Shown here in pieces: positions 1 through 64,000 of a DNA stretch of 64,000 bases. The translations under genes and the position numbers were made by a program. The stretch comes from Mesaphorura yosii (Eukaryota > Arthropoda > Collembola > Poduromorpha > Tullbergiidae): contig WIXG01000084.1 of assembly GCA_009869945.1 (NCBI GenBank), positions 62,001-126,000 on the forward strand, written 5' to 3'. The notes beneath the pieces were generated by a model that saw only the letters and a list, made by a program, of their open reading frames with translations, searched no databases and had not been told where the DNA came from. Every line of letters starts with the position of its first letter. The stretch's first letter is position 1.

Positions 1-3000
1 CGATTACAATTTGCAGGAAAACGCACGCATGAAATGTCGCATGCAAGTTATACAAAACTTATAAAACTGGAAAATGAGGGCCATGCTGTCGGGGTGACTT
101 CTGATACATTCAGGCTAACTTTCCGTTAGTCGTCCCAGCGGTGGCTGACCATTTAGGTTTGGATTTGACTATTTCACTTCAGTCAATGTAATTGCGCGAT
201 AAGCTTGAAGGATTAAATCATGATGATGAAATGTAGTCAAGAACCCGTATTATTACAGTTTTGTTTGCCCTCATGTTAGGGCTCTTTAGCTGGACTTATT
301 CAGAATCATTCCGACACTGCACTGTTGGGAGTCAAGCCGTTCTTGAACCTTATTCCAAGTAAGCGCGTGCTGCCACATATTAAACTCTTTCGCGAAAACT
401 TGGATAGGAGTGGTAAATGTCAAGTCAAACTTCGTGAATGAAAGCAAGCAAAATAGTTCGAACAGTTCCAAAATGCCTTTGTGCTGAGATACGCTGGTAC
501 ACATTTCAATGAAATTAACTTACATTGCCGACTGCTCGCTTGCATTCTAAATTAATGTCTAATGTAATACATAGAATTCGACTTACCAATTATGAGAATA
601 ATCGGCAGAAAGATTCGGATTGAGACTGTCGTGATCCAATCATTCTTTTGTGTTAGTCGTGACATGATTCCAGTTTTGATGTTCTCAGAACGGGCGGTGA
701 TGATGATCTTGCTGGTTAAGCCTCATGACCGTGCTGTGCTGGCAGCTGACACTTCGTTGTCCAGAGGAATGTGAACACTAACAAGATCCCCCGGCCATAC
801 TAAGACGTATGGAAATGGTAATTCATTGCCCACGCTGTCACTGCCACTGAATCCGGTCCAATAAAGGCAAAAAGTTGATTCGTCCAAAAATTGATGAGCT
901 TGATTCAAGCCCTAAGGCTTTCTCCTTCTAAATCAAGTCAAGTCAATGAATTCATCGCCCTGATAAATTAAATCTAATTTCCATGCTAAGCGATAGCCGA
1001 GGCTGGCTTTTCACAGCCGTCTCTGTCGCTTGTAGCCAACTTACGCAGCACGCATGAAAAAGTTACAACAATGGAGCTCTAGGAATTTGATACTAGAATT
1101 CTAAACAGTTTTGACGGGCTCCCAAAACAAGCAAAGTTTCGAGACTGACAATTTGCCTTGCGCATGGTGTGTTCTGCAGAATTTTTACAACTTGAATTTC
1201 GGTGTAACTATTTGCACAAATCATTGCAGGAGTTTACTGTACCATCTTCAAAGCTGCGCCTTGCATAAAGCTCCAGGCTCCACCCAGCTAAAATTGCATT
1301 ACCTTAAAATGCGATTGGAGATTGTACCTGATCAGCTTTCTTACATATTTAACTACCAGCACTTAATGTTTCGTGTGCGTTAATCATGCTTTCATTCTTA
1401 TTACAAGAATACACACGTTGCTACATCTCGTCTCATCTGTAAACTGCCTGACTGTGTGTTTGTCATTCTCATTGCATCAAGGACACATTTAATCCACGAC
1501 GCAAAGCTATTAATACAGCGCTGGAACACACACAGCTAAGTAAATTCAATATGGTAAAGGAAATCTAATTAGCAGCCTATCAGTTGGTCAAAGATTGATT
1601 TCAACGCACGCTGAATGCCATTGATGTTATTCTTGGGAACCTACCTTTACAGCTGATCTTAAGAGTAGGTTCACAACGCCGGATTCTCGGATTCGGTGCG
1701 ATTTTCAAGACCAAAATGCGTAGTTTTCAGAATCTAGCTTATTCCAATGGGCCACTGTTCAATACTCCGCACTGCACTACAGTAAATAGGAAGTAACTAA
1801 AGCAGAAATTGAACTACACTATTCACGTAACCGATATTTTCGCCGACCGAGCTGCAAACATGTGTTGTGTTGGATTCAAAAAGTTGAAATTGAGTCTGAA
1901 ACCCGTTTCTTGAGTCTCACTCGCACTTGCACTCAAACACTCAGACTTTGGTGAGATCCAGAATTATACTAACTCACTGAACAGAACCGCCTGGCTGGAC
2001 GGAGCGTTTTTTGCTAGGCCAGTACGAGTATATTGTTCAGTGGTTGTGTTTGTTCGTACTTAGTCGACCGTCAACTGCACCGCTCCATGTTCGTGTTCAT
2101 GTAACATAGTTAAGTCTTGTCTAGTTAGTAGGTAGGCTTGCGTGAAACGCGATACTGCACTTTGTTTTGAGAAGTATTAACGTAACGGTTAGCGTTGGGA
2201 CAGATGAACATAAATTATAAGAAGGTAGTCGTAATTGCCGACCCACAAGTTACTGGAACTGGTTCTCCTCTCCGACGGATGAAGTGATAATTGATTAGAA
2301 AACTCAACGAATCCTGCTAAAGAATGCAGCTCAATTCAACGTATCAATGACTCAATGACACTTGAATTCAGTTTCTCATTGCAGGTCCTCGCCGTCCCGT
2401 TGCGCCCCACGATATCAGTGTTATTGTTCTGTCAAATTATTCCAAAGCACGAATGAATACGTCGAAGCGTGAACCTCCAAATTGTAATAGAAAAGGTTAT
2501 TACCTTCATTTCGTAATGTGCACGCGACTAGCTTGCTCATGTGTCATAAAATTCTGTTAATTCTAATTCTGTTTCTGCCGTGCTATGTTGCAACTGTAGG
2601 TCTGCCTCACCTTTTGTAATTGCTCCGTTTTAATATCACCACTGTTCCCATTCTGCCGTACAGCAAATTTTTATGGCTTCATTTGGTATTAACACAGCGC
2701 ATGGATCAGACCTTTGGACATTTACATAAAAATATTGCATTACCACACATGACGTGACTCATCAGACCGGAGTTTAGTATTTTGCTGTTACTGACGAAGC
2801 AATTTAATCGCTATTTTGTGCTGCTGACATGCGAATATGGACTGACGCTGATGAATGGAATTTAAAAGTACTCCTGCTTATCAGCACAAACAATAACACT
2901 GTTTGCGCTTGTGCTGGCCACGTTATCGTGCTTTTAACTCTTTAAACATGAGTCGGGCTTGGACGAGCATTCTTTCGGCAGGAAGTGAAATGAGAAATGA

Positions 3001-5690
3001 TTTTCAAGCCATTTCTGTTCAATGTAAATGAGTCAGGATTTAAGGCGCACGATTCACAGAAGTTGTAGGCGACTAACGCGATGTGCTTCGATTCGATTCG
3101 ATTCAGGAAATTATGGGTTGTTGTTTCAGGCCAAAGAAAGCAAAATAAATCAAAGCACCATCTTGAAAAATGGGAAATCAAAATAGATCCGTTGAGTTTA
3201 CAATGTGTGTACACATGTTCTATCAAAGAATTCGTTTCTAGAGTCGTGAGTTTCGCCTCTTCAAAGAATCGAGCTAATGAATGCGCTAAATACTTCTTAC
3301 ATGAGGTTTCCTAATTAAAATTGAAACCATTCTTGTGGTTATACGCGAGCGATAAGGAAAATATCCTTCACAGTGTAGAATCGGCGAGGGATCTTCTACA
3401 CTACCATACGCACTGTCATCTAAAATAGTATAGACCCATCGGCTTCAGTACTGGCGTGACGTTCTGACTTAAAGTGAATTTCTAATATTCATAATGTGCG
3501 CCATCATTCCATAGTTTATAGTGGCCCGTATAAATAATTACGTACAGATGCTGACTTCTCGTAAACCATACCGGTCACAATCGGAGGCTTGCATTCTGAA
3601 ACCACAAACTGTGAAGGATGTCGATAGATTTATCTTTGACGTGATTCCTACCCACATGACTTGTGAAATCTGACAAAGTGGGGCTCTAGGCCACACTGGC
3701 GCCTTCTTTTGCGACTTGCACGTCTTGGTGAAATGCGTTATTAATCGTCCATGAGACTGCAAAACTTGCAGATGCTACATTACAGAAACCGAAAGGCTGA
3801 ACCACCTAATTCCATTATGATGATAATGAATATGCTTTCACTGAAACAAAAGTGATAGCAAATCTGTGCCATGGCATAGCCATAATATTTGATACGGCTC
3901 ATGCTAATGCCAACTGAGCGCGCATTTGCCGAAAGCATCGAGCCTGACCTCATGGATTTTCTTCCTGAATCAAGGTATCATAATACAGTGATGGCAATGC
4001 AGTGCCTGCGTGCGTTGCGTCCTTTTCTTTCTACTTTTGTAATGAAGTGATTTTAAATGTCAGGCCAAGAACGAGAAGGTAAACCAGAACTTTCCGTGCG
4101 GCATTTCCTGATGTGAGCCATTACGCATTGTACTCACGCCAAAGATCAATGCTCTTCTTTCGTTTGATGGCCTTATTACATAACCATGGGTAATGGAATA
4201 GAAATTGGTCAATATGAACTATGAAATCATGAAGAAGGTTTCTGCGTTGTGCCCCAACTACGCTTTTTTCCATTTCCGTGCCGTGTCTGAGATTTTCCTA
4301 TGAATGAAATGACAATAGTGTATAGAATTTTGATAAGCAAAGAAAATGGGATATTCACATGCAATATGATATGCGAATGCGAAATGAGATTGCATTGAAC
4401 TTGTACGTGGCGTGCGTCAGATTCCATTTCGACAACTCAGGAAGGAAATTGGAACTCAAAACGAGCCAATTTGATGGATATTTCCTTTGGAAGTTCATCA
4501 GCCGGGACGAGCCGACGCCAGCAAATCTCATTTTCTCATATCCAGAACAGTTTCGCAATGGTTACGATTCTGATTTTTGACTGATGAGTTCATTCATTTC
4601 AAGACACATGTACTGACCTGACAGACATGGCTTGGCTTTGACATGATAAATATTTAGTTGACTTCATCGTATTTATTTTATTCGTACAGCGACTGAATTC
4701 GCACATCGCGCTACAATAAACTAGAGCTAGAACATAGAAGCAGTATTAAATATTTGGTATCGTCCTAATTTTAAAAGTACATAATTGAATTGAATACAAT
4801 AACCGGAAGCCTAGCCAATTTTGATCTCGTTTTTGCGTATTACTTTGCGTGCTCACGAGATCGTCTCCCACTCCGCTATCCACTCTCGACGATGAATTTA
4901 GTATTTCTATCCTATGCACTCTGTACTAACAAAAATTGGTTCACATAGTTTTGACAATTATCTCTTAATTAATGGGTCGCTCAGGCACTTACTTCACTTA
5001 CACTCCGAATCAACATGCGTGCAAACGCCATAAGCGCGAGGCACAAATAGTTCATAAGCATAATAGTTAAGCTAGGGGTATTTGTTATGTTTGTAAAGCC
5101 TTAACAAATTTGACAGACTTGCCTGCACTGGTGAGGTAAAATACTGAAATCATTGAAATAATTCCTAAACCGCAGGTCAGGTAACAAAACCTGGAACTAA
5201 ATTTTAAGTTTGTAGTAGCTTTTTTGGGTCTGACTAGTAATAGATTTCTATCCTGTTACAAAGTCGTAAGCTATAAATGAAAAAGAACTAGAAATACACA
5301 TGAAATAAGAAAGTTCAGCAAAAGCAGTAGATGAAACGCAGAGACTAGCGAAGCATTCTACGTTTGAGTACTCCTTAGATGTAATTTTGCAAATTTAGTC
5401 CGATTCAAAGTTTCCATTTTGGCACTTATAGCCCTTATCCAAAAGTGATTTTTGGGGTGATGAAGTCACGATTCTCCTCATTTGAATAAATGAACCTCAA
5501 AAATAAGCTCCAAAAATCAATTTTACAAAAGTGACTCGCGTAACTTTTGGCACTTTTGGGTTCACTTTTGAGGAGTTGCTTCCTGGTCGGTTTCAAAATT
5601 AACGCTCAACTGCAATGTACCCTTCAAAGATTTTTCCTATTTTGAAATATCACTTCTGCAAAAATCTCTTTTGCAAACTTGTCATAAATG
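1..5690. other. Intergenic DNA without a recognised gene
   Basis: Downstream of the FHOD 3' end. Open frames here are short (at most 94 residues), match nothing I recognise and do not join through sensible introns. A small inverted repeat lies at 5,446-5,519 and is listed separately. A gene further left may have distal untranslated or regulatory DNA here, but nothing shows it. Confidence 0.6.
5446..5519. repeat. Short inverted repeat in a self-similar AT-rich patch
   Basis: TGATTTTTGG at 5,446-5,455 is matched by its exact complement CCAAAAATCA at 5,510-5,519. The surrounding 5,420-5,575 also repeats the words GGCACTT, CAAAAGTGA and ACTTTTGG in both orientations. This could be a decayed miniature element. 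No terminal repeats or target-site duplication could be defined. Confidence 0.35.
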
Positions 5691-5727
5691 CTATAATGGA
5701 CAAGTTGAATTGGACTACTGTATAAAA

Positions 5728-5733
5728 TTTAAT
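5728..5733 (-). terminator. Probable FHOD polyadenylation signal (ATTAAA)
   Basis: ATTAAA on the minus strand lies about 75 bases after the FHOD stop codon. It is the commonest variant of AATAAA. Assignment is by position and motif only. Confidence 0.4.
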
Positions 5734-5807
5734 AATTTTCAGTTTGTCTAATATTACAGACACGAACGGCAGTAGAATTTCAGGCACATTGGCTCGACGA
5801 CGAAAAA

Positions 5808-5893
5808 CTACGAGAAAGAATGTCCGTTTTCCATGAACGCTGCAAGAAGTTGCCTCTCCTCTTCCGACAATCCATGACGAAGTGTTCTCCTCA
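5808..5893 (-). CDS. FHOD: FHOD terminal exon: second half of the DAD
   Basis: Acceptor at 5,895-5,894, then the final L codon is completed and the reading continues [13 protein letters not shown] to the stop at 5,810-5,808. RKSLRRTL is the conserved basic part of the FHOD autoregulatory domain, where ROCK phosphorylates the vertebrate protein to release autoinhibition. This fixes the true C-terminus, because reading through the previous donor gives a non-conserved tail. The exon is only 86 coding bases and is separated by a 597-base intron. Confidence 0.9.
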
Positions 5894-8800
5894 CTACGGC
5901 AAGGCATTAACGAAATGTGTGTTAATTTAATTGCTCATTTTGGATTTGAAAATATCACACGAGAAAAGGTAACGTCCGAGCACAAAAATTTGGGAGCAAT
6001 GCATGCTTGGCGTTAAATTGTTAGAGATTATGGATTTCACACTGATTTTGATTCGAGACTTTTATCAAGGCCCGTCACCAATTTCTACTTTCTAAGCATA
6101 TTAAAGCTATCACATTCAAAGGAAGAAACTGAACACAGATGTTAGAATTTACGCACAATGCTGTTAGTGAAGTACAGAAGTTAAATTCACCCTTTCCCAA
6201 GACGAAAGTCAAACTGATAAGGTTAAGAAATTATACCCGATAGACAGAAGAAGTGCGTTGTGTTGTTGCTTTCTACTTTAATATAGCTGCATAGAATTCG
6301 GCATTTTCTCTTCTAGACGACGTCGCCACTATATTACAAGGATCTTCTTTACTTTTCAGAATCACATATAAAACATTGGTATGGACAGAGACACGTTTTA
6401 CTTTTTAAAGCCCATTCGTTAGGTGGCTGTGAGTTACTTGTGAAATTGGGTGTCGGTATTAATTATGCGGCTATTCGACAGACAACTTACAAGATTTTCG
6501 GTCACTAAACCGTGAATTGGTCCGCTTCTTCTCTCTCGGCATTGTGCGCGTTGCTGGCGTTTGAGTTGCAGTTTTTACTAAACTTTCCAAGATTTCATCG
6601 TCACCATTCATGTCACAACTGCCAAACCCGTTTGACATCATGAACTTGTTCGCCTTTGAACTCTGAGGCGCGGCAATTGTTTTGCAGCTGCCATTATTGA
6701 GCGAAGGCTGACTTTTTCGCCGGCCATTCCATGTCAGCGTTCCATTTCCATCGTTCAGAATCAGGTCATTGCTCGTATTGTTTAATACTTGGCGAAGTTC
6801 GGCATCGGCCTTGTCTTCCTTGGTTTTAGGAGCATTGTTGTGATGGCCATTTGGTAGAATTTGCTAAAATTGTCAAGTGCACGACTTACATACCAGTCAC
6901 GTCTCATCAAAACGAGGACAAAGGCTCACTTGACTTACTTCTGTAATCATCTTTCCGCGAGTTTTATTCCTCTCACGATGGTTCGCTTTCTTCTGAACTT
7001 GTTGGATGACTCGATCACGAGTAGTGCGATACTCGAGTGCGAATTCTGAGATTACTTTGAATAATGTATGAGGCTTGGTCGTTGTCACTTGGTGGGCGGG
7101 TACTCCAAGCCATAGTAGAAATTTATGAAATCTGGAATAGAAACAGCGGATTATACAGAACACATGGCAAGAGTTGTTATTATATCAGACGGCCCTGATA
7201 TCAGTACCTTATTATCACACGACGATGAATTATTTGTAGGACGATAATGCGCTCAGCAGTGTCGGCGAGGAACTCAGACATTCTGGAAAGAAATGACATA
7301 AATGTCAAGAACTCGAAACTCGTATCTTCAAACAGGCAGCAGGAACTTACTTTAATTTCATGTTCGTCGGACCATCGTGCTTGGCAATAACTCGAAGATG
7401 ATCCCACGATGCTTTGCAGTCATTTTCCATTTTAATCACATTGGTTGCGAGTTCATCAAAATCCACTCGAGAGGCTCTGGTTACCGGACCAATCTACAAA
7501 ATTAACATTAAATGAGTGCTTTATTTTCAGTGCATCGTGCGGAATGCGACGCTTTTTACTTACCTCTGAATAAAGGTCAGAGGATTCCGGGAACTTTTCG
7601 ATGACTGTGTGACAGAGATGATGCAGAAGCGAGTGTTTGTGAACGGTGTCCTTCACCTCAGGTATTTTGGCCAGGTAATCAATGTGGAACCCTTTCGCTT
7701 CGGCACCGTTGAGAAAGTTCCCAATGCATAGAAGTGTGGTCAAAATGTATTTAAAGGTTTTATTTTTCTGTAGTGCTTCAATGCCCAACTTCAGATCCAT
7801 CAGTGGCTCAGCGACTTCCTGTGGATACGGAAGTAGCTCATTTTAACCCAGCCTTAATTTAAAAGGTGATGGTAATTACGCACTTTCTCCAAGTTTTCAT
7901 AGTCTAACTTAAATGCCCACAATTTGAGTCGCGCCGTCAATTCGGAGATTGATGCCAACGTAAGAAGGAACTGCTCAGCGCTTCCAAGTGGTATTTCAGG
8001 GTTTGCAAACTGTGCTTCCTGAATTTTTGCGCGTTCCTCGTCAGTGGGAAGCATGGCCAGCAATTTCTAAACGAAAGAATGGAAGGGAAAATTCAGATAA
8101 CAATTCCCACCAGTTTTCATTCCGAGTCAGTAGTTTACCTCGATTCCTTCTCTGTTAATGATGGTGGCATCCATTTTCAATATGGCTGTTTTGATAGTTC
8201 TTGGAGGAGGCAATTTGGTCATTCCAATATTGATGGCATTCGAGCGTTTGGGATCCAGAACAACTATTTCCTTGAACTTGTTGACTTCTTGTTGTTTCTG
8301 AAAGATCATTACGCAATTAGAGAAATTCATTTAACTGAAGTATGTACACCGATAGACGACATTGACCACTGGACGATGACATGTCTTTTCGAAATTATTA
8401 TTTGTTCAAATAAGCCGATAGCACACACGAAAGCAGCACACGACATTACATCAAGACATTGAATAAAAGTATGCCTTAGCGTTGGCAATTGTAACTCACC
8501 TCCTTTAATCGCCAAAATCATTTCGTGGTTTCAAAAATGCCAATGAAATCCAAACGATAAGCAAAACATAAACAAAGTAAGAAATACATAGTCAATCATT
8601 CAAAAATTTAATGCATTGCCAGTCTGAGCATTCTTGAGGCGAGATGAAGTCCTACAAGATCTCAAAATTACAGTAAATTGAACGCGATACGCGAACTTGA
8701 GTTTTGTAAAGCATGAAGAAGGAAATGCGCTACGGATTTCAGTGTTAGTTTGAAAGTGGAATTAGAAAAATGAACTCAGTTGCGTTGCGAATCTTGCTCA

Positions 8801-11800
8801 GGAAAAATTGAAATTTAAGTTATTGCACTAATTGCCAATAAGCGGTTTACGATGGGAATACCTTGTTCATCATGTCCTTTGCACGCGACTCGAAAAGATG
8901 CTCCAGCTTGGCTGTGTCAAGAGGAATTGGTTGCAGTTCATTCCAAATGGAGCCGATTTCTTCGATTTTCATCGCGGTCATTGGATCTTCTCTGACTTCT
9001 TTCCAAAATAGCTTCACAGTTTTCTTTGTCTTATTCGAATTGTGCTTGTTGACTGCTGCCTGAATCGAATTTGGAGGCGCTTGATGCTTGAGTGCAATGT
9101 TAAACAATGGCGGAGGTGCAACTGGAGGGGCCGCAGGAGGGCCTCCGATAATCTTGCCGAGGCCGGGTGGTGGAGGGGGTGGTCCGCCCGGACTGCACGC
9201 TCCCGTTGGACTTGCATGCCCGTTGGCCAATCCATTGCTTTGATTGCTCTGCATGCTAATATTGCATAGTTGGTGTGGAGATATTATGTCCACATCATCG
9301 TCCGTTTTCAATTCCGTGAAATCCAGGTCACAGATTTCTAGGGCTCTATTCAGATTACTGACTAGGAAGTCCCAATGCAGTTCGTTATCAGACTTTTTCT
9401 GCTCGTGGTTTCCATTGCTGACTGACGGTGAAGTAGATGCATCACCGTTTGGCGCGGTTGGTTTAATGTCAACTTTCGATTTTGATTTCGCGAGCCCTTC
9501 TTTAGCTTTAGAGATGATGCCCGATAGATCGCCAATCCTCGAGCCAGGTTCACCCGCGCTTGCAGTTGCATTTCCGTTTTGACTTGCCAATTTCTGTGTC
9601 AGATCTTTGACAGTATTTTCTCGTTTCAATGTTATCACTTGGTTTTCATTATCACTGTTGACTGAGGCCACGTCCTTACTCGGGCAAGTTGTCAACATCC
9701 ACGGACGACTTGTGCGTGAATTAATTTCAGGGCTGCTATTTGCAGACGAGTTGTTGACTAAATTGTGAATATCTCGCTTGGTACCCAGCGGGGCAATTGG
9801 AGAAATACTCCCGTGATTTTCGGCTTTAAACCCTCCGTCCTCTCCGTTCAGATCTGGTTGATTGTGCCCGTTTAATAGCAACTGCTCGCGTACTTGACTC
9901 TTTTGACGCTCAGCACGTTCTCGTCGCCTCCGAAGCCCAGGAGTCATATTGTCAGTGTCAAATACATTGAGCGAGCCTACAAACATGGTGTAAACTGAGT
10001 TAAACAAGGCATTGATTAATTAGACTCTGAAGCAGCTATTCCGAGAAAGATAGTTAGGAGAGTTTGGACTATTGGAAGAAGGGAGAGAAAATAGTTAGAA
10101 AGCACATAAGCATGGGCTCCGAAAGTAGGAAAGCAAAGGAAGAAAGAACAAATGCTAAATAATTCATTTTTACATTACGATTACGATTCCGAACATTGAG
10201 ACCCGACACCAAATGATAAAGACTATCTAAGACAATGCGATATGAATTTGCTTTTCCCACCATCACCGATAACGAAAGCGAAGAAATCATTTTGAGAGGG
10301 CGCTACCCCGCGACCGCAACCCAATTATGCTTTTCCTCATATTTTGAATAAAAATGAATTATTATTACATTGGTCCTGGATAGTGCTATTAAATCCATTG
10401 AGAATTATGGGAGTGGACGTGATAATGTGGGGAGTTGGCGCGGCGCCGATAATACTACTTGATGTACTTGGGGCTGGTGACGACGAGTGAGGGGACGAAG
10501 AGCCCGAGTTGCTCGTGCTCCACTCGTCAGAGTCTCGTCTGGTAATTTCTTCCGTGGACGACAGTCTGTGAATCACAGGATGGTCATTTGGGCGCGCAGG
10601 GTACGAAGCAGGCGCCGAAGATGAGGATCCATTCGAGTTTTTGTGGTGGTGGTTTTTTCCATTCACGCTGTTGCTCGGTGCCAGAGTCAAGTCATGTGTC
10701 GAATGCCGACGGGATCGTCGGCGCCCTTTGCTGCCCCCATTGTCCAGCTCAATGAAGCCTTTTCTATTCATTAGCTTTTGCCTACAAAGAAAGCATTCAT
10801 TGTTCGTTAACGTTAAATGTGGAGCGAGTCCTTGAATCGCAAGTCGGTAATTAGCCTTGTACAAAATATTGTGCAAGGCTATGTCACTCATAATTTGCTT
10901 TACAAATAATTTTATCGTAGCACTACAGAAGAGTTAGCGATCCTGTGATCAAGTCGCTAAATGTTCCAGGTCTGGGATTGGCTTGTGATTGTTGAATGAT
11001 TTCTGAGCATTACCTCATGGAATCGTCGAGTTCCAGGAGGAGGCAATCTTCGTCGCCATCTTCGTGCTTGAGAACCATCTCGTAGATTTGAAACTGCTGG
11101 ATGAGATCAAGATCCGCGCACTGCTTTCCCATGTATCTGAACATCACACAATAAATTGCTAGTAAAACTTCACGCCTTTACAAATCTCTGATCACAAAAG
11201 TTTTATGCACACTTGAACCGAAGGTGTTCCACTGCCCCAGTAGTAGTTTACTGACTTGTGTTTAGCATTGATCAATTAAGACTGAAAGTTGGAAAATTAA
11301 CTCCACGTCAGTTCGACTACTCGCGCTCCAATGCAACGCAATGACTAATTTGAAGGACCCCAAATCCGGCTTCACTCAATGCATAAATATCGATAATGAC
11401 TTCAGATTTCGGAGTCGCAGGTGCTTTCGACTTCGAGAATGTTTAATTAAGTAAATTACTAAAATTACTGACTACGAGTGCCTGAGTCAGAAACCTAATA
11501 CGAGAACGAGAAGTTCATGTACCTCCGCACCGCACAGTGGTTGATCTCGTGCATGTCTCCTCGTGAAACGTTTTCAATTTCAATTTCCTTCGACCGTCAC
11601 CATACTAGCAGCTATTGTACGTGAAAAGAAGCCTCTTAACACGCAGATTCTGGCCCTTGATCGTATTGCATCATTTATGCAATGAAACGATTTCCATGCT
11701 CATTAAATTCTAAGACACGGCTTAACCTCATTTACTTGATTTTGACGAAGCTTAATGGATTCTATTTTTTAAGATGACTCATAGAGTTTATTTATAAATT

Positions 11801-14800
11801 AGTTGAAAAACCTTGTTATGGTTCATTCAGATTAGTATTCAAGGTTCGGTCTGCTCTCTTCTCTTTCTGGAGACTTCGTCGCCTTTAAGTTTCCTTACAA
11901 TGACTTTATGTTTAAGTCTAATTATCAGCTTCCTTAATCTGGCTTTCATTTGACGGATATACAGTAAAAGCGCTAGATAAAATCACACCTTGAAGAAGAC
12001 TCGGATCTTAAGAAGATTACACGACAAACGAAGAACCTCGCACACTCGGAATCACACTCTTCTAACAAGAAAACGCTTCTGCTGTGCACTGCTGCACTAT
12101 AAAGGACTATCTCAAATATTGACTTGCCTTAATTTATTTAACCAAGCCACAGCCACGCCACGTTAGAATTAAGGCTCACATGAGAGCAGACCAACAATGA
12201 AGCCAGCAGCCAAGCAGTCCTCAGAACAAAGAAAATACCTCGCTGATTGCATAAGCCGCCTATTCTAATTGACTATTGATGTGTAATTAATGTTTACACA
12301 GAGCACGCTGCTCTCTGCCTGCTGTGGGTAATAAACCTTGAGAGGTACCACACAAAACAACCCGAATCGTCTTTGAAACAAATAGCAGAAGAAATGACAG
12401 CGACGGAGATTCGCGAATTGCAAAGTCAATATTTAAAATTCACTTCAGCCAGTCACTCATTTTCAAGACGTTCAACACGAGACGAATAGCCGGTGACTCT
12501 ATCCAGCGATTGCAAATATCCTGACAATGCATCAGCAAGAATCTTAAAAATTTCACGAAGACTCACTTTTGTATGACAGCTTCCATGCCTTGTTCCTCTA
12601 GCGCGTCAATCTGGTCGTAGTACGTGTCAAGGTCTGGGATGCCATTGAACACCTTGTTGACTAGAGTCATGGCGTAGACGAGGAGTTCCGTGTCACCGCC
12701 AGACGTATCGTGTTCCTGAAGAAGACCCATGACGTTGCTCCAACCCAATGATCCTGGTTAATTTAATCATTATAACATCAAACTCAAATGCATAACAGTA
12801 CATTAATTTATTCGTGTGATTATAGGCCATTATAAACAATGAAAACAACGGACATAATTGCATAATGGCAGCAGCGGCGTACGTTAACAATGCAATGTCA
12901 TGCATGATTATGTCACATTTCCTTAAATTCAAAGGTGCTTGCTCCTTCAACTTGGAAGCTTGCAACTTGGCTTGGCTCGACTTGACCGCTCTGTCATGCG
13001 TGCCCTGCATGAAACAATCGGCAGTTATTGTCAATTTTGTTGGGGTAAGCAATAATTATTGCCGGCTGTCGTGCAATAAAATGCGTGTTGTCGTTAAAAG
13101 AAGGCTGGCGCAACCACTTAACGAATTTAAACTTAAACATTTAAATCCTAATGCTTTCCTGGTAGATTATTTACGCTTGCCATTAAGCCAATCCACGACA
13201 TTGGCAATGACTTTCAGGTTTTAAGTTTGAAACACGAAGAATTTGTCAAAATAAGGACAAATGACTTTCTTTGTGAGTTCTGCTGTTACTCGACAAATGA
13301 AGTTACTTCCGGTCGTACTCTTGCGTGGGAGCAACAGTAATACGAGCATGACATCACGCGTTAACATGTGACATGACTTTGACTTTCTTGGTGTACATGC
13401 AAAGGAAGGAACGTTTGTCATCAAAATCCATTAACGTGGCCAGGGTTAAGGGCTTCTTTCCTCATTTGAGTATATTTAGAACTTTTAGAATTGCTGGTTG
13501 CGCTCGTGATAAGTGCTTTTACCTTTCATTGAGTCGACAGAGTGCACAGCTTCGATTAGGAGAAGACAGTTTGACTCAACATAGTCCACAAAGACAAGAA
13601 GAAGCTTGAGAGCAGTTTTCTGAACGAGGCGGAATTTACTAGCTACTAGCGAGTAGAGCCACTGAATAGTTTCATTATGTCTCATCACGCCATACATTCC
13701 ATCCACGTAGAGCATTACTTGTCCAATTGCTAAATAAAACAAATACACAAGATTCACATGAGACATGAGGCATGTTACTAGAAGAAAATGTTAAGCTAGC
13801 TTGACATGACACAAAATACAAGTTACGAATTATGACTGTGACGTACGAATATCTTAAAGATTCAAAATTTTGAGACATGCACAGTAAAAGTGAAAAAACT
13901 GTCTTTTCTGACTGTCTGCCTTTGATTTTACGACTTTTCAAATGGTTGAGCATGCATGATTGGTGAAACTGAGCTGAGTTTGGAATTTCAGCAGTAAAAG
14001 ATCTAAAAGATGTCTTTAAAGCGCAAGCTATAAATGCCTATCATACTTGGAATGCTCGAAGGCGATTTCTCGGAAATTGAATCCTACGTCTTATTGTTTT
14101 TTGCTTTTCATCAAGTAATTGAAGTTTCTTTTTCAGTTGGCGAGTTCAGGCACTTATGTTTGCAGGACATCCAAGATTGAATGATGGTGATTGTTCTTAT
14201 ATTGTACTATCCTCTTATTTGCAAACTTTAGAGATACCCGAAGCTTACGAGAAAGTACTTTGCAACTAACTCACAAATAAACGGACACACCGCGAAATCA
14301 TAATATGCGTACGAGTTTTACGACTTACCTCGGAGTATGTAATTTTGGTAATTTTGATCCGCCTCGGAACCAACTTTGATCAGACACGAAAGACCACCAT
14401 TTTCGACAAACTCGTGAACCAAATCCTTGTCCTCCTGAAATTAAAACTTTTCGTGTAAATACTACATACAGATCTATGCTGAAAAGAACAATGAAGCAAG
14501 CACGAAGCAAGGCATAAAATTCACAAGCGAATCTTGAATTTGGGTGTGTTCCCCAAATTTTACTGGGATTGTGACTTTAAATTCCCAAAGCACGTATGTG
14601 CTATAATATTGTCATAAGATTCGAATCGTGCCGGTGTAAAAACATTTCCGACATGACATGGCAGTCCTCGACAGTAATTAAAACTTCAATACACAATAGA
14701 CAATTACTGTTAGTACTCATTCGTTGATAATTCTGAACCGAAGCCTGAAATAAAGCCAAGCATCACAAATCTCTAAACTTTTATGGAGATAATTTTATTT

Positions 14801-17800
14801 TTATTATCCGAAGTTTTTCGGCCTATTTTTTTAGTATTTTAAGCATAATAAAACACAAACATTTGAAGTCAGTCATGCGTTCGATTTAGGATGTGATGGT
14901 GCATTTACCACTCGAACTCTGCCTAGTTGTTGAAGCCTTTTTCACAATTTTTCAAGAAAGCAAACGTTGAAGGTTAAATCTTTAAACCCTGAAATTATTT
15001 CCAAGCGAAATACAACATGCACATGCGCTTACACGCTTTTGTTTCGCCTCGCACTGCATTTTATTTGTAGTCAGTGCCCTTCCTCTGAGATTTAAATTTT
15101 TATTACAACATTGTGCGAGCAGATTTAGGATAGAATGTAGAGGCGCATCTCACAGACGACGCTAAGAGGCTCTTCTCCAGATAACAATACCACGTACCAT
15201 ACGGCTAAAATAGTAAACTCCTCAATAATTGTAAGCATTCTATTCCCACTTTTTGCTGCCAACAAGTGGGGATGGTACTCACCACGCACAAAATAACATG
15301 TAAAGCATATGGCAAATGGCAAAGGCAATGACTTTGACGACGTGACAATGCGTCATGTGTGTAAAGCGCTGATTTTTTCTGAGCAGTGTCGGAAGTCTTT
15401 ATCCTTAATTTTACTGGCTGGCGAATAAAGCCAAGCTTGTTAAATTTTCAAGCTGGAATGCTGAAGTTAAGCTGTTGCGAAAGGAGAAACCTTCGCCACG
15501 ACCGGGCCGACAATGGAATCACGGAGAAGAGATTAAAGTTGAAAGTCACAGCACAAAAAATTGCAACTGGAATTTGGATTTCATAGCATGGCAAGCGCGA
15601 GCGCAATACATGCAAAGCGGACGAATGAGAAACAAAGCGAAAGCAAGGCAATAAATATAAAGTAAATTGTTCACACCTGAAAAATTTGCTTAAGTGCAAA
15701 TAAGGCCCGCCGCAGCTCTCTACCATCTGCAGTCAAAAGCTTCTCTGCAAAAAAGAAAAACATTTGGTATGAAGTGACAATAAAAGATGACACGTGGAGG
15801 ATTAAATTGCATCATTGCGTGCCAGACCGAGTGAAAAATGTCCAATATGACACCACGCGAAGTTTAGTCCTTAAATCTAGCATTTAATTGTAATTTACGC
15901 ACTGTACGCACTCGCACTGTATTTGCACGCCTATTTGCGTCAAATCCTTAATTCAATGATAAGTTTCACTCGCCGCACCGTGCAACAGTCTCAAGAATCA
16001 AGATTCTTACGTGAACTCTTTTTCTAGTATGTCAAATGTCACAGTGCACGAAAGTTTCTGTTATTTTTCTATGCTCTTCATGTGCGCGTATAAAAAGTCA
16101 ACATATTATGTATTTTTCCACATAAATCTTTGTCATCTTTTTTCTTGCAAATGAACCATCACATTTTATTCAGTTCGTACTTTACTTCGGCACAAGAAAT
16201 GATAAAACGATAGCGAATCACCACATCACTTCATTGTAGCCACGTACGCACTCGCATTATTTTGGCAAATTTTTTCGCTTGCTCTTTTTTGAGGACGAGC
16301 AATGAGAAAAGTCTTCTTCAGTTTTTAATCTGTACATCTGTCCCATAAATTAGAATTTACAATGCGAACCTGGCAGAGGAAGATGGAAGACAACACTTGC
16401 GATAGTAAAGTATAAAATTACATTTACGGTAGCCAACAATTAAAGTACAGTTTTTTAGCACATCTTGCCAACTTTAGTGAGTGGAGAAAGGAAGACAATA
16501 AGGAAACTTTTGGCCGTGTGGCCGTGCCGTAATTGTGCTTTAATTAACACCAATTAATTAATGCCCGCCACAATTCTTTTCTCTTTGGCTCTTTCATTCA
16601 AAAGTTTCGCAGGTCGCATGCCAGTTCATCACAGCACAGCGCAAGACTCGTGCGAATAATTGAGATGAGTCTGTCAATTTCTACTTCTCGTGTTACAATC
16701 AACACTGTTTCGATTACTACGGCTTTGTTCTTGATGGCATTGAGTCGACTGTTGTGGTGTGTCATTTCAACACTCTCAGATCTTCATTCAATAAGAAGCC
16801 ACGCTTCACTTCTGCTTATGGTCAATACAAATTGTGACCCGAGTTGTGCGTAATTTAAGTTTGTAAATAAAAAAAGGAAACCACGTCGTTCGTGCTTGTT
16901 ATTGTTTTCATGTACATCAAATTAAATTACAAATTAATAAAAATATGGAAAGGTAGCATGGCTCAATTTGTATAACGACGATAGCATGCCGTTGCGTGAG
17001 TGAGTGTGACGATTGTATTAATTCCATGCGGTGCAAAGAGAAAGGTATTGGATGAGTTCGTGACTTTTTAAGCTGTCTTGTTAGCAGGAGCCGGATTATA
17101 AAATTGAGAACCTAATTTTTAACACCCTGCTTTATGTCACAAGTCCTAAATGGATTTCGTCAGTAAAGTTGAATTTAATGCGTACTTTAAAACACGTTGT
17201 CGTTGTTGAGAGTTTGGTTGGGGCTCTGACGAAAGGAGAACTCTGACCCGGTTAATGTGAGACGAGCGTAATACATCACCTTAATGATATGATACATCAA
17301 AATATTAATTAGTAAATACCCCACAGCACAAAGTTCTGTAAAGTGTAGTGTAATGGTCAGGTCGGTCTCATCGCAGACTATTTGACGTAGGTATCTTAAA
17401 CCACGTCGTGGAATTCTCACCACTTTGCATATTTCAGTCATTAAAGTGTTTCCTTTACCTTGTATGGCGGTACAGGCTGAAATTAAGCGATAAAAGAGAA
17501 CAGTTTACAGAAAAAGAAAACAGCCCAGACAACAAACGTTTACTTTGCAATCGTCAAGTCCAAGTCAAGGTTTTGACGGCAAGATTAATGGAATGGATTC
17601 CACCGCACCGCATTGCACATAATACCAGTTTCGATAACCTTATTCGACATTGGGTCATTATGTCAGATCGCAACCCAAGTGTGTTTATGCGTACGCGCAC
17701 AAGCAGATGAGTAACTTACCGATTATTGAGTTGACGCGGACCGGTAGCTGGGCTCGAAGCACGATTGAATTCTTCCGACTGCAAAAACACAAAACAAAGA

Positions 17801-20800
17801 AAAATGTCATTGGAAATTAGAACAAAGGTCAAATGCGTGAGGTGCTTTTAAAGATCCAGTCCAGAATCTTACGAATTTAGGAATTTATCATTGATGAGAT
17901 GACAGAAAATATCATCGGAAATGACAGGAGAGGAGAGAGGAGAAGAGGTAAAGTGAAGCAACAATCATGGTGAGGCTGTCGAATAACAAACACTCGGATC
18001 AAATTAGAAACACGTATACTTTAAAGATATTTCACCTTCTACATTGAAATTTCAAAGTACAAGGTAAAACCCCTCGCATAAAATGAATAAATGAGTTACA
18101 AAGGGAAAAGCTCCGGCAATAAAAGTATCCATTTCATCGCGCATCCACACATTTAATTTTTTGTCTTAAAAGTCTCCTGTCTCGCGTTCCATCTCAATAA
18201 TAGACTTCTCGCTGGCTTGACTTTCTATTTTGTTCCAACAATCAGGAAGGCGCTGTCGCGGTAGACAGCGACGAAATGCCATAAAAATGTAAATACACGA
18301 AAAATACAAAGAAAATCATGAAAAATGCGGTTGTTTGACATAATGAGTTGGAAATCAACGAGAAGCGATTCAGCAGGATGTTTTTCAGTGTGTCGCCGAA
18401 TAAACATAAACTGGTTTTCGGATGTGCACTGCGCACTGCGAGTGTGCTGTGTGATTTACGTGTCTTACTCGGTCTTTCTAGGAACCTCTCCAATATTAAG
18501 TCATTACGGACGAAATCCTCATAATAATGCAATTTCCCTTATTAGATACGGATACAGAGTAGAGGAGGTAGATGAAAAAAACTGAAGACGTGAAGACGTA
18601 CATAATGGCTTAGCAAAAAAAGTTTTCGCCTGGCAGTAAAATATTAAATATGGAACGGGAGACGTGACCGTGTCGTCAATTTCTACGATATTTCCTGCTT
18701 AGTTCTTGTGACCGACCGTGGCCGTATGCCTCAAAAGACCACCGGCGTTAACACACTTTTTAATCCACGAGCAAGACTATTGATAAAAATTCAGAGTCAA
18801 AGACGTAAAAATGAAATCCTTGCACTCATATTCCAAATACGTGTTTTCTGTGTTAACTGCCATCGCAACGGTTATAAAAATAAGCAACAAAATAAAATTG
18901 GAATTAACGGCAGAGTATTTTCAGTGAATTAAATTGGGCTTTGACTTTTGCAATGAAATTTTATGACATTCAGCGCCTTGACTTGGCAAGGGCGTGTTGT
19001 GTGACATGAAAGTAATAGGCAAGACATAAACAAGCATGAATTCCTAAAATGGTCATTTCAAGTTAGCGCTGTTAAGATTATATTTTGCCACGGTCGTATA
19101 AAGATCTCGGTCGAATCCCAGCGACGGCTATGGCTCGTGTCACTGCTTAATCAAAAGCAGCTACATTAAACTTGATGTTCATGTCATAGGCAGCCGTTTG
19201 AGATGAACTATATTAACTGCTTGTTCGTGAGAAAACGCAATTTAGCATTGCCTATTAAACCGACGCAAAACGGATTCGGGAAGGTCGCCTTCAATTACGA
19301 TGTTTTCGAATAGAAGACACACATGCAAGCCAGTAAAAGATAGAACTTGAGACAGAATAATTTAGCATTTGAATCAAGATTCCAACGAAATTAGATTCAG
19401 AGCAAATTATTCAGGTATTGGAATTGTCAATTAATTATTAACACTAAGCCGCTAACTACGACATATGCGCAGTCGGGGATAAGCGATGACAACATCATCT
19501 GAAAATTTTGTAGATTAAATAATCGAATAAGGAAAATCCCAAGCGGCTTTGAATGAATGACAATTTATCTGCCATGAGAGTCGCGATTGCGACAATTGAA
19601 TAATCTATTAAGAACACATAAGAATACATCCTGTCATGGACACTTGGCTCTTCAATTTTTCAATAATTGCTTACATTTAACAGCAACTTTTATTCTCTCA
19701 AAGAATACATTTTTACCTTATGAAGGCTTCGATGTTTTCGGTACCGACACAATTATTTTCCGCGACGCGACGAGAGTCAATCCAACCCATGCAAATAACT
19801 ACCAACTCCAATCAGTGCGAGGTTTTCTTGTTGTTTCTTTTCGCAATACAACCGTATCAAATTCAACTTGTAATTTGCTACAATAAACTTTTTCTAATTT
19901 CTCCTTGTGTCTACTGTCCGCTTCACTTCATGGCAAGACCCGTGATTTCAGGTGAATGCATGTCGCACGTAAGAAGTCACGTTAACAAAACGTTTATCAT
20001 TATATCTGTATCTTGTTCCGATAAATTGTTTGGCAACTTCACGTTTTCCAAATGCCATTTTTCTTATTCTAAAGTCATTTCATCATCTCGCTAAATATTT
20101 TCTATACTATCCAATCGCATTCATTAAACAGCATTCACGAAAACGGAGCTCTTGTCTTATTTACTAGATTACTTTTGACAGGTTGTAATTTTCAAATCAA
20201 AATTAATGTTTCTTTTCCACTGACATTGACACTGCCACGAGAAATCATTGTAGAAATCTGTTCGCATCCTTCTTAGCCCAAACACAATAAAACTACGCAT
20301 GTACACGTATTTCTCTAACAAGGACGGACACTTGCGCCTGCTGTTTGTAAATTGGATTTGCAAAAACAAATATTTACATTACGCAGTTTACAGCAAATCA
20401 GGAAAGCCTTCAACGTTGACATTCACGCAGTTTGTTTTGCTCAGTTTTCTCCTAACACGGGATTCACATCCGAGTCCAAGTCAGAATGTCACTGACTCTA
20501 AGTAGGAGTACATACGCTTGGAGATCAGCACGTTGATAATGTCGAAGAATTAACGTAAATACTCAAGCATTAAGCATGGATCATCTTCATAATTTTGCGT
20601 ACATGTATTTGCATATTAACCGACGACGACTTGACTGCATTCCGGGCCGCAATGCGTGTACGTGTCACGCGTAAGACGAGAGACAATGGCACGCACTCGC
20701 ATGCGGCAATTACTTGACACTCTTTAAGACGAATGCGCATAGCGCATGCCATGTAGCAATTCACATTTGCTCGTGTCTGTCTGGATTTAGTTTTATTGTT

Positions 20801-23800
20801 TTATAACATCTTCTTGTTAATCTTTGTCTCTTTTGTCCTCATTCCGCAGCTCACGCTTTGCATTTGCGGCACCTTACCGAAAGGGTTGATATTTGGATGT
20901 AGAGAGCAATAAGGAAACCGAGCTCAAGAAGAACACGAGCTTTGTCATTGTCGCTGTCGTTTGTCCAACAAAATCAGGTTTTTATATTGGGCTGTAATTT
21001 TAAATTCTTTATGAATTAAATACGAGGGTTTAACACTTGTTCAGCAGTTCATCACATGCTGTAGTCATTTGTACGCGATTAATATGGGCGACGGCGAGTG
21101 GAGTCTGTACACACTGATTGTAATTTGTGTCTCTGGCCGCCTTCGCCTTTTACCCACACACACGCACCGTCCGCGTCCGCACGCATCTGTCGCGAAGCTA
21201 TGTATTTACGACATCATCGTAATAGATTCTCCTTGCTATTTGGCATGCTACGCTACGATCTGATCGTGGATGCCGTTGGCCGATTGAGCAACCACGCCAA
21301 CAAACCAACTGGTGACTGTGTGGCTGGCATTTAAGACTGTTTTATTGTGACAATTTACACAATTTATTACGCGAAACAGGAAAATTATTGATTCATTTTC
21401 CTTTCTGTGAGTGTGAAATCTTGGCAAAGCTTCTGCTTCCTGATTTGTCTCATATTTCATATTCATGTCGCATCTGGCATGGAATTACGAGGAGGACAGG
21501 GTGCAAAACTCCCAGGCTAGGACATAATTCATAATTCGTACGAGAGTTCATGGAAATATAATCCCCGTTACTTCTGAAATTAAATGTCAATGTCAGTCTT
21601 ACGTGAGCACGAATTACAATGCGTTATTGCTGTTACACAACGCAATGCAAGTGAAAGGTCAACTCGGGTGAAACCACGAACGACGCAATTTTCTTTTGTT
21701 TTTATAGGATTAGCATTAGTAGGCAAATTCGAACAACAAGACAGGAACAACAATTAAAACATTCAACCAAAACACGAATTGCTAATTGCCCGTATGATCG
21801 TAACTGTAACTGGTCATCATTCTGGTCAAAAATTGAAATGTCTGCGTCGGCGGTTAAGATTCCGGCTCCAGACAAAGGGCAGAACAAACTAATGAACAAG
21901 ACAAGTTCGCCGTAGAATGCGCAGACGCTTTGATGATCTTGAGCACAAATCTTGATCTTGACAAGAAGTTTGTTTGTGATTGCTTCAATAACAATAACAA
22001 TCAGGCAGGCTGGTAAGCAGACTGAGACACCGCTTCGCATTTGCAGTGCAGTGCAGTTCAACGAGTTTTACAAGTCTCAAGCGCAAGAAATTGTCGCGTC
22101 TCACGGAATTCCTTTTAACATTTTTTCGTATGCCTACGGTTTGCCTTCTCTAATTTATATTATCTCATATCTTTTCTCTCACGTCATTTAACTTTTGGCT
22201 GAAAATCTCAGCGAACAAGTTATGCAATTGCTGCGTTAGGATACGTTCACTAAGATAAGGTCGCCGGTCAAGCCGCCACGCAGGAGGCATGCCATGCGAA
22301 TCATTGTCACCGAGCGCAAGATAACATTTCTCAGAACAAGAACGAGCAACAGCAACAGCATAGCAGCGCGGTGTAAAAGCGCATTATAGACCAGACCGGG
22401 GATAGGATGGACACGGACGCGGGGACCACCATGAAATAGTCGTAACACTGACTCATGTCATCGATTCTGGCAGAAATGTGGAAAAATGCGTCAAAGAAAA
22501 TAAAGGAATAAAGTCACTGCTGGTGTGACATGGTGCTGGCACATGGCGACTGTGGATTCAATCCATGCCTAATTTCAAAAGTTATGTGACAATCATGGAT
22601 AGATCATTTGTCCACCTTTTACAACGTACAAGCTGTAACACTCTTTAGTTGAGAAAACGTAAGCGGCGACTGTGAAAATAGATGGTATCAAATCAGCGAA
22701 CAACCGCAGAGTATTGAAAGCTCAGGTATTTTGAATTACTTGATAAATATGTGCAGTGAAAAATGGGGTAAAGGTTCAGACGTCTCAATTATCTAATTAG
22801 AGCGACTGAAATCACACCAAATTAAGGTCAGTGGTTTCAGTGATAATATCTGTGAATACGAGAAAAGGAAGCGAACCTGTTGCTGTGGAATTTGGCATGG
22901 CATGTAAACTGGCACTTATGAGCAATCCGTGGATTCATTGGTTTTCCTGTTGCTGACCACTCTCATTAAAACAACGCGCATGCCAAGACCAGCACAAACG
23001 AAGGCATGTCAGAGCCAACTCATTGGAGCAGAAAGATATGAAAAAATGCGCCAAGCGCTGAGCTTTCGATTCCAACACCAATGCAGCGGAAAAGAAATGC
23101 AAAGTCCATCAACAGTCAGTCAGCCCAATGCAAGGCGCAATTCAGAGATTGCAAAACGAGTTGATACGGTTTCTTTTCTGAAACCACAACATGACAAAGC
23201 TCAGCACAAAGGAAATACAGTCGTCAAATGCTCGTTAACAAAATTAGATTATAGTAGCGCACGTTCACACACTCGGCAGTCTTGGTTTGACGTGGCCATG
23301 CATGCGCTGGGTAGTTAGCCTAGTTAACTACCGTTTCTCTAAGTCTGAGGGTAATAAATTTAGAAAATGTGCAACGGAAAGATTAACTCGCGTAATTGGC
23401 ATGCCCGCATGACAAACCTTTCATAATGGAGCATGAAGCCCTTTTCCTTTAAAAGGACATTTCACGTTCCGCGTCGCAAAGGTGACTGACAAAATTGGGG
23501 AGTATTTTCCGCATTCTCACACAGAACTGAAGCAAAACCGAGCGACCGTTCGTAATTCGCAAACTAGGAAATGGCTCCCAATTTGACTTGAGGTCTGGGT
23601 TGTGAAAATTCTGCTCTTCTCGCTGTCATCGCATAGCCAGCATTTCGTTCTGCACGTTTTCAGCAACAACAATGGGCCACTAAAAAGTTCCATGAGTCAC
23701 TTCATTTCATCTCTTAGGCTTAGGCTCGATCTCCTGAGAAGAGTTCAGCTCAGTTCATGTTTTCATGCAAGCCACGGTTCACTAAATTCTGAAACCATGA

Positions 23801-26800
23801 TTTAAACGTCAAGACTTCACTCAGGACGACCTTTGAAAGAAAACGTGCACAGTGTCACGGATGGGATGAGATTGAAACAAAAACATGCGTCGTCGTCAAC
23901 GCTGGGATGAAACTAAAGCGTAAAGGTATCACTTACATGGTGAGAACGATCTCATGATTGAATGATTTGCTATTGGAAATCATCCTGCAGTGCATCGCAT
24001 CGTGTCGTCGCCTCCGTACTTCCGCTGCCGAGGTATTTTAATCTCGACTCAAAGGCGAAGGTGACAAAATCTTTAAATAACGCAAAGTTGAAAGCTGCGA
24101 AGTGAAATGATTGAAGCTTTCGTTCTATTTCCTCAACTAACTCGTGGGACTTAAGCTTCAAAAATGTATTACATTTTCTATTTGCACTGAGGCCAAGAAA
24201 AAATATTATATAAGCAGATTCGCGAATTTGTGTCCTGTTCTAAGATTAGACATGTTTTTAGCACACACGCACTGCACGTTAATGAGTCGTGTGTGCCGTA
24301 CTTGTTTTCATTTCACGAGTGGAAAAGTGGAGCTTCCTTATCCATTCGCTAGCCAAGCCTGTGAGACCGAGACGCGAGGTCTGGCCTGCTTTGTCTGTCA
24401 ACCGTCGTCGTCGTCAGCCGTGTCGTAATTTTGGAAAAGCCATTTCAGAATCAAGATGGATGAACTAGGCGGTGCCAACGCCCGCCAAGGTGAAATGAGT
24501 TTATGGAATATATGACATAGTTTCATATGGTACAGAATGAAGACGGGCGTTCCCACCGTTCTTTTCATTACAAAATGAGCCAAGAATATTTTCTAGCAAA
24601 ATAGATGTTGGAGCAGCACGTATGACGATCACGAGCAAAATGATTACCAGAAAGTAAATCTCAAAAATTAGCTAGATCAGAACAAGTCCGCCTCGTTAGT
24701 CGTGCAATTGATTGTGCAAGGGAACAGTTCGTGCTCGAGCTGACCGGACAAACAACATCATCATTCATTAATTGCACTTGCAATTTGCACCTCTACAGCA
24801 AAACAAACTTGCCATTTGCCACTCGCACTAATGTCAAGTGCCATCTTAATTACCGCCACACCACACGAAATGCAACGTGTGAATGCAAATATTTAGTTAA
24901 TGCATTCACCATCGCCATCCGCGTACCACATTCTTAACTTTAACAGCAATTAGATAAGATAAAAGGAATCTGGCTGGTTTTCGCATTGTTCTGGTTGATC
25001 AGGATGTGCACACATGCAGGTAGTGTAAAATTTCATTCAACAGTGAGCATTCATTGTTGCACTCCTGCTCTGGCCGGCACATTCAGCATTCCTCGTGTAT
25101 GTATCCCTTTTCCTGCTGTTACCTTACGTAGAGGCCGTAAATGAGGTAATACCGACCGGCTACGACTTCGGGTTCATTTTAGTTGACAAACGTGCAAATT
25201 TGTACACGCCGAAGAAACGACCGTAAATGTGGGCACCGGCATTGTCATTTTTGGATGCACGCCAAATAAAACAAAGAAAAAATAGATTTGCAAGAGGCAA
25301 GCATTCAGGAAAAGAGGAAAGATGAGAAGAAACTTGAATTTTTGGCAGTATTGTTTAGGTCATTGTTTCAATAACTCAATCTTTGTCTTTGTCCTCCCGC
25401 GACTTTGTACGTTTACGAGCGGTGAGCATGACTTGGACGCTGACCTAAATTTAGTCCATTAATTAAATAACACTCAGCGCAGCGTATTTTGAACTCTGGC
25501 TTTCAAGATCTTGTTTTGAAACGGTCGTCCTGAGATCGTCGGTTTCTCACGAGTCCGAGTCAGAAGCAGGCAGCTGTAGATCATAAAAGTAGCCAATCAG
25601 CTCGTCTCGGTCTGACGAGACATCTCAATTAATTAAGCGTGTACTTGTATTGGAAGATAGCGTCTTAATAACAGGAAAGAATTCCGATTTCACAATACAA
25701 TGCGGTAATGCAGTACACATGCAATATGCGAGACCGGGGCTGTCAATCTGATCTCTACATCTTCATCATCATCCGCCTGAAAGAAACTTGTTGCCTGTTG
25801 CTTGTTTACGTTACAATTACAGATTATGCACTTCATTTTATTTTATGAGATAATTATATGAATTAAAGCATAATAAAGCCCATTACGTAATAACAATCCA
25901 TTGAACTCGAATTACAGATTCATTACACACCAGCAGCTTGTTGAAACATCGCAACGCATCACATTGCGAATATGAATGGACCCGTTTTAACAAGGCTCCG
26001 GTCCTCGTACGCGTACGTGAGGATGTGAAGTTATTCGGCTGATTGTGTAGTACTATTGCATTCCACATTCCATCATAAATCATATATTTAACCACGCTCT
26101 TAGGACGGGGATGATAGGATGAGGTTGCGATTGCAAGCTGATTAAAATGTGGACTCACGCATATGCATGAAACTGGCTAGGAAGTTGATTGCAGCTAACA
26201 TTATTGTTTAAGAAGCACTTACTTGCTAAGAAATCCCTCAAAATCTTCTTGCTGCTCGCTAATTGAGGCTTCCAAGTCGAGATAAGTTCCATAATCACCG
26301 TCCTTGTACAGCTGAAGAGTTGCGTCGTCCAACTGTAAAACCAACAGAGAATCCGTTGGATTAGTGATTGCCCATCAGATTAGATCATAAAACCTATTTT
26401 CGCGGTCATGATTCAACGTCCTTAAACTTGACTCTTTCATATTTAGCACTTAATTTCCTTGAAACTCTTGCATAACTATCAATAGCAAGAGACTCATTGA
26501 AGCGTTATTAAAGCGTCTATGCTGTGCAGCGCAGCGTAATAATATTTGTACTATTATTCAATCACCGCCGTCGTCATCGTCATGATCATGATCATGATTA
26601 GTATGATAATCCTTTGAAATCTGTTTTCTGATATAAATACTTCGACAAAGGATGATCAGCTAGTCAGCCAGCCGGCCGGCCGACTTCTTCGTAGTTCGTA
26701 GGAATTAAAAGTCGTGATCACGCTCAACACTCACGCTCCATCGTTCATCAATAATGGTCATCGGATCGCATCAGCATCAGGCTGAAGAAACTATTGGCTA

Positions 26801-29800
26801 TTAACCTGCTCGCAGCCCGTGATAGGGTTTTGGACTTATGATTGCCTTGCGATATTAAATTACAATGATTGTTCTCAGAAAATAGAAAAAATGCATTTGC
26901 ATTTGCATTGATTTCTTGTCGCGTCGTCTTAGATGCATGTCCGTGATAGTGCGTACTGAATAGTTTAACTTCTGCTGTGTCAGTGTCAACTGACAACTCG
27001 ATGCAGAATTGAGACAAGGTTCACTAACACCTGCTGCGTGTTGTGATTGCGATGATAAACTGGTTTAATGCTTCATCAGATTCAGACGCAGAAGTCCCAA
27101 TCCGAGATTTTTGCAGGTAGAAGAAGGATATGCTCAAAATAAGGAATTCATGCCGAGAAGATCAGCCATGAACCGTAAATCAGCCTTCTTTGTGGTAATT
27201 AACCTTTTCTGACAAGATCATGATTCCTCGTCGTATTTTTAGATTCTACGGTCCACGGTCCCCATTTCTGCAAGCCACAGTTAAGAAGCCTTGTAAATGG
27301 CTTTAATTAAATGTGCATTGTTGTGCAAAAACATGAATAACCGTTCCTTCACGAGCAAGAAAGGAATTTGTTACAGTTTATTCGCACAGCATTGTTCATT
27401 ATGGGAACCGTGCAACAAAAGGTAAATTACTTACTCAATTGTTCCCAGCACAAGCACCACACGTCTTTGCTGGCTTCAGATTTACAGGTGGAGATGCAAG
27501 ATACTATTTTGGGTTCACAAATTCACGCCAATCTTTCCTCCGTGGCACTGCACGACTGAGTACACGCGGATTAAGTTATCGTGATTTGGCGAATCGGGAG
27601 TCGCGAATTATTCTTGCCTTGCCTGATTCTGAGCAGCAACAACTTCCTGTTTCCTGAACCTTTCTTCACTTTAATTTCTGTCGTGTCACGAAGGGGATCC
27701 AGATTCTCTTCTTTTCCTTGTAATTTTATTTTTAGCAGCACAGACAACTCAATCAGAAGAGTCAGCTTAATAAAATCATCGTCGTTTCATAATCACAATA
27801 TACCAATTCAATGTCATTGTTGAGAATGCGAAAATGCGTGGCTCTATTGTTGCGAGGTTTTGTTGCTGAGAGGATTCGCAACACTTGTCTTTTCTACCGA
27901 GAGCATTTCAGACCGAACACAAAAGAATACGATGGAATATGACAGACGTTGGAATGAGAATATTTCTGCAAAATTGTTGCTCGCCTAACAAGCTCACTTG
28001 AAGTCAGTCATTTTCAAGTACAAGGAAAATTCTGCGCTTCATGACTGCATGCAATGGAAGAGCATTAAATAAAATGTTACAAAATGCACAAAGTTCCACT
28101 CATCGACTCGTCCATAATAATCTGAAGTGATTCAGCACAAAATCACGGCACGGCATGGACTGATGGACTTTATCGAGAGGGAAATGGCACGGCAGGCAGA
28201 CGGGGAAGGAACAACAACAGCACACATTAGGAACAATCATAATATTATTATGCAAATAAGAGCATAAAAGAATTGTTTTCTGTTCAACACACGAAACGGC
28301 AGGAATGGCCAGTCCAGTCATACGTAAATACATGACACAGCAGAGCAGAACAGAGCACAGCGCTGGCAAAAATGAAATGTTAGTGGTGATTATGATAATT
28401 CTTAATAATGTTTGAGTTGAGATTCTCGATAAGAATGAGGCTGCTGCAATTGGCATTGAAAATCCAATTGTACGCGGACACTCTTACATATTGTCCAAAG
28501 GTTGAAGAACTCGAATAATGAAATTAAGAAGGAAGAAGTACGGAAGAAAGAATTAAAGACGCCTCCGCCTTTTGTAAACCAGCATTTGTGTTAGGATTTG
28601 CAAACGGGCAACATTTGGTCGATTTGCCATCGACAATTGGCGAAGCACAAAATACAAGAACGGATGAATGGAAATATTTTCTCGCAAGATTTAACACATT
28701 TGTAACAAAATATTAAGTGCGGTATGATTCTTCAATTCTATTTTTATGCATACGCCGAATGTGAACGTCATAATAACAGCGATCAATTGAGAGATCGTTT
28801 ACCCTCTCTTGGACTAACATAAAAGAAAATTACAAGAAGAAGTTTCCTCCCAGTTTTATGACCAATATTAAGATAAAGACTTACGAAGTCTCTCGTACCT
28901 TAGATCGATAAGAGTGCCTTGCAACTGACAATCTGCTATACTTTGTAATTGTGTTTTTGCTCAAGAATTGCAGTGGCGTTTTCACATGAACTCGATACGA
29001 TACGATTTAATCACAATCGTAATCGTAACAAACCAAAGGTGCTAAAGCTTAAGCACTAATACTATTTATATGCAAGTGAGAAGTTTACATAATTGATTAT
29101 GATTATGCTTATGCGTGTGAACTGTTAAATAGGTTTAGCTTGCACGCATGCATGCATGTCTGCGTGTCATACCTAACTCGGTCGGACATTTAATGCTCGT
29201 ATTTCAATAAAGAGCAGTCAGTTAACAGTGTTTGCGCTTTGCTTTTGAGCTTTGTTGGTTTCCTGAATTCGTTTTGTGGCATTACGAAATTATACAAAGA
29301 CGCTCACGAAATCATTTACAGATGCGACCAAGACGTGAGATTAAGACTTCATTAATAGATTTGTGGATAGATTGATTTTTGCCTGTGAGAAAGAAGATTC
29401 AATCGGCCGTTCGTTCATTGGTCGGTCGATTCTTTGCTAATTCGTGACTTGGCAATTTTTTATTGTGAATTCTTAAATACGATGTCGGGATTTAAATACT
29501 TTAAATACCGAATTGTCTAATGAGTACAATGGCGATTGCCTGCCTAATGTGAGTGAGTGAAGGTATTTAAACTCTAAACGAAGCGTTTAGAGTTGCAGTA
29601 ATGCCGTAATGAATGCGATAGGAATGGGAGAGTATGAATGGTAAAAGCCATATCATGAATTAAGACAAGAAAAACACGAAACACGAATGCAAGACAAGAA
29701 GAGTTCAGCATGCTGATTCTGAGCTTACTGCTCTGCTTTGCGTTGCGATTTTCCTGGCCAAGTCACAAATCAAGATTTCGCTTGACATTTGCATATTATC

Positions 29801-32800
29801 ATATTGTCCAATTTTTTCCCATTTCGCATTCATACGCTCGAGTTCAGTTTGTTGATCCTCAATAAAATGAGATCATGTTACTAAATTTCAAATGTAGTGC
29901 AGAGCAGCAGAGCAGATATTGGAAAAGAAGGAAAGTGAGAAAAGGTGCAAGCTAATGAAAAGGACTACATCAGGATTACACCATAAATTAAGTTGAAACG
30001 CACGATGACCAACCACAAAAAGCATGCTGAACTGTACTCGTTTCTCGCTCGGACAGCTTAGCAGGAAGATGCAACGTCCATTCTGGAAAGATCATCTGTA
30101 AATGACCGCCATTGCCATGAAGTCCATAATTACAAAGACATTTACCACGAACGCTGCAATTGCATGATGATTCATAATTTAGGAGTATGAATTTCAAGTG
30201 ATATTGAAGATAAGATATTTTTAGTCTCATGCGACGGAAGACACGGCACGGGATTAGCATTGAAAGGAAGAGTGAGATAGTGATAGACGAGCGCGTTTGT
30301 CCGGATTGAAACGAATCTCGCGCACGCCTTTGTGTCTTTCTTTGAATCACCATTGTTAATTGTCGTCTGAAAGGAAATATGCGAAAGTGAACAATGAACA
30401 CTGAACAAGCACGGCAACGACACGGTTGACACGGAACGAGAGTTTTACGACTTGGATGGATTCTTTTCTAATTCCGGCCGGCCGTCGCTCTTGCAACCCA
30501 CGCTGGCGTCTCTGAAACTATTTTTAATGTCTCATGAAGCCTACGTCAACAGCGAAGCTACGCATGTGTTTTAGACATTCAATGGAAAGTGAGGCCAGTT
30601 CATGATTGCATTGAAACGTGGATTAATCCAAGTTGCTAATGCGTAATTAAATAAATTGTAGTCTTAGCCCAGACTTGAATTTAAGTCTCAACAAAATTAG
30701 CCCCATTGTTTGTACTCAAGTTTTATAATTAATTATGCAACTGCAAACTGCAGCGCCGTCACAAATTTGCTCTTGTTCTTTGTGCTCGCATTACAACCAC
30801 GGCAAGCCAAAATCAAACTTTTAATTACAAGCAATGCTCGTGAGACTTGAAGCCTTGAGAAGAAGCCTGTATTTGGTTTCAGATAAGATCAAAATGCATG
30901 TAGCTCTCAGCTCGTAGCACATTCGACATTGCCTTGCTGTCTGCTGTGCCGTATTCTTGAACCACATTTCATCACAACACAATGTAAATGCTGCAGTCGC
31001 AGTTCAATTTCGTACACAAAGAATAAAGGCCAAGCCAGGCGTGCTTGTGCACTTGTTTCGCGTCTCCTGCAGTTTCCGACCATGCATTTCAACTTGTACT
31101 ACAAAGACACGTTGTTGAAATGACATTTCTAACTTTGTAATTAAAATCTGAGTTGTGGTGTTAAGCGCAAGCGAGCATGACAAGAACAAAATGCTTTATT
31201 TTCCCTTAATTACTCTGTTCATGTATCTCAATTTCAAATTTTAACCTCACACCTCGAAAGGCACCAAACACTATATAAATTGAAATGAAATTGAAATGTA
31301 ATTGCACCATGAGACAGTTGTAGACCAAAAAGTTAATCAAAATGCTAACACACAAGAAACAGAACCGAGTACAAAGAAAGCCCACCGCTTAGAAAGATGC
31401 GAGGAAAATAGAATACACAGCAGGCTATAAATTACATGTACATAATTTGTACATATGTTAATAAAAAATTCAATTCTCAATTCCTTTATGCCAAGCACAA
31501 GATTAAGCTGTAAGTGTATGCAATGTAGACTGCAGTGGATTTAAAAACGAGCTGCATTCATTTTAAGACCCGCGAGCCGTGTACGCAATGCAAAGCAGTT
31601 CAAGTGTCATGAAATGCAAGAATGCATGACAAATTTAAGTTCCTAGTATCGTCGTCCGTCGCTTATGCGATGGAAAGGGGGAAGGGCATCCTCCTCATCA
31701 CAGTTAAAGACAGTTAAAACACCTGAGCTGTAGTAATTAACTGCCATACTTGGAATAACATGCATTTGATGACTGATGATCACGCTTACGTCTTGTACCA
31801 GTATCAATAAACTTCTCAACTACAGACAACAGAATTCATCGAACTAACCATTTTAATTACGTCTGTGAAGGAAAAAAGAAATATCCTAGTGGCGATTATG
31901 CCCAATGCAATTGGCAATTAATGCATGTGGCTTTTAATGCCTATTACTCATGTTGATCCAACGCCGAGAAAACGCATTCCTCCGGTCATGCATCGTCAAG
32001 AATGGCCAAAAGAACAGATTCTACATCAGAGTCAGCGGTGCTCACGTCCATATCTGCTTGAACTTCTTCCTGGAGGTTTTCAACTTGAAATATTCTAGTC
32101 TGAGAAAGAGGGTGACATCTCGGATATCGTTTACAATGCCAAGCCCAGGATCCCTGTTTTCAGGTGATAAATTGGGGCCCACCGGCCACCGACTTCCGTG
32201 GGAAGCACGACCACCGCAAAACAACGCAGAAGAGTGTTCTGAACCGTATCAGGGCATTCGTCTCAAGTTTGGAAGCTCAACAGTCTCATAATTTCCAAAC
32301 GAAGAATCCAGAAAAGAGGTTCCTAGATTTGCATGTGACCCTCGCCAGCCTTTACCGCACTTCATTGACCAAAACCCTGACCTCGCTCCAACATCTATGC
32401 TTTCCGAGAAGGAATCTGAAAACAAACTCGAAGTACATCGCGTGAAGCCATCGTTGTTCAAGAAAGTTTTCAATGAAGAGTTCAACATTGGAATTAGTTA
32501 CCTTCGAAGTGACATTTGCTAGACATGTGAGCGTAACGCGATCGAACAAAAGCTGGTTTGCAACAATCCACCGGAGCTTGAGACTGAAAAGATTCACGAC
32601 GAGCATCTGAACGAAGCTGAAGGCTTCTACCAGTCCATGAATACAAACGTTCTTTCAGCATTGCTGCCGACGACTGCCTGTCTCAACTTCGACTACCAGA
32701 AGAACATGCCTCTCCTAGTCACAAGTTGTTCGTCGGAGTTCTACTCTCGTCAACTATGGCTAATTAACTTTGCTGTCAATGATCTGTGTTGTGGAAAGGC

Positions 32801-35800
32801 AACGATGCTTTTGTATTCTGAAACTTTTACACATAAAGGAGCAAACGAAGTAGTCTGGTGCCTGGATTTCTATCTTGCCACCAACCACCCAAGATTTACT
32901 ACTGTTTTGCGATAACTGCTATGGACAAAACAAGAACTGGTATCTGTTTGCCTGTTTGGATTCCCTAAAGTAGACGTACAAGTCGATTGAACTCAATTTT
33001 CCGATACCAGGACACACACGGGTGAGTGTAGACTGGGATTTCGCCAGCATTGAAAGGCCGAAGAAGAAGAAATACAAGTTCTCAACACCTTCAGATTACT
33101 TGAAGTTAATCAAAGACTCACATCCAAATAATCCGTTCAAGATTGTTTACGTGGAGCATTCGCTTACCGATGACCTGACCAGTGATGGAACTGATGTGTA
33201 AAGATTCTGGATTATAAGGCCGCTCTGCATCCACTAACCAAACGGAAGGTGGAAATCCGAAAAGCTCGAAGCTTCAGATTCGAACCCGATGGGACAGTTT
33301 AGGCTTGAACTTCAACCACTGAGCCAATGATAACTCGATTCGTGTACCTGAAAGACGGGCTTACGAGTGACGATGTGGAGGAACGGATTCGAAGCGCGAG
33401 ATCAGCCTACAACGATTTCGTAGGAGTCTCAGCACCCAAGGCACAAAATGTAGCAGATTTGCTGAAGTTAGTCGATTTGCAGCCATCGTACATATTCTAC
33501 GAAAGTATGTACAATCAAATGGGAGACGACGCGAATCAAGAGGACGACGGAACACAAGACGACTGGACATCAAACTCTGGATTGATGAGCCACGGTGTAC
33601 TCGGTGATAGAGACGAGGACCAATGATTTTTAGCAGTAGTATGTTTAGTTCTGTGATTTGTTTTGTATTATCTTCTCAATAAATCTTTATCTATACGTTA
33701 CCTCAAATCTTCACTGCAGATAAGTAAATCTTGACCTTCGATGACAACCAATCGCGTTCCCCGTTACCCACCAACGCAGTTAACTAATTACTACTTGCAC
33801 TTTTCCGACTACTAGCTTCAATTTCACAAGCTATTCGATTGTTAATACAACAATGAATTCATATTTTTCTGTTTATGATCGAATCCTCATGTTCTACTCG
33901 TCAATGAATCAATCAGAACATGACGACGTGCACGTGTTGTTGATGTAATCAAACTTCTGCTCCCAAAGGGGGCTATAAAACAAAAGCCAAAAACCTACCA
34001 AAGGCTTCTTCAAACTCCCTCATAAACAAGGCTATAAAATTCGCCACGCGCAAGCTCACAAATACGATCAGAAGAAAGAGAAATTGCGATTAACATAATT
34101 ATAAAGGCAGATTTTGCGACAATTTGACGAAAAACAAAATTAATGGGCAATAATTCTTGTTGACTTGTCTTGGCCTCTTGCACAAGTTTTTTGCACCTGC
34201 TTCCTTGAGTGCTCGAACCGAGTCAGCCGATTACAAAACACAAAAATTGCCATAAGATACTCATACCGAATCAAGTGACAGAAAAGTTCCCAGGCCGTGG
34301 TTAACTCATGCACATTCGCTTATGCAACACGTAAAATTTTCACTCTGCTTTGTCTAATATGAAATATCAACAGACAGATTTCTCGAGCTAATCCTATGCT
34401 GTTTAGCTGCTTTGCTGCTACACTTGCAATGAGGCTGCTACTGCTATTGAATCAATTCAAATCCATTGCACAGAGTAAATATCCAACAGTTTTATTCAAT
34501 TTATTTACGAAATTCCTTTGTAGCCAGAGTTCACACCTTCATTATACTGCTGCTGTGCATTTATGCAAGTGTGAATTTGTGGTAGACTGAAATGCGCACG
34601 ATCTGACAACAAAGCTTGACTTCATGGCGTGTCAGACGTTTTCCCATGCTTCCACGGATAAGTGCGTTGACATAAGGCAGGGCAAGAAAGAAATTCCTTC
34701 ACGGCCGTAATAAGCTATGATGATATAATGAGAGCATCGAATTCATTCATTATCGAATTTTCTCAAGATTAGAATTGTGAATTACGAAAATAAGAACGGT
34801 GTGTATTGGCCGCGGTTCACAAATTAGCGTTTGAGGTACGACACTCTTTTGTGGCACAGCACAAGACACAAAGCCGAGTGACTGAAGTGACATTTAATCC
34901 CTGTATCAGAGGCTGCCGTGTGATAACGAGAGATCAGATGTGGAACAAAAGGAGGTGAAGCAATTCTCATACTGTCTATCACGTTCACATGAATGACAAA
35001 GGCAATTTCTAGCATAGGCGACTTTGCATTTCATTGCGAAATGTGTTCAAATTCTTATCGTAGCTATTACTCACAGAGATTTAGATTTGTAGAAGGAAAA
35101 GGCAAATTTCAAGACGTGGAGCTGAGATCTTTCGTCCTGAGAGATCGCCACATTCGTTGTCACATTTTGTGTTTTTGTGTCGGATAATTAAAATCCTTGC
35201 TAGTTACATTAAAATTGAAAATTAAAATTAAAATTATTTTATTAATGAAACGTAACAGCATTCCATTTGATGCAGCACCGATAAGAATTCTTGTTCCTGT
35301 CTGTCCCCTTCATGTCATGACGTGCCGAGAGTCTAGTTCCTACTTTATTAATTTAGTCGGCTAATAAATATCTGACATTAATAACAAAGTCATGGATACA
35401 GCAAGCTCCGATGCAATGCACTCGCCTGAGAAAGTGATTCCCAGCGATAAGTGAATATGAATTTCATATGACGATTTGAAGAGTGCCTCGCCTGCGATCA
35501 TTATCAGCTGCACAATTTATAACAACGCATTTTTTACACTATTATTCATGATGTCATGTGGAAACGAAGTGAATGAGGTGCGCCTCTTCTCTCGCCATCA
35601 CCACTCGACAGTCGACAGCATCTTCCGTCCCGTCCGACGCGACGGTGCGTTTAGTAATGCAAATGCGATCGGCGTAGATTGTCTTTATGAAAAGATGAAA
35701 AATGGAGATAAACACTGAAATAATAATCATCATCTTAAATTCGTATTTATAATGATGTGTAATTTGTTACGGTAAACTGTTTCATGTGCCGATCCATGAA

Positions 35801-38800
35801 CTGAACCAGAAAATTACTTGTTTACATTGTGTACAAATGCAAAAGTACGTTCATCTCGTGGCTGCCGCAGGGAAAAGTGTCACTGTCAACCTGGACGGAA
35901 CCACGGAACTTGGATTCAATCAGCGTTAGTGCATTTGCTTGCCGAAGCAGTCTGAACAAACAGTGCCGACTGCCGAGATAAAGGAGGAGGAACAAAGAGT
36001 CAAGACACGGAGCGGAAGAACTTTAAAATGAATGACGCGCTGACGTTAATCTTGAATTCGCATTCGCGAGTTATCTGGATCTTGGCTTTTGTCAGTTTTT
36101 TGTGGGAAATTCGCATGCATTCCTAATCGAGCAGTCGTTATCGTTTCGTTATTCGTTTCCTCTTTCAGATTCTACGTGCATGGTTTAGGCGCTGTCTTTC
36201 ATGGCATAATATTTCGTATTATATTAGTCTCAAATTCCAAATGAAATTAAAATGGTTTGTCTTAATGAGATGCATAAACAATAATTATTACTGCAAAGAA
36301 AAGAATACGTAACATGGTCGAGTAACTTGAAGGAATTCTATTCTTTTACAGTATATTGCCTGTAATAAATTCTATTGAATGCCATTTATTATTGCATTTG
36401 TCGGCATTGGCTTTGCCTTTGTCATTCGTCTAGTCTGAATACGCATATCTTTGGACTTGTTCCAGTCGAGTGTGACGATACGAGATCGAGATGAGCACTC
36501 GTTCGTTGTGGAGAACCTTCGAGAGTGTAAACGACAGAAAATCTTATAATTCCAATTAACATTCGTATTCATTCCTAAAATATATTTAACGGCTTGCTCA
36601 TTTGAGCCCGTTCCTTTCTGATGGTCATCGTGCCGAAAAGTCAAAGTCTGACTACCTCCTCGTCGTCTCCATTTCGCTTACGACTGTCGACGGCGTGAGC
36701 GTGACTGATGCTGAATGTTGAGGCTTGTGCCTGAACCTGAAGTACCTAAACTAAAATTAGATTTAGCAAAAACGGAAAATTTGGGGCCATGAACGAGGCA
36801 CGCACGACGACTCAAAACAGCAGGTGAAAACCTCAGCCAACCTCTCTTGAAGCCAGTCAAGTCAGCCAGGCCATTTTCAGCATAAATTATTGTTTTTGGT
36901 TCGTCCTCGTCAAAATTCAATTTTGGTATTGGACTAAAGGAACTCAATGCAAAAAATCGTGATGAAATGGAGGAAGGGTGTTTGAGTTCGACCCTCCACA
37001 TCACTTAAACCCATTAGAGTGCCGCATTGTTGTAGTGTGCGTTGTATGCAATGAAATGTCCATTTGTTTTTGTGGCTAGTAGAACAATTTATGACCCATA
37101 ACCTGATTTATCTCGCGGTTGTATCATCTTTGCCGGCTTCCTTTTTGTTTGCGCAGAAGAATTTAGGAGGCTTGTTCATGCGTAATGAAATTCATAATTG
37201 TTAAATAGTTTTCCTCCTAATTGGATTTGCGTTTGCGCTAACCTTGAACGTGTGTTATCTATTATCCGCGTGTCTTCGACCTCCTCTCATCATGCAGACA
37301 CACACTAATGACCTCTTGACCATCGCCCACATATTTAATCTGATGCAAGTAACATGCAAACACGTACAAAAAGACATAAATTAAAATAGAAATTAGGAAG
37401 ACTCATTTTTTCATAAAATTCTGCTTTATCATGCTTTATTAAACATTCCGAGATCTCTTTAATTGTAATCTTAAATTAGCATAAAAATCATATTAATGCC
37501 TCATCCCATTTATGTCGTGTAAACAAGCACGAACAAGACTCCAACCGTTTTGCATGACAGCGTGCTGGTTTGTTGCTGTTTTTCTTACTGCTTAATACAC
37601 ATTACATTACGGAGTAATTGAATGCTAATTTGGTAAAACAATATGTTTACATTGCAGTAGTGCAATATTTATCATTATAAGTGGCTGCTGCAGTGTTGAC
37701 AAAACCAATTAGAGCGTCAGGTCGAGTTCAAGTTGAATGCTTATGCAAACGTAGATCAGACAAGATTTTAAAGCTCGGGAGTAGTGGACATGCGCTCCGC
37801 ACGACATGGCGCATGGTTTTGATAACCTTCGGCTTATTATCAGGCCGATTTTTATCATCCCACATCCTCAAACAAACGTCAGTTTGACGATGCACACACG
37901 TCAAAGTCTTGTCGAGAAATTATTAATAAATGGCCAACGCCAATGTCCAATGAATTTGCAAAAACATGCAACAAAGGAACTGCGTCGCTTCGATCAATTA
38001 GAAAGTTAAGAATGAATTAGAAGCAAAAATACAATTAATTTTAACTAAAATTATTCTTGTGTGTCCCAGATTAGCAATAATACTAAATACGCAAAGAGCA
38101 TTTCCTTTTAATCCAAAAGAAATCTTGACCCATTGTAGATTGTGCGCTCTCGTGAGCTTTTGAGAACAGTCACTTGTGAAAACGGAGTAATTGTATAGCG
38201 AACGGCGATAGCAATTCAAGAAATTATTCGCCACAATAACAAAAGCAAATTGATCCATTCAGATGGTGTGTTGATAGGAGCAGGGCAGAAATAGGAAATG
38301 ATATTGGAATTGGAATCCTCCTCCTTTAAATCAAGTTTGCTGTCATGTCGTGACCATGAAATCACATTAATTTCTGATTGTAGTAAACTCTCATTTCCAA
38401 TACGGGACTGTTGAGTGCATGTTGCCCCTCAATAACACGAATTTTCTAATTTGTTCTTTGCTGTGGGTAATTTAATGGGCATGCATTAATGCTAATTTAA
38501 TTTAAAAGTCAAAATCATAACAGACATTTGATTTGATGATTGCGTATACTTCACATCCTGATTCCTCCTCAACGGAGCATAGCGCAATGAACTGAATCGT
38601 CAGTAGATCAGTACCCGACATCGACACGAAATCTTTCCTCCATTCGCATTCAAGTTTTCTTTATCAGTAGCTGAAATCTGCAAACTGCGAATGATTTTGT
38701 GGTTATGATGCGAATTCATGTTTTTAACATGTCAAGATCAAGACCAAGAATTACAACAAGGAGGATCCTGAGATTCCTGAACTAGATTCGCAAACCTGAG

Positions 38801-41800
38801 ACGTTTTGGTCCTTATCTCTGCAATCATCAGCTGGTTAACATCAATGCAATAGCAAATAATTTGTTATCAGCTCATCATCTCATCATCTATCCGTATTTC
38901 ACGTCAGAGTCAGACACTCGTTGGCGCATATATCAAGCATCAATCAAAACGATCTGTGCCTTTCAAAACTCTAGACTTGACTTAAACAAGAAAGGCGTGT
39001 GCATTGTTGGATGTGTTAAAATATGAGATCAATCCGTAATCACACGGCTCTGAAATGTTCAGAGCGGAAGATTGAACTAATCAAAGGAAAATGGTCCACA
39101 TTTAATTCTGACGATAGATCGATCCATGTTCGTGATTGATGAAGCTCAGTTAATTTTGGCCATGTTCAAGTTCAAGCGAATTGCCTGTTACTCGGACTTA
39201 TTGGCCGATACTGCAAAAATAAGGTCAGAAGGCTAATGGCTTGTGCTCAGGAATTGTGTCATATTTCTTTAAAATCGCCCTTTGTGCATATTTTGAAACA
39301 TAAACTTGTTCCGCACGAAAGGACGAGATTCACATGCATGAATTGCTGTAAACACAAACTGAAAGTGAAGATGAGGCACCCAGCTGTGAGCAAGCTAAAT
39401 TAACCCGTGCCCAGGTGAGATCAACACGTATTTTAAAGTGTATTTATAAATCTAAATGCAATAATTGCACACAAAAATTATACAAATTGCATAAAAAAGC
39501 CGAGTTTCACTAAATTATTGCATTTTTGCTTAGGCTAAGGCGTATGGCATCAGAAGCGCAAGGAGCAGAGAGATTACGAGACTACGGGCAATGGATTTAA
39601 TTAAATGTGCATTAGAATAAATGACGATGATTTGGACCGACTCGCTCCACGTAAGCGTTTAATCTTTTATATGGCTGGAGAAAGGGTTTGCAGCATGAAA
39701 AGGAAATCAGCATGCGTGAAGAATTCCTTTTCAAGAAATGCACTCGAGCACTTTGAAGGCACAGCGTGGGTGCTGCCTAGCTGTGTGGAATTCAATGGAC
39801 AGACTCAAATACTCAGTGCCTTGCATTTGCATTGCTCGGTCAATTTTTTAAGACCATCATAAAAATTCTTCTTCTAATTCCGCATTTTCTATTTGTCGCA
39901 CCTCTAAAATGAAAGTGATCGATGCTAATTCCTGCAAACTTCAAAATTAGGATTTAATCCTCTTCTTTTTTAAACGTTGTAGATTTCCCATTTTCATGCT
40001 TTTCTTTTGAAGTTTAGCGAGAATACAATCCGCAGAGGAGGAGAAACGGAGTCCAGACTGTAGTGCAATGCATTGCCTGTGGTATTTCACGAGGTCATTG
40101 AATTGCACGCTAAGGAATGAGTTGCACAGGAAGAAGCAGGTGATACCTTGTTTGAGAGGCAGTTGCCAGCGTTAATTGGATTGCATGCAGCACTCAAAGT
40201 CCAAGTACAAGAAGGGTCAGGTAATTCCAACGAAGCCTTTGTTGTTTAAAAAAGAAGTCCTTAACTTTTTTTCTCGCAACCGGATGTGGACTGGGAATCC
40301 GTTTCATAATCATCCTCAAAAGTCGTTTATCGTTTTCTTATAACGAAAAATTGTACAACTGGTATTTAAGAGTTTCCTCGTAAAGGCGAACAATAGAAGT
40401 GCATAATTTCAAGAAACAAAGGCGGACCAAGATGACGGAGAATCGAAAACTGAGACTGCGTTATGCAATCTTGATTCTTGAGCGTTTGCGGCAAGTGGGA
40501 GTAGATTTCCTCTGATTTCTGAGACACTGCGTACTGCAGCCTGGATACTATGGACAGCATACAGCCAACATAAGTCACGCATCGGTAACCAAAGAGAAAG
40601 GGATGGAATGGCATTCAAGCAGTAAAGAGTACAGAATAGCATGACCAATTTACGAAATGTGATTTCAATCCTACCACGCATTTTGCGGAACATCTGCCGT
40701 CTTGTCTCGTGTTTATTATTCTGCTTCTTAGCCTTCGCTTTCCTGGAAAACTATTTGAATAAAATCGAGGCATCAGCACCGCCGCTGCCGGGCCGTAACT
40801 AACCACAAATTGACGGCTTTGGTGGTGGTTTGCGAAATATGATACCATTTGCCATTATTCCGCTCTACTTCTTCCCGATAGCAATCTGGCAAATTAGGCT
40901 TTAGTAACTGATCAAGTCTGATTGTGTTTGCGCAGCACTCAATTAACCTTCAAACCCAGTAAAACAATGACAATTCTTGTGAATGTCTTCATTGCTTAGC
41001 TTTTGCAGCACGTACGAAAAAACTGAATTCAAATCTGCAAATAATCGTAGTTAATAAGCGAAGGTGCGAGTACAACAATGACTAGCACAGAAAAACAATT
41101 GCCATCACCCCTTTATTTAAAGTGTGCAAAAGTGCGTTCGGCAAAAAATTGTGGCTGCCTTTTAAAATAATTCTGTTAGTCCAACTTTTAAATTCGCGAT
41201 TTGGAGTACAATTAAAATTTTACGACCCGAGAAAAAGGTTCCGTAAATTTTGCTCGGATCTGGATGGCAGATGTTTCCGCAATTCCTTGGCTGCATGCCA
41301 ATTCTGATCAATGGACACTGAAACGACTTGCGTAACGCATTTCGGAGGCATAAGCTGTAAGACAGGACGTAGGATGGCAAACATAAATGTTTATCTTTGA
41401 AATTGCGAAAGGCCATGCTGAGTACACGCATACCTTAGCATTTAGCGATCGACAACGACAATAGACCAGACATCTTGTCGAACACCCTCGTCTCTGTATT
41501 TTGCCGTCAACCATGTCTCCTGCTGTTTACTGTGAATTTAACCTTCAAGTTGATCTTAATTTAGTGTTTCTAGTACGCAATCAGAGAATAGGAAGAGTTT
41601 TTGTCTTCTAATTATACTTCATCACTTATCTGGGAGGTAATCCTGAAAATTCGCATTGTCAAGCTTAACTGAGCTTATGAAAATTCACTTCTCAATACTC
41701 ACATTCATTGCTCGCATTGTGTGTTTGTGTTTTGCTTGATCTCGTCCAAATTCCGTCACTCCAATTATTCTTTCTTGCATTTTGTGAGTTTTCTGCGAAA

Positions 41801-43447
41801 ATTCTCTTGAAATACACGGTTTGGTTTGCCCAAACTCAGAAACTGTAGCCTTCCTTATGATAACAAGCGGGACATTAAGCTATTCTTTTGTTTAGCAATT
41901 ACTCTTAATGTATTATTACGTAAAATCTCCAATAAGACTTAAAATTTCCCGACGCCATTGTTTTCAACCACAATTTTCAAGAATTCAAAGCACAAACACG
42001 TCGAATGCAAACCGTAACACAATTCGTTGTGTCTTAATTATGGTTGTGCAATCGTTTTAAATTGTAGTTCGTTGTGGAAGTAAATGCCTCTCGCTAACGG
42101 GGAAATGACCGCGACAGGAATCCTGTGAGATTGTGTTTAGTGAAAGCACACACGAAATCTGCTATAAATAGCGACCGTGCTAATTGCTTGCACGGCTCGC
42201 ATCAAAATATCAAAATCACCATAATTACCCTTTCTCAAAGGGTCATGTATCAAGATCACCATAAAATCACGTAAATACTTTGATTACAGGTAGGAGCACG
42301 TATCCTTTACAATGGATGCATACTTTTCTGAATGCACGTCCACATGCTGTTGAATGGTTCGTGGACAGCCAAGGCAAAGGTAACGTGCTTCGGAATTAAT
42401 CTATCGTCTTCACGTACTTAGCTTCTTGAACTGCTGCTTGTTATTGAAAAAGTGCTTGGATTTAATAACGTTTCCGTAATTATGTGCAGATGTGACTCGA
42501 CTTGAAGGAAGCGAAATGAATAAATCTGGTTTATTTATTTTGGCAACGAAGTGACTGTAAAGCAAAGGTGCAGCCTCACGCGTTACCCAAGCCGTCCCGG
42601 TGTCTGCCATGTACCGAATGTCCTGATTTTCACATATAATTTGATCATGAATGAAAATCTTTGAGGTTATTTACACAAACACGTACACCTACGCGTCATC
42701 GCCTCGCACGGTTTTGCGTGCATGTGGTGCATAGGTGCAAAATGTCATCTTCTTTCGTTTCTAAACGAGATACGGCAGACGGTTCGCAGCATTCAAGAAA
42801 TTATGATTTGTAATGAAGTTATACGCTCTATTAAATTGTGTACAAACGCAGATCTTATCAATGTCAAGATCCATTACGACAACAAGGAGAGGCTGTAATT
42901 GTAATTGCGTTCATGCTGAGCTGCTGCTATTTTTTGGTCGTCTGATGATTATCAGAAATCAATCACACAATACGAGCGTCGCTGCCATCGCCAAGTACAA
43001 TACACTGCCTGCACGGATCAACCTGTGCTCTGCACCGTGACATCTTGATTAATTGCCGCAATTGAAGCATGTTGACACGCTTACCCGATGAGGAGCGCCC
43101 AGGATTCTGTGAATCGCTCCAATTTGATCAATCAACGGGACATGCACGTTGAAATTGTAGGTGGGTGGACGGCTGGGCTCAGGAAACAGCGACGTGCATT
43201 CGAAAGGGTCGATGTCGTTCAGGTATTGAATGCGGCACGTGAAGAAGGTGCCATTGTCATTTGTCGCGGACGAAGCCCCGTTTGTAGTGGTTGTGGCTGC
43301 TGCCGAGCAGGAGCTCGGCAGCGTCTGAGAATGATAGCCACCAAGCTTCCCGTTCGATGTAGACAGAGCACTCGCTCCGTTCATGCTCCTGCCGCTGCCA
43401 TTGGCGAGGGAGGAAGAAAGACTGCAATTTCCGTTGGCTCTCACCAT
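5808..43447 (-). CDS. FHOD: FHOD-family formin, short (core) isoform, 1,405 residues
   Basis: Actin-nucleating and bundling formin of the FHOD (fly Fhos) family, acting on stress fibres and muscle thin filaments downstream of Rho/ROCK. Seventeen exons join in phase: 43447-43085, 26332-26223, 17778-17720, 15744-15677, 14434-14329, 13729-13523, 12753-12567, 11136-11014, 10781-10369, 9976-8862, 8297-8139, 8066-7884, 7818-7564, 7493-7351, 7282-7208, 7131-6939, 6863-6491, plus terminal exon 5893-5808. Every junction has GT-AG and a matching phase. Domains: GBD from about residue 68 ([30 protein letters not shown]), FH3 to about 440, FH1 near 810, FH2 about 865-1250 ([40 protein letters not shown]), DAD at 1340-1390. 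The ATG at 43,447 has context CAAAATGG and a stop just upstream in frame, so I take it as an alternative first exon. Length is in the family range. The reconstruction is certain except for the 5' end. Confidence 0.93.
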
Positions 43448-46400
43448 TTTGACGAATGAGTCTTAATTTCTTAAGACGCGACGACGCGAAGGCGAAGCTT
43501 TCCGTACATTCGCTGTCCGCATTCCATGCACGCTCAGCTTAAAGTTTGCTTCTTTTCCTTCAGCGGATTGAGGATTAGGTCAATTAAGGTAGATTCTTCT
43601 TTATCTTCAAATCTTCAACTTAAAGATGAAGACCCAATGTTTGTTTGCATAACTCAGCTCAATCACGTAATAACAAGTCACAAGGACAAACGGAGCTCAT
43701 TAAAGTACGAATAAAGGAATTCTTGGTTCTGTTTTGTAGGTCAGAGTCGGTTTCTTTCTGGTTCTGGTGCTGATTGCTTCTGATTAGTTTACGTTTTACT
43801 GTGTACGCACTGAGAGTACGTGAACTCAAGGTGAAAGTTCGCAGGTTACATTACCAAAGCAGAGGAACTCACATGGACGGTAATTGCTCGCAACTCATCG
43901 CTGCCATGTTGCACAATGTTGCTAATTACCTTTCTCATTATCGAGGCGGCTATCACTATCGATCAACATTTGCCATTTACAGATTGCAGGCAGTCAAGCA
44001 GTGATTGCCGGGTCATTCTTTGTACGGTGCCGCCTCACGTACATGAATTATCGTTTTGCCAAAATTTGACTTAGTTTTTTGCACTTCTTTCCTTATTCAT
44101 GTCAGTTTTATGTATGCGTACGCATTATTTGCAGTTACGAACGCGTTACGTAAGCGAAGACACTGTGCACTGATATTTCAGGTTTCTTCTCGTACACATA
44201 CGCTAAACACTACTCGATGAGATGAGTAACAATGCAGCTATGCAGCAACCTTGCCACGACAATAATTTATCCTAACTAGAACAATTACTCAATTCCACGG
44301 CAATTATCATGTAGCCGCCACATCCTTCTGCACTGGGCTGCCCAGGACAAGAACCAAGTCGAGCCGAGTCTTCAACCTTTGAGTGCCTTGCCTTTGGCTA
44401 ATTTTTCACACGTCAATTATAAATTATGTTAATCACATTATTAAATGGTGCGAATCCTTCTTCTTCAGTCGAGTGGAAAGCACAAACGACGAACGCCAGC
44501 TCGAGATGGGTAAGGTCAAGGAGTCAGTAATGCGATGCGATGATGTGAACGCGTTGGTGAGGAAGATAGAAATGCAGTTCCTGTCTCTGTGCGTCAGTTC
44601 TCACACTCTCACAAGCAAACGCACGCGGTGAGTCAGCTGTGGCTCGGCTCCGACCCTGCCGTCAAATGCATAAGAACTTAGCACACAGTCAACTGTCAAG
44701 TTTGGAAAAATGGTCACATGGTCGGCCAAAAAGCACAAACGATTCGGTGCGATTGAACTTAACAAATGTTTACAAATCCCAACAGCCAATAGTCTCAGTT
44801 TACAATGCACTATAAAAGTTAATGATGTTTTGATTGCAATAAAGAATAGCACGTACTACACAGCTTCAGCTTCCACGCTCTTTCCTTTCCGCTCTTACAG
44901 CCGCAACACTTTGAGACTGACTGAATTACTTTCAACGTGAGTTGTACGCTTTGTACTCAAAAGTCAAGTCAGCTCAGATGCATGCGAATGCGAAAGAGAA
45001 TCTCACGATAAACACTTACGTTACGACGACTGCTCGAATCAAGGCTCAAGACTCCAAGCTAAGCAGGCATTCGTATATGCATGTGAATTGTGTGTACAAT
45101 AATGCAGCATTTCTTTACTTTACTACAACTTCTTGACTTACGATTGATGAACGCAAGCCAAAGAAAAGTTTCTTGTACCTTTTCTTCCAAGCCACCGCCT
45201 CCCAATTGCCGTGTCGTGCTCTTCCTGCCTGTTCCTCTCGCAGACAGTCTGGATTTTTCCGAAACATTTCGGCTGTGGCCGAGATTACCTGAATTATCGT
45301 CGTAATGTAATGTAGAAGACCTCTTGTCCCTTTAGTCACCAGTACCAGCTGCAAGACAGCAAGGCTCCGTCTCATCTGGCACTCAATCTCGACCAAGCCA
45401 GCCTGTATGTGTCTGGATCATTACTCGTTTACGTGCGAGTTATAAGCCTTTAAGTTTCGATCCTGTCACTTGACGGGCTTGGCGTGAGTATTTTTAAATA
45501 GAATTCATTTAACATTTTTAACACCTTCCGTGCGTGCCTGCGTGGCTCGGATTTTGAAGGGTACTTCAACGGACAAATGCAATCATGACAGCTTTACGCT
45601 AAATCTGCTTAAGGTTGTAAAACATGAAGCATACATTGTGAGATGAATTGATGAGTTAAAGGATTTTGAGAGGCTTGAACGCTAACGTGACACGACCCTC
45701 TGCCTTTACTCTCTTTAGATGAATAAAGAAGTTATTAAAACGTTGTACGCAGTACGCGGAGATTGTAATAAAATATAATGAGATCCGATTCAAAATTGTG
45801 GACCTGAAACCTGACAACCCAGAATCAGTATACGGAACAGAACATTACAGGAAACGGCCCAGAAAAATCAAAACAAAACTGAAGAGTCATTGCTTCTACG
45901 CTGCTGTGCGTGTGAGACAGCATCAGGAAGGAGGACGCACTCGATACTCGAGACGACATGCATGTATCTATTTCTGAGTCAGTTCCAATACTCACCACTC
46001 GAGACGGGAAATCCCGAGAGAATTTGCAAAATGCGCCAGTGCCAAATTCTCTTTTATAAATACACAAACATTAAGATTCCCCTCAGATCAGAACAAATAC
46101 ACAGGAAAAGTTGAAAGTGAATTGGGCTCGATCTGATAAAGCATTCGATTATTTAATAATATAGTACATCAGATTAAGAAAGCAAACATGATAAAATGAT
46201 AATTATAGCAATATTCCCAATCAAGACACGATCGGAGCTTGTCTTGGAATAGGTCAACTTGTGCATACAGCAGGGGAAGACTCAAGACAACAATCGTACT
46301 GCACACACTCAGACCCTATAGGCCCTTTTCCCACGTCGTTCCGTGAATTTCATAAGTTAAAATCGTATTTCGTACAAGACGAACCACAAACGACACGACC

Positions 46401-49400
46401 AAAGCTTCTTGCTTTTGCTTCAGAAGTGAGGGCAGGACCGGCAGGATAAAAATAATCCAGATGAAATCTCTCATCTCTTGATCTACTGTACCACTTGGCT
46501 TTGGCAGCCCTGGAAAGATTTTTTCACTTTACACCCTTTTATTAGTATGTACGTGTTATTATTGTGGTATTGTTGTGTATTTGTATGTTACGCGTAATTT
46601 TTCTAACAAGATAATCGCGCCTCACGTCTCTGGACTTCGAGTCCGGGAACCTTCTTTTCATTTTAAATCAAGTTAACCCTTTCTTAGCACCTTTTTTACA
46701 GATAAAGGGACTTGAAAGTTGCTCTGCTGCGCCCATGGTGCAATACCGTGCATGTAATCATTAACGCACTGTCTTGTGAAAAGGGTCGACTGGCGAGACT
46801 TGGCTTTGGATTTACCACCATTGCATTTGCATAATAACATATGTTTTTGAAAAATGAATTGTGTGTTTTCCAAAACATCCTGTTCAAATTAGTCAATCTG
46901 CTATTCAAGATGCGAGATGCGGACGAACGCCCTACAAGTGCGAGAACTCAGAATTAATTTGAAGGGTTCATTTTTGTTTATCGTCCATCATCACGAATTA
47001 TGCCCCGATTCATTCTCAAAAGATTCACTTTCTTGTAGTGCTAGCCTGCAGCAAGCTCCAAATTATTTGAGTGGCTCAAAATATTACTGAGCAATGCGCT
47101 GTCGTCGTGTCATGTCGTGCAAGAATTCGAAAGCACGAATGCTTAAGAAAATTAATTGATGTTATGTAATAAACAATAAACTTGCGTCTAACGTCTCACA
47201 TGTTTCCTGATCGGATCAAGCAGATCATTTCATTTGTGGTATTCACGGCTTGGTACAGGCAAGATGAAAGATGATAAATAGTGTTCGATTAAATCAAATG
47301 TTAGGCCGGCTCTTATGAATTACTATATTAACTTACACTGAATCACTGAAGGATACACTGGATCTTGATTTCATGTGAGCTTTTAAGTTAAAGAATCATT
47401 TTTACCTGTCATGACTAATTTTTCTCTTGTTAATATTAATAGTACATTTCACGGAAGGGGTTGATTGCTCATTTTTATCATCCTCATCTTTTCAAGCTGT
47501 CGACCTCTCGTTTAGCGTTTTAACGTCTTAAGCAGGAGTTTTTCGGTCGTTGAGCCACATGAAACTCCTGGAAGTGAAAAGAACATACAAATTCGGCTTA
47601 CCGTAAGATTCGGTGGCAGTGGAATCATCTTTCCGGCACCACGACCGCCGCAGGAAGCACTCCGAGGTGGCGGCGGTGGAGGAGATGCCGAAGAACATCT
47701 TCTGAGAAGTGATAATTGAGACGAACAAGCACCATCAAACAGAAGACCAGGCGAAGGGAGTCGAGGCAGCGGCAGGCGCTGCTGCTGCTCGAGATGACAC
47801 GAGCCAGACGAGCTGAAAAAACATCACTTTTGTTACATGAAGAACATGATGAACGATGAATTTTACCGTTTACATTCGGTTGCCCCATTTTCGGTAACCT
47901 TGTCTGCCGAATTTTGAAGTATGGATTCTGTAGTGTGGCATGAATGAATTAAAAATGAGTTAATAATTTATTTATTCTGGGCTCCTGCGTACTAAGACAT
48001 AAGCCGAGCAAATTTTAAAAAATTAAAAATGAGTAGTGAATGAGAAAAGGAGCAGACAAGAATGCAAGAATGAGAGTTCTTCCGTTCTTCGATATACTGT
48101 GATTTATTTATTTTATTTTTGATTTGACAGGAAGTCCAAGACTAAAAAGACAAAAACCCAAATGCTGAGGAATTAATCTCACAACTGAACAGCAACAGCA
48201 ACGAGCAACAGTGGCGTAAAAAAGAGTACGCAAACGAGAAGTCGTCGATCCCAGGGAGTGTGGACTAATGATGGATGCCGCTAATGACTAATGGGACCAG
48301 TGACAATTGGCAATAACAATAAATAATGTTATTGATGGCTATGAAAGGGAACCCAAGTCAACGAATGGGAGCGCAATGACTTTTCAGCGGAATTCATATT
48401 CTCAATGCAATTAGTACCGGCTAAAATACTTCCTGAATTCGAGAACCTCGCGCATCTTGTTCTTCGTTCACGCAAGTCGTTGCAGAAATTCATGCAGCAA
48501 AAATAAACCCAGACAGTGCTATCCCAAACGAGCGGGCAGGCAAATGATGTTCAGTTTAGTACAGTAGTTTAGTTTTGCTTTTCTGCTTTCAAAATCTTGG
48601 CTCAGTCAACTAGCCATAAAACTAGTCAAGTAGTCATGGTCCCAAAACGCTAAAGCATTGAATGCCAACATATCAACTAATGTGTAATTTGGAAGTGTGA
48701 TCAGACCCGCAGCCTCGACTCCAGATGGGTAGGTCAAAATTTTCCCATTGCATATCTTTTCAGAGCCGAAATTTGCGAAACTAGTGAATAACGCAACATA
48801 ATCAAAGCAAAACTTCTTTTCCATGCGCGTTTTAATGTTCTTCAGAAGTTTCAAGCCATTGAAACTTAGGCTGCATAACCAAACCGGTAGCGACTCGCCT
48901 CATGGTTGACACTTTCGAGCCCTGCACCTGCACACTTTTGGCACATGCCAAAGATCGACATCTGGTTTTTAGTATTTCGTAGTTCATTGAATCTCAAATT
49001 TGCATGAGTTCAAATGGCGTTTGATGTGAGACTTTAAGAGCGTCAGACTACATGTTACACGTTTTCATTAACTAAGGTACTTCCAAGTTCGAAAACGGTT
49101 CTGAATTGGCCATTAGCAGTGAGATATGCTCAGACCAACGAAGGAAGTCATACTTTAATGCTCTTTTCTCTGAGAATTGTTCACACGCGTGCTTTAACCC
49201 TAAATTGGGTTAAATAATGAACTTGGGGATGCATCATCACATGCGTCGTTAGACGGAATGCGATTGGAATGAATGAAATTGCAGGAAATTCCACCATAAA
49301 GTGACAAACTAGAGGATTAACTTAACGATAAGAAGGAAAACCCAGATTCCAGATTCAGACCTCTAAACCTGTGAGTATGTGAAATCATTGGCTTTATTAC

Positions 49401-52400
49401 CTTGGTCCTTGCATGCCGTCTTGATAGTCAAGCTCAGGCACGTCCGTGGCCGGAAGTGCGGCCGGTCTCCGAATTATGGTCGATGAGTTATGACCGTAGC
49501 TCCCCATGCCCTCATTGTTCGAGCACGGGTTCATGCAACTTGTCGGATCGACTTCCTCAAAACTGCTTGACGTGCCCGTCGACGCGGCGTCATCGTCCTC
49601 ATCTTTGTCCGAATTCTCATCCCCGTCGCACATTGCCCCTTCGTAGGCGAAATTCTGTTGCTGTTCCTCACTCGTGCTCGAGTCATCATCATCATCATCT
49701 GAAGCAAGCTGAGTAATCTTCGGAAATGTACAGTTTGGAAAGGATAATGATATCGACGCGGCTGAAGACGCGGCGATGATAGGTTTCGGGAGTTTAATAT
49801 TAAAATTCACGTTCTCCTCGCAGGAGGCTGAGGGCGAAGCTTCCCAGCGCATTGGCTTCTTGAGCGTCACCGTCGCTGTCGCTGCGCACTCCGCACTGCA
49901 TTTGCTGTCTGAAGGATCGGCGGAATCACGAGAATGACTCTTCTGGCTCCCGCTGAGAATGTCACGAGCCCAGAAGTCAACATCGTCCGTTCCATTTGAC
50001 ATGCTATTACTCAGACCAACCACCGGCGCTGATGCTGACGCTGGCGTATTTTGATCTTGATTAAACCCATTATCGTATTTAGCATTGAAAACAAGGGAGT
50101 TCTTTGTCTGCTTCGTATTTGCTTCAGACGCAGAAGCAGCAACCTCGCATATTTCGGAGTCACCGTCGTCGGTTGCGGTGGCTTCCTCGGACTCCTTGCC
50201 TGCATTCTTATTCTTGAACCACCACGAATCATTTCTCTCATTGTCAGTTTTGAAGGATGCATTATTCCAGTTTCTGACTGCAGCAAGTGGTGATTGATTA
50301 GTTGACACTTGCGCTTGAGGAAATTCCGCGCAAACTTGACTTTGGCTTAATGAATTTCGCTCTTGCGATGGTACGGAAGCTGATTGCAACGATGCAGCAG
50401 TCTTCATGTCTGCTTCGACTGGGCAACCGGACGTACGCGAGGGTGATGAAGATGGATGATTCAAATTAAATGAAGGGTGATCGTTAATTTGCGTAAACGA
50501 TGGACAAGGCGCAGTGGCAGAGACCGAGGCTTTGGCTTTGCCGTTCCTTAAAATAGTGGCCGATGCATAGTTTGGCTCGCAGCTACTGCTCCGAGACGAC
50601 GAAGCACTGCAGCCGTGGCTGTTCCTGAGCCCTTTCTTGCTCACTGCGTCATTACTCGCATTGTTGCTGGTATCTGGCCCATTCCCGGCCGCCAAATCAT
50701 TGACACTGTTTGTACGACTGTTATTAACAGACGAACACGTGCTGCTGCTTCGACTGCTGCAACTTCCACCAGTGCTTTGCTTTCGGACGGGCAGTCCACC
50801 GCCACCAGAACCACTCCGCCGCCTAAGATTCGAAGCAGACGCAGGACTCGGGCTGCCGATCATGGAACCCGCATTTGCCAGATGACAGTGATTAGACTTG
50901 GAATACTTGGCAGGGCTTTGACTCGGGCTCGGACTCGGACTGTTGCTATTGCTTTTCGTAGGAATACGATTGATGGATCGACTTTGATGATGATAGAGCA
51001 GTGACGATGAAGATGAAGATGCTGATGCAGACGCCGATGCGGACGCTGATGCAGAGCCTGACAAGATGTTGGTGCTCGTAATATTGCTGCCAGAAGCACC
51101 AAGTGATTTATTCGGATCTGTAGGTGGTCTTCTGATTATCGTACTTCTGCTGCTGCCATTGTTATTGTTGTGATTACTATTGTTACAATTAAATCTATTA
51201 TTCTTGCTATTGTCATTGACCATGACCATGGAATTATTCGCAGACTCTGACGCTGACGTACGTTCGTCCGCATTCTCATGGACAAGTGTTTCAATCTCAC
51301 TTTTATCGTGGTTGCATGACTCTGTAATAGCAACATTGCTGTTACTGCTACTGCCAAATCCGATTGCCTCCGCATGTATTTCATCAATGATGCTATTAAT
51401 AGAGTCATTCCTTCTCGATTTGTTATTATGACTAGTGGTGCTGCTGTGATTGTTTGAAGTGTCATTGCTTGAATTGAGAAGTAAGGATGAATTATTGTTA
51501 TTGGCAGATTTAATCAGACAAGATGAGGTTCGTGATGCAGGAGATGCCGATGCCGAGCCTGGGCTTGGAGATAAGGATGATGGTCTGGGAATTGATGACA
51601 GATATTTTGACGTGGCCAATGATGAACTCAAGAGAAGCTTGGGTGGTGGTGAAAGAAAAAGTTCTTTCTCCTTGTCCGTTTGTATGGCTTTGTTCTTGAC
51701 AACTCCGTCAAACTTCCTCGGGTTGACGGACGGTGTTTCATCAGCAGAGATCTCATTTTGAGGTCGACACGCGGAGGCGGAAGCTGGTGCAGCAGATGAT
51801 GAGGCTGGAGCAGACATGGGAGATGTTCCACGGCTAATCCAAGATGTGGGCTCGATCGGCACCGCTTTATTAGCAATATTTGCTTTCTTCTGTCTGTGCC
51901 CATCATCTTCAGCTCCATCGGTGGCGGTTGACCTGCTCCCACCTGATTTACTGTTGTTGTTACTGTCTGCTTGCTGCGCAAGTAGGCTAGAACAATTAGG
52001 GTACTGGGAATTCCCAGCTCCGCTGCTCCTCAAGCCAAATCTCGCTGCAGTTCTTAATGAGCTCATTGTTCCCAGTGTGTTGGTTGCGGTGTTGGCAACT
52101 GTCCTAGACGAGCTCGAATGGTAACCGCTGCTGCTGCTGCTGCTGCTCCCACTACCACCACCCGCTGTCACTGAACTCGATCCGGAGTTTACGAGATTCC
52201 CGGTAGTCACCGCTAGTTCAAAGCAAGCGCAAATTTTTGGCAAACTCTTCATAAACATCGCTCTAAACAGTGATGCCTGAACTCCAAGCATCCAAGCTGT
52301 ACTCTTGAACGAAAACTTACCTTTGGCCGCCGGACGAATACTGTACGGAGCCGACGTTGGAGTTGAGGTCTCTGTCAATTTCGTAGACAACTTTTCCCGT

Positions 52401-55400
52401 ATCATAGTGGAGGAGGGACCTGTGCCATAGTTGCTTTTCGACGCCAAATTGCTGCTTTCACGAGAAAAGTTGCTGCCACTGCTTTTTTCCCTGTTCAGGC
52501 ATCCAGCGGCTCCCGTCGCGCTCAAATTAACCTTACTGCCACCGATCGCTGTCGATCCATACCCGCTGCTCGTGCTCATATTGTTTCTTGCGCTGGAAAA
52601 TCTGCTGGTCATTGATTCAGTTCCAGATCCAATTCCGCCACCCGTGGCTCCGGCTCCATGTCCGCATGAATTTGAATGAAGTCTGGATTCCTGTGGCACA
52701 CGGACAAATTCTTTAACTTAATAATGCTGACCATATTGGTTGTTTATACGACTGTCACGTCGTCTTTGTTTTCTGTAATTTGTAGTTGTAATGCACGGCC
52801 AGTACTTCAGATGACAAGAATTACGAAAAATTAGGGTCTGTATTCATATTAATCGATAATTTTTCTCCCCGGTATGAGCTGAACTGCAAAGCTCGTCATA
52901 TTTTACCGCCGTAGCCTGGCTTCTAGTCCAAGTGACTCATTAAATTGCATTTAAGCAGTCACATTTCTGCGTTGGTTAAAATGATCTTGTACAGTTCGTG
53001 GGGTATTATTAATCGGTTAAAGATCGTGCTAATTTAATCCCTGCGCTGCGTTTAAGCGGAAATAATAACTGTTTTCTGCTTCTTGTTGCATTGGCGTACA
53101 TTAATCATGATTGCGGTTATATAACACGGCACAGCGCAAATGAAAGCGAAGTTGGCTCTTAAGAATTAATAGATATCAATTAGCTTGAGAGCATATTTGC
53201 GTTTAAAATAATCTAATACGTGATTTTTTGATTAATGGCCGCAATTTCCAAATAATAATAATGAAAGAGGAAAGTAAATTAAAGAGAAGCATAAAATGGA
53301 TTGATCAGCCCTTCGTGAGTTTGATTTGGAAATCAGCTTCAAGTCGGATCAAATACTACAAGTTAGTTATAATATTTAGAACAAATCATGCAAAACAGAA
53401 TAGAATAGAGTAGAGTAGAGTTTATTTACCTTGAACGAATCATAATATTTAGAGCACGTAGAGGCAGAGGAAGAAGAGTACGGGTTAGACAGAGAAGAAG
53501 AAGTAGAGTAAGATTTAGAACTCGCAGAGGAAGAGTAAGTAGAAGAAGAGTAACTAGACAGTCTGCCAGTTGCGGCCGAAGACGACGATGAAGATCCGAC
53601 GCCACTACCGCGCCAGTTACCGGTGGACGCCGATGAACTCTGGAAGAGGACATTTGCACATAACATTTGCTGCTTATTACGCGTACATCGCGAGTAATTG
53701 CACTCAATTAATTACCTTATCTCACGCTTAATGGCTTTATAATCATGTTAATTTAACCACAAAAGAGAAAGAAAGCGAAACAAGCAATGGGCAAGATTTG
53801 ACTTTGGTCTGGCACCTCGCCACGCATTTTAATGCATGAACGGCTCCGCACGCGCAGCGCACTTCAATTTCTTTTCAGACGCTGACGCTACGCTGCACTA
53901 TGAAATTATGAATTCAAACGCGCGACGCGATCATTCACGGAAATGCTCTTTTTTGAATGGTTTCACGTGCCATTGAATTCGCATTGCGTTGAGGACACAA
54001 ATTTTACAGAACACGCACACACACAACGCACTGCATGAAGTAATCTTGATTTCTGAATTGCATTTCCAGAAATAGCAACCTCTGGCTGGGTCTGGGTGTG
54101 GAAAGAAAAGGTAAGTGAACTGTCATACGAACACATGGGGCGAATGCTCAAACACAAAGACGCGATGTGCCAATAAATGCGGTGTTCAGTGTTGTCAAAT
54201 CCCGATGGTAAATGCTTTTAGCTGCGGCTGCCCTACACATATATACGCTGTACGGTAGTTTCAATTGAGCGAAAAATTAAACCTAGAAAGTTGGGTAGCT
54301 AATCCCTGCCATGTCCTGCATTCGGGTTTCTTGAACCTGATTTGTTAACCCAATACTTAAGAAATCAGAAGCGGAAGCCACGTGGCCAGGACAAGAGTTG
54401 CGCTGAATTTGCGCTCACGTTCCGCAAGTGTGTGAATTTTGCATGATATGGTGCAGCTGCGGATGAATGAAAGTTAAAGCTGAAAGCATGATTTGCGATT
54501 TCTGCAGCTGGAGCGTTATGAAAGGGACAGGATTACGAAAGCAAACTCATTTTGTCTGATCGAAAGGCTTCCTTTACCCTTTTACCCAATGAAAGGTATT
54601 GTTTACATCTCCGCACAAAGAAGGCTGTGTTCATGCTCGCATTCTTATTTTATGAATGTTATGAGTATGAATCTTGCCATTATCAAGTCATTAGAGTTTA
54701 TAATTTATGTGAACCAAAATAAATAGCAATACGCATTACGTGTACGCATCAATATTTACGAGATTATCAGAAAGTGGAAAGTCATGCCGTTTATTGATAA
54801 AAATAAAAATGAGTACGAAAAGTAGCTGCGAAAGGTAAACTCACGAATTACTTCCACAACGTGCCGGATAACGAAACTATTTTCTCTTGGCAAGAAAGTG
54901 CGACTGGCTGAGAGTGAAATATCAACTTGTGGCTGTGATTCTGGCACACAATTTGTCGAAAGTCTGAGGCCGGGCGATCGGTGCCACCGCACCAAACGAG
55001 CATAACGACGAATGCCAATATGCTAGCCAAACTACTGGGAATTGCCAGAGTCGACGGTCGGATTACGAAGCAAAAACTAAGTATCGCATCGTTTCGGTCA
55101 AGTTGCCAAAAACAAAATGATAGCTTAATCGTTGTCGTCCTCTTTGCTCGTCAAAGCCGAAGAAAATTAACGTTGTCTGAGATCAAAGTGTGGGACACCC
55201 ACGTTCGTATTGAAGCCGAAGCAGAGTATCCGTCCTCATTCGACAAATGTGTCCGATCAATTCTCTCATTAGCCGATTTCGGAGGCAACAGGTGAATAAA
55301 GGAATGGACAAACACGAGCTCAGTCAGTTCAGAAGAGCAGAAGAGCTGATGGGAATGCTGCAGTTCTGTCATTGATGAACTGATGCCAGTTCGACAAAGC

Positions 55401-55553
55401 TTAACCCTTTCATAATCCTCTCACGTCTGAATTTGGAACGCTATCAAAGTGAGAAATGTGAATTGACAATGCTCACAAACTCATACAAACTCGCAATACA
55501 TCAAGAAATGAAGCTTCATTTTTACTTACGTAAGTGCTTTTGTACGATGACAT
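5808..55553 (-). CDS. FHOD: FHOD-family formin, inferred long isoform
   Basis: Upstream of the core FHOD exons, minus-strand exons chain in phase. They are 55553-55530 (ATG, codes MSSYKSTY), 53639-53430, 52690-52321, 52212-49401, 47812-47602 and 45288-45142. Together they code about 1,250 residues of Ser/Ala/Asn-rich, mostly disordered protein. The last of these ends in phase 0. The core exon at 43,447 has no obvious phase-0 acceptor upstream of its ATG. One inside it (TCT-CAG before ACG, about 43,327) would fit but is unproven. Fly Fhos is known to have long isoforms with low-complexity N-terminal extensions, which makes the same arrangement here likely. The alternative is a separate upstream gene ending at the in-frame stop at 45,115. 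Confidence 0.5.
6491..6863 (-). CDS. FHOD: FHOD exon: post-FH2 linker and acidic half of the DAD
   Basis: Starts in phase 0 after acceptor ATTTTAG and codes 124 residues. A low-complexity linker is followed by [15 protein letters not shown], the hydrophobic-acidic DAD helix that binds the N-terminal regulatory region, then [16 protein letters not shown]. It ends one base into the next Leu codon at a GTAAGT donor. Confidence 0.9.
6939..8297 (-). CDS. FHOD: FHOD FH2 domain exons (six exons, tiny introns)
   Basis: Exons 8297-8139, 8066-7884, 7818-7564, 7493-7351, 7282-7208 and 7131-6939 code the bulk of the actin-nucleating FH2 dimer. Signature stretches are [15 protein letters not shown] in the lasso/knob region, the hinge [36 protein letters not shown], and the C-terminal [12 protein letters not shown] with [16 protein letters not shown]. 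All introns are 65-76 bases with GT-AG ends. One donor is GTGCGT (7,883), the others GTAAGT-like. Confidence 0.95.
8862..9976 (-). CDS. FHOD: FHOD exon: charged linker, FH1 and start of FH2
   Basis: Begins [21 protein letters not shown], the conserved FHOD segment after the FH3/dimerisation region. A disordered linker with a predicted helix ([19 protein letters not shown]) follows. FH1 is short: one run of six prolines (about 9,165-9,183) and a [11 protein letters not shown] stretch. FH2 begins at [14 protein letters not shown] and runs to KDMMNK, where the exon ends at a GTATTC donor. Confidence 0.92.
10369..10781 (-). CDS. FHOD: FHOD exon: basic/Ser-rich linker after FH3
   Basis: Codes [15 protein letters not shown], then a basic patch ([13 protein letters not shown]) and a Ser/Pro-rich stretch. 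It ends at donor GTAATA one base into the Cys codon that continues as SLNVF in the next exon. Phases agree on both sides. The polybasic patch could be a phosphorylation or membrane-binding segment; that is inference. Confidence 0.85.
11014..17778 (-). CDS. FHOD: FHOD FH3 (armadillo-like) exons
   Basis: Exons 17778-17720, 15744-15677, 14434-14329, 13729-13523, 12753-12567 and 11136-11014 code the diaphanous-inhibitory/FH3 repeat region. Diagnostic strings: [121 protein letters not shown]. Each exon boundary keeps phase. Introns range from 0.7 to 2.0 kb, much larger than in the FH2 part. Confidence 0.93.
17779..26222. other. FHOD: 8.4-kb FHOD intron
   Basis: Lies between exons 26332-26223 and 17778-17720. 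I see no conserved protein, tRNA or complete element. The longest open frames (19,720-20,094 and 22,929-23,318, plus strand) have no recognisable motif and are within chance expectation. Confidence 0.6.
26223..26332 (-). CDS. FHOD: FHOD exon: end of the GBD
   Basis: Codes [15 protein letters not shown] then [20 protein letters not shown], the conserved FHOD motif directly after APHR. Phase 0 at its start and two bases left over at its GTAAGT donor; both match the neighbouring exons. It is isolated between introns of 16.8 and 8.4 kb. Confidence 0.93.
26581..26598. repeat. CATGAT tandem repeat
   Basis: Three copies of CATGAT, preceded by CGTCATCGT. The array is self-complementary (ATGATCAT). 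Simple repeat in the large intron. Confidence 0.7.
28992..29025. repeat. GATAC repeat with imperfect inverted partner
   Basis: CGATACGATACGATT is followed after a 7-base spacer by AATCGTAATCGTAAC, a near-complement with one inserted base. It would form an imperfect hairpin. Confidence 0.5.
29143..29166. repeat. Palindrome around CATGCATGCATG
   Basis: CACGCA (29,143-29,148) and TGCGTG (29,161-29,166) are exact complements flanking an alternating purine-pyrimidine TGCATGCATG core. Confidence 0.5.
29570..29594. repeat. Perfect 11-base inverted repeat, 3-base spacer
   Basis: AACTCTAAACG (29,570-29,580), spacer AAG, then CGTTTAGAGTT (29,584-29,594). It is an exact hairpin-forming palindrome in the large FHOD intron, with no transcript evidence on either strand. 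Confidence 0.75.
31950..33690 (+). pseudogene. Decayed mobile-element protein gene (DUF7869-like)
   Basis: Pieces of one protein lie in order on the plus strand but in alternating frames. They are a Cys-containing N-terminal part near 32,060 ([11 protein letters not shown], frame 0), [10 protein letters not shown] to LTLASLYR-like text from 32,190 (frame 1), [15 protein letters not shown] and [14 protein letters not shown] up to 32,914 (frame 0), [15 protein letters not shown] and FPIPGHTRV up to 33,199 (frame 1), then DYKAALHPL and [13 protein letters not shown] up to 33,626 (frame 0). In-frame stops occur at 32,520 and 32,971 and at 33,199, with more near 33,300. The D-N-C-x-G-Q-N-K-N core and its neighbours resemble a multi-copy arthropod family I associate with DUF7869; that name is from memory. 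AATAAA follows at 33,678. It is non-functional as it stands and antisense to FHOD. Confidence 0.75.
33678..33683 (+). terminator. AATAAA after the mobile-element relic
   Basis: A canonical polyadenylation hexamer about 50 bases after the last open stretch of the relic, on the same strand. It suggests the source gene was transcribed in this direction. Confidence 0.45.
42163..42170. promoter_or_regulatory. Isolated TATA-like box
   Basis: TATAAATA in the palindromic context CTATAAATAG, so it could serve either strand. No gene start follows closely on either side (the FHOD short start is about 1.3 kb to the right on minus). Weak evidence. Confidence 0.2.
43085..43447 (-). CDS. FHOD: FHOD first exon of the short form: N-terminus and GBD
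   Basis: ATG at 43,447, then about 65 Ser/Ala/Asn/Thr-rich residues, then [16 protein letters not shown] and [15 protein letters not shown] with [17 protein letters not shown]. This is the Rho/Rac-binding GBD that opens every FHOD protein. It ends in phase 0 at donor GTAAGC (43,084-43,083). An in-frame TAA just before the ATG, and no good pyrimidine tract, argue that this is a true first coding exon rather than an internal one. A hidden acceptor inside the exon would be needed for the long isoform. Confidence 0.85.
45142..45288 (-). CDS. Probable FHOD-long exon, basic/aromatic
   Basis: 49 residues between acceptor AATTCAG and a perfect GTAAGT donor, phase 0 at both ends. It contains [15 protein letters not shown] and [15 protein letters not shown], which is unlike the Ser-rich exons before it. 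The polypyrimidine tract is weak. Read past the donor, the frame stops at 45,115, so the exon could also be the last of a separate gene. No homologue recognised. Confidence 0.4.
47602..47812 (-). CDS. Probable FHOD-long exon, Pro/Ser-rich
   Basis: 70 codons after acceptor TTTTTTCAG, ending at donor GTAAGC. Its first base completes the Ser codon left open by the exon ending at 49,401, and it ends in phase 0. Contains [14 protein letters not shown], a run of six prolines and [11 protein letters not shown]. The proline run could bind profilin or SH3 domains; that is inference. Confidence 0.6.
49401..52212 (-). CDS. Giant low-complexity exon, inferred N-terminal extension of FHOD
   Basis: About 937 residues without a stop, rich in Ser, Asn and Ala, with poly-Asp and acidic clusters near the end ([22 protein letters not shown]). 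No globular domain recognised. The few ordered-looking strings are [52 protein letters not shown] and the motif STIIRRP, which occurs twice. It leaves two bases at donor GTAATA (49,400-49,399), completed by the next exon. It is probably a disordered scaffold or regulatory tail. Fly Fhos long isoforms carry comparable extensions, but membership in the FHOD transcript is inferred from strand, order and phase. Confidence 0.7.
51001..51060. repeat. Coding Ser-Ala hexanucleotide repeat
   Basis: A GATGCN/GACGCN-type repeat, read on minus as alternating Ser-Ala for about ten pairs then poly-Ser. It is a likely length-polymorphic microsatellite inside the coding exon. Confidence 0.6.
52213..52320 (-). 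other. Probable 108-base in-frame intron (exitron-like)
   Basis: GCC-AAA-G is followed by GTAAGTTTTC, and 108 bases later by TTGAACTAG before CG-GTG-ACT. Removal keeps the frame (1 + 2 bases rejoin as GCG). The insert itself is open and codes 36 residues of ordinary, hydrophobic composition unlike the Ser-rich flanks. That composition change, plus consensus splice sites, argues that it is spliced at least sometimes. Confidence 0.65.
52321..52690 (-). CDS. Ser/Gly-rich exon of the inferred FHOD-long N-terminus
   Basis: Starts [17 protein letters not shown] at acceptor TGTGCCACAG in phase 0, which matches the phase-0 end of the exon at 53,639-53,430. It runs about 123 residues to the internal GTAAGT donor. 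No domain recognised. Confidence 0.6.
53396..53420. repeat. TAGAR pentanucleotide tract
   Basis: About five TAGAA/TAGAG units just beyond the donor of the Ser/Tyr-rich exon at 53,430. Simple repeat. Confidence 0.6.
53430..53639 (-). CDS. Ser/Tyr-rich exon of the inferred FHOD-long N-terminus
   Basis: 70 codons between acceptor TCCTCTTCCAG and donor GTAAAT, phase 0 at both ends. More than half the residues are Ser, with many Tyr ([18 protein letters not shown]). No homologue recognised. Low complexity limits any functional call. Confidence 0.6.
55530..55553 (-). CDS. Possible first coding exon of FHOD-long (8 residues)
   Basis: ATG-TCA-TCG-TAC-AAA-AGC-ACT-TAC followed directly by a perfect GTAAGT donor. 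It ends in phase 0, as the next exon (53,639) requires, and its Ser/Tyr composition continues in that exon. All three minus frames are closed just upstream, as expected for a 5' end. A transcript is needed to confirm it. Confidence 0.4.
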
Positions 55554-56880
55554 AATTGAAAAATTGAGCTATACAGAATGTATCACTTTCACCAAACTAG
55601 AGCAAAGATTCCTTTGGTACTTGTCACACGTCCGATCCGTGTCCTCTAGTCAAGCCACTTATGTTGGAAGTCAATGCAAGCAACTAAGCTGCTCAGGTCC
55701 AAACTGCAAAGTTCAGGCCGCAATTAATTTGAGATGTCGAAATTTCGAATCGAAGGACCTCGTTTTTGAATGGAAGTTTCAGTTTCAGTCAGCCGACTGT
55801 GGCATGAGTCACGATGAGAGCAGTCTTAAAGTAAGTTAGACACGAATTCTTGCAGATGATGCACACTTAACGTTTTGCTGATAAATTTTCTCGTGCCACA
55901 GCCATGTCACTTCACAAATTAGCAGGACCGCTGCGTTTGATCCATACTAATTGAATTAAGGCGTCAGGCGCCCAACTAATGCACAAAGAGTTGCGCCCGA
56001 TTCCCGACCCGGACTGAGCTTGCTGCAATTGCAATGGAATAGGCAGCCTCAAGCCTTTAATCACGGACAATGTTTACAACGAAAATAGACGAACAGAATC
56101 AAAATGCGCTGGCTGCCGATATCGTGCAGGATTAAGAGTCGCGTCTCGTGTTATGATCGTGCGATCAATGTATAATTAGTATGCAAGAAGAAAGAAGTTG
56201 CACGGTTCTCGCGAGCAGCTAGTGGGAAGCCATTACCACACAAACCCATTTGAGATAGTGTAAATGCACTGGAGTCGTTGAATGTATGAGAGATGGGTAT
56301 TTTTTGTCAGCCGACGGGGCTAGAAGCAAAGCTAGAGATGTTTCGAAAACCTGAAAATACTATTTTTAGCTTTGGAGTTACAAACTAACATTTTACTTGA
56401 CTACGTTTTCCCTAATCTCGTAGGCTGATCATCAACATTATGCAAGATATTCAATGACGACTCAGGCACGCGAGGCTAAGAACCAGCTCGTGTAATGCGA
56501 TCTGCTCCAAAGTTCAATCGCACAGCTTCCGGCCCAGGTTTTGGAAAAAAAACTGCGAGTATGAAGGACAATTAAATTCTTCCATGAACACGAGCACATC
56601 CTTAGCATAGTTTTATTCAGGTAAATGTGTCCTCAAAGGACGCCTCACACAAGTTGAAAAGTTTACAATTTAATATTCTCAACTGGATATAAATTGTAAA
56701 AATTCGATAACCTTAGTCTTTTTACTTTACCTGATCTTGATGTTTTCGTGCGTACTCAATAGATAGATGTAATTACAAGAAAAAGCCTCAGGTTGCTTCA
56801 TGAAAGTTTACTGCTTAAGTGATGTAGTATTATTAAGTTGGTTTGAAAAATGTTAATTACAATTTCCGTTTGTTTCCGGT
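55554..56880. other. Intergenic: upstream of FHOD-long, downstream of BTF3
   Basis: Expected to contain the FHOD-long promoter and BTF3 3' UTR. I see no clear TATA box, initiator or canonical AATAAA. Plus-strand open text at 55,534-55,839 (CSGPNCKVQAAINLRC) is not supported by compatible splicing. Confidence 0.45.
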
Positions 56881-56930
56881 ACTAACAACGCAAAACCAAG
56901 CACAGAAGCAGATGATTTGTGTTCGATGAA

Positions 56931-57748
56931 TTACTGAGCCACTGGTTGTTCGTTCTTACTGGCCTCATCAAAGTTGGAAACCAAATCAGGAATATCATCA
57001 TCATCGCTGTCGTCAGAATCTGCTTCTTCACCAGCATCGATCTTTTGCCCTGCCAGTCCTCCCATTTGCGCAAAGCGCTGCTGCTGCTGTTGTCCAGTGT
57101 AAGCGAAACGCTGAATGTCAGCAAGATTCTCCGGACCCATTTGACTCAGAATAGCTGGCAGCATCTCTTGAACTTCTGCAATCCGTTCAGAAACAATTTA
57201 TATCAGTACACACTCCCGTAGCCAAACAGGTTAACATCTTATCGGTTGAATTTGAGTTAGCTCATTCAATGACTCACAAAATCAAAGCTGATTATGATTA
57301 CGCACATCGACTACAATTCATGACAAGACATGACGCACTAGTGCGAATCATTTAACTGACTAGATTAAGTTAGCTGAAAGTCGAAGCAGTTACCTTTTGT
57401 CTCTCCGTGGCCAGTAACCGCGAAGACATTTGATGCCAGCGAGGCCTGCACTTTTGGATTATTGAAATGAATCACTGTGCCGTCATCTTTTATCATATTC
57501 ACCTAGAGTTAACACAAAGGTAGATGGATCAGATTCAAAGCAAAGATATGGATTTTCCAAAAGGAAGAGGGTAGTTTTACCTCTTCTATACCAGGGATTG
57601 TGCTAACTGCGAGTTTCTTTAGGGATGATTGCAATTTCTTATCATCAGTGGTTGCACTGCGATGCACAACCTTCTTCTTACGCCTTGCGGTACCCTTGCC
57701 ACCAATGCGGACTTGAGCTTGAATTCTTGCCAACTTTTCTTGATCCAT
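56931..57748 (-). CDS. BTF3: Transcription factor BTF3 / NAC subunit beta
   Basis: Beta subunit of the nascent polypeptide-associated complex, which binds emerging chains at the ribosome exit and prevents mistargeting to the ER. Three exons, 57748-57581, 57502-57394 and 57175-56931, give 173 residues, normal for the family. The N-terminus [17 protein letters not shown] then [10 protein letters not shown] is the ribosome-binding RRKKK segment. The NAC domain covers about residues 40-115 ([51 protein letters not shown]). The tail is acidic ([14 protein letters not shown]). Introns are 78 and 218 bases. No canonical AATAAA seen downstream. Confidence 0.97.
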
Positions 57749-58282
57749 TTCAAAAATATTAGTATTAGTTCTTATAAGTGATTAGTTTCGAGCCGGCTCC
57801 TTGTAGTACGTGGTGCTGGAAGATGTTCAGAATCAGAAAGAGGAGCAAATCAAATACCCGAAATGGCGTGCTTAGAAAGGAAATCAAGAAAACAGCGCCA
57901 CGTTAATTAAAGGCAGAACTGAAGATTACGTTATTAAATTAATGTGGTTCAGTAAGAGACTAAATGAAGAAAGGCGATTACAAATGAGTTTTGCTACGGA
58001 GAGCGCTTTCAATTCTAATGCTTCTATTGCTACATGTGCTATGCGCCTCAAGTGCGAGACAAAAATGAATGAGCACGGCATGCAGGCATGTGAGAAAGAG
58101 AAGTTCTGCGTGTACCGTTCACAGAGCACAGATGTCACAACACATACTCTTCTGATCTGAAGAGTGGACTGTGGTCAAAAACAAAGCCAGGAGACAAACC
58201 TAGTATTGGGTATCGGCACGATAAGGTTATGACCCAGAATGAGAATTACTCCGCCGTATGTACATGCGACTAGTTCAATAAT

Positions 58283-58288
58283 TTTATT
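58283..58288 (-). terminator. AATAAA of the SCCPDH-like gene
   Basis: AATAAA on minus, about 180 bases after the stop codon at 58,465, in a T-rich context. Confidence 0.6.
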
Positions 58289-58464
58289 GCTTTGTACAAG
58301 ATAACAGTTAAACAATGCATGCCTGCATAGAATCCTGCTGGACTGGTTGTCGATCTCCAGCGGCTTGTCATTGACAGCCTAATTGTATGCGAGATTAAAA
58401 CTTGTTAAATATGTGAAAGCAACTTGAAATCAATTTTTGTGATGTCCTTGAGAATGCCAATGAG

Positions 58465-60189
58465 TTACTTCTCCACGGTGAAAGTCACTCCAAACCGGTT
58501 CAGTCGGTCAATTAAGTTTGTTTGGGCGAATGCGGTCCCCGGGGTAAGAACACCGCCCCTGAACAAAGCAAACTCCATTTGTCACATACCCTATCACGCT
58601 TAAATGTAGGTGAAAATAGTGGCTTACTTTGAAGGCATCTTAGCACTTTCAAAAAGGATTGTGATTCCGGCCTGGACAAGACAAGTACAAGTCGCACCAT
58701 ATCCAGGATTTCTTCCTCGCACTTTCACTGTGAGCGTCTTGTTCGGTTTCTCCGTATGCTGATCAGTTCCTTCAGCCAACCTCTCTTTCCAACCTTCGCC
58801 AACCAGTGTAAACGTAAAGTTTACCGCATCCGCTCCTTCTCTGCTTGGTCCCTCATGATTAACAGCTCCAGCTGAGAAAAGTCTCGGGAACTAAACAAAT
58901 GCAAATCGGCATAAGCAGAGTTAGCAGCGAGTTCGTGAGATTCAGAAGGTTGCGGATAGAACCCTCTGTACTTACTGTTTCCAAAAGATAGCGGCCACAT
59001 CGAAATTGCGCCATCACTCCGAAGAAAACTCCACCAATCATCAATAAAATGCTGCCGATCAGACTTTTTATTTTGACGTACGCTTGAATTTGAACCGGAC
59101 GCTTCTTGTACTTGGCATAGTCATATCGTTGAGTTCTTTGGACAATGGATCGATCCGCTCCTGGGAATGGAAGACACCAGCCCTGCACAACTTCGCTGAA
59201 ATGAAGGACACCTCTGAAAAGGGAAACCGGCAAGATTAGTCAACTATTCACGTAGATCGTTTATGGTGAATTGTGCAAAGTCGACACACCTTTGTAGAAC
59301 TTTGTAACGTGGTTTTGGTAACGGTTCCGGGAATAGTTGTTGCCTGAGAGGACGAAGCTCTTTTGCGTGTGCAAGTCCGTAAATTGCCGATTGCCAAGTC
59401 CCATAATGGATTTTGCTTCCCTAAAGATATCCGCTATAATAGCTTCAAACCATAGACCGGGAGAAGAGTTTCAAATGAGTTGCTACCTTTCCATCCATAC
59501 TATTGTCTTCAAATTCCATGTATTCTTCCACTGAATTCAAATCTCCTTCAAATGCAAACACAATCACAATAACTCACCAGTCCACAATCATGTTGAGTCA
59601 GGAATTAATTGAGGCATGCATATTTGGCATACCGTCAAAGTTTTTCTCCAGAAACACAGTGCCACAGTCCGCAGGGATGCTGTCAAAACCACAAGCTCCA
59701 ACAATGTAAACTCCTTTCTCTTCCGCGTCTTTATGGTACAAGAGTTGAATCTTTTCCAGAAATTGTGGCTCGCCACTAACATCGATATGATGGGTACCCT
59801 CAATTATGCATGCCTGCACCATTTGTTCGCCGTAAAAGCGATAAGGCCCGACACAATTCAGCACCACCTTTGCGATTCGTGCCATGTCTTGGAGTGATTG
59901 CATGTCTGAAACATCTGCGATGATCTTTGGAGTGTTTTTGACATCGATACCTGTACCAGAATGTTGATTAAATTGTTGCTGATAGACCAGCAGAAAAGAT
60001 AGAATTACCTGTAAACTTTGATACTTCGTCGAGGATTTCGTCCAACTTTTTCGCAGAACGTCCAGCCACAGCCCATGTGAATTTTTCCTCAGGACTCAAG
60101 TTCTTTAATGTTTTCACTATTTCTTCGACCACAAATTTTCCCGTGAAACCGGACGCACCGAAAACAACTAAACCGTAAGGTCGACTCAT
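58465..60189 (-). CDS. SCCPDH: Saccharopine dehydrogenase-like oxidoreductase (SCCPDH)
   Basis: Membrane-anchored Rossmann-fold protein reported on lipid droplets and mitochondria; its reaction is not settled, and it is not the lysine-degrading enzyme proper. Seven exons join in phase: 60189-60009, 59950-59633, 59545-59487, 59420-59290, 59213-58976, 58890-58628, 58558-58465. The protein is 427 residues, close to the 429 of the human one. NAD(P)-binding motif GASGFTG is at residues 11-17 after MSRPYGLVVF. Conserved blocks are VLNCVGPYRFYGEQMVQAC, HHIDVSGEPQFLEK, CGFDSIPADCGTVF, GTWQSAIYGLAHAKELR and GGVLTPGTAFAQTNLIDRL near the C-terminus. A hydrophobic segment at about 280-301 (SLIGSILLMIGGVFFGVMA) is the family's membrane anchor. 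For exon 3, acceptor 59,547-59,546 restores the conserved GDLNSVEEYMEF; the closer acceptor at 59,532 would drop it. Introns are 58-87 bases. Confidence 0.95.
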
Positions 60190-61030
60190 TTTACTTGAAG
60201 GAGATTTATCAGTCTGCCGTCAAACACCGGTCAGTCACTCAAAATTACGAACCTTTCTGCAAAACTGTATTATTTTGAATCTCAAAACACGATGTCAGCG
60301 AGAAGCAAGAGAGTTTCGTGCACTTCACGCACTGGATGGAATGCTAATAAAATTGGTAAATGTGAGACATACGAAAGTCACGATCACGAGAGTTACGAGG
60401 CTATGACTGGAACAAATTAGCTAGCTTGGTGACTTCGACCCTGATTCATGAAATGTCAAATGTGATGATCAAGTAATGCAACAATTTGATGATCTTAGCC
60501 CTTTTCAGGCGTTGAACAACGCACTGTTACTGCTTGTGTTTATCTACTCTACATTCAGGTGTTGAGCTTTGACTCCTCCATGCACTATGGACTATGGCCA
60601 CGCGTTAAACCAATGAAACGAGATGGTCCCTGGTTGTCGTAAGTCACTTAACTATCAAGTGTTGCTTTCACAGAAATACCCATTATCAAAGGCTGTGAGA
60701 ATTAAATGCGTTCACATATCCACAACCGTGGCTCAAACAACGTGTAAGACGCTTCCACTTGCATGCTGTAATGTCGTTTAATTTCAGAAACAGGAAGAAG
60801 CGATTAAACTGATGAGGATGAACTTCCATCCCCACGAGATGAATTAGAGCCACATCAGCTGCATGCGCCAGCCAGCAAACAACCACGGACTACTACCATG
60901 CAATAATGCAACGCTAAAGCAAAACGTAATCATACACTCTGACTTTTCCGAAGATTATTGGCATAGGTTAAAGAATGATGAAGTGACAAATGACGTCTCC
61001 GGGTCTCAACCTCAACCAAATCTGACATCA
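60190..61030. other. Intergenic between SCCPDH start and RpL7A 3' end
   Basis: Must contain the SCCPDH promoter. No TATA box or conserved open frame seen; the 66- to 71-residue frames at 60,686-61,078 have no recognisable feature. Confidence 0.5.
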
Positions 61031-61037
61031 ACATTTC

Positions 61038-61043
61038 TTTTAT
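61038..61043 (-). terminator. AATAAA of RpL7A
   Basis: AATAAA on minus, about 95 bases after the RpL7A stop codon, preceded by GGGTTT. A short 3' UTR is typical of ribosomal protein genes. Confidence 0.75.
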
Positions 61044-61136
61044 TAAACCCGTCTTATCATCAACAAATCAAACTTTGACAACGGTTCGAATAGAAAGAGA
61101 TGTGATTGATAACTTGAATCTTAACCAACGATGTCT

Positions 61137-62747
61137 TTAGGCAACCTTCTGTGCCGCTTCACGGATCTTCGCACGCTCGATCTTTGCAAGACGTGCAGCG
61201 CTCTTCGCTCCAAGCACACCACCTCCCCAGTGACGACGAAGTTCTTCGTATCTGTCGTTGAAGTTGGTCTTAACCGCCTCCAGCAACTTGGTGAACTGAT
61301 TTTTATCCGCGCTGTCAACTTGAGTCAGAGCCACACAGGAGCAAGTCTTGCGATGAACCAAGAGCCCCAGGCGAGACTTTCCTTTGACAATACAGTAAGG
61401 AATTCCCATCTTACGGCAGAGGGTTGGCAAAGAAAGCACCAACTGGAATAAAGACAGACAAAACACAAAATATTAATATTTTTACTTGCGTCATGCGTTC
61501 CCGGCTGATGAGCAGATAAATTGTCGAATTTTGTAATAGTGAACAGTGACTCAGTGTTAAAAAGCTCGAGTTTTACTCTACACGATTGTCTTCAGGTGAA
61601 GAAATTCATAAGCATCATCGTCAATTCAGTCCGTTTCCAAAATAGTACACCACAAAGGAAATTCTTGTCTATACCTCAAGTGGATCCACATCATGTGCAA
61701 TGACGACCAATTGTGCTTTCTTCTGCTCGATAGCACGGGTGACGCTGTTGGCTCCCTGCTTCAGAAGAGTAAAACGCTTCGCTGGTGGTTCATCTTTGCC
61801 CTTAGCCTTGGACTCTGCCTTTGACTTCAGACGAGCCCTTCTTGCGGCCCTTGTTTCAGGCTTGTATTTGTCCAACAAACGAAACAGTTGTTTTGCTGCA
61901 AGCATAATTTCAGATTAGCGATTGTTGTGAATTCACTAGTTCATTAATGCATTAAAAAACGACAGTTTTGTGACATCTAGCATGTTAGATTTTACTTACC
62001 AATCCACATGCACTGTCATTGTGCAACTCCATGAGAATACTGGCACATTTGTACCCGTAATTCTCAGGAGGCACTGCATAGTGCTTACTTTTATTGTGGA
62101 ATAATTAAGTTCGGAATTCAACGGGTTGATGGTATACCTGTCTGGCGATCCACAGTATGTCTAAATTGGTTAATTGGTGGTGGAATTTTAAGCCTCTCTT
62201 CAAGAACCTTCTTCTGGCGTTGCACACGAATGTATCTTGGCCATTTAATGAAGCGACTCAAGTCACGAGTTGGCTGAACATCTTGTCCAATTCCAAAATT
62301 CCGGACTCTCTTCTCGAATAGCGGATTAAGCTTCTTCTTTTGCTCGACCCTCTTCGTGGCTAAAGCTGGGGCAGCTGCCACTTTCTTGCCAGTTCCCTTC
62401 TTCTTGATAGGCTAGAAACAGAACAGAGCATACAATTAGCGATCAGCTACCCACATATGGATGCAGCATCAGTGCTTGCCAGATCCAGATCCAATCCACT
62501 TTAATCATCCCACGGCAATTAAAGTTCTCAGATGGAGGTGCATGTTCTTTTTTAATCAGAACTCATTCGAATTTAGTAGAAGATTTATCATCATTGAAAT
62601 AGATTAGCCTTTAATTTGAAAACCTAAGGAGCCCTCGTACACTACGCGTTCATAGTTCCAGTCACTACAGTTCAGAGTTCAGTAGGACCACTGATAAAAT
62701 ATTCGAAATGTAGAAATATTTACTTGGCTTACCTTCTTTTGAACCAT
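61137..62747 (-). CDS. RpL7A: 60S ribosomal protein L7a (eL8)
   Basis: Large-subunit ribosomal protein of the L7Ae/eL8 kink-turn-binding superfamily. Four coding exons, 62747-62733 (only MVQKK), 62411-62138, 61895-61675 and 61442-61137, give 271 residues, usual for eL8. Signature parts: basic N-terminus ([13 protein letters not shown]), [39 protein letters not shown], the L7Ae fold ([31 protein letters not shown]), [18 protein letters not shown], and C-terminal [20 protein letters not shown]. The 15-base first coding exon ending just after the ATG is typical of ribosomal protein genes. Intron 3 carries a U36-type snoRNA and introns 1 and 2 carry weaker RNA candidates. It is divergent from PSMD13. 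Confidence 0.98.
61547..61623 (-). ncRNA. SNORD36: Box C/D snoRNA, U36 (SNORD36) type, in RpL7A intron 3
   Basis: On minus: terminal stem TGAC (61,623-61,620) pairing with GTCA (61,550-61,547), box C ATGATGC (61,618-61,612; consensus RTGATGA, last base deviates), box D' CTGA (61,595-61,592) and box D CTGA (61,554-61,551). Directly upstream of D' the guide is the exact complement of GTGAAGAAATTCA (plus 61,596-61,608), a universally conserved 28S segment. Upstream of D, starting one base away, the guide complements GTTAAAAAGCTCG (plus 61,556-61,568) of 18S. By the box-plus-five rule the targets are adenines in GUGAA and GUUA. Human U36 modifies 28S A3703 and 18S A668 and is hosted by RPL7A, which I believe are these sites. 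Host, size and both guides agree. Confidence 0.88.
62000..62083 (-). ncRNA. Strongly folded element in RpL7A intron 2 (structured RNA or cassette exon)
   Basis: On minus, GTGC-CTCC-TGAGAAT pairs with ATTCTCA-GGAG-GCAC across bulges of one and two bases. An upper stem GGTAC/GTGCC closes an AAAT loop, and an outer CAC/ATGCA helix pairs with TGCAT/GTG across an 8-base bulge. This could be a pre-miRNA-like or other structured intronic RNA; no box C is present. The same stretch (62,073-62,000) is also open, preceded by CTATGCAG and followed by a perfect GTAAGT donor. As an exon it would add 74 bases and shift the RpL7A frame to an early stop. Confidence 0.4.
62524..62598 (-). ncRNA. Weak box C/D-like candidate in RpL7A intron 1
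   Basis: On minus, a perfect box C ATGATGA (62,594-62,588), possible D' CTGA (62,559-62,556) and D CTGA (62,531-62,528). Size (about 70 bases) and position in a snoRNA host gene fit. Only a 3-base terminal pairing is visible and I cannot place either guide on rRNA, so it may be chance. Confidence 0.25.
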
Positions 62748-63275
62748 TTTGATGTAGAGTGTAACTAATCTGTAGAAACTAACTCGACTTTAATTAATTT
62801 AGAACCCCACGGATCCAAAACACAATTAACACGTCAACGCTCCTCTACGAGTTGTTGCAATATGCCGTGTGCTTGCCATGCATAGCTTGCAAACGAGCAA
62901 CCACGCCGGCAAGTGATTGGAAGCATGGCCTACGTTCTTTTGTAACTCCTTCATAAATGCGTTGCATGGCGCACGCGGTATTTAGTCTAAACTAGGTTCT
63001 TGACAAAATGCGCGAATCTCACCAAGAAGTTGAATGACTCGGTGAAATTTCGAACCCAATCGAGCATACCCCCGCACGACTTGCACCTGTCATTAAAATT
63101 AACGTACCAGTGATTAAACACAACACTGATTGGATTCAAGAACCAATTTTCTTGTTCATTCGAAAAGCAAAAAGCAGGTACGGTTTGATTTTCGTTTATC
63201 GTGTTTCGTTCTTGACATGAGTCAACAGCGATTCTAACAGCTTACGTTACGTTTGTAATTTAGAACATCGTAATC
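62748..63275. promoter_or_regulatory. Divergent promoter region RpL7A / PSMD13
   Basis: The 528 bases between the two start codons must serve both genes (RpL7A left, PSMD13 right) and includes both 5' UTRs. No TATA box found for either. TGAGTCA at 63,218-63,224, 52 bases before the PSMD13 ATG, matches an AP-1/CNC-bZIP core. Confidence 0.6.
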
Positions 63276-64000
63276 ATGGCTCTCGACGTGAGTGGATACC
63301 TTCGTGAACAAGAGCAGAAAGCCTCCCAGGCAGCGCTCAGTGGAGGCAGTGATGAACTGGCAAATCAATGGGCAGAACTTGACAAATTGTACACGAAAAA
63401 ATTATGGCATCAGTTGACAGTCACACTGCTGCAATTTGCGAACAACAAGAATGTGAACTTGGTCGAATTGTACGAGAAGTTCGTCAGAGACTTTGAGATG
63501 AGGTGAGCAGAACGAAATGTGACACGCGGTGGACTGGCACTGAGTGGATCTTGTTTAAATAGCCATTCCGGAATTGATAAAATCGACTTTATCTTTGGCT
63601 GTTCAATTTGCAGAATCAATCCATTATCCTTCACGGAACTTGTTATACTTATTCTTGGGCAAATACCTTCATCAGATGATCAACTTGCTTTCTTGGAGAA
63701 AAATGAACCAAAAATTAAGGCTAGCAAGGAAGCGCAAGCTTTGTGCAAGCTCACAAAAGGAAAAATTAAGTTGGATCAGAAGAAATATCAAGAAACGAAG
63801 GTACGGAATTGGTTTGCAATGCACGTAAAGTTTTGAGAACTTATTGTTAAGAGTGATGTTTCTCTGTCCTCTGCGTAGGATATTCTTGAAGAAGTCGAAG
63901 AAATGCTGAACGCAATGGATGGCATTTGCACAGTTCACGGCCGATTCTACTTACTCCAGAGTGGGCTTCATCATCATCTAAACGAAACATCGGAGTATTA
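63276..64000 (+). CDS. PSMD13: 26S proteasome regulatory subunit PSMD13 / Rpn9 (partial, 5' part)
   Basis: Non-ATPase lid subunit of the 19S regulatory particle, which helps assemble the lid around Rpn11. Three exons are visible: 63276-63502, 63614-63800 and 63879 to the window end. They code about 178 residues of an expected 380. Conserved parts: WAELDKLYTKKLWHQLTV near residue 35, INPLSFTELVILIL, LAFLEKNEPKIKASKEAQAL, and DILEEVEEMLNAMDG then VHGRFYLLQSG. These are the N-terminal helical repeats; the PCI domain lies beyond the window. The ATG at 63,276 has context AATCATGG and gives the family's usual N-terminus (MALDVSGYLREQ). Introns are 111 and 78 bases. Confidence 0.95.

Follow-up and report, generated by a model that had tools for sequence, protein, structure and literature searches.

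Does the RpL7A gene of the arthropod Mesaphorura yosii host a U36 box C/D snoRNA, as the RPL7A genes of chicken and human do, and if so, has this pair stayed together or did the snoRNA enter the same host more than once? We addressed this question for a 64-kb stretch of DNA (the window), for which an earlier note had claimed a U36-type snoRNA with two guides at 61547..61623, inside an intron of RpL7A.

Joining and translating the exons gave an RpL7A gene of four coding exons on the minus strand, which encodes a protein of 271 aa and contains three GT-AG introns of 321, 242 and 232 nt. The Pfam domain PF01248 (Ribosomal_L7Ae) was found in the joined protein, whose best PDB chain was 4v6w_CG (379.4 bits, E 8.5e-113), about equalled by the next one, 7oya_G1 (376.9 bits); we take 4v6w to be from Drosophila and 7oya to be from a vertebrate, so that the protein by itself does not single out one phylum. 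Judged by eye, the neighbours of RpL7A presumably encode a saccharopine dehydrogenase-like oxidoreductase (58900-60200, minus strand) and the proteasome subunit Rpn9/PSMD13 (63277-64000, plus strand). Elsewhere in the window, an open frame of 1100 codons that is very rich in runs of Ser, Asn and Ala is present at 49397-52699 on the minus strand. The joined exons place the parts of the host gene that matter here as follows:

62733..62747, minus strand: RpL7A exon 1 (coding part)
62138..62411, minus strand: RpL7A exon 2
61675..61895, minus strand: RpL7A exon 3
61443..61674, minus strand: RpL7A intron 3, 232 nt, phase 0, GT-AG, which holds U36
61137..61442, minus strand: RpL7A exon 4 (coding part, with stop)

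An Rfam covariance-model scan of the window, using 4227 families, matched SNORD36 (RF00049) at 61623-61546 on the minus strand over the entire model (positions 1-77 of 77). The score of 74.7 bits (E 7.6e-11) is about 2.5 times the gathering score of this family, 30 bits, and the match is the sole one at gathering level within the 64 kb. A laxer scan of the region 60000-64000 gave six matches up to E 5. Short boxes are common, and intron 1 contains four box C-like words (6 or 7 of 7) and six CUGA words, but the view that box-like motifs and short rRNA complements came together in this intron by chance is refuted by the SNORD36 family score, and with no Rfam match up to E 0.05 across positions 1-60000 we regard it as exceedingly improbable. 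Intron 2 lacks a box C-like word at 6 or more of 7 positions. The match is on the same (minus) strand as RpL7A and lies within intron 3, whose 5' and 3' splice sites are 51 and 103 nt away, respectively. Its elements, with the stem and the boxes read from the sequence, are:

61546..61623, minus strand: SNORD36 (U36) box C/D snoRNA, Rfam RF00049; probable mature span 61547-61623
61623-61620 (UGAC) and 61550-61547 (GUCA), minus strand: terminal stem of 4 bp
61612..61618, minus strand: box C AUGAUGC, 6/7 to RUGAUGA; Rfam consensus AUGAUGu
61596..61608, minus strand: D' guide, complement of 28S GTGAAGAAATTCA; human 28S A3703 site; 13/13 pairs with a printed yeast 25S stretch
61592..61595, minus strand: box D' CUGA
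61556..61568, minus strand: D guide, complement of 18S GTTAAAAAGCTCG; human 18S A668 site; 13/13 pairs with a printed primer for pentastomid 18S
61551..61554, minus strand: box D CUGA

Boxes C, D' and D and a 4-base terminal stem had been claimed previously, and every one of these elements could be located on the minus strand. Read 5' to 3', the order is stem UGAC, one spacer base, box C, 28S guide, D', spacer, 18S guide, D and stem GUCA, which is the order of boxes and terminal stem of a box C/D snoRNA. The 28S guide directly adjoins D', and the 18S guide ends one base before D, matching the Rfam consensus. With one base separating the stem from box C, the arrangement is compatible with a standard k-turn and its three-base bulge. 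The form of box C (ATGATGC in the DNA) had been singled out as a noteworthy deviation; it does deviate, but it is no anomaly, because there is no final A in the Rfam consensus either. In the spacer after D', the word GUGUAGA may be a weak box C', a guess made by eye. In the best fold of U36 with its flanks, the UGAC/GUCA stem is paired and five further pairs form outside it. The fold energy is no better than that of shuffled sequences (z 0.70, with 144 of the 200 shuffles being equally good), as is usual for C/D snoRNAs.

The pairing of the guides was tested on rRNA stretches from other species, a yeast probe and a primer used for pentastomid 18S, and the printed strand of the yeast probe, 25S-13, was assumed to be the rRNA strand. 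This depletion probe (PMC8044721) provided the yeast 25S stretch, and the 18S stretch is that of a primer that had been applied to the 18S gene of a pentastomid (PMC3204775). The claim that the intron holds two 13-base complements, one to 28S and one to 18S, each beside a D-type box, held on these printed rRNA stretches, with all 13 positions pairing in both cases. The complements of GTGAAGAAATTCA and GTTAAAAAGCTCG each occur once in the window when both strands are counted. From base composition alone, the numbers of occurrences expected by chance in 64 kb, both strands included, are 4.6e-5 for the 16-mer of D' guide plus D' and 0.0026 for the 13-mer of the D guide. In both computed duplexes, the fifth base above the box, D' or D, is a U that faces an A. 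The methylated base is picked by the D+5 rule, and by this rule the adenines facing the two guides presumably correspond to human 28S A3703 and 18S A668.

Corresponding stretches of the organism's own rRNA were searched for with two exact patterns and two conserved stretches, and neither 18S nor 28S was matched in its assembly, a search that had no positive control. COX1 was also unmatched in this assembly, in a search that matched 8 of the 14 control genomes, all of them named prokaryotes. The assembly may lack both rDNA and mitochondrial DNA, although for the rDNA this is only a guess.

A search of the same assembly (93.0 Mb, 1127 contigs) with RF00049 alone found one SNORD36 match, the one in RpL7A intron 3 (E 2.6e-11), the best 70 of 17368 first-look candidates having been scored; none of the 14 control genomes was matched. 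Because this is the one match found genome-wide among the candidates scored, a second SNORD36 copy is unlikely. The sequence in intron 3 could nevertheless be a decayed or unexpressed copy, with the working one residing elsewhere in the genome. The fraction of candidates that were scored and the possible incompleteness of an assembly in which the rRNA stretches were not found leave some room for such a copy, but the boxes, the stem and both guides in intron 3 are intact and no further SNORD36 copy was matched, and we therefore consider it very unlikely. We conclude that 61623-61546 almost certainly encodes U36 (SNORD36), a box C/D snoRNA of this organism that would be produced from RpL7A intron 3; the end-to-end family match, the boxes, the guides and the GT-AG host intron all bear out what the earlier note had proposed. 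Judged by its sequence, its family, its host intron and its pairing with rRNA stretches printed for other species, the U36 gene is real, intact-looking and ordinary, and it holds little surprise.

For the expression and processing of U36, and for the methylation that it directs, we infer the following route. The host pre-mRNA would be spliced and RpL7A intron 3 debranched, and the C/D core proteins, which are 15.5K/Snu13, Nop56, Nop58 and fibrillarin, would bind the k-turn that box C, box D and the UGAC/GUCA stem form together. Exonucleases would then trim U36 to an RNA of 75-78 nt, whose two guides would pair with 28S and 18S rRNA. Fibrillarin would be expected to 2'-O-methylate the A facing the fifth base above D', the equivalent of 28S A3703, and the A facing the fifth base above D, the equivalent of 18S A668.

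RpL7A contains a second, weaker candidate:

62522-62601, minus strand: SNORD33-like (RF00133) candidate box C/D snoRNA in RpL7A intron 1, 38.4 bits, below the gathering score of 44

This candidate has a perfect box C (AUGAUGA) and a box D CUGA; its E value was 1.6e-4 in the scan of the 4 kb with all families, its score falling short of the 44 bits needed at gathering level. Genome-wide, no other RF00133 match was reported (E 8.6e-4 for this one, below the cut-off), the best 59 of 11367 candidates having been scored. At the presumed 18S target (human U1326), the guide forms 12 pairs over its 13 positions, including one G-U pair. The sole mismatch sets a U against a U at the fifth base, which is where methylation is expected and which is paired in the Rfam consensus. 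This leaves two options: the organism's own 18S has another base here, or the RNA has ceased to serve this site. In human, SNORD33 is hosted by RPL13A. The remaining weak matches were rejected. SnoZ196 (61342-61427, plus strand; 30.1 bits against a gathering score of 55, E 0.11) was taken as a chance match because it is weak and lies antisense to coding exon 4, and the matches to snoU83, sn2317 and plasmodium_snoR20 (E 2.1 to 3.4) are far under their cut-offs and overlap the SNORD33-like candidate.

Having identified the snoRNA, we turn to the history of its intron. Intron 3 of RpL7A is in phase 0 and follows E170 in the sequence VDPLE/LVL. In yeast L8 (chain 10zy_G, 256 residues), VVIANDVDPIE starts at residue 151, so that the residue at intron 3 is E161; one residue in the first line of the yeast query does not agree with the chains to which it was compared. 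For yeast position 161, a conserved Rpl7a intron that is exclusively in frame 0 was described by Russell et al. (2005; PMC1201135). In the portion of that paper available to us, the intron is listed as present in Vertebrata (7 organisms), Chordata (2), Hexapoda (5, with 1 lacking it), amoebozoans and several excavates, and as missing from 28 fungi, 4 nematodes/trematodes and plants (PMC1201135). Printed lengths of the intron at this position are 277 nt for human, 401 nt for fly, 586 nt for Ciona and 492 nt for Dictyostelium. Since intron 3 is in phase 0 after the equivalent of yeast L8 E161, the position printed as ancient, U36 sits in the RpL7A intron that was called ancient in that paper. 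This connection is drawn in the present analysis; neither 'snoRNA' nor 'U36' occurs in the main text of PMC1201135.

It is plausible that the pairing of U36 with RpL7A was kept from arthropods to vertebrates; what favours persistence is that the same snoRNA is found in the same host gene in chicken and human. The alternative, which concerns the history of U36 and is compatible with its identity, is that U36 reached RpL7A on separate occasions in this lineage and in vertebrates, transposing into a highly expressed gene, instead of being retained from their common ancestor. SnoRNAs do change hosts: U24 resides in RPL5 and not in RPL7A in four sponges, according to the part of the source available (PMC3412847), and ongoing intragenomic snoRNA mobility is named in the title of PMC3511168. 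In vertebrates, RPL7A also houses U24 (SNORD24) next to U36; in the organism's genome, U24 was unmatched at E 0.001, as it was in all the controls. Against independent entry stand the sharing of both snoRNA and host gene with chicken and human, and an intron position that is printed as conserved across many animals in the accessible part of PMC1201135; two separate landings in one gene imply more coincidence. We therefore find independent entry unlikely, though far from negligible.

Persistence can be carried one step further, and here our proposal is tentative: U36 may possibly have resided in one RpL7A intron, the phase-0 intron at yeast E161, since at least the bilaterian ancestor, and its presence may be a reason why this intron was retained.

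A search for relatives gave no match to the DNA pattern of the two guides in either viral contigs or genome contigs. The pattern for RpL7A relatives was fitted by 31 stretches in viral contigs and 79 in genome contigs, none of which was confirmed by tblastn. Four viral-contig stretches fitting the 18S pattern are not rRNA (Rfam, gathering level, no matches in the four loci), and the 28S pattern gave no matches in this search. Our literature search, which lacked a main fly snoRNA survey and covered sources partly available, found no report of U36 in an arthropod RpL7A. In fly, 27 cytoplasmic ribosomal protein genes host snoRNAs, and RpL7A is not named among them in the available part of PMC2246290; likewise, neither U36 nor RpL7A is named in the accessible parts of the fly papers PMC5932544 and PMC4430873.

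The available part of PMC1201135 gives the intron at the E161 position as conserved in animals, amoebozoans and excavates alike. With the host intron at this ancient position, whether other animals carry U36 there would be a simple test of the stability of a snoRNA-host pair against snoRNA mobility.

The U36 described here can be compared with known systems. It most resembles chicken GGgCD18a/b (U36), in which one RNA also carries both guides, with the 28S site served by the 5' element and the 18S site by the 3' element (PMC2653536). According to the part of this source available, the chicken copies are located in introns 3 and 4 of RPL7A in its own numbering, the host gene thus being the same; chicken has two copies, whereas one was found here among the best 70 of 17368 candidates scored. 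Human SNORD36A/B/C belong to the same Rfam family and share the host gene and the two target sites, U36A and B being printed as RPL7A-encoded in the accessible parts of PMC2653536 and PMC6316387. The earlier note had assigned both 28S A3703 and 18S A668 to human U36. Both sites are correct, but human does not serve them with a single RNA: the available parts of the same two papers give U36A/B as guides for 18S A668 and U36C as the guide for 28S A3703, in contrast to the situation here, where both guides are in one RNA (PMC2653536, PMC6316387).

Beyond animals, yeast snR47 and Arabidopsis AtU36 serve the same two rRNA sites as the U36 described here. As far as PMC3511168 was available, it tabulates both sites for Arabidopsis (AtU36a, AtU36), human (U36) and yeast (snR47), with the yeast and Arabidopsis equivalents being 18S Am619 and Am621 and 25S Am2218 and Am2210. 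The RNAs snR47 (RF01203) and AtU36a (RF01302) are placed in other Rfam families that belong to the same clan as RF00049. To our knowledge, the host of yeast snR47 and of Arabidopsis AtU36 is not RpL7A. The snoRNA in RpL7A intron 3 is a further U36 in a family whose plant and yeast counterparts serve these rRNA sites too, and it has the two-guide form of chicken, which in human is split between copies.
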